A DNA stretch of 36,694 nt from Pirellulales bacterium. GTDB lineage: Bacteria > Planctomycetota > Planctomycetia > Pirellulales > Lacipirellulaceae. Below, piece after piece: positions 1-36,694 of the stretch (position 1 is the stretch's first letter; each line of letters begins with the position of its first letter). Position numbers and translations under genes: made by a program. The stretch spans positions 1 through 36,694 of the forward strand of contig JADZFK010000027.1 in NCBI GenBank assembly GCA_020849945.1, written 5' to 3'. The notes beneath the pieces are model-generated. The model did not search any database, had not been told where the DNA came from, and saw only the letters and a list, made by a program, of their open reading frames with translations.

Positions 1-228
1 ACTGCGTCTCGCGGCTTCTCGAGCTGCCTGAACGGCTGGCAAGAGTAGTGCAACTAGGATACCGATGATGGCGATGACGACGAGAAGCTCGACGAGCGTG
101 AACGCGTGTCGGCCAGTAGGTCCGCCGAGCCGAGGCGGACTTGGGAAATTTCGGATTTCGGATTTCGGATTGCGGATTGAGGTCGGAATAGACTCTGAAT
201 CCGTTGCCAAATACTTTCGAGGTTGCAT
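1..228 (-). CDS. DUF1559 / type II pseudopilin-like protein, N-terminal part only (runs off the window start); start uncertain
   Basis: Reverse complement reads [36 protein letters not shown], the prepilin N-methylation motif followed by the DUF1559 signature. In-frame ATG at 228 gives [49 protein letters not shown]. Confidence 0.8.
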
Positions 229-272
229 TCCGGCGTTCGGGAATCCGCAATCCGCAATCCGAAATCCGAAAT
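148..272. repeat. Heptamer-built inverted repeat, family 1 copy A (AATCCGM arms, 63-nt spacer)
   Basis: Left arm 148-178 ATTTCGGATTTCGGATTTCGGATTGCGGATT; right arm 242-272 AATCCGCAATCCGCAATCCGAAATCCGAAAT; 30/31 complementary. Confidence 0.95.
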
Positions 273-688
273 AGGCTTGGGCCGCTCGTCTCGCGGCCTC
301 TTCATGCGCAACGCATCGAGAGTGATCCTTGGAGATACGGATCATGATGAGGGTCCCCAGGTATGATGAAGGAACGTGCCTGCTAGAAAAGGAGGCTGGC
401 GCGCCGCCGTCCGAACAGGGAACGGAAAGCCCGAAAGGCGACGGGCCAGGCTCCTTATTCAATAGACTTCTCGATGAACCCAAGTTTCCCCAATAATTCT
501 CCAGAAATTAACAAGCTGTGTTGCTGCCCAGCATTCTAACCGGACCTACGCGAATTCATAGTAGAATCTGCGCAATTGGTGGAAAAAACCGCTTGACAGC
601 TTGCGGAAGATGGGAAACTCCCCCGGCTGGTTAAGCGGGAGAGCCTTTTTCGCCCGCCTTCGGGTTCGGCAGGGGGACAGGGGGAAAG

Positions 689-714
689 ATAGCCCGACCC
701 TATGGGTCGGGAAC
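689..714. repeat. REP-like hairpin ATAG-CCCGACCC-TAT-GGGTCGGG
   Basis: 8-bp perfect stem at 693-711. Confidence 0.85.
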
Positions 715-837
715 GCGGCACACCGGGGGATTGAAGGAGGCTTGATTCGGTTTGAGCTTGCCAGGCCGATCACTGGTTCGAAGCAGGGTGGATGGGCCGA
801 TCAGTTTTTCCATTTGGGCGAGTGCATTGGAAACCAG

Positions 838-889
838 CCCGAAGCGTCAGCGAGGAAAAAAGCACCCATTCCCTCGCCGACGCTTCGGG
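838..889. repeat. 18-bp-stem inverted repeat (CCCGAAGCGTCAGCGAGG / CCTCGCCGACGCTTCGGG)
   Basis: Arms 838-855 and 872-889, 17/18 complementary, 16-nt loop; flanked by direct repeats AGCAGGGTGGATGGG near 783 and 937. Confidence 0.9.
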
Positions 890-954
890 ATCGTGAGTCC
901 TCCCTGTCCCGAACATGAATGACTGATTGGCCCTGAGCAGGGTGGATGGGTGGT

Positions 955-1671
955 TTACCGACCCGAGACGGATCGGCTATCTGGGGGGCTTGCTGGTTCG
1001 GCACTCCAGATACCGACGACGGCGGGCGAATACGTGCGAATATCCCAATGGCCGATGGCCAATTTTGGGGGTAGCTGCTCGAGCAAGAGTTGGAAATCGA
1101 ACGGCTCCTCGGCTTCCACCACCAGCACACTTTCGGGCGGTAGGGCCTCGCACATTCGGCGAAGCAGATCGACCATTTCCCCCGGGCGTTCGCGGTAGAA
1201 GGCATAGGGTGGGCTGCAAAAAACCAACCACGGCTTATCGGCCATTGCGGCAGCGGCCGGTAGGTCGCGCTTCGCCCACAGGAAGGCACTAGTGACCTGA
1301 AGCGAAGCCGTTTCCGCTACGCCGAGCAAGGCGATGTTTTGTTCGACGACGCGGGCGGTCGGGACGTGCTTTTCGATGAGTGTCAGCGAAGGGGCGCCGC
1401 GGCTGAGGGCCTCGAACCCGATCGCACCGGTGCCTGCGAAGAGGTCGATCACGTGGCGGCCGGCGCAGCGGGTGCCAATCAGGTTGAAGAGGGCCTCGCG
1501 GGTGCGGTGCTTCATGGGCCGCACGACGGGGTCGCCGTGAAAGTTGAGGCGTCGGCCACGAAACCGCCCGCCGATGATCCGCACCTCGGCTTCACGCTCG
1601 GCGTCGGTGGGTGGGGCCGTGGGCCTGGCCGGCTTTGGAGATTTGCGAGACATGTGTATCCAATCGAACAT
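955..1671 (-). CDS. rsmD: 16S rRNA (guanine(966)-N(2))-methyltransferase RsmD
   Basis: RIIGGRFRGRRLNF...VRPMKHRTREALFNLIG...VIDLFAGTGAIGFEALSRGA (SAM motif I) and FCSPPYAFY (motif IV, SPPY variant). Confidence 0.9.
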   Translation of the reverse strand: MFDWIHMSRKSPKPARPTAPPTDAEREAEVRIIGGRFRGRRLNFHGDPVVRPMKHRTREALFNLIGTRCAGRHVIDLFAGTGAIGFEALSRGAPSLTLIEKHVPTARVVEQNIALLGVAETASLQVTSAFLWAKRDLPAAAAMADKPWLVFCSPPYAFYRERPGEMVDLLRRMCEALPPESVLVVEAEEPFDFQLLLEQLPPKLAIGHWDIRTYSPAVVGIWSAEPASPPDSRSVSGR

Positions 1672-1794
1672 GCTCGCCAGAAGCCGATGCGAGCGGGTTT
1701 GCGGCAGATTGCCGTGCTGGCCGAATGCGGAACATTTGTGTTATGGTGAGAGGTCATTCCATCACCTAACGATCCACTCTACACAGGTCTGATA

Positions 1795-3087
1795 ATGATT
1801 GGCAAACCCGGCCGATGTTTCTTGGTGTTTTTCGGCGTTCTTGCAGCGGGGGCGATGGGCGGAAGATTGGCATCCGCGCAGTCGTCGCCCACGTCGGATT
1901 CGGCGAAGACCGATGCCGCCAGCGCCAAGGCGGCATTTGCCGCCAAGTTCGAAGAGTACAAGGAGGCGATACGGGAGATCGAATCGCTCCAGGCGCGGTT
2001 CCAAACGGCTGACGCGGCCACTCGAAAAAAGCTCAACGAAGCCGTGACCGGGCAAATCGCGCACACCCAGTCGCTTGTGAACGCGATGGTCGATGCGGCA
2101 ATCGATGCCTATCGCGCGGCCCCCAACGATGATGTGCAAGTCACCAATGTGCTGATTGCGGTCGCCAGGTACGACGTGCTCGGTCGGCAAACGGGTCCTG
2201 GCCAATCCTTGTCGCAAGGCGCTCCGGACAAGTTCTACCCGACCGAGGGCGGCGACCAATACGAACGCGCGATGCCTATCGTGAAGTTGTTGATCGATGG
2301 CGGCGCCAAAGACAAGTCGATTTACGTGTTGGGTTTCTTGGGTGCGTACATGCTCAACGACTACGACTTGGCCGATACGTATTTGAAAAAGGCCCGGGAA
2401 TCGGGGGCCTTGGAGGAAGTTGCCATGAGAGCGGCACGCGACGATCGCGAAGACCGAGAGGCGGGTCTGTACAAGGGCCTGGAGCACTTGTTGGAGTCGT
2501 GTATCGAGAACCTGGCCGCCTACCGAGAGTTCTGGAAGAAGGAAGCCGAATTGCGCGCGGCCGAGGCGAAGGCCGACGATCTGCCTCGCGTCAAACTGAC
2601 CACTTCCAAAGGTGAGATCGTTGTTGAACTGTTCGAGAACGAATCGCCCCAGACCGTGGCCAATTTTCTGACGTTGGTGAAACAAGGCTTCTACAACGGC
2701 AGCCCGTTCCACCGCGTTCTGCCGAAGTTCATGGCCCAGGGCGGAGCGAAAACCGATCAGGGCGAAGGAGGCCCCGGCTACACGATTCCCTGTGAGTGCT
2801 ACTCGACCAACTATCGCCGCCACTTTCGCGGTACGCTGAGCATGGCTCATAAGGGGCGCGATACGGGCAATTCGCAGTTCTTCATCACGTTCATTCCCAC
2901 AGCCCATCTGAACGGCCGCCATACGGCCTTCGGTCGTGTGATCGAAGGGATCGAAGTCCTCGGAGACCTTCAACGCCGCTCGCCTCAACACGAACAGCAG
3001 ATGCCGCCGGCCGACAAAATTCTTAAGGCCGAGGTCGTGCGAGATCGCGGGCATAAGTACGAGTTTCAGAAGTTGCCCAGCCGCTGA
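1795..3087 (+). CDS. Secreted cyclophilin-type peptidyl-prolyl cis-trans isomerase with N-terminal helical extension
   Basis: Signal-like N-terminus; VKLTTSKGEIVVELFENESPQTVANFLTLVKQGFYNGSPFHRVLPKFMAQGG...GTLSMAHKGRDTGNSQFFITFIPTAHLNGRHTAFGRVIEG is a typical cyclophilin core. Confidence 0.92.
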   Translation: MIGKPGRCFLVFFGVLAAGAMGGRLASAQSSPTSDSAKTDAASAKAAFAAKFEEYKEAIREIESLQARFQTADAATRKKLNEAVTGQIAHTQSLVNAMVDAAIDAYRAAPNDDVQVTNVLIAVARYDVLGRQTGPGQSLSQGAPDKFYPTEGGDQYERAMPIVKLLIDGGAKDKSIYVLGFLGAYMLNDYDLADTYLKKARESGALEEVAMRAARDDREDREAGLYKGLEHLLESCIENLAAYREFWKKEAELRAAEAKADDLPRVKLTTSKGEIVVELFENESPQTVANFLTLVKQGFYNGSPFHRVLPKFMAQGGAKTDQGEGGPGYTIPCECYSTNYRRHFRGTLSMAHKGRDTGNSQFFITFIPTAHLNGRHTAFGRVIEGIEVLGDLQRRSPQHEQQMPPADKILKAEVVRDRGHKYEFQKLPSR

Positions 3088-3562
3088 GCGCGATCCTCGA
3101 CCGGCACACGGGGCGATGCGTGGCGGAGTAACGCAAGCCCGCACAACCGCGTTTGAAGGGCGGAAGAGGAACCGCGAATGACCGCGAATGACCGCGGCAG
3201 GACGCGATCGATTGCTTCAATTCCACTTGGGATATGTGAAGTTGGTTGTTTCTCCGAAAAGTCTTTCGGCAGGCAGCCAAATGCCCCTGAAACGCTTAAA
3301 AAGTAGCGGGAAAACGCGGGGAAAAAACTTTTCTGCATACCACCTTGCGTAATAGAGGGCGGGGCGATAAACTCATTTCTTGTTGAGAGTGATTCTCAGT
3401 ACCAATAGTTTTGGTTGCCCCGGATTCCCGCCAATTAGGCCGGAAAGATACGAGGGGGCTCCCACCTAACCGATCTCCGCTCATTTGCAAAGGCAAGGTT
3501 GCGAGATCGAAAAATGTTGACGTAGCCGAAGGGCAAGCCCAAGCTCGAACGGCGAAACTCAA

Positions 3563-5011
3563 ATGAAGAACAACAAGACGCATCACTTCCCTGCGACCAA
3601 TCCTTTGCCGAAGCAGTCTCCGAGAGGCCAATCAACCGACTTCTCGGAATCGCTCGACACGACATTCGTGACCCAATCAGCCGAGCCAAGCTTGGACCGT
3701 AAACCCCATTGCTTGGCTCGGCTCCATGGAGTTACTTCCGCGATCAGTGGCGTATGGGCCGCGAGCCAAGCGGACCGAGCAGATTTCGGATTTCGGATTT
3801 CGGATTGCGGATTGGCCAACTCCCGAATGCAATCTCGATACGACTTGGTGAGGAATCCAGAATCAATGCCACCGGAATGGCAATCGCCTCCTTCCTTCGC
3901 GTTGGATGCTTCATCAACCGATCCGCTTTCCCACAAGCGGCTCTCAATCCGCAATCCGCAATCCGCAATCCGAAATCTGCTTTCCGGCCCTCGACCCTCG
4001 ACCCTCGACCCTCGACCCCTACATGGTTTCACCCTGGTGGAACTTTTGGTCGTTATCGCCATTATTGGCATATTAGTGGCGCTGTTGTTGCCGGCGATCC
4101 AAGCCGCGCGTGAGGCGGCGAGGCGGATGGCTTGTCAGAACAAGGTCAAGCAGATCGCCCTTGCAACGCTGAACTATGAAAACGCCAGGAAGGCTCTTCC
4201 CCCTGCGGTGCTTTATTTTGGCACGAACGATGCGCGGAACAGTAAGTGGTCTCCGCAAGCGAGGATTTTACCCTACTTGGAAGAAGAGAACCTGGAGTCG
4301 GCGATCGATTATTCCATCGACTATGAAGCGGCCATGTTGGGGGGCGGGCCAATCGCGGCCTATCGAGTGGCGACGTTCCTATGCCCAACGGAAGAGAAAG
4401 ACCTAGTCCGGACCGATTCGAACGGCGTGGCCATTCATTACCCATTGAACTACGGCTTCAACCGAGGCGTGTGGCAGACGTTTGATCCGACGCATGTGCG
4501 CCCCGAACAAGGCGCTCTCCAGCCCAATATCGGTACGCCGCTAAGGCAGTTCGAGGATGGCACGAGCAAAACGCTGCTGGTGGCCGAGGTGAAGGCCTAT
4601 ACGCCCTACTTCCGCGATGGGTCGCTCAATCAACCCACGCCGCCGGCCACGGTGGGCGAAGTCTGCGGCCTGGGCGGTTCGTTCAAGAGCGATTCGGGGC
4701 ACACCGAATGGGTTGATGGCCGTGTTCATCAGAGCGGATTCACGACAACGTTTTCGCCGAACGCGAATGTCAGCTGCACGCAAGGGGGGCAAGTCTACGA
4801 TGTCGATTGGACCTCGAAACGCGAGGGAACGACCGATACGGAGGTCACGTACTCGGCGGTGACCGCCCGGAGTTACCATTCGGGTCGCATCGTCAACGTG
4901 GCGATGGTGGATGGTTCGGTGCATTCGATCAGCGGCGACATTGATCAAGCGGCTTGGCGGGCGGAGGGAACGCGAAGCGGTGGTGAGACCGTCGGACCGC
5001 CCTCGCCGTAG
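3563..5011 (+). CDS. DUF1559 pseudopilin-like protein with a long repeat-derived leader (start uncertain)
   Basis: [63 protein letters not shown]...; C-terminal [15 protein letters not shown] is typical of DUF1559. The region upstream of the motif is open and includes the IR element. Confidence 0.88.
3783..4019. repeat. Family 1 copy B plus adjoining CCCTCGAC octamer tandem
   Basis: Left arm 3783-3813 (identical to copy A left arm); right arm 3946-3976; octamer repeat CCTCGACCCTCGACCCTCGACCCTCGACC at about 3989-4018. Confidence 0.95.
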
Positions 5012-5143
5012 AGTGGTTTGTTGTCGAAGCGAGTGGCCAGCTACGTATTGACCAAGAGTTCCTCGATTGGCGACAGGTTTAGTTGAATTCGGTGTGGTTG
5101 AGAGAATAATTCCATTACTACCTTTGTTAGGAGATTAGTTCCA

Positions 5144-5875
5144 ATGAGTTTTCGCAACGTGAGTATTGCCGTATTGGCCTTGGCATCGTTTGTTGTGGTG
5201 AGCCGGCAGGCTGGTGCCGTACCGCCTCCGGTTGATTCGTACACCGAGCACTTCCCGGCTTCTAACGCGAACTGGGTTTACGGGCCGGGGGCTGGCTCGG
5301 GGTTCGCGTCTTGGTCGCCAACTGGTGGGCCTGATGGCAGCAGCCACATCTCCGCAACGTTGAATACGGTCGGTATCAGCAGTGGTGCTCAGTTCCTTCT
5401 CTTCCAGGGCCGAAGCGACCAGACCGCCAGCAACAACGAGTTCGTGGGTGATTGGCATGCCGGTGGCATGAATCATCTTAGCGGTTGGGTTTACCACGAA
5501 GCGCCAGTACCGCTTTCGTACTTTGCTAGGGTCACGACCCCCGGAGGGTTCCCAGGGGTTGCGCTGATTGGTGGGCCTGCCGTACAGCCCAATACTTGGA
5601 CGAAGCTGGATTACCTCATCGATCCGAGCGGGTTCGGAACGACGGTGCAGCCCGAGACGAGCCCACCGAACTATCTCTCGACGTTCAATGCGGTGTTTTC
5701 GAACGTGGGTCGGGTTCAATTCGGGTTTGTTGTCCCGGCCTCGATGGCGGGTAGTACTGCCAATGTCATCTACCGATTGGATCAGGTAACGGTGGTGCCC
5801 GAGCCGACGGGCGCACTACTGACGCTCGTGGGGGTGGGGGCAGCGTGGTTGCTGCGTCGTCGGCCGACCCGATAA
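5144..5875 (+). CDS. PEP-CTERM sorting domain protein
   Basis: Signal peptide; C-terminal VVPEPTGALLTLVGVGAAWLLRRRPTR. Confidence 0.85.
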   Translation: MSFRNVSIAVLALASFVVVSRQAGAVPPPVDSYTEHFPASNANWVYGPGAGSGFASWSPTGGPDGSSHISATLNTVGISSGAQFLLFQGRSDQTASNNEFVGDWHAGGMNHLSGWVYHEAPVPLSYFARVTTPGGFPGVALIGGPAVQPNTWTKLDYLIDPSGFGTTVQPETSPPNYLSTFNAVFSNVGRVQFGFVVPASMAGSTANVIYRLDQVTVVPEPTGALLTLVGVGAAWLLRRRPTR

Positions 5876-5879
5876 CTCA

Positions 5880-5902
5880 CCGAGCCGAGACGGCTCGGCT
5901 AT
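5880..5902. repeat. Single REP-like hairpin CCGAGCCG-AGA-CGGCTCGG-CTAT, just after the PEP-CTERM stop; terminator-like position
   Basis: 8-bp perfect stem with 3-nt loop, 5 bp past the stop at 5875. Confidence 0.85.
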
Positions 5903-5908
5903 TTGCGC

Positions 5909-6033
5909 ATGCCACGGAGCCACGGAGAAGGATTTGTCATTGGGCATTTTAGTAATGACCCATTTCAAATGACCACGACAGATGAGCTGACTCCGTGTTC
6001 TCCGTGCTTTGTGGTGAGGAAACCGAATAAACG
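5909..6033. repeat. CCACGGAG-type inverted repeat with different interior
   Basis: GCCACGGAGCCACGGAGAA ... CTCCGTGTTCTCCGTGCTTTGTGGTGAG. Confidence 0.8.
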
Positions 6034-6063
6034 AGTTTGACGCGGCACAGAGAAAGGCATTGC

Positions 6064-7332
6064 ATGAAATCGTTTGGAATGTATCGAACACGGGCCGCCG
6101 TGCTGCTGTTAAGCAGTCTTGCCGCATACTGCTTTGCAGTGCCGGCGGCCCGCGCTATAACGGCTACGTGGCAAAGCTCTGGCCTGGATTTGTTTTTCTA
6201 TACGAATGCCATCTCGGCAGGTGGCCGTGTGACCAGCCCAACGTTTTTAGGTCCCGCGGTCGTGAACGAAACCACGATGCAGTTCGATCCGCTTCCGGCA
6301 AGCGAGCCTGCCCGGTTAGGAACGATGCTTATAGCATTCGATACGTCTTTGTTCATTGAAGCGGGGTTAGCCGCGAACCGTTACCAGATCAATTCAGTCA
6401 CCGTACAGGCCACCTGGTCTTACGAAGGCAGTTCCAGCACACTTTACTATCAGAACACACCGATCACACAAGGGGAGGTTTTGGCCGAATATGCGAGCGG
6501 CAATGTTACTTCGCAGCGGCCGATGGAGTTGTACGGCGTTGGTTTTCGGAACGGTTATACGGGGTACGAGTTCGATGGTGCGACCTCTGGGCCGCCTCTT
6601 ATGGATGAAATTACGCATCCGTACACCAGTGGCAGCTACAACGCTTATCCGCTCGTCGGCGATGGTTCGCTGCCGGGCCAGTACGTTGATGTTACGAACA
6701 GTGTAACAGGGGGATTCAGTGCGACCGCCCCGGGCAACACGACAACGCCCTTCACCCCAACACCTTGGGCCATCGGCACGACCGGCCTGACCAATGGGGC
6801 GGCGATCCCAGACAACACAACGTTTACATTTCCGATCGACTTGAATGGAACAGGGGTTCGATCATACATCCAGCAATCGCTTGCAGACGGAGGTTTGGGG
6901 TTTTTCATATCGACGCTCCACGCAACGAGCGAATTCGGCGTAGGCGGCGGGTACCCGCGTTGGTACACCAAGGAAGCCACCGGTTTCCCGTACTTTGTGC
7001 CGGCCGGCAGGTTGCCGCAACTGGTGATTGACTACACGATCTTGCCGCCAGGAGTACCCGGAGATTACAACAACAACGGAGCTGTGGATGCGGCCGACTA
7101 CGTGTTGTGGCGCAAGGGCGGGCCGCTGCAGAATGAAGTGGATAACCCAGGCATTGTGAATCCCCAAGATTACGTGGAGTGGCGAGCGCGGTTTGGCAAC
7201 ACGAGCGGCAGCGGCAGTGCGTTCATGGGCACCGCGAGTGTGCCCGAGCCGCGGTTAGGCGCGGCGTTCGTATTGGTAGGGATTCTTCTGGCGTCTTGGC
7301 AGCGGATGATCACGAGGAAAGTGCAAGGATGA
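6064..7332 (+). CDS. Exported protein with dockerin-like repeats and PEP-CTERM anchor
   Basis: [25 protein letters not shown] signal; [21 protein letters not shown]...[14 protein letters not shown] dockerin-like pair; [32 protein letters not shown]. Confidence 0.82.
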
Positions 7333-8480
7333 GGAATCAACGGAGAAAGTGCGAAGTCGGGGCCGTGGGCCGAGTGGACCAAGCCAATTGCGGATTTCGG
7401 ATTTCGGATTGCGGATTGAGGTCGGCAAGAGACATGAACCATTTGCCAAATACTTTCGAGGTTGCATTTCGGCGTTCGGCAATCCGCAATCCGCAATCCG
7501 CAATCCGAAATCTGCTTTCCGGCCCTCGACCCTCGACCCTCGACTCTCGACCCCTGCACGGTTTCACGTTGGTGGAACTCTTGGTCGTGATTGCCATCAT
7601 TGGGATATTGGTAGCGCTCTTGCTGCCTGCCATACAAACAGGGCGCGAATGCGCGCGTCGAGCTTCGTGCAAGAATAATCTAAAGCAGATTAGCCTTGCT
7701 TCTCTCAACTACCATGACTCGTTGCACCACTTACCGCCACCCAAAGTGGTAACGCCAGGCACGTTTAGCACGACAAGATTTCGCCAAAACGTGCCGAGCA
7801 TGTTTGCCTTAATACTTCCTTACATGGAAGAGGCAGATCGTTACACTCAGTTTACCCTTGATAAACTTGTGACTGACGATGAGAACATAGATGCGGCGTC
7901 AAGTCGCATAGACATTTATTTGTGTCCGTCGATGACATTCCTTCGACAAGTACCTGAGCCCGCTTGTGGCGAGAAGTTGGCACCGGGAAGCTATGCCATA
8001 TCGAGCCGCACTCGGTACAACCTGAGTATCGAACTCGACGGGGCTTTTTATTGGCCCGAAAGTTTCACTGGCGGCAAGTATGCCATGTCGCCGTATACAC
8101 TTTCCATGAAGCAGATAACCGATGGAACATCCAAGACGTTTCTTGTAGGTGAGACCAATTACAATTTGCGTGGATTTCTGTGGGACAACTGTCCTCCGCT
8201 CAATGGCACGCCTTGTGGCGGGAGGTATATGTGGGCACAAGGGTACCCCGTGGAAAGTTGGGGGCATATATCCGACGAATACCCTAGCTTGTTCAATAAT
8301 TCCGACCAATTTGATGCGTCTGGAAGAAGTCTCGTCGTCTTTCGGAGCGACCATCCAGGTGGAGTTCAATTTGCTTTTCTGGATGGCTCCGTCCGATTCG
8401 TGTCTACGGATACGGCTCCGGCCGTTCGTCGAGCATTAGTTACTCGGAGCGGTGAAGACATTGCAGAAGTTGATTTCTGA
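7329..8480 (+). CDS. DUF1559 pseudopilin-like protein with repeat-derived leader
   Basis: [62 protein letters not shown]-terminal [16 protein letters not shown]. In-frame ATG at 7329 overlaps the stop of the upstream CDS (ATGA); an alternative ATG lies at 7434 inside the repeat. Confidence 0.86.
7387..7554. repeat. Family 1 copy C plus CCCTCGAC octamer tandem
   Basis: Left arm 7387-7417; right arm 7481-7511; spacer ATTTGCCAAATACTTTCGAGGTTGCATTTCGGCGTTCGG matches copy A; octamers follow. Confidence 0.95.
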
Positions 8481-8604
8481 GAAGAGAAGTGTTGATGTAG
8501 CTAGGGGGGCCGAGCATCGCTCTTGCGGAAACCACGTGCTAGCCGCCTCTAAACCTAATGATTTCGGGAAAACGGTCCGGCCTCCAAGTTCTCCCGCGCT
8601 AACC

Positions 8605-8685
8605 CGGATCTCTCACCACGGAGCACACCGTGGTCACGGAGAACAAGCCAGGAGATCGTTTGAAGCAAGGTCAACCGCCCGTAGC
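8605..8685. repeat. Family 3 element (CACCACGGAGCACACCG...), copy 1
   Basis: About 80 nt nearly identical to 18011-18094: CTCACCACGGAGCACACCGTGGTCACGGAGAACAAGCCAGGAGATCGTTTGAAGCAAGGTCAACCGCCCGTAG. Confidence 0.9.
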
Positions 8686-8771
8686 TACGAGACAGGGTGT
8701 TTCCGCCGTTCATGGTGGTAGGGGTACTTGCTACTGGTTTTCTCCGTGGCTCCATGCCTCGTATGTAGATA

Positions 8772-8839
8772 GCCGAGCCGTGTCGGCTCGGCGAACTGGC
8801 ATGGGCTCCTACACCCGGTCCGCCGGCCCAGAGGGCCGG
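8772..8839. repeat. REP-doublet (BIME-like) GCCGAGCCG-tgt-CGGCTCGGC / CCGGCCC-aga-GGGCCGG
   Basis: Two hairpins at 8772-8792 and 8823-8839, flanked by ATAGCC...GGGCTAT. Confidence 0.88.
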
Positions 8840-8900
8840 GCTATATAGAATCAACACAGTCGCCCCGTGGTTTTGATTGTGAGAAATGCGGACTAATTCA

Positions 8901-9091
8901 AACCACATAGAACACAAAGAACTCGAAGAAAATGCTGCATGAATCGTGGCAGAAATGCTGGTCTGCCAACACGCGTTGGAACGAACATGTTGGCTCATGG
9001 AAAAGGCACACCATTGGCCCCGGCCATTCGAGGCCTGAATACCCAATTCCCTGGCTTGCCTGGTGTTCTTCGTGCTCTTCGTGGTTCATCA
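8901..9091. repeat. Family 2 element (AACCACAWAGAACACAAAGAA ... TTCTTCGTGCTCTTCGTGGTT), copy 1
   Basis: Terminal inverted arms; interior shared with 33239-33421 (GGCAGAAATGCTGGTYTGCC...GAGGCCTGAATA.CCAATT.CCTGGCTTG..TGGTGTTCTTCGTGC). Confidence 0.88.
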
Positions 9092-9559
9092 ACATACTGC
9101 GGTAGCACCAGCTTTTCATCCGAGCGTTTTCGGTATCGAGGGCTTCGCGTAGCCGTTGGCCGCCGGCTACCGCCCATTCATTTCCACACATTTCGGATAG
9201 CATCCGTGCATCCGAACGAATTCGCCAGAGACAATCAATCCACGTAAAGGGAACGCCGAATGGATCGTCTTCGCAACCGTTTCGCGGTATGAAGCGGAAC
9301 GTGGGGGCGACGAAACCGCTCAAGCCAATGATCCGCCAAGTTGCGTTTGTCTCCGTCGCGAGGCTTGTGCCGATTGTAGGGCCGCGAGTGGTGGTTGTTC
9401 CGCGCCCCCCTTTCTCTGGGATGACCTACACTTTAGGCAAGGTGACCTGCCTGGTCACGCTGCCGCGCAGGCGGTCCGCCAATCGAATGCAAGCCGGCAG
9501 AGCGCGCACAAGCGAGATCGATCTCGCACGCTTCAAACGGCTAGAAAAAGGGTACACGT

Positions 9560-10030
9560 ATGCCCCACCCACTACGAAAAAAAATTTTTATCGATCGTCA
9601 CGTACAAGGCTCTCTTGTCCGCAGGATGATCCTGCACTGGATGACATTTCTGTCGGTGGCGTTTTTCGTTTCCTTCGTATTGCAGGTGCTTTCGAACCCG
9701 TTTCGACCAATGGGTGAGCATCTGCAAAACCTGTGGTGGACGCACGGCCCTTTCCTGCTTGTGGTTGCGTTCTTGTTGCCAGCGTACGTGGTCGACACGA
9801 TCAAACTGAGTCATCGGTTTGCCGGTCCGATCTTCAGCTTGCGAAGAGCCCTGACCGAAGTTGCTTCAGGCGCGAAAGCGCGTCGCCTGAAGTTTCGCGC
9901 CAACGATTACTGGAAAGACCTGGCCGACCAATACAACGCGGTGCTCGAACGGTTTGGGGCATTCGATGAATCCCAATCCGAGAAGGGTCTCGCCGAGCAG
10001 GAAAAAACACCGATCGAGGCGGCAACTTAG
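9560..10030 (+). CDS. Small two-TM membrane protein with HAMP-like cytoplasmic segment
   Basis: Two hydrophobic segments (MTFLSVAFFVSFVLQVL, FLLVVAFLLPAYVVDTI), then GPIFSLRRALTEVASGAKARRLKFRANDYWKDLADQYNAVLERF, HAMP-like. Confidence 0.7.
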   Translation: MPHPLRKKIFIDRHVQGSLVRRMILHWMTFLSVAFFVSFVLQVLSNPFRPMGEHLQNLWWTHGPFLLVVAFLLPAYVVDTIKLSHRFAGPIFSLRRALTEVASGAKARRLKFRANDYWKDLADQYNAVLERFGAFDESQSEKGLAEQEKTPIEAAT

Positions 10031-10089
10031 CACTACAGTCCTTACTCAAATCACAAAATCAGAATCATTACGAAACCCCCAAGAGCTCT

Positions 10090-10262
10090 CGGAACATAGA
10101 GAACACCAAGGAAGCCAGGAATACCGGGAATCGGGCATTAATCGGCAGAGCCAAACGTGCGTAGCCTCGACTTGCCATGTTGTATGCTGCAGCGCATTGG
10201 CACTGCGGGATGTCTTTCAGGATTTCTGGTCTCTTCTCTTCGTGTTCCTCGTGGTTCACCCA
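10090..10262. repeat. Family 2-type inverted repeat with different interior
   Basis: GGAACATAGAGAACACCAAGGAA ... CTTCTCTTCGTGTTCCTCGTGGTTC. Confidence 0.75.
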
Positions 10263-10320
10263 TCAAGCACGGTCGCACGAGATTGCTCGACTTTATGAAT
10301 TGAAACACGGATCGATTCCG

Positions 10321-10770
10321 ATGAAGAAGTACCCACCATCGATGGCACACCCCACACACAAGCCACGACGCGCGGCAACTCGCCCCGCGCGCGTTCGGGG
10401 TGTGGCGGCCACCGAGTTGGCCGTCTGCTTGCCCGTCATTATGTTGCTGGTCCTCGGCACGATCGAGGCCTGTTCCGCCCTCTTCTTGAAGCAGGCGCTT
10501 ACGACGTCCGCCTACGAAGGCGTGCGGACTGCCATCGCTCGCGGAAGCGTGGCCAGCGACGTCGAGGCGGCAAGCAACCAAATCCTCACCGATCGCAAAA
10601 TCAAGAACGCCACAATCACCATCACCCCAGTCAACTTCACCAGTTTGAATCCGGGAGATTACGTCGATATCACGGTCAGCGCGCCCTGCAACACGAACAC
10701 TCTCGTGCCGGCCACGTTCTTCCGAGGAAAAACACTCACGGCAAAAGCATCCATGATGATCGAGAACTAA
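10321..10770 (+). CDS. TadE-family pilus assembly/pseudopilin-like protein
   Basis: RVRGVAATELAVCLPVIMLLVLGTIEACSALFLKQALTTSAYEGVRTAIARGS, TadE-like N-terminus. In-frame ATG at 10321. Confidence 0.82.
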   Translation: MKKYPPSMAHPTHKPRRAATRPARVRGVAATELAVCLPVIMLLVLGTIEACSALFLKQALTTSAYEGVRTAIARGSVASDVEAASNQILTDRKIKNATITITPVNFTSLNPGDYVDITVSAPCNTNTLVPATFFRGKTLTAKASMMIEN

Positions 10771-10894
10771 GCAACCCAATCATCATTCACCCAATCGACC
10801 ACAACCCTGGAACTATACCAAGTCGTCGTAATACTCGTTCCAAAGTTTCCAAGCAGAACTCAGCGGGAAACTCCTCGCACCTCGGATTCCTCCA

Positions 10895-12064
10895 ATGAAG
10901 CGAACTCCTATAAAGCGAACTCCCATGAACTTCAAACACCCAATGTCTTGCAAGCAGCCAGCTCGCCGGGGCGCGATGATGGTACTGATCGCCATCTGCT
11001 TGCCAATATGCGTGATCATGGCGGCCTTTGCGGTGAACGTGGCCTACATGCAATTGGTTCGAACCGAACTCCGCACTTCGACCGACGCGGCCGCCCGAGC
11101 CGCCGCAAAGGAACTCAGCCTTTCCCAAAGTACTTCGGTCGCCCGCAGCCGCGCTAAAGAAGTTGCCGGCCGCAACCCCGTGGGTGGCGACCCGCTCCTG
11201 CTGGCCGATAGCGACATCATTTTCGGAAAAAGTTCTCAACCGAACGTAACGGTGCGGTACCGGTTCACACCCGGTGAATCGATGCCCAACGCGGTGCGGA
11301 TCATGGGAAAACGAACAGCCGGCTCCGCCAGCGGGCCCGTGGAACTCTTGTTTGCGAACGTGCTTGGGGTCCGCGAGTTTCAACCCACCGAATCCGCGAT
11401 TTCCACCCAACTCGATCGCGATATCTGCGTGGTCGTCGATCGCTCCGGCTCGATGATGTGGAGGTTCGACCGCGATTCGCTCCCACCAGGCTCGCCCAAT
11501 TGCGGTCCCCCAGACCCCATCCGCAGTCGCTGGGGCGCGCTGCATACCGCCGTCAAAGCGTTCTTGGTAGAACTCGAAAACACCGCTCAGGATGAGCATG
11601 TCGGGTTGGTTAGCTATTCCAGTAACACCACCGAATGCAGTAACACCTATCGCATCGCCGACATCAATTCCAACCTCGTATCCGATTACACCGTGATCCG
11701 CAGCGCCATGGCCGCCCTAAGCGGCAAGCCGGTCAAGGGAAACACCTCCATCTCGGCCGGCATCGATAAAGGAATCACCGTGCTGACCGGCCCTCTGATC
11801 CGGCCTTATGCCGAAAAGACCATGGTCGTCATGACCGATGGCATCCACAACCTAGGCAAAGAGCCAATCATCTCGGCCCGAAATGCCCACGCAAAAGGGA
11901 TCGTCATCCACACAATTACTTTCGGCAATAACGCCGATATCACTCGCATGAAAAAAGTCGCCGAGGAAACTGGCGGACGACATTACCACGCGCCAACCGA
12001 GGAAGAACTGGTGGAAATCTTCAAGGAAATCGCGTCGACCTTGCCCGTCTTGCTGACCGATTGA
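10895..12064 (+). CDS. TadG-like protein with von Willebrand factor A domain (start 10895 or 10925)
   Basis: RRGAMMVLIAICLPICVIMAAFAVNVAYMQLVRTELRTSTDAAARAAAKELS (TadE/G-like) followed by DICVVVDRSGSM (MIDAS) and TMVVMTDGIHN. Confidence 0.85.
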   Translation: MKRTPIKRTPMNFKHPMSCKQPARRGAMMVLIAICLPICVIMAAFAVNVAYMQLVRTELRTSTDAAARAAAKELSLSQSTSVARSRAKEVAGRNPVGGDPLLLADSDIIFGKSSQPNVTVRYRFTPGESMPNAVRIMGKRTAGSASGPVELLFANVLGVREFQPTESAISTQLDRDICVVVDRSGSMMWRFDRDSLPPGSPNCGPPDPIRSRWGALHTAVKAFLVELENTAQDEHVGLVSYSSNTTECSNTYRIADINSNLVSDYTVIRSAMAALSGKPVKGNTSISAGIDKGITVLTGPLIRPYAEKTMVVMTDGIHNLGKEPIISARNAHAKGIVIHTITFGNNADITRMKKVAEETGGRHYHAPTEEELVEIFKEIASTLPVLLTD

Positions 12065-12119
12065 AAACGGTCGGACCAAACTCGGCACACCCCCGCAAGT
12101 ACACAACTCAGGTTCATCC

Positions 12120-12560
12120 GTGACCAAAAAACTTCAACCCATGAGCGGCAACCATCGCCACAGCGATCGGCGACGACCCGATCGCCGCGGGGCAACGTTG
12201 GTTGAGTTTGCCCTCACGATTCCCATTTTCATCTTGTTTCTGTTCGCAGCGCTCGAATTTGGATGGCTCAACGTCATCCGTCACACGGCCGACAACGCCG
12301 CCTACGAGGCCGCCCGCGCCGCCATCGTCCCCGGTGCCACCGCCGCCGAGGCAACCGCCAAAGCCAACGACCTTCTCAACGTCGTCGGAACCCGCGGGGC
12401 CACCGTCACCATTACCCCCCCCACCTTATCAACCTCGACCGACGAAGTGACCGTGGCCATTGATGTGCCCATGAGGTTGAATGGCATCATCCTGTCGCGA
12501 TTCACTTCGAGAAACGTCCTGCATAGCCAAGCCACACTGCGAACCGAGCGGCCCGAATAA
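12120..12560 (+). CDS. TadE-family protein (GTG start at 12120, or ATG at 12141)
   Basis: RRGATLVEFALTIPIFILFLFAALEFGWLNVIRHTADNAAYEAARAAIVPG. Confidence 0.85.
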   Translation: MTKKLQPMSGNHRHSDRRRPDRRGATLVEFALTIPIFILFLFAALEFGWLNVIRHTADNAAYEAARAAIVPGATAAEATAKANDLLNVVGTRGATVTITPPTLSTSTDEVTVAIDVPMRLNGIILSRFTSRNVLHSQATLRTERPE

Positions 12561-12593
12561 CAACCGCCTTCTCGCACGTCGAACGCGCTCGAA

Positions 12594-12870
12594 GGGCAGC
12601 AGGTCCTTTCGACCGGACTCATCTCGCTCCGATCTTGTGAAAAAATGTCCGTTCAAGTTAGCGGCGGCCGCCAGGCCGCCTGTCTTAACCGGTTATCTCT
12701 GCCACTTGTACCGAAACCAGTTGCCCACCTTCCAAAAAATCACAACCGCTCCGCGAGATGCTCATTGTAATCATCTCGCTCCGCGAGATGATCTTCCACC
12801 CGCCGAGCGAGTGGAGTACTGTAATCAGTACAACTTATGTAGATACCAATACCCAACGGGAGAGGGTTCC
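12594..12870. repeat. Repeat mosaic downstream of the GH43 gene; blocks shared with 14254-14556
   Basis: GTTAGCGGCGGCCGCCAGGCCGCCTGTCTTAACCGG; CATCTCGCTCCGCGAGATG hairpins; GTACTGTAATCAGTACAACTTATGTAGATACC. Confidence 0.88.
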
Positions 12871-12907
12871 AAGACAATTTCAAAACACGCTCGTGAGACA
12901 ATCCCTA

Positions 12908-13960
12908 CTACGGCACGGCCAACGGCTCGCCAACTCGTGGCCATCCGACCTTGCTCCAGCTCAAAGCGCGAACCAACAGAATCCGCTGGGCATCGAGGTT
13001 CTGCATGTCATACGCATGATGCACCATCCACTGCCCTGCATCCGTCGTAATGACCCCGTTGTGACCCGGACCTCGCCACCGCTCGCTGCTCTCAAGCACC
13101 ACGGTGCCGCCACCGTCCAGCATCGGTCGGCCTTCGGCATCCACATACGGCCCCGTCGCTTCGCGGCTCCGTCCTACCACCACCTTGTACGCACTCGCCG
13201 CCCCATCGCAACAATTGTCCCACGAGGCAAATAGAAAGTAGTAACCTTCATGGAAAATGACGAACGAGGCCTCGATCGCGTGCGACGCAATGTGGGGCCG
13301 GGCCGCCACCGATTGAATTTCGGATCCCGCCTTCCGCTTACCCGTCGCCGCATCGACCTCAGCCACCTTCAGCCCCGACCAATACGAACCCCAAAATAAT
13401 AGCCATCTTCCCCCTTCATCCACCAGCAAAGCAGGATCGATCGCATTGAAGTCGGTCTCCCCGGCTCTTGATTCAACGACCTTTCCACGGTCCTGCCATT
13501 CGTAATCCGCACTCGCGGGATCCATCGACCGATTGACCGCCAAACCGATCACCGATCGCTGGCTGCCAAACGTCGAAACGCTGTAGTACAGATAGTACAG
13601 CCCGTTGTGGTAGCTAAGGTCCGGCGCCCAAATGCCGTCTGCGCCAGGAACCTCTCGACGCGCCCAGTCCGGCACGTTTTTCTCGAACACGCGCCCCGTG
13701 GGGTGCCAGTGCTTGAGATCCGTACTGCGAAGAAGCTTCACCCCAGGCCCCGTGGCAGCAACATAGTAAACCGTGCCGCCCGCCGCTTGGGCGATCCCAA
13801 CGCCTGTCGGATCCGCTCCACCGTTCAGCAACCCGTCACGCCGTTTCCCATGAGACGTCTGAGCGTAAGTCGCATCGATCATGGGCACGCTCACCAGCAT
13901 CCACACGATCGGCATGAGCCTTGTTGAAAAAATCGTAACTCGCCGCGAATGGTTAAGCAT
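12908..13960 (-). CDS. Glycoside hydrolase family 43, arabinan endo-1,5-alpha-L-arabinosidase-like
   Basis: Secretion signal; STDLKHWHPTGRVFEK...GIWAPDLSYHNGLYYLYYSVSTFGSQRSVIGLAVN...FNAIDPALLVDEGGRWLLFWGSYWSG...IEASFVIFHEGYYFLFASWDNCC...GHNGVITTDAGQWMVHHAYD. Confidence 0.88.
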   Translation of the reverse strand: MLNHSRRVTIFSTRLMPIVWMLVSVPMIDATYAQTSHGKRRDGLLNGGADPTGVGIAQAAGGTVYYVAATGPGVKLLRSTDLKHWHPTGRVFEKNVPDWARREVPGADGIWAPDLSYHNGLYYLYYSVSTFGSQRSVIGLAVNRSMDPASADYEWQDRGKVVESRAGETDFNAIDPALLVDEGGRWLLFWGSYWSGLKVAEVDAATGKRKAGSEIQSVAARPHIASHAIEASFVIFHEGYYFLFASWDNCCDGAASAYKVVVGRSREATGPYVDAEGRPMLDGGGTVVLESSERWRGPGHNGVITTDAGQWMVHHAYDMQNLDAQRILLVRALSWSKVGWPRVGEPLAVP

Positions 13961-14253
13961 CGTTCTCGCCCTCGAAAGGAATGGTAGAAACCAATACGAG
14001 GCTTTGTCCCAAAACTCCCCTCCCTTTTAGGGAGGGGTTAGGGGAGGGTTCGCGCATCCCAGGATTCTTGGCCATGCTCGACCCGCTACCCGAATCGGAA
14101 CCGGATTTGAGACAAAGCCTATAGCACCCGTGCTTTGACAACTATGAGTGCCTATCCGAAACCCTCTCCCGTTGGAAGAGGGCAGGTTGCTCGGAACTCG
14201 CCGTGGCGAGGTGAGCATGCCTTGTTTGCCGGAGTTGTTAATCCTCCTACCAA

Positions 14254-14556
14254 CCCTCTGCCACGGGACATTGGTATCTACACAAGTTGAATGACTTGAT
14301 GAATTTGCGATTGGAGGGCAGTGGGTCCATTCGATTGTACTCATCTCGCTCCGCGAGATGGATTCCCGCTCGCGGAGCGAGCGGTGTACTATAATCAGTT
14401 CAATTAGTGTAGAGACCAATGCCACGGGAAGGGCGAGGATTTCAAAACACGTTCTGAGGCAGCCCTCGACTCTGAACTTGTGATGAAATGTCATTTCCAG
14501 TTAGCGGCGGCCCCCAGGCCGCCTGTCTTCACCGGTAATCCTTCCCACTTGTACCG
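14254..14556. repeat. Repeat mosaic upstream of the GH43 gene; about 40-bp imperfect inverted arms plus hairpins
   Basis: Arms 14254-14294 and 14395-14433; internal hairpins CATCTCGC-TCC-GCGAGATG and CCGCTCGC-GGA-GCGAGCGG; GTTAGCGGCGGCCCCCAGGCCGCCTGTCTTCACCGG. Confidence 0.88.
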
Positions 14557-14583
14557 CCCCCCCACCACTACGTACCAACAAAA

Positions 14584-14778
14584 TCACAACCTCCACAACG
14601 TGGCCAGCAACTGCTGGACTCCTTCTCGAAGAATTTCCGAAAGCACATCCCGGCTGGCGGATGGAATCGTACACGTCGTTGTGGTAACTTCCTGCATGGT
14701 GGCTACTCCGGGGAAATAGGGTCGTTCATCAACCATATTCAAACCCAAGTACGCCGCCTTTTTCAACCTCTCATCCAC
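14584..14778 (-). pseudogene. Possible truncated transposase N-terminus (IS256-like motif), abruptly ended by repeat sequence
   Basis: ORF ends ...SASRDVLSEILREGVQQLLATLWRL; LREGVQQLLA resembles the N-terminal region of IS256-type transposases. Weak evidence. Confidence 0.25.
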
Positions 14779-15102
14779 AACTTCTGGTTATAGCTCGGAA
14801 ACGTGTTTTTGGATGCAATAATCGGCGATTATTGCGCCGGGGGCTGCGTGATTCTTCCTGGAAATGAAGTGTTTTCCCGGGTGGGGGTGTGCAATAATCG
14901 ACGATTTTGCTCATGGCTGTGAACATTTAACCGCGGGGGTGGGTGGTTGTGGTTGGGTGGGCGCTTCGCCAGGCCCCCGGTCATTGACCGGGGGCTAAAT
15001 GGGGCGATGGTTCATCGGGGTCGGAGGCCCCTCCTGCAAATCTAGCGGGGGCATCTTAGCAGGTTACGGTACAGGATTCCACTAAAATTCTTGGCCACTT
15101 GG

Positions 15103-15191
15103 TGGGTCGAGGGTCGAGAGCCAGAAGGGATGTTTGTGCGGGTTGGGTGCTTAGCCGGGGTTGGGTGTTTAGCCGCGACGCGGAGCGGAGC
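15103..15191. repeat. Dispersed element, inverted relative to 22609-22692
   Basis: GGGTCGAGGGTCGAGAGCCAGAAGGGATGTTTGTG ... TGTTTAGCCGCGACGCGGAGCGGAGCGCG; the reverse complement occurs at 22609-22690. Confidence 0.85.
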
Positions 15192-15216
15192 GCGGGGGTG
15201 GGCGAGAGGGTTGTGG

Positions 15217-15277
15217 CACGGACTTTGGTCCGTGAGGAGGATTGCGTGGGGCAGGCTGCACGGACTGAAGTCCGTGC
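15217..15277. repeat. BIME-like doublet of CACGGAC hairpins
   Basis: CACGGAC-TTTG-GTCCGTG (15217-15234) and GCACGGAC-TGAA-GTCCGTGC (15258-15277), with outer TGGCACGGAC/GTCCGTGCCA complementarity. Confidence 0.88.
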
Positions 15278-15543
15278 CACGAGTTGGGGGCACGGAGGAA
15301 GAGGAGATTTACCAATGGTCATTGGTCATTTGAAATTGGGGTGTTTCTGAAATGGCCCATGACAAATGGCAGATTTGCAATGAACAATCTGAATCCTCCG
15401 TGCCTGTGTGGTGAAATCCTGCCATTCATTCACCACGGGGGTCGGTGTCGGCTGCGTGGATTTATTTATAGGGATGGCTATTGTTGGCCTTCCATTCGGT
15501 TCCTGGCACCTTTGTTTGCACTGCCCCCTCCCCCGGCCCCTCC

Positions 15544-16917
15544 CTAAGAGGGAGGGGAGTTTTGGGGGAGTTTGTGGCCGAGTTTGTCGCGTTTGGTGGC
15601 GAGGTAGTTGGAGTTGTGTTCGTGGATGGGGCCGAGGATGGGGACTTGGTCGACGACTTCCAGGTCGAACCCGCCGTAGATGAAGGCGTCGGTTTTTTTG
15701 GGGTTATTGGTGAGGAGTCGAACGCGGCGGAGGCCGAGGTCTTTGAGGATTTGCATGCCGACGCCATAGTCGCGGGTATCGGCTTTGTAGCCGAGGGCGA
15801 GGTTGGCTTCGACGGTGTCGAGTCCTTGGTCTTGTAGGGCGTAGGCTTTGATTTTTTCGACGATGCCGATGCCGCGTCCTTCTTGGGGAAGGTAGACGAG
15901 CACGCCGGCGCCTTCGCTGCGGATTCGATCGAGGGCGAGGTGAAGTTGGTCGCCGCAGTCGCAGCGGAGCGATTCGAGCAGGTCGCCGGTGAAGCAGGAG
16001 GAGTGGAGCCGGACGAGGGGAGCGGGCAGTTGGGTGGGGTCGCCGAGGACGATGACGAGCGGTTGTTGCGATTCGTGTTTGACGTTATAGGCGATGATGC
16101 GGCCCGTGCCGTAGCGGGTGGGAAGGTTTGCTTCGGCTTCGCGAAAGACGAGTTTTTCTCGGACGCGGCGAAAGGCGATGAGTTGCTCGATGGAGATGAG
16201 AGGCAGGTTGTATTCGCGGGCGAGAGCGTGGAGTTGTTCGCGGTTGGCCCGATCGCCCGATTCGTTGAGCACTTCACACAGGACACCGGCGGGGAGCATC
16301 CCGGCGAGCCGAGCGAGATCGACGGCGGCCTCGGTGTGGCCGGCGCGGCGGAGGACCCCCCCTTCCTTCGCGACGAGGGGGAATAGATGACCGGGGCGAG
16401 TGAAATCGGCGGGCTTGCTGGTGGGATCGCAAATGGCTTGGATCGTCTTCGAGCGTTCGCCGGCCGTGATGCCGGTGCGAGTCGAGCAGTGATCGACGGG
16501 CACGGTATAATTGGTGCCGAGCGGGGCCGTGTTCGACTCGACCATGGGATGCAGATCGAGCCGCTGGCTGATTTCGGGCAAGATGGGCATGCACAACTGT
16601 CCGCGGCCGAAGCGGATCATGAAGTTGACGACTTCGGGAGTAGTCAATTCGGCGGCCGCGATGAAGTCGCCCTCGTTTTCGCGGTCCTCGGCATCGACGA
16701 CGATTACGACTCGCCCGAGGCGGAGTGCTTCAACGGCTTCTTCAATTGTGGAAAATGGGATGCTCACGCGAGTGGGTGCCGATCGTTCGGACGGGGGGGG
16801 CTCGAGCAAGAGGTCGGTGGCCGAGGGGCCGATTCTTGCCGTTGTTCCAGTGGATGGAGGCCGGAGATTTGGACGGGCTTCTAGGCACAAGGCGAAGCCA
16901 GTATTTATGATACGCAT
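15544..16917 (-). CDS. ribBA: Bifunctional 3,4-dihydroxy-2-butanone-4-phosphate synthase / GTP cyclohydrolase II (start 16917, or GTG 16767)
   Basis: IEEAVEALRLGRVVIVVDAEDRENEGDFIAAAE; FTRPGHLFPLVAKEGGVLRRAGHTEAAVDLARLAG (RibB); SSCFTGDLLESLRCDCGDQL and LPQEGRGIGIVEKIKAYALQDQGLDTVEANLALG (RibA). Confidence 0.93.
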   Translation of the reverse strand: MRIINTGFALCLEARPNLRPPSTGTTARIGPSATDLLLEPPPSERSAPTRVSIPFSTIEEAVEALRLGRVVIVVDAEDRENEGDFIAAAELTTPEVVNFMIRFGRGQLCMPILPEISQRLDLHPMVESNTAPLGTNYTVPVDHCSTRTGITAGERSKTIQAICDPTSKPADFTRPGHLFPLVAKEGGVLRRAGHTEAAVDLARLAGMLPAGVLCEVLNESGDRANREQLHALAREYNLPLISIEQLIAFRRVREKLVFREAEANLPTRYGTGRIIAYNVKHESQQPLVIVLGDPTQLPAPLVRLHSSCFTGDLLESLRCDCGDQLHLALDRIRSEGAGVLVYLPQEGRGIGIVEKIKAYALQDQGLDTVEANLALGYKADTRDYGVGMQILKDLGLRRVRLLTNNPKKTDAFIYGGFDLEVVDQVPILGPIHEHNSNYLATKRDKLGHKLPQNSPPS

Positions 16918-16944
16918 TATAGACGGTCGGTCGGGATCGACCAA
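16916..16944 (-). promoter_or_regulatory. Possible sigma70-like promoter for ribBA: TTGGTC-N17-TATAAT
   Basis: Minus strand TTGGTCGATCCCGACCGACCGTCTATAATG; the -10 hexamer overlaps the annotated ATG at 16917. Confidence 0.45.
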
Positions 16945-17003
16945 TGCAGGCCGAGGTTTGGCGGCGGGGCGAGCCGTTGTTGAAGCTGGGGTGATTTGTG
17001 GGA

Positions 17004-17018
17004 GGGGTCTCTGACCCC
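17004..17018. repeat. GGGGTC-TCT-GACCCC hairpin in the ribBA/17062 divergent intergenic region; related to 15008-15035 and 18120-18150
   Basis: 6-bp perfect stem; shared context CATCGGGGTC.GAG.CCCCTCC / CGACGAATCG variants. Confidence 0.7.
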
Positions 17019-17061
17019 GACGAATCGTCGCAAATGAAGTGTTATTCGTATTGGAAATCGC

Positions 17062-17931
17062 ATGGGCAATGAGGCAAGTGAAGCGACGTCGGTACTTTCG
17101 CCATTGGGGCGAGAGGAATACATCGAGCAATCGCATTTCTTCCGTTCACTGGGGGAGCGGTTGGAGGCGAACGTGCCAGCGCAGGAAGTGTTGGCCACGG
17201 TCCGCGAGGAGGTGCTGGCCACCACGAAGTTGCCGCTGGCGATCGATTTTCTGCTGGGCGAGCTGAAGCATGCGGGAGTGCTTGGGCCCGCGATGGCCCA
17301 GTTACCCCACTATTTTACGCCGTTTCAGGCTTACCTTGTGCAGGAATCGGAGAATGAGCGGCTGCGGTTCGATTTGCGGGTCGGGCTGGAGATTCTTGGC
17401 CGGGAGGCCGAGTATCGAGCCAACGAACCGACCCAACAGGGGCTATTTCTGTACCAATTCGAAGTGCTTTGCCGGAATCGGCTGGGGTACGACCGGGGGC
17501 TGGAGGCGGTGTCGGCGGACCCGGCGTTTGCGGGTGCTTGGAGCGAGTGGATACGGAAGCTGCGTCGGCAGATCGGAATGGTTGATTTTGCGGACGTGAT
17601 GTATGTGCACAGTGCGTATTACCGTCAGCGGTCGGGGTCGGGCCTCACCCCGCCCCAGGATGGCGAAGCCCCCACGCTGTTTGGTGAACGGGAGGGGCGG
17701 ATCGCGCTCGCCAACCGGAAGAAGGACCCGGTTTACCTGTTCTCGTCGCTGCATCGGCAGTTGGGTTACCCCGAGGTTCCGCGGGTGAAGCCCGCCGACA
17801 AGGAGGAAGCGTTGTTGCCGCAGTTGGCTCGGAGGCTCGAACAGTTGGAAATGCGGCTGAAAATCATGGAAGAGGAGCAGCGGGGCGGCCTGGACCTCAC
17901 GAAGTTCTACGAACGACCGGTGGGGGAATGA
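17062..17931 (+). CDS. Conserved hypothetical protein, helical, divergent from ribBA
   Basis: Long ORF with consistent codon usage: MGNEASEATSVLSPLGREEYIEQSHFFRSLGERLEANVPAQEVLATVREEVLATTKLPLAIDFLLGELKHAGVLG...; predicted C-terminal coiled coil. Confidence 0.7.
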   Translation: MGNEASEATSVLSPLGREEYIEQSHFFRSLGERLEANVPAQEVLATVREEVLATTKLPLAIDFLLGELKHAGVLGPAMAQLPHYFTPFQAYLVQESENERLRFDLRVGLEILGREAEYRANEPTQQGLFLYQFEVLCRNRLGYDRGLEAVSADPAFAGAWSEWIRKLRRQIGMVDFADVMYVHSAYYRQRSGSGLTPPQDGEAPTLFGEREGRIALANRKKDPVYLFSSLHRQLGYPEVPRVKPADKEEALLPQLARRLEQLEMRLKIMEEEQRGGLDLTKFYERPVGE

Positions 17932-18010
17932 GTGCGGGGGCAGGATCGAGGAACCTGCCGGCCTTGGCCGAGATTGGAATGGCCGATCGGTTCTTCATTT
18001 TGGATTAGGC

Positions 18011-18108
18011 CGGATTTCTCACCACGGAGCACACCGAGGTCACGGAGAACAAGCCAAGAGAGCGTTTGAAGCAAGGTCAACCGCCCGTAGGTACGTGGTG
18101 AGCAATCC
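18011..18108. repeat. Family 3 element, copy 2, closed by GTGGTGAG
   Basis: Same as copy 1 with a few substitutions; CTCACCAC...GTGGTGAG terminal inverted repeat. Confidence 0.9.
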
Positions 18109-18396
18109 GGGATAGCGACGTTTCATCGGGGTCGGAGCCCCCTCCCACATCGATGTGAGGAGGTCATTCCCAAAAAACCTTGGCGGGGTGGCGAATCTCG
18201 AAAAATCCGAGGTTTCTGCGGTTCAACGAATTGGCGCGGCATGGTAGAGTTGGGGAATGACGCCGACCGGAGGGCGTCTGTTGAAGTGCATCCCGCCAAA
18301 TGTGTTCTTGCGCATGAAGTGCACCTAGCCGCTGCGTTCGCGGCATGAAGAAGTAGTGGTTAAGCTGCGGGCCATTTTTTTTGAATACACGAGCAA

Positions 18397-18873
18397 GTGT
18401 CCAACGACGTGGACTTCCAGCTAAGTCTTGAGAGCGAGGGCGTAGGCGAGGCCTACCCCGACCAGCCTCTGGCGACCACGGCCGACAGCCAAGTCGGAAA
18501 CGTGATGCAATTGCTGCGTACCAATCGGTCGGGCGCGATTCTTGTATGCGAAGACTCGAAGGTCGTGGGCATCTTTACCGAGCGCGACGCGTTGAAGCTG
18601 ATGGCGTCGCCGATCGACTATACGAAACCGGTGCGTGAGTTTATGTCGCCCGAGCCGGTGATGCTTGCGGCCCGCGCGACGGTGGGCGAAGCGATACGGA
18701 AGATGTCGGAGGGCGGGTATCGCCATTTGCCGATCGTCGATGACGCGGGCGAACCCAAGGGCGTGCTAGCGGTTCACGGGATCGTGCGTTACTTGGTAGA
18801 CCATTTTCCGGAAACCGTGTACAACCTGCCCCCCAACCCGAAGGCGAATCCGCGGACACGCGAAGGCGCATGA
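18397..18873 (+). CDS. Tandem CBS-domain protein (GTG start)
   Basis: NVMQLLRTNRSGAILVCEDSKVVGIFTERDAL...VREFMSPEPVMLAARATVGEAIRKMSEGGYRHLPIVDDAGEPKGVLAVHGIVRYL. Confidence 0.85.
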   Translation: MSNDVDFQLSLESEGVGEAYPDQPLATTADSQVGNVMQLLRTNRSGAILVCEDSKVVGIFTERDALKLMASPIDYTKPVREFMSPEPVMLAARATVGEAIRKMSEGGYRHLPIVDDAGEPKGVLAVHGIVRYLVDHFPETVYNLPPNPKANPRTREGA

Positions 18874-19151
18874 CCGGGGCGATCGAACGGCGAGATTACA
18901 AGACCATGAAACCACGAAGAACACGAAGAACCCAGCGTGGGCTGCGCCCGCAACCCAATTGATTGAACAGGAGGAAACAGAAAGAACGGAGTGGAAGGCA
19001 CCATCGGGGCTGCATCGCACCTCGTAACGGGTCCGTCATCTCTGTGAACTCGGTTATCTCCTGTTCAAGGCATTGTATGTGAAGGCAGTTCTGGCATGAT
19101 GTGCGGACAACTGAAGAGAATCTGCGTATGACGCAAACACTTTCACCGTTA

Positions 19152-19334
19152 ATAGCACAAAGAACACGAAGGAAGAGAAAGGAAGTTAGGCGGGTCGGGA
19201 ATGGCGGCCATTTTTTGGTGCGAGAGAGACAGAGAAGCCTTGGTTGATCGACTCAGTTCGGGCTTCTGAGATAACTCGCCTGTCGATTTTCGTTTGTTGG
19301 GTTTTCGCTTGATATTCTTCGTGTTGTTTGTGGC
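19152..19334. repeat. Family 2-type inverted repeat upstream of korA
   Basis: AGCACAAAGAACACGAAGGAA ... TTCTTCGTGTTGTTTGTGG. Confidence 0.75.
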
Positions 19335-19392
19335 AAGTCCTACCTATTTTTATTCACCCTTATTCGTATTCACTTCTTGTTAATTTTCAACG

Positions 19393-21354
19393 ATGTCCAC
19401 AACCGCAGCATTGGATAAGTCTCCCGCTTTGCAGAAACAGGTTCTCACGCTCGATGAAGCCACAGTGCGTTTTTGTGGTGACTCGGGCGACGGCATGCAG
19501 CTTGCGGGCACGCAATTTACGAATACGTCGGCCCTGATGGGGAACGACATTGCGACGTTCCCCGACTTTCCGGCCGAGATTCGCGCGCCGCAAGGCACGC
19601 TTGCCGGCGTGAGCGGGTTCCAGGTTCACTTTTCGAGCAAGGATATTTATACGCCGGGGGATACGGTGGATGCGTTGGTGGCGATGAACCCGGCCGCCCT
19701 GGCCACCAACTTGGGCGAGCTGCGTGCCGGCGGCATTCTCATTGCGAATAGCGATGCGTTTGAGGCGAAGGGCCTGGAGCAGGCCGGCTACAAGGCGAAC
19801 CCGCTGGAAGACGGATCGCTGCAAGCGTACCGCTTGCATACTGTGGCGATGACGAAACTCACGCGGGCTGCCGTCAATCATTTGGAGTTGAGCCAGAAAG
19901 AAAAGGACCGTTGCCGCAATTTCTTTGCGATGGGGCTGGTGTTCTGGCTTTACGATCGGCCGCTCGAGCCGACGCTTCGGTACATCGAGGAGAAGTTTGG
20001 CAAGAAGCCGGAGATCGCCCAGGCGAATACGCTGGCATTGAAAGCCGGGTATCACTACGGCGAGACGGTCGAGGCGATCAACACGCAGTTTCATGTGCCG
20101 AAGGCGAAGCTGGAACCGGGGACGTACACGAGCATTGTGGGCAACACGGCCGTTGCGTACGGCTTGATGGCGGCGGCACGGCTGAGCGACAAGCAGTTGT
20201 TTCTGGGTGCGTACCCGATTACGCCGGCGAGCAGTATTTTGGAAGAACTGGCGCGGCACAAGAACTTCAATGTGTTAACGTTCCAGGCGGAAGATGAAAT
20301 TGCCGCGATGGCGGCCACGGTTGGTGCGGCGTTTGCGGGGGCGATGGCCACCACGGTTAGCAGCGGTCCTGGCATTGCGCTCAAGAGCGAGGCGATGGGC
20401 CTGGCCGTTATGACCGAGCTGCCGATGGTGATTGTCAACGTGCAGCGTGGCGGGCCTTCGACCGGCCTTCCCACCAAGACCGAGCAGGCCGATTTGTATC
20501 AAGCCATCTTTGGTCGCAACGGCGAATGCCCGATGCCGGTTCTCGCCGCCTCGAGCCCGGCCGATTGTTTCGATGCGGCTCAGGAAGCCTGGCGGATTGC
20601 CGTTCAGTACATGGTGCCCGTCGTGCTGCTGACCGATGGGTACATTGCGAACGGTTCGGAACCCTGGCGGATACCAAAGTACGCGGACCTGGAGAAGATA
20701 CCGGTTACCCATCCCGCCCCGGGAGCCAGCGGCGAGAAGTTCCTTCCTTATACCCGCAACGAACGGCTTGCGCGGCCGTGGGCAGTTCCGGGGATGACTG
20801 GCCTGGAGCACCGGATCGGCGGGCTCGAAAAACAAGACGTTACCGGGAACGTTTGCTACGAACCGGGTAACCACGAACACATGATTCGTGTGCGGGCCGC
20901 TAAGGTCGAGAAGATCGTGAACGACATCCCGCCCCAGAAGCTCGACGGCCCGCCGAGCGGCGATGTTCTCGTGCTGAGCTGGGGCGGCACCTTCGGCGCC
21001 TGTGCCACGGCCGTTCATAACGTGCAGGCACAAGGCAAAGCGGTGACCCATTGCCACTTACGCTGGCTGAACCCCCTACCCAAGGACCTGGGCGACATCC
21101 TGAAACGGTTCAAGAAGATACTGATTCCCGAATTGAACCTCGGGCAATTGCGAACCGTGATCCGCGCGAAGTATTTGATCGACGCGATCGGCTTGAACAA
21201 GATTCAAGGCAAGCCGTTCAGTGTCGGAGAAGTTGTTGGCAAGATCGAAGCCGTGCTGGCCGGCGATACAACCAGCACACACGACGACCTTGCCAACTGG
21301 GACTACAAACCGCCCACCAAGGTTGCCAAGCAATCGGCCAACCAAGGGGGCTGA
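19393..21354 (+). CDS. korA: 2-oxoacid (2-oxoglutarate):ferredoxin oxidoreductase, fused gamma-alpha subunit
   Basis: [57 protein letters not shown] (gamma domain); [38 protein letters not shown]...[31 protein letters not shown] (alpha domain). Confidence 0.92.
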
Positions 21355-21531
21355 GATCGGACCGAGCCTGGCTCCCCTCGCCCCCGAGGTAGGAACGCCA
21401 CTTCTTTCCATTTCAGGCCCTTGCTGTTATGAACCAATCGTTTTCCCGATGACTTGGTGAGCATTGCGGCGAAGTGGCTGTGCAATTCATTAAACGAAAT
21501 CATTTACCAACCCCCTTAGGCCATTCCTTCC

Positions 21532-22557
21532 ATGAGCGTTGATGTAACACTCCCTGTGTTGAAACCGACCGACTTTGCGAGCGACCAGGACGTGCGCTGG
21601 TGCCCTGGGTGCGGCGATTATGCCATTCTTGCGCAGATGAAGAAGATCATGCCGACCCTCAACATCCCGCGCGAGAAGATTGTCTTTGTGTCGGGGATCG
21701 GCTGTTCGAGCCGCTTCCCCTATTACATGAATACCTACGGCATGCACTCGATTCATGGTCGGGCGCCTGCCGTGGCGACGGGCATCAAGAGCGTGCGTCC
21801 GGACCTCAACGTGTGGGTCATTACGGGCGATGGCGATGCGCTTTCGATTGGCGGCAATCACCTGATGCATACGATTCGCCGCAACCTCGATATCAACATC
21901 GTATTGTTTAACAATCGGATCTATGGCCTTACCAAGGGCCAGTACTCGCCAACCTCGCCGCTTGGCAAGAAGACCAAGAGTTCGCCGATGGGGGCCATCG
22001 ACAACCCGCTCCATCCGCTTTCGCTGGCCATCGGTTGTGAAGCGACGTTTGTGGCCCGCAGCATCGATACCGAGATCAAACATTTGGGTGAAGTGCTGAT
22101 GCGGGCGGCCAAGCACGCGGGGACCTCGTTTGTCGAGGTTTATCAGAATTGCAATGTATTTAACGACGGTGCCTGGGCCTACGCCAAAGACCGTGATACC
22201 AAAGCGGAAACAACCCTCGAACTGATTCACAACAAACCGCTCATCTTCGGCAAGAACCGCGATAAAGGCATTCGGCTAAATGGCATGAACCCTGAAGTCG
22301 TCGATCTTGGCAAGGGCATCTCGGAAGACGACCTTCTCTTCCACGATGAGAAAGCGACCGAGCCGAGCCTGGCTTACCTGCTTAGCCGCATGCGGCACGT
22401 GGATGGCTTCCCCGAACCGATCGGTGTGTTTCGCGCCGTCGATCGACCGCGGTACGATGTTGCCATCAACGAGCAGGTCGAAGTCGCCACCAAGGAACGC
22501 GGCGTCGGAGACTTGGACAAGCTCTTCAACTCGGGAGATGTTTGGCAAGTTGCGTAG
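21532..22557 (+). CDS. korB: 2-oxoacid (2-oxoglutarate):ferredoxin oxidoreductase beta subunit
   Basis: DVRWCPGCGDYAILAQMKKIM...VSGIGCSSRFPYYMNTYGMHSIHGRAPAVATGIK...VITGDGDALSIGGNHLMHTIRRNLDINIVLFNNRIYGLTKGQYSPTS. Confidence 0.93.
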   Translation: MSVDVTLPVLKPTDFASDQDVRWCPGCGDYAILAQMKKIMPTLNIPREKIVFVSGIGCSSRFPYYMNTYGMHSIHGRAPAVATGIKSVRPDLNVWVITGDGDALSIGGNHLMHTIRRNLDINIVLFNNRIYGLTKGQYSPTSPLGKKTKSSPMGAIDNPLHPLSLAIGCEATFVARSIDTEIKHLGEVLMRAAKHAGTSFVEVYQNCNVFNDGAWAYAKDRDTKAETTLELIHNKPLIFGKNRDKGIRLNGMNPEVVDLGKGISEDDLLFHDEKATEPSLAYLLSRMRHVDGFPEPIGVFRAVDRPRYDVAINEQVEVATKERGVGDLDKLFNSGDVWQVA

Positions 22558-22560
22558 ATG

Positions 22561-22692
22561 GTTAGCTATTAGCTGTTAGCTGTTAGTTTTGGAAAGTTCG
22601 TGTGTTTTCGCGCTCCGCTTTGCGTCGCGGCTAAACATTTCACTTGTACACAACATTCGTTCTAGCCCTCGACCCTTGACCCTCGACCGCCC
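22561..22692. repeat. Repeat-derived korB/CBS intergenic region: TTAGCTATTAGCTGTTAGCTGTTAG plus inverted copy of the 15103-15191 element
   Basis: CGCGCTCCGCTTTGCGTCGCGGCTAAACA ... TTCTAGCCCTCGACCCTTGACCCTCGACC. Confidence 0.85.
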
Positions 22693-22693
22693 C

Positions 22694-23224
22694 ATGAGCG
22701 CCATTTTGTGCCCCTTTTGTGAAGCCGATATAATCGAGGGCGTCGATACGTGCCCGGAGTGTGGCGGAACGCTCATGGATCTGAGTCGCCGCATACCAGC
22801 CTCTCGTGTCGAAGGGGACTTACTGCGCGATCGGATCGAGCGCCTGTGGCCCAAGAGTCCGTCCACGGTCTCCCCGACCGCAACCGTGGGCGAAGTTCTC
22901 CAGAAGATGGTTGCAGAGAAGATTGGCTGCGTCATGATCGTGGATCAAGGTAAGCTCGTCGGTATCTTCAGTGAGCGGGATGCACTGGTAAAGATCAACA
23001 CGGATGCCGCGAAGCACCTTGCTCGTCCCATCGCGCAATTAATGACGCCCGACCCGGTGACGTTGGAAACCAGCGACAAGATCGCGTTCGCGCTTCATAA
23101 GATGAACATCGGCGGTTACCGACACATCCCGATCCTATTTCAAGGCAAGCTGGTTGGCGTGATTTCCATCCGCGATATCCTGCGTTACCTGGCCGACCGG
23201 ATCGCCGCGGGCGGACGAAAGTGA
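22694..23224 (+). CDS. CBS-domain pair protein with N-terminal zinc ribbon
   Basis: CPFCEADIIEGVDTCPECG (CxxC...CxxC) followed by VGEVLQKMVAEKIGCVMIVDQGKLVGIFSERDAL...IAQLMTPDPVTLETSDKIAFALHKMNIGGYRHIPILFQGKLVGVISIRDILRYL. Confidence 0.87.
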   Translation: MSAILCPFCEADIIEGVDTCPECGGTLMDLSRRIPASRVEGDLLRDRIERLWPKSPSTVSPTATVGEVLQKMVAEKIGCVMIVDQGKLVGIFSERDALVKINTDAAKHLARPIAQLMTPDPVTLETSDKIAFALHKMNIGGYRHIPILFQGKLVGVISIRDILRYLADRIAAGGRK

Positions 23225-23227
23225 TCG

Positions 23228-23488
23228 TTACGCCGCGAATTCCACCTTGAGCCGCTTGCCGAGGGCCTGCGCCGCGCGTTCGAGCGTCTGTAGCGTGACG
23301 GATGGATTGTTGGGGTCAAGCAAACGGTCGAGTGCGGACCGGCTCGTTTTCATTTGGCGTGCTAGTTCCGCTTGGGGAATCTATTGCTTCTTCATCAATG
23401 TTGCGAGTTGATGTGAAACCACTCGCTTGATAGCTACGATTTCTGCATCGGCTTGCAAGCTCTCTTCGTAAATAAAGTCCGAAGTCAC
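23228..23488 (-). pseudogene. XRE-family HTH antitoxin-like gene with in-frame amber stop
   Basis: Minus strand from GTG 23488: MTSDFIYEESLQADAEIVAIKRVVSHQLATLMKKQ*IPQAELARQMKTSRSALDRLLDPNNPSVTLQTLERAAQALGKRLKVEFAA*. TAG complement at 23381-23383; terminal TAA complement at 23228-23230. Confidence 0.8.
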
Positions 23489-23544
23489 TGCCAATATGTC
23501 GATTTCACACGTTCACCTTCCACAACTCGAAGCGACAGGAACCG

Positions 23545-26500
23545 ATGCCCCAGCACGATGAAATGCCTTTGATACGAAAGGCGGTGGCGTTAGCCCGCGA
23601 GCTTTGTTGCCGCGCACGGGCGTTGCAGACGCCGCAGGAGCGGCGGCAGCAGGCCGAGTTCGATCGCATGATCCAGTCGCCGCACGACAAGGCGACGCTG
23701 ATGCAGCTAACTGACCAGGCCTTTCGGTCGCGGCGGGCTCAGCGGGCGGCCGACCAACTCATCCACATTCTCGATGTCCAGGGTGTACCGCGGTTCTTCG
23801 GGGCCATCGATCGCACGTTGTTGATGGGTTTCCAATCGTTCGGTTCTTATTTGCCGGGCGTGGCGATGCCGTTCGTCAAGGATCGCATGCAGCAGGAGAC
23901 GGCCAACGTCATTCTGCCGGCCGAACGCGAATTGCTGGCCGAGCACCTGCGGGCGAGGTGGCGGGAAGGCGTGCGGATGAACGTTAATTTTCTCGGCGAA
24001 GCCCTACTCGGCGAAGAGGACGCTCGCCGTCGGCTGCAACGATACCTGACCGCGTTGCAGCAACCCGAGATCGAAGTCGTCTCGGTGAAGATTTCAACGA
24101 TCTACTCTCAAATCTCGGCGCTTGCCCGCGCACACACGGTCGAAGTGTTGTGCGATCGGCTCGAGCTGTTGTTTCGCGCGGCCGCCAAGGCTCGGTTCAC
24201 TCGGCACGATGGCACGGTCGTTCCCAAGTTCGTGTATCTCGACATGGAGGAGTATCGAGACAAAGACCTCACGGCCGAAGTGTTCATGCGAACGCTCGAT
24301 CGCCTGGGCTTGGAGCAAGCCCAAGCCGGGATCGCCCTGCAGGCTTACCTACCCGATTCCTTCATCACGCAACAGCGGATCAACGAATGGGCACGTCGCC
24401 GCCTTGCAGCCGGGGGAGGGCCTGTCACGATCCGGCTCGTGAAGGGCGCGAACATGGAGGCCGAGCGAGTGGAGGCAAGCTTGCGAGGCTGGCCCCAGGC
24501 CCCCTACAAAACGAAGCTCGAAACCGATGCTAATTATCTTCGCATGCTGCATGAAGGGATGAAGCCCGAGAATCTTTCGGCCGTGCGACTCGGCATCGCT
24601 TCGCACAACTTGTTCACCCTGGCGTACAGCGCGGTGCTTGCCCTCGAAGCGAACGCACACGATCAGATGCAATTCGAAATGCTCGAAGGCATGGCAAATC
24701 ATCAACGCCGGGCCTTGTTTGAACGGACGGGCGCGATGCTTCTTTATGCGCCCGCGTGCCGGCAGGAAGAATTCACCAATGCGATTGGCTACCTGATCCG
24801 GCGACTCGACGAGAACACCGGCCCCGACAATTTCCTCCGCCACGCTTTCAATATCGAAGTCGATAGCCCCGAGTGGAACACGCTGGAACAACAGTTTCTC
24901 GAAGCCTTTCATGCAAGTGAAACGGTGAATGCCTTGCCACGACGAACGCAGGATAGGGGGCGAGGGCCAGCAGGCGAGGTGCGAGGAGCGAGGAGCGAGG
25001 AGCGAGAAACAATCGGCGAGGGACGAGTGCCAATCGGTTCCGAGGCCTGTACGTCATCTTCTGGCACTCGACCCTCGACCCTCGACCCTCGACCCTTCCA
25101 CAACGAACCCGATACCGATTGGTCGTTGCCAGCCAACGGCGAGTGGGCTGCTTCGATCGTGGCGGGGTGGAAAGATCGGTGCGGGGCCAACGCGGCCGAG
25201 GTGCCCTTGGTAATCGCCGGGCAAGAATTGCGAGGCGAAGGTTCGGGACGCGAATCGCACGATCCTTCGCGGCCTGGTGTTGTTGTGGCTCGTTATCGGC
25301 AGGCCACAGAGAAGGATATCGAGCAGGCAATCGCGGCAGCTCGGGCAACCGATTCGCACTCTTGGAGCTCGCGGCCGATCGACCAGCGCGTGGCCATTCT
25401 TCACCAGGTTGCCGAAGAGCTTGCCGCGCAACGGGGCGAATTGATGGGGGCCATGTTGGCCGAGGGCGGAAAGACACTCGCCGAGAGCGATCCGGAAGTG
25501 AGCGAGGCGATCGACTTCTGCCGATTTTACGCTGATTCCGCGTATTCCTTCCACCACATCCCCGCCGACCCCCACAAGACCGGCGATGTTCACAAGACCG
25601 GCGATGTTCACAAGACCGGCGATGTTCACAAAGCCGGCGATGGCATCGCCGATTCCGTACCCCGCCCGCGTGGCGTCGTGGTTGTTGTATCGCCTTGGAA
25701 TTTTCCGCTGGCGATACCATGCGGCGGCGTGGCGGCGGCTCTGGCGGCGGGCAATCACGTGCTGCTCAAACCGGCGTCCGATACGGTGTTCATCGCGTAC
25801 TTGTTGTGCCAATGTTTTTGGCGGGCCGGGGTGCCGAAATCGGCCCTGCAATTCGTCCCTTGCAGCGGCAGTACCGTGGGCGCCAAGCTGGTTACTCATG
25901 CGGGGGTGGATGCCGTCATCTTAACAGGCGGCACGGCCACCGCCATCGAAATGCTCCGCGCAAAACCTTCCCTCCACCTCCTGGCAGAAACGGGCGGCAA
26001 GAACGCGACGATCGTAACAGCCCTGGCCGACCGCGACCAAGCCATCAAGAACGTGTTGCATAGCGCGTTCAGCCATAGTGGCCAAAAATGCTCCGCAACC
26101 TCGCTCCTCATTCTCGAAAGCGAAGTGTACCAGGACGCGGGCTTTCGCGCCACCTTGTGCGATGCCGTGGAAAGCCTGCGGGTTGGCTCGGCATGGGACT
26201 TGGCGACAAAAGTCGGCCCGCTCATTCGGCCCCCGGCCGGGGTGCTGGAAACGGGGCTTAAGGAACTTGAGCCTGGCGAGGAGTGGGCTGTCATGCCGCG
26301 GTTGCACATCGACGGCAACCCGAACCTCGTCAGCCCCGGCGTGAAGTGGGGGGTTCAGCCCGGTGGGTTCACCCACACGACCGAACTTTTTGGCCCGGTG
26401 CTTGGCGTGATGGAAGCCCGCGACCTGGATGATGCGATCGCGCTCGTCAACGCCACCGGCTATGGGCTTACCTCGGGACTGGAAAGTTTGGATGACCGAG

Positions 26501-27273
26501 AGCAAGAGATGTGGCGAGGCCGAATCAAGGCGGGCAACTTGTACGTGAACCGACCGACGACCGGGGCGATCGTGCTTCGCCAACCCTTTGGCGGGATGGG
26601 CAAGAGCCGAGTGGGCCCGGGGATCAAAGCGGGCGGCCCGAACTACGTTGCCGCGCTCCAGCGGTTCGCCCCCGAAAAAGGTGTCAGGAACCTTTTTCGG
26701 GGGAAGCCGGGCATGAAAAGGTTCCAGACACCTTTTTCCGGGTGGGCGGAGAAGGAGTTTGGGGCGGTCCACGATCACTTCCGACTATTGGGCGAGGATA
26801 ACTTTCGGCGGTATTTACCGGTGGAGCCGCTGCGAATTCGCGTCCACGAGGAGGACACGGAGTGGGAAATCTTCTGCCGTGCGGCGGCGGCGAGGGCGGT
26901 CGGTTGCCGGGCAACCGTGAGTTCGCCACCCACGCTGGGTGGCACGGCCGCCGAGGCGGTCCAGGCGTTGGACGAACTCACGCACGCGTGGGCCGGGGCA
27001 ATCGAGTTCATTGAAGAGGATGACGAAGCCCTCGCGGCCGCCATTCGCACGGGTCAGGTCGCACGGGTGCGATATGCCTCGGCGGATCGTGTGCCGCCCG
27101 GCATCCGGCTTGCAGCCGCCGAAGCGCTGCAGTACGTGGCCGACGAACCTGTTGTCGCGCATGGCCGAATCGAATTGCTATGGTATGTCGTCGAGCAAAG
27201 CGTCTCGCAGATCTACCATCGCTATGGAAACCTTGGCCGCAGAAGCGATGAACCGCGTGACGAGCCTGTGTAA
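23545..27273 (+). CDS. putA: Bifunctional proline dehydrogenase / L-glutamate gamma-semialdehyde dehydrogenase
   Basis: PRODH core (VSVKISTIYSQISA; RLVKGANMEAERVEA; GIASHNLFTLAY) and ALDH core (VVVVSPWNFPLAIPCGGVAAALAAGN; LLAETGGKNATIV; HSGQKCSATSLLIL; NRPTTGAIVLRQPFGGMGKSRVGPGIKAGGPNY). Confidence 0.93.
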   Translation: MPQHDEMPLIRKAVALARELCCRARALQTPQERRQQAEFDRMIQSPHDKATLMQLTDQAFRSRRAQRAADQLIHILDVQGVPRFFGAIDRTLLMGFQSFGSYLPGVAMPFVKDRMQQETANVILPAERELLAEHLRARWREGVRMNVNFLGEALLGEEDARRRLQRYLTALQQPEIEVVSVKISTIYSQISALARAHTVEVLCDRLELLFRAAAKARFTRHDGTVVPKFVYLDMEEYRDKDLTAEVFMRTLDRLGLEQAQAGIALQAYLPDSFITQQRINEWARRRLAAGGGPVTIRLVKGANMEAERVEASLRGWPQAPYKTKLETDANYLRMLHEGMKPENLSAVRLGIASHNLFTLAYSAVLALEANAHDQMQFEMLEGMANHQRRALFERTGAMLLYAPACRQEEFTNAIGYLIRRLDENTGPDNFLRHAFNIEVDSPEWNTLEQQFLEAFHASETVNALPRRTQDRGRGPAGEVRGARSEERETIGEGRVPIGSEACTSSSGTRPSTLDPRPFHNEPDTDWSLPANGEWAASIVAGWKDRCGANAAEVPLVIAGQELRGEGSGRESHDPSRPGVVVARYRQATEKDIEQAIAAARATDSHSWSSRPIDQRVAILHQVAEELAAQRGELMGAMLAEGGKTLAESDPEVSEAIDFCRFYADSAYSFHHIPADPHKTGDVHKTGDVHKTGDVHKAGDGIADSVPRPRGVVVVVSPWNFPLAIPCGGVAAALAAGNHVLLKPASDTVFIAYLLCQCFWRAGVPKSALQFVPCSGSTVGAKLVTHAGVDAVILTGGTATAIEMLRAKPSLHLLAETGGKNATIVTALADRDQAIKNVLHSAFSHSGQKCSATSLLILESEVYQDAGFRATLCDAVESLRVGSAWDLATKVGPLIRPPAGVLETGLKELEPGEEWAVMPRLHIDGNPNLVSPGVKWGVQPGGFTHTTELFGPVLGVMEARDLDDAIALVNATGYGLTSGLESLDDREQEMWRGRIKAGNLYVNRPTTGAIVLRQPFGGMGKSRVGPGIKAGGPNYVAALQRFAPEKGVRNLFRGKPGMKRFQTPFSGWAEKEFGAVHDHFRLLGEDNFRRYLPVEPLRIRVHEEDTEWEIFCRAAAARAVGCRATVSSPPTLGGTAAEAVQALDELTHAWAGAIEFIEEDDEALAAAIRTGQVARVRYASADRVPPGIRLAAAEALQYVADEPVVAHGRIELLWYVVEQSVSQIYHRYGNLGRRSDEPRDEPV
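24974..25095. repeat. Repeat insert in the putA interdomain linker: (GCGAGGA)n on the left, (CCCTCGAC)n on the right
   Basis: GCGAGGTGCGAGGAGCGAGGAGCGAGGAGCGAG at 24974-25006; CACTCGACCCTCGACCCTCGACCCTCGACCC at about 25066-25095. Confidence 0.92.
25573..25644. repeat. 18-bp in-frame tandem repeat in putA (CACAAGACCGGCGATGTT, 4 copies, last degenerate)
   Basis: Copies at 25573, 25591, 25609, 25627; encode HKTGDV HKTGDV HKTGDV HKAGDG. Confidence 0.96.
26671..26743. repeat. BIME-like doublet inside putA (CCCGAAAAAGGT-GTCAGGA-ACCTTTTTCGGG and its inverted partner)
   Basis: Perfect 12-bp stem at 26671-26701; inverted partner GAAAAGGTTCCAGACACCTTTTTCCGGG ending about 26742. Confidence 0.92.
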
Positions 27274-27522
27274 TGGCATGATCATTGCTTGTACAGGCCT
27301 AGCGGTATGCGACCGAAAGAAATCGAGGAGCCTTATCGAAGACCAGGCATTATCTTAACACCTGTACTGGCTCGGGTAGCATTTCAAGCAAGGGCAGGAA
27401 TTCAGCTATGCTCGCCCCCTCCCCCCAACCCCTCCCGAAAAGAGAGGGGAGTACTGAGACTAACCTAACGCATCGAGGATACCATTGGTCGCTGCAACTC
27501 GCATCGCAGTGTACCTGTGATG

Positions 27523-28341
27523 TCACGTGCCAGCCAGGGCCATCATCGGAAATGTAAAACAATGAACCGGCATCGGCACGCCAAGCACGGCAACGGCGGC
27601 AACGTAGTCGGGCGCGGGCGATAGCCGCGTCACCCAGCAGTGCGAGCCGCTCACGGGACCTGGAAGATCAGAAAGATCCACCCATCCGGCGAAGCACTCG
27701 GCCAGCGGGATGTGAAGCAGAGGGAGTGCTTCTCCGATGCCGGTTCCGCACGCTTTAAGAACGGCTTCCTTGGCGGTCCAGCAGCGCAAGAAGTTGAGGA
27801 GGCGGACTGCCGGCGGAGCGGCGAGTAGTTCCTTGGTCTCCGCGGGGTGAAAGTATCGCTCGGCAAGTCGCTCAAACTCATTCACTTCGCGGAGCCGTTC
27901 GCAATCGATACCAACTTCCAACCCCCTGGCAACCGCCACCAGTGCTAGTTCGCCCGAGTGGGCTAAGTTGAATCGGATGGATTCGTTTTCCGGGTTATCG
28001 TGTCGTTTGCACAGTTGAGGCTTGCCGCCTGGCGCGGTTGCGAACATGAGGTTTTGAGGTCGATCGCCTACATACTGGCCCAATAGAATCCGCAGCGCGC
28101 CGTGCGAGACAACATACTTCCGCCGCAGGTCTGCGTTTCTTAATGCCAGGGCACGCGACCGCTCTTCGGCCGAGAGCAAGGACTCGCATTCCGCAAGTAC
28201 GTTTGCACCGATCTCTAGCGATGCGGCCCACACATGCGCTTCGGTTACGGGAAGATCGGGAGGCGTTGGTCGCGTAGGCCAGGCAGGCGTCATGGGTCGG
28301 GCCGATGGGGTTTGGGATTCGTCACGATTCTCGATTTTCAT
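27523..28341 (-). CDS. 4'-phosphopantetheinyl transferase superfamily (Sfp-like)
   Basis: RRKYVVSHGALRILLGQY...IRFNLAHSGELALVAVARGLEVGIDCERLREVNEFERLAERYFHPAE...FLRCWTAKEAVLKACGTGI. Start 28341 (MKIENRDE) assumed; the ORF extends to 28362. Confidence 0.88.
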   Translation of the reverse strand: MKIENRDESQTPSARPMTPAWPTRPTPPDLPVTEAHVWAASLEIGANVLAECESLLSAEERSRALALRNADLRRKYVVSHGALRILLGQYVGDRPQNLMFATAPGGKPQLCKRHDNPENESIRFNLAHSGELALVAVARGLEVGIDCERLREVNEFERLAERYFHPAETKELLAAPPAVRLLNFLRCWTAKEAVLKACGTGIGEALPLLHIPLAECFAGWVDLSDLPGPVSGSHCWVTRLSPAPDYVAAVAVLGVPMPVHCFTFPMMALAGT

Positions 28342-29152
28342 TTGCGTTGGAGGAACAGGCAACCAAGCATTGTTCCAGGCGTGTGAGAATCACGCGGAGC
28401 GCGGGCGTGGGGGCTGGGGCGGCGGTTGCCAGGCTTGCACCGGCGGCGGCCAGGCCGCCAAACGGAAAGAAGTGGTCGCCGGGTAGTTGCCGCACGCTGC
28501 ATTCATGGGTTGTGTGGCGTCGCCAACCCATGAGCCGGTCGGGCGGAACGGCCGGGTCCTGTGTCCCTCCCAGAACAAGGAGCGGCACATCGAGTGGCGG
28601 TTCTTCGATGTACCGATAGGTTTCAATCATTCGGAAATCGGCGCGGCTGATCGGCGCGAGGAGATTCCATAGTTCGGCGTTTTCGCGCACGGCCGTAGGG
28701 ATCCCCCCGTAGCGCGTTTGAAGTGCCGACAGCAATTCGTCATCGGTCAACCTGTGCAGCGGTTGCTTCACCACAATGGCATCGGGTGAGGGGAAGCCCG
28801 TCAGCACCAATAGTTGTGGCATGGGGCGGCCGCTTCTTCGCATCGAACGAGCAACCTCGAAGGCGAGTAGCGCGCCCATGCTGTGCCCCAACAGCACGAA
28901 TGGCATCGAGGCCTCTTCCGTGTGCTCGATTTCAGCTGCGACGGCATTCGCAAGCGGGGCGATTTCCGTGAAAAGTTGTTCGTTCATTCGGCCATCGTGA
29001 CCGGGAAGTGCGAAGGGCACGAGGTCTATCGAGCCGGGCAAGTAGGTTCGCCAGCGGCGATAGGGCACGGTTCCGCCTCCCGCGTAGGGGAAGCAGACCA
29101 ACCGCAATCGGGCTTCACTGGGGCCTTTGCAGGCGGGTTTTGAGTTAAACAT
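28322..29152 (-). CDS. Type II thioesterase (alpha/beta hydrolase, GrsT-like)
   Basis: RLVCFPYAGGGTVPYRRWRTYLPGSIDLVPFALPGHDGRMNE...FVLLGHSMGALLAFEVARSM...PGDHFFPFGG. Confidence 0.9.
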   Translation of the reverse strand: MFNSKPACKGPSEARLRLVCFPYAGGGTVPYRRWRTYLPGSIDLVPFALPGHDGRMNEQLFTEIAPLANAVAAEIEHTEEASMPFVLLGHSMGALLAFEVARSMRRSGRPMPQLLVLTGFPSPDAIVVKQPLHRLTDDELLSALQTRYGGIPTAVRENAELWNLLAPISRADFRMIETYRYIEEPPLDVPLLVLGGTQDPAVPPDRLMGWRRHTTHECSVRQLPGDHFFPFGGLAAAGASLATAAPAPTPALRVILTRLEQCLVACSSNANENRES

Positions 29153-29446
29153 CGCGGATTATGCGGAAAAAATCACTTGCCGATCCGCTGGAAGCGGTCC
29201 TTTTCGCTGCCAACAAGAACATTTAGAATGGTACTCTTGCTATGCTAATCGAAGTCGGTGGTACGGGAAGCAGATCGACACCTCGAGGTATTTGGTGGAA
29301 GGTTGGTCTGCCTTTTCGGTTGGTCGAGGCGATCGCAATCGCTGGCCACTTTGGGCCTTGGCTGCACGCGTTGAATTTCGTTACGTCTTCTTTGTCACCA
29401 CCGATTCGCCGCTTTGTGTGTACCGGTGCATTCTGTAGTTGATGTT

Positions 29447-31867
29447 ATGCGTTGTGAAGCAAACTATCAAACCATGATTGAACTGCTGGCCGGCCAGGCG
29501 GCCGATCAGCCCGATTGCCCTGCCTACGTGTTTCTCGACGATCGCGCCGGGGCGACCGAGATCACTTTTGGCGAGCTTGATCGCCGTGCCCGCGCGATTG
29601 CCAGCCGCTTGCAACTCGAATTGTCGCCGGGCGACCGCGCGTTGCTCGTGTACCCCGCGGGGCTCGAGTTCATCTCCGCTTTTCTTGGATGCTTGTATGC
29701 CGGCGTGGTTGCGGTACCAGCAACCTACCCGAAGCCGAAGCGGCCGATGCCGCGGTTGCAGCGGATCGCGCTCGATTGCGATGCCCATATTGCGCTCTCG
29801 ACGGGGCAGACGTTGGCAACGCTCGATCCCGATCTCCTTTCCAACGACGCCGCCACGAGCCAGTGGATCGCCACCGACGAATTGCAAGAGGACCTGGCCA
29901 TTTATTGGCAGCGGCCCGCGCTCGTCCGAAATGATCTTGCGTTCTTGCAATACACATCGGGCTCGACGAGCGACCCCAAGGGGGTAATGGTTTCGCACGG
30001 CAATTTGCTGACGAACTTGGAATGCATTCGCCAGGCGTTTGGCATCGGAACCGATGAGGACCAGGCCTCCTCGACGGGGGTGTTTTGGCTTCCGGCCTAT
30101 CACGATATGGGCCTCATTGGCGGCATCCTCACGCCTTTGTATGAAGGCGGCCGCAGCGTGCTTATGTCGCCCACCTCGTTCTTGCAACGGCCGATGCGGT
30201 GGTTGCAGGCAATTCACGATTATCGGGCCACGATCAGTGGCGCGCCGAATTTCGCTTACGAGTATTGTGTTCGTCGAACCCATGCCGACGAGCGTTCCCA
30301 ACTCGACCTCAGCCATTGGCGGCTCGCCTTCTGCGGGGCCGAGCCAATTCGCGCCGAAACACTCGACCATTTTGCGAAGGCTTTTGCCCCCGCCGGCTTC
30401 GCAAGGAAGGCGTTTTATCCGTGCTACGGTTTGGCCGAATCGACGCTCCTTGCGGCGGGGCCCGATTTCCGCGTCGAACCCCGCGTGTTGGCCGTCAATC
30501 GCACCGCGCTCGCAAAACACCAAGTGGTGCCCGCCTGTGGCGAACCCGATGCGATGGTGCAGCGGCTTGTCGGTTGCGGTTCGCCCGTCCAGGGCCACAA
30601 CATCGCGATCGTCGATCCCGTGGAAGGGAACGAATTGCCCGAGGGCACGGTGGGTGAAATCCTGATCCAAGGCCCCTCGCTCGCCCAAGGTTATTGGGAT
30701 CGCCCCGAGGAAACGGCCCTCGTGTTCGGTGCCCAAGTGCCTGGCCGATCAGGCACGTTCCTGCGAACGGGCGACCTTGGATTCTTCCGCGAAAGCGAAT
30801 TGTTCGTCACCGGACGCGTGAAGGATGTGATCATCATCCGCGGCCGAAATCATTATCCGCAGGATATCGAGCAATCGGCCGAGGGAGCACATCCGGCCGT
30901 CCTTCCTGGCGCGGCCTTCGCACTTGCCGATGAGCACGGCGAGCGGCTGGTTGTCGTTCATCAGCTCGATCGGCAATACCGAGCGGCCGACCACCATCAG
31001 GTGATTCAGGCCGTTCGCCGCGCAATCGTCGAGCAGCACGAGTTGGACCCCTACGCCATCGTGCTGATTCGCCAAACTTCGCTTCCGATCACTTCGAGCG
31101 GCAAAGTGCAGCGCAACTTGTGCCGCGAGCAATTCCTTGCCGACGAGTTGAAGGTCGTTCATTCGTGGACCAATCCGGCGATGCGTTCGGCCGCGAAGGC
31201 GGAAGCGGGTGAGGAGCCTCTCCGGGTCGAAGTTCACGCCGAGGGTGTTTCCAGCCAACACCGCAACGGAAAGGTGTTCCCGGCCGCTTTGTCGGCCGCT
31301 TCGCCGAACGGAAACGCTTCCACGACCGGTGGGGCGAATGCAAACGGCGCGAATGCGAACGCCGCACAATCCACAGAGATGGCCAAGAAGGAACCCCACA
31401 CAAATGGCCGTGGACGATTGAAATTACGCGCACACTGCGGCCCAGTCAGCCCGATCGATATCGACCGAGCGGCCGAGCAGGTCGAAGTGTGGTTGCTCCA
31501 GTGGTTGGTGAATCGCCTGAGCATGGACCCGGCCGATGTTGCGCGCGACCGCCCCTTTGCCGAGTTCGGCGTTGATTCATTGGCCGCCGTGGAATTGAGC
31601 CAAGAGTTGGAAGACACGTTCCAAGTGCCGCTGCCCGCGATCGTGGCCTGGAACTACCCGACGCCCGCAGCCTTGGCCCGGTACTTGGCCGAGCAATCGC
31701 TCGGCGTTAAAGAAGGCGGTGCGGCCTCTTCAGCCACTCCGCTCGCCTCCTGCGGAGAGTCGTTACCCCCCGCGCCAAACGATGAGGAACTCGCGGCGAT
31801 CCTCGCCGAAATCGAAAAACTCTCCGACGAAGATGCGAACCGCCTGCTGGCCGACGAAGTTCAATAA
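29447..31867 (+). CDS. Fatty acyl-AMP ligase (FAAL) with C-terminal acyl carrier protein domain
   Basis: AVPATYPKPKRPMPRLQRIALDCDAHIALST; LQYTSGSTSDPKGVMVSHGNLL; FWLPAYHDMGLIGGILTPLYEGGRSVLMSPTSFLQRPMRWLQAI (FAAL-type); FLRTGDLGFFRESELFVTGRVKDVIIIRGRNHYPQDIE; ACP motif FAEFGVDSLAAVELSQELE. Confidence 0.92.
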   Translation: MRCEANYQTMIELLAGQAADQPDCPAYVFLDDRAGATEITFGELDRRARAIASRLQLELSPGDRALLVYPAGLEFISAFLGCLYAGVVAVPATYPKPKRPMPRLQRIALDCDAHIALSTGQTLATLDPDLLSNDAATSQWIATDELQEDLAIYWQRPALVRNDLAFLQYTSGSTSDPKGVMVSHGNLLTNLECIRQAFGIGTDEDQASSTGVFWLPAYHDMGLIGGILTPLYEGGRSVLMSPTSFLQRPMRWLQAIHDYRATISGAPNFAYEYCVRRTHADERSQLDLSHWRLAFCGAEPIRAETLDHFAKAFAPAGFARKAFYPCYGLAESTLLAAGPDFRVEPRVLAVNRTALAKHQVVPACGEPDAMVQRLVGCGSPVQGHNIAIVDPVEGNELPEGTVGEILIQGPSLAQGYWDRPEETALVFGAQVPGRSGTFLRTGDLGFFRESELFVTGRVKDVIIIRGRNHYPQDIEQSAEGAHPAVLPGAAFALADEHGERLVVVHQLDRQYRAADHHQVIQAVRRAIVEQHELDPYAIVLIRQTSLPITSSGKVQRNLCREQFLADELKVVHSWTNPAMRSAAKAEAGEEPLRVEVHAEGVSSQHRNGKVFPAALSAASPNGNASTTGGANANGANANAAQSTEMAKKEPHTNGRGRLKLRAHCGPVSPIDIDRAAEQVEVWLLQWLVNRLSMDPADVARDRPFAEFGVDSLAAVELSQELEDTFQVPLPAIVAWNYPTPAALARYLAEQSLGVKEGGAASSATPLASCGESLPPAPNDEELAAILAEIEKLSDEDANRLLADEVQ

Positions 31868-31898
31868 TTACGGCTAATCAGCCGCGGGCTTCGATGGT

Positions 31899-32939
31899 TC
31901 ACTTACATTGTGCCTGGCGCCACGCGAGGCGGGCCAAACCGGCCGCTCCCAGGTAGCCCGCGTCTCCGCCGAGCGAGGCAAGCTCGATTCGCACCGTATC
32001 ACGCAGCGGTTCGAGCAATCGCGGCCGGGTTTCCGATCGAATCCGCTGGAGAAACTCGCGCCCAATTTCTGTATCGTTGCCGCCGAACGTCATCGCGCCG
32101 CCAAGCACGACCGCATCGGGATCAATCGTATGAATGAACGTAACGATGCCGATCGCCAGCCAGTGGGCTGCCTCGAAGATGGTGTCTCGGCAAACCTTGT
32201 CGCCGCGTTCGGCTTCCTCGGCGATGACACGCGGCGTGATGGCCTCGCCCGCGGCCTGGCGTTTCGCAAGCGCTGTGGCATCACCACGCTCGATTGCCGC
32301 CCGCGCTCGGTTCACGACGGCACTTGCATTGGCGTAGCTTTCGAGTGAGCCACGATTCCCGAGCGAGTCCTGCGGCGCATCCGGGGCCGGGTTCACAAGG
32401 ATGTGCCCACACTCGCCCCCGCAACTGTGCGCTCCTTCCACCAGCGTATCGCCGATCGTGATGCCGCCGCCAATGCCCGTGCCAAGCGTCAACAGCACCA
32501 GGCTGCCGTAGCCTTTGCCGGCACCCATCCAATACTCGCCGTAGGCCGCGGCGTTCGCGTCGTTCGCAAACGTCGTGGGAATTCCGAGATGATGGGCAAT
32601 GCGATCGCGGATCGGGAAATCCCACCAACCCGGAATGTTTCCCGGCCGCAAGATCATGCCGCTCGGCAAGTCGATTGGCCCGGGCGTGGCGATGCCCGCA
32701 CGGACCACGTCGCCGCGGCTGATCCCCTTCGTGGCAAACCACTCCTCGACCACCGAGGCGATCCGCCCACAAGCGTCTTCGGCGCCGCGCTGTTGTTCGG
32801 TCGGAATCGATTGAAACGCGATCGTCCGGCCCATCTCATCCACCAAGCCCATCTTGATGTTCGTGCCGCCAACATCCAAACCAATAAAGAACGGCTTCTG
32901 GCCTTGGGGCGGTTCAATCGTAATTCGTGTTGCAGTCAT
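31899..32939 (-). CDS. ROK-family sugar kinase/glucokinase-like protein without the canonical zinc cysteine cluster
   Basis: FFIGLDVGGTNIKMGLVDEMG; FANDANAAAYGEYWMGAGKGYGSLVLLTLGTGIGGGITIGDTLVEGAHSCGGECGHILVNPAPDAPQDSLGNRGSLESYANA. Confidence 0.88.
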   Translation of the reverse strand: MTATRITIEPPQGQKPFFIGLDVGGTNIKMGLVDEMGRTIAFQSIPTEQQRGAEDACGRIASVVEEWFATKGISRGDVVRAGIATPGPIDLPSGMILRPGNIPGWWDFPIRDRIAHHLGIPTTFANDANAAAYGEYWMGAGKGYGSLVLLTLGTGIGGGITIGDTLVEGAHSCGGECGHILVNPAPDAPQDSLGNRGSLESYANASAVVNRARAAIERGDATALAKRQAAGEAITPRVIAEEAERGDKVCRDTIFEAAHWLAIGIVTFIHTIDPDAVVLGGAMTFGGNDTEIGREFLQRIRSETRPRLLEPLRDTVRIELASLGGDAGYLGAAGLARLAWRQAQCK

Positions 32940-33011
32940 GGCAGTATGCGTGGGTGAACAAAAGAGACTTCGGTCAAACAAGAAATGCTCTTAACAGCCT
33001 AATGCGATAGC

Positions 33012-33421
33012 GCTAATTCAAACCACAAAGAACAGTGTATTCACATCTCAATTGCAACAAACCAGTTGAAGGAGTCGGGGAACCAGAACCGCTTTCAGCC
33101 CCCCGGCTTTGCCCCGTCACTCTCAACTTGTTCGACAAGCAGAGAACGCGAGGACTTTCCTCTTGGGAGCAATCAACATCCCACTCTTTATCGTAACTCC
33201 AATCCGGTGTTGTCTGTCGCATTTGAAGTTTGAATTCGCCGAACATAAAGAACACAAAGAAAAAAGAGAATCCAACATGGCAGAAATGCTGGTTTGCCCA
33301 TCCGCCTTGCAACGAACAAGTTGGCGAATGGAAAATGCGAACAATTGGCTCCCTCCAGCCGAGGCCTGAATAACCAATTTCCTGGCTTGATTGGTGTTCT
33401 TCGTGCTTTGTGGTTCATCAG
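33012..33421. repeat. Family 2 element(s), copy downstream-shared with 8901-9091
   Basis: CTAATTCAAACCACAAAGAACA at 33012 plus GAACATAAAGAACACAAAGAA (about 33239) and GTTCTTCGTGCTTTGTGGTTCATC (about 33393). Confidence 0.85.
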
Positions 33422-33625
33422 CCTAGCGATGGAGGACTAAGGCAATTTCCAAACACGTTTCTTGTTTAGCGCGGCAAACGGCTGTGGAAATCTTAGGAAC
33501 TCCCTCAAGAGCCTTCAAGCCGTCCCGCGCGATCGATTCAAAGGGAGAGGGTTCCAAACTAGTTGTGAAACTCGTTCCTATCGCTTTGCTGGCGGGCGTT
33601 TCCAAGGTCATGGGCAGAGCACACC

Positions 33626-34756
33626 TCACGTTTTTTCACGGAGTTCGGTGGAGGAGATGTCCTCTCGAAATGCCTCGGCGGAGACTTCGTCGCAGAGGTT
33701 CTGAAGCGTGACCGGCAAACGCAGGTCGGTGAGTGAGCGAAACACGCCGTTCACCATGCGGCCGAAGACCAGGAACCGGCACCCCGCGGCCGCCAACGCG
33801 GCCAACGCACCCTCGCGCTCGGCGAGGCCCGCGTAATACTTGGGGTCGGCGATTCGGGCAATCGTATCGGCACCGACGACGAACGTGCAACCCGGCGCTA
33901 ACGCGGCCTTCTCGAAAAAATGCGGAGCGCGTGTCAGCAGTACCCTTTCGCCTACAAACTGGCCCAAGCGGTCGGATATGTCAATGAAATCGAGCGGCCT
34001 CTTATCGACGTTCGTTATCGAGAGCTCAAACGTTACCGGGTGGCCCAATCGCTCTGCCGCCAGCCGTGCCATGTGCCGATGTCCTGTGTGCATCGGATGA
34101 AATGCACCGGGGAAAAGAACGCGAATTGGTTCCGGCGGGTTCCGCGTCCCGCCTCCCTCCACGACAACGTGCGACCGCTCGCCGAGTAGCAACTCGGTCC
34201 ATTCAGGTGGAGCCGCCTTTTCTCTTCGCACGCGTGGCTCCTCCTCACCCGTGGCGGGCAACGGTTCCGCGATTCCGCAGCTTTCCGCAATCGCATTCAG
34301 AATAAGCGTTTTGGCAACGAGTTCTTCCTCGGCGCGGTCGCGTCTTCCCTTTGTCAACTCGCGGGATTCAACCACCGTGCGTTCGCCCGTTTGCCATGCG
34401 ACATGCACCCGATGCGGGCCTCGCTTGGGCCTGGCGGAAACAAGGCTTGCCGTGGCCCCGATGCCGCACAACGTGCGCGGGTCGCCGGTGCCCAGTTCGC
34501 GGGCGCGTTCGAAAGCGGACATCGCCATCGCTCGGGCCGTACGCTCGTGACAATACTGCTCGACAGGGCCGCCCAGAAATCGCTCGAGCGCCGCCGCCGA
34601 GTAAGGAACGATCGCTTCAAGCACGCTTGCCGAACCACCGGGAACTTCGAGTAGCGCGGCAATCGCGCCGCTGCCGCCGCCTGTAACGGCAATCACCAAC
34701 TGCCGCCCGGCGGCATGGATGCGTTCGATAAGGGGTGGGTTCGAGGAGGCCTTCAT
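33626..34756 (-). CDS. CinA C-terminal-like (PncC-like, apparently degenerate) domain fused to an NMN/nicotinate-nucleotide adenylyltransferase-like domain
   Basis: N-terminal IHAAGRQLVIAVTGGGSGAIAALLEVPGGSASVLEAIVPYS (CinA-like); C-terminal VLFPGAFHPMHTGHRHMARLAAERLG (GxFxPxHxGH) with terminal ISSTELREKT (ISSTxxR). Confidence 0.8.
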   Translation of the reverse strand: MKASSNPPLIERIHAAGRQLVIAVTGGGSGAIAALLEVPGGSASVLEAIVPYSAAALERFLGGPVEQYCHERTARAMAMSAFERARELGTGDPRTLCGIGATASLVSARPKRGPHRVHVAWQTGERTVVESRELTKGRRDRAEEELVAKTLILNAIAESCGIAEPLPATGEEEPRVRREKAAPPEWTELLLGERSHVVVEGGGTRNPPEPIRVLFPGAFHPMHTGHRHMARLAAERLGHPVTFELSITNVDKRPLDFIDISDRLGQFVGERVLLTRAPHFFEKAALAPGCTFVVGADTIARIADPKYYAGLAEREGALAALAAAGCRFLVFGRMVNGVFRSLTDLRLPVTLQNLCDEVSAEAFREDISSTELREKT

Positions 34757-35108
34757 CTTGCAAGTTTGCCGAAAGGTTTCGCATCATCGTGCCGAAAACC
34801 CGGGCCATTCACCACAGAGTTCACGGTGGACACGGTGGAAAAAACACCTGGCGGTGCGATTGTGCCGCCTTCGGCATTTTCTCGCTCCATCCAGTTTACC
34901 AACAGACAGCACCCTGGGCGTCTTCGGTACGTGGCGTTTTCGCAACATCCGGTTGATGCCGAATCGGGCGGCCGTTGCTTTTCCGACACGCCCCGTGGTG
35001 ACGACCGCGGATTTCTCGCGTCTTTCGCTCCCATTCAGCTTGGGCACGGCCGTTGCATTGGCTCACTCGTGCCAACTTGCGGAGCCTGCTCATCCGGGAG
35101 AATGCACC

Positions 35109-36242
35109 ATGATCGAAGTTGTTGAAGTGAATGACCGGGAAACACTGTCGCACTACCGGTTGGCCTGGAATTCCTTGTTCTGCGGCACTCCTAACGCTTC
35201 GTTCTTCAACTCGTTCGATTGGTTCGATGCGTATTGGCAGAACGCCGGCAGCGACCAGAAGATGCGCGTTCTGGTCGTTCAAGATCGCGGGGAACCGATT
35301 GGCATTCTGCCCCTGTGCATACGTCGCGAAACGTACCGTGTTGGCAAGGTCCGCGTGTTGACCTACCCGCTCGACAATTGGAGCACATGGTACGGGCCTA
35401 TCGGCCCCAACCCGGCAACCACCATGCTCGCGGCCATGCAGCACCTGCGCCGCACGCCCCGCGATTGGGATATGTTTGAGCTTCGTTGGGTGCCCGATGA
35501 AGGCGTGCAAGGCGGCAAGCCGGCTCGGGCCATGCGAATCGCAAACATGTTCAGCGAGAAGCAGGTGTATCAAGTAACGTCGCTCGTCGACTTACCGAAT
35601 TCGTTTGATGAGTTTCTGGCCAACAAGTCGCAGGCGGTACGGCGACAATACCGGCGATTGTATCGAAGTCTGTTCGAGTCGGGCCGCGCCGAGTTCGTTC
35701 GGCATCGCCCCGCCCCAGCCAGCCAAGGCGACGGCGACCCGCGCTGGGACTTGTACGACGACTGCGAAACGATTGCCCAAGCCAGTTGGCAGGCGAACGT
35801 CACGAATGGCAACACCATTACGCACGAACCTGTGCGAGACTTCTTCCGAGAAACGCACGCCCTGGCGGCCAAGCTGGGCATGGCAGACCTCAGCTTGCTG
35901 TACGTCGATGGACGGCCCGCCGCCTACTTGTACGGATACCATTGCCGAGGCCACGTCAGCGCGCTACGCACCGGCTTCGATCCCTCGACCGGCGACGGCG
36001 TGGGGGCTGCGCTAATGTTTCAAGCGATCCAGGATAGTTGCCAACGCGGCGATCGACTGATCGATTTCGGCCCCGGCGAACGCGAACACAAACGCCGCTT
36101 GCGAACCCGCACCGAAGCTACCTACCGCCTCACCTACACCCCGCTTGATTCCTGGCGCTCGCAAGCCGTGCGATTTTCTCGATGGGTTAAAAACCATTGG
36201 CATTCCGCCCCCCAACCCACCACGAACCAAGCATCTGCCTGA
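35109..36242 (+). CDS. GNAT superfamily acetyltransferase, BioF2/CelD-like
   Basis: FFNSFDWFDAYWQNAGSDQKMRVLVVQDRGEPIGILPLCIRR...KSQAVRRQYRRLYRSL...LSLLYVDGRPAAYLYGYHCRGHVSALRTGFDPS...IDFGPGEREHKRRL. Confidence 0.82.
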   Translation: MIEVVEVNDRETLSHYRLAWNSLFCGTPNASFFNSFDWFDAYWQNAGSDQKMRVLVVQDRGEPIGILPLCIRRETYRVGKVRVLTYPLDNWSTWYGPIGPNPATTMLAAMQHLRRTPRDWDMFELRWVPDEGVQGGKPARAMRIANMFSEKQVYQVTSLVDLPNSFDEFLANKSQAVRRQYRRLYRSLFESGRAEFVRHRPAPASQGDGDPRWDLYDDCETIAQASWQANVTNGNTITHEPVRDFFRETHALAAKLGMADLSLLYVDGRPAAYLYGYHCRGHVSALRTGFDPSTGDGVGAALMFQAIQDSCQRGDRLIDFGPGEREHKRRLRTRTEATYRLTYTPLDSWRSQAVRFSRWVKNHWHSAPQPTTNQASA

Positions 36243-36433
36243 CACTACAAAGGGCCCAAAAAGGCTTTAGAATTCATAGCCCGGCCATCTTGGCCAGGAA
36301 TGAACGATTGAAGAAAACGCCCTGATTTCGGGTAGCGATTTCCGACCCGAAACGGGTCGGCTATAGGTTTTTACAGCGCCGGTCAGGACTCTTTCCTCGC
36401 TCCTTTTTCGCACGGCCGATCGTTTTTCCCTCA

Positions 36434-36522
36434 AAGTAGGTCCCGCGAGCCGAGCGGGACACAGAATTACCTACTCGGTAACCACTTCACGGAAAGTGCC
36501 GCTCGGCTCGCGGCACCTACTT
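36434..36522. repeat. BIME-like doublet, 27-nt arms AAGTAGGTSCCGC...GCGGSAC
   Basis: Left arm 36434-36460 and right arm 36496-36522 are reverse complements at 25/27; the two differences are compensated within each arm's own hairpin. Confidence 0.92.
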
Positions 36523-36694
36523 CTCGGCCCAATTTCAATTAATGATCGGCCCTGTTCTACTTCGCTTGTTGGTTGACATGGGCTAAGCGATTCGTTACGT
36601 TGCCAGTTGTCTATTGGGGTAGTCCATCATACCCCAGGATCGTGACACCCCGAAAGGAGTCCCGGCCCCTTTTCTGCCCCATGAGGTTGAGTAC

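Follow-up and report, generated by a model that had tools for sequence, protein, structure and literature searches.

The window, the whole 36,694-nucleotide stretch of Pirellulales DNA that was analysed, carries on its minus strand an open reading frame of 376 aa with an ATG start (33626-34756), in which a domain resembling the NMN deamidases of the CinA/PncC type is joined to an adenylyltransferase of the NMNAT/NadD type. The question that arises is what such a fusion does, as no cell that synthesises its own NAD can do without adenylylation of NMN or NaMN. Judged from the genomes that encode it, the fusion is likely to be an NMN adenylyltransferase, converting NMN and ATP to NAD, whose CinA-like domain has lost deamidation and holds NMN. 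The two-domain family is widespread and apparently unstudied.

Domain architecture and active-site residues

The coding sequence was assigned from the open reading frame, Pfam, an AlphaFold2 model and conservation, and its domains from Foldseek and hhalign: an N-terminal CinA/PncC-like domain at about residues 8-160 (34277-34735, minus strand) and a C-terminal nucleotidyltransferase domain of the NadD/NMNAT type at about residues 212-376 (33629-34123, minus strand). Pfam weakly backs both halves, with CTP_transf_like matching residues 214-265 (E=1e-4) and CinA (PF02464) matching residues 12-150 (E=0.002) at 18.1 bits, under the cut-off of 23.5, which a few relatives barely attain. The AlphaFold2 model of the full protein, built from 18 relatives, is confident over the whole length (pLDDT 91, pTM 0.89). 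All 21 matches of this model to the PDB in Foldseek at E<=0.001 are CinA-type structures that lie on the N-terminal half, including 2a9s, 4ct8, 6mr3 and 5kol, with a probability of 1.00. When the C-terminal half was modelled separately (pLDDT 90), all five matches with E<=0.001 were NadD structures (2h29, 3e27, 4ymi, 5vir and 3mlb), also with a probability of 1.00. The hhalign comparison gave E=5e-8 to 8e-8 for the N-terminal half against canonical CinA (119 columns at 8e-8) and E=4e-12 over 142 columns, ISSTELR included, for the C-terminal half against NadD. These results, together with the two nucleotidyltransferase motifs described below, bear out the original prediction, which had assigned the CinA C-terminal fold to the N-terminal half and a NadD/NMNAT-type identity to the C-terminal half; it had named an N-terminal domain unrelated to CinA as an outcome that would count against it, and the structure comparison revealed the CinA fold instead. 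The C-terminal half scores 20.3 bits against the NadD equivalog TIGR00482, far under its 112.45-bit cut-off. A CoaD-like function was dropped, as the hhalign match to CoaD covers just 51 columns around HxGH. The fusion is a conserved architecture rather than a one-off or chance arrangement.

Residues were counted over 125 full-length bacterial relatives and over a separate set of 22 full-length viral fusions. The HxGH nucleotidyltransferase motif, GAFHPMHTGH, occupies residues 217-226 (34079-34108, minus strand), where His223 and His226 are both present in 125/125. The second nucleotidyltransferase motif, ISSTELR, is found at residues 367-373 (33638-33658, minus strand), with Ser369 in all 125 relatives and Arg373 in 124. 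The segment GADTIARIADPKYY at residues 295-308 (33833-33874, minus strand), which ends in an aromatic pair, is aligned by hhalign with the GxDxL...W segment of NadD; Gly295, Asp297, Thr298 and Arg301 do not vary among the 125, and Tyr308 is present in 123. The aromatic pair of GADTIARIADPKYY may provide the stacking interaction with the pyridine ring. Invariance in 125/125 extends to Lys252, Lys283 and Arg333, beside His223, His226, Asp297, Arg301 and Ser369.

The phosphate clamp of AtCinA is formed by the backbone amides of G46 and S48 and the side chains of Y58 and R145, equivalent to Gly284, Ser286, Tyr296 and Arg377 of TtCinA (PMC5384747, PMC4246079). Catalysis involves S31 and K63 (K301 in TtCinA), with a further role for T105 (Thr340), and the activity of AtCinA is not detectable in the S31A, K63A, Y58A and R145A variants (PMC5384747, PMC4246079). 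In the fusion, the phosphate-binding Gly and Ser are retained in PGGS (residues 39-42; 34631-34642, minus strand), with Gly40 in 124/125 and Ser42 in 119/125, plus four Thr. The phosphate/ring contact Tyr52, which belongs to PYSAAAL (residues 51-57, with YSAAAL at 52-57; 34586-34606, minus strand), is kept in 123/125, and Arg141 (34334-34336, minus strand), which hhalign matches with the phosphate-binding Arg377 of TtCinA and R145 of AtCinA, is present in all 125. Thr102 (34451-34453, minus strand) is matched in the same way with Thr340 of TtCinA and T105 of AtCinA, and its column contains 115 Thr and eight Ser (n=125). The nucleophilic Ser, S31 in AtCinA (PMC5384747), is not kept. AVTGGGSG at residues 23-30 (34667-34690, minus strand) stands in place of the AESCTGG block of CinA, and the Ser position corresponds, by alignment, to Ala23 or Thr25 in the window protein; over the 125 relatives it is Ala/Val (56 A and 39 V in the residue-23 column) or, if read ungapped, Thr/Ala/Ser (65 T, 34 A and 24 S in the residue-25 column). 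The general-base Lys (K63 of AtCinA, K301 of TtCinA) has become Leu57 in the window protein, in a column with 90 Leu, 14 Phe, 13 Met and Lys in 0/125. The same pattern is observed in the viral fusions, where Ser42, Tyr52 and Arg141 are each found in all 22 and no Lys occurs among the listed residues.

This residue pattern over 125 bacterial and 22 viral sequences indicates that the deamidation chemistry is gone while the nucleotide-phosphate site is kept. The loss of the deamidase motifs, claimed in the original prediction, is therefore real and extends to the whole family at the Lys position of YSNxAK, and the accompanying doubt over a simple NMN deamidase/adenylyltransferase was well founded. 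Most likely, the N-terminal half still binds NMN, or a mononucleotide like it, but does not deamidate it. A bifunctional enzyme, in which the N-terminal half deamidates NMN by means of altered catalytic residues and hands NaMN to the C-terminal half for conversion to NaAD, the substrate of NadE, is very improbable. The PncC fold, the phosphate site and Thr102 have been kept, and the conserved Lys/Arg111, Arg116 and His115/118 could in principle stand in; however, the Lys and Ser are those whose replacement in AtCinA leaves no detectable activity (S31A, K63A; PMC5384747), and NaAD could not be converted to NAD in the SAR86 fusion genomes, which are without NadE.

Distribution and bacterial gene neighbourhoods

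The fusion is present in 40/44 genomes of its own GTDB family and in 29/29 of those of good quality. Its occurrence in the rest of the phylum is patchy, with 14 of 294 listed genomes, four of the 14 being marginal. A wider scan of one genome per species provided at least 80 further loci in Planctomycetota (including Blastopirellula marina), Gammaproteobacteria (SAR86 and Pseudomonadales) and Chloroflexota; among the matches listed, the Chloroflexota carriers belong to SAR202, Anaerolineae and Roseiflexaceae, and other carriers to Rokubacteria, Latescibacterota and Trueperaceae. A quick tree of the 125 proteins is arranged mostly by phylum with some transfers, and the protein of G164, a genome of the same order as the window, clusters with that of Blastopirellula marina. 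The N-terminal half is not recognisable in a family from the same class (L040-L042).

We presume that similar motifs (NVDK, GxDTxxR...PKYY) occur in the yeast Pof1-type NMNAT and in the plant 'nucleotidylyl transferase superfamily' proteins At2g01220 and At3g27610, and that the plant proteins possibly have the same two-domain layout as the fusion. In the open PMC literature, no papers were found for SAR86 with NadD, SAR86 with NMNAT, or At2g01220, and At3g27610 appears as a database name only. One classification of NMN deamidases mentions further CinA fusions and omits them from its scheme (PMC3855486).

No single partner gene recurs across the bacterial fusion loci, and NAMPT was not seen within about 6 kb of them. 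In many Gammaproteobacteria (L065, L066, L072, L075 and others), a gene for an alpha/beta hydrolase immediately precedes the fusion, with a stop/start overlap of 4 bp, and the two are probably translationally coupled. In SAR202-type Chloroflexota (L064, L071, L100 and L102), ubiD begins a few bases after the fusion and is followed by ubiA and/or ubiX. The fusion adjoins nuoABC in two Chloroflexota and NDH-2 in one, and a ROK kinase is its neighbour in Pirellulales. Taken together, the bacterial neighbourhoods are suggestive of a redox/NAD context.

In the window itself, a ROK-family kinase gene (31899-32981) is situated downstream of the fusion and a divergent acetyltransferase-like gene, in an open reading frame starting near 34719, upstream; one or the other recurs beside the fusion in several Planctomycetota (L047-L050, L055-L057 and L111). 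We also note, by inspection, that adjoining genes at 27523-31867 encode a probable Sfp-type phosphopantetheinyl transferase, a type II thioesterase and a fatty acyl-AMP ligase bearing a carrier domain, and together resemble a small lipid or polyketide cluster. A 1242-aa open reading frame at 23545-27273, also by inspection, is similar to bifunctional proline dehydrogenase/P5C dehydrogenase and contains a repeated short DPHKTGDVHKTGDVHKTGDVHK stretch in its dehydrogenase part.

The variety of the bacterial neighbours (alpha/beta hydrolase, UbiD-UbiA-UbiX, ROK kinase) is consistent with an enzyme that acts on another phosphorylated ribonucleotide, or on a damaged pyridine nucleotide in metabolite repair, rather than on NMN, as are the distance of the sequence from all characterised NadD and the presence of both NadD and NadE in the Planctomycete of the window. 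Nevertheless, such a substrate is very doubtful, since it leaves unexplained the exclusion of NadD in SAR86 and Anaerolineae and the linkage to NAMPT in phages, both discussed in the following section. The other pyridine, CMP or pantetheine substrates considered in the original prediction fare no better, as the apparent NadD replacement, the phage NAMPT linkage and the NadD-type fold point to NMN (possibly also NaMN).

NadD-less genomes and the phage loci

The genome of the window encodes NadD, CoaD and a NadE-like protein. The original prediction had asked for separate NadD and PncC: NadD is present, and PncC occurs only as the degenerate deamidase domain (EWATEGL, LHDPATACK) of a 476-aa COG1058-type protein (L001, contig C36), the only CinA match in this genome. 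The COG1058-CinA proteins of Pirellulales (L001, L133, L136, L137, L138 and L139) have degenerate deamidase domains, with no ESCTGG, YxNxxK or TGxAGP, and resemble the E. coli YfaY type, which has been published as inactive. Across 31 fusion genomes, a CinA with Lys is found in only four (G343 and three SAR202), and NadD is missing from seven.

Of 101 genomes of the SAR86 order, 51 contain canonical NadD, 41 the fusion, none both and nine neither, many of the genomes in these and the following counts being MAGs or SAGs; the Fisher test gives p=7e-20, a value that is not corrected for shared ancestry and so overstates independence. The exclusion may stem from one or a few evolutionary events, a concern that is lessened by the independent result in Anaerolineae (150 genomes), where NadD is absent in 7/9 full-length fusion genomes versus 13/141 others (p=8e-6, shared ancestry again not corrected). 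The PF01467 matches of 13 fusion genomes without NadD correspond by length and sequence to CoaD, RibF, an HddC-like sugar enzyme (HddC-cupin) or the fusion, with two additional short fragments in G344, and no NadM/NadR-like protein is evident among them. Eight SAR86 fusion genomes lack NadE, as do G355 and G344; the PF02540 matches of these ten have the sizes of MnmA, GuaA or asparagine synthase. That NadE is also missing where NadD is missing argues for NMN rather than NaMN as the substrate. G350, G342 and possibly G357 are without NadD and retain NadE, and NaMN may be the substrate in these genomes.

Two SAR86 genomes, G387 (one contig, 1,325,892 bp) and G369 (1,003,251 bp), were examined in full. 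The fusion is the sole pyridine-nucleotide adenylyltransferase recognised in either. E. coli NadA, NadC, PncB and PnuC, SAR86 NadD and a phage NAMPT profile match nothing in the two genomes; NadE is missing, no recognised enzyme or transporter supplies NMN, and the NadB match of 594-601 aa is taken as SdhA. From these gene contents, the fusion seems to have taken the place of NadD in SAR86 and in some of the Chloroflexota. A CinA-like half that is itself catalytic, making or capturing NMN from an unrecognised precursor, would make the fusion a final stage of NAD synthesis that is complete in itself; we consider this quite unlikely, and it would account for NAD in SAR86 genomes in which NadA, NadC, NadD, NadE, PncB, NAMPT and PnuC were not detected.

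The viral collection (IMG/VR contigs of up to 512 kb, some of which may be non-phage) contains 36 loci of the family, 31 of them distinct. NAMPT is located within 10 kb and on the same strand in 14/31 distinct loci, beside the fusion or its split halves, the intervening gap being 2 bp long in L398 and 44 bp long in L401; the identity of NAMPT is backed by Pfam PF04095 in ten, mostly together with NAMPT_N. Among the 13 contigs longer than 150 kb, five have a nearby NAMPT, whereas one NAMPT placed at random on each contig would lead to an expectation of 0.95 (p=0.0014). Only two deposited phages match, the uncultured huge phages LR745208 and LR756511, and none of the PHROGs families corresponds to the fusion.

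In L418/419, L422/423, L424/425 and L426, the N-terminal and C-terminal halves are encoded by separate, consecutive and overlapping genes, as expected of partners. The C-terminal half stands alone in phages L412, L414, L415 and L421. These NMNAT-only forms, the unrecognisable N-terminal half of L040-L042, and the dimeric nature of CinA domains, in which the site is shared (PMC4246079, PMC5384747), would suit an N-terminal half that is a ligand-free dimerisation scaffold and leaves all work to the C-terminal half. This is nevertheless unlikely: the phosphate-binding Ser, Tyr and Arg, which a bare scaffold does not need, are near-invariant in the 125 bacterial and 22 viral proteins, and the split phage versions retain the N-terminal half as a gene of its own.

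As regards other genes on the viral contigs, at L412 (10595-11989), L414 and L415 the NMNAT-only genes are followed by a fusion of PfkB kinase and cytidylyltransferase, HldE-like by Pfam in L412. On the 424-kb viral contig L427, a CinA-like open reading frame is found near one with a NadE-type SGGVDS motif, an isochorismatase-like open reading frame and a CoaD-like gene, which suggests further NAD-related arrangements.

Predicted role and comparison with known systems

In the preferred reading, that of an NMN adenylyltransferase with a deamidation-dead CinA-like domain, the C-terminal half would move AMP from ATP onto NMN to form NAD directly and would perhaps accept NaMN too. The N-terminal half would hold the phosphate and ribose of NMN and could serve as a sensor, an allosteric site or a substrate reservoir for the adenylyltransferase. 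The suggestion, made in the original prediction, of an NAD-linked enzyme or a ligand-binding module agrees with this reading. In phages, NAMPT would make NMN from nicotinamide and the fusion would complete the route to NAD; in bacteria NMN may come from a different source. Where NadE is absent, losing deamidation is understandable, because NMN converted to NaMN could go no further. In the organism of the window, the fusion probably recycles NMN straight to NAD beside an intact NadD/NadE route, since the deamidase domain of the resident CinA is degenerate; it cannot be called essential in this genome because NadD and NadE are present. Pirellulales would thereby possess a one-step route for NMN released, for example, by NAD-dependent DNA ligase.

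Gene content suggests that some marine bacteria and giant phages rely on the fusion for the last step to NAD. If this is true, a family spread over several phyla fills a gap in the NAD pathway of SAR86, a major lineage of the surface ocean, of some Chloroflexota and of huge phages, and genome-based prediction of NAD auxotrophy is altered. The N-terminal half would then also be a natural case of a degrading enzyme converted into a module that binds the very metabolite it had degraded.

The fusion shares with NadD (TIGR00482; 2h29, 3e27) the fold of the C-terminal half, HxGH, ISSTxLR and the apparent position in the pathway. It differs in its identity to NadD of ~20%, in having PKYY for W at the pyridine site, in the additional CinA-like domain, and in the genomic evidence, which favours NMN over NaMN. 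Likewise, it has in common with PncC/CinA (PF02464; 2a9s AtCinA, 4ct8 TtCinA) the fold, the phosphate-binding Gly, Ser, Tyr and Arg, and the Thr of TGxAGP, whereas the Ser nucleophile and Lys base are missing and the partner domain is an adenylyltransferase rather than COG1058. NadM and the NadM-Nudix fusions (PMC3680494) resemble it in the one-step conversion of NMN to NAD, which is predicted for the fusion, and in a fused NAD-linked accessory domain; this domain is Nudix rather than CinA-like, and the C-terminal half of the fusion is NadD-like by fold search. Cyanobacterial NMNAT-C (PMC13036487) was set aside, as its catalytic His residues at positions 16 and 19 leave it no N-terminal CinA-like domain.

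A phage NAD reconstitution pathway has been named NARP2 (PMC12300627). The viral relatives are similar to it in possessing genes for the route from nicotinamide through NMN to NAD, with NAMPT adjoining an NMNAT-like gene; such proximity to NAMPT is a feature of the viral relatives and not of the locus in the window. We take NARP2 to consist of NAMPT and NMNAT. In contrast, the second enzyme of the viral relatives is the fusion of CinA-like and NMNAT domains, either whole or split.
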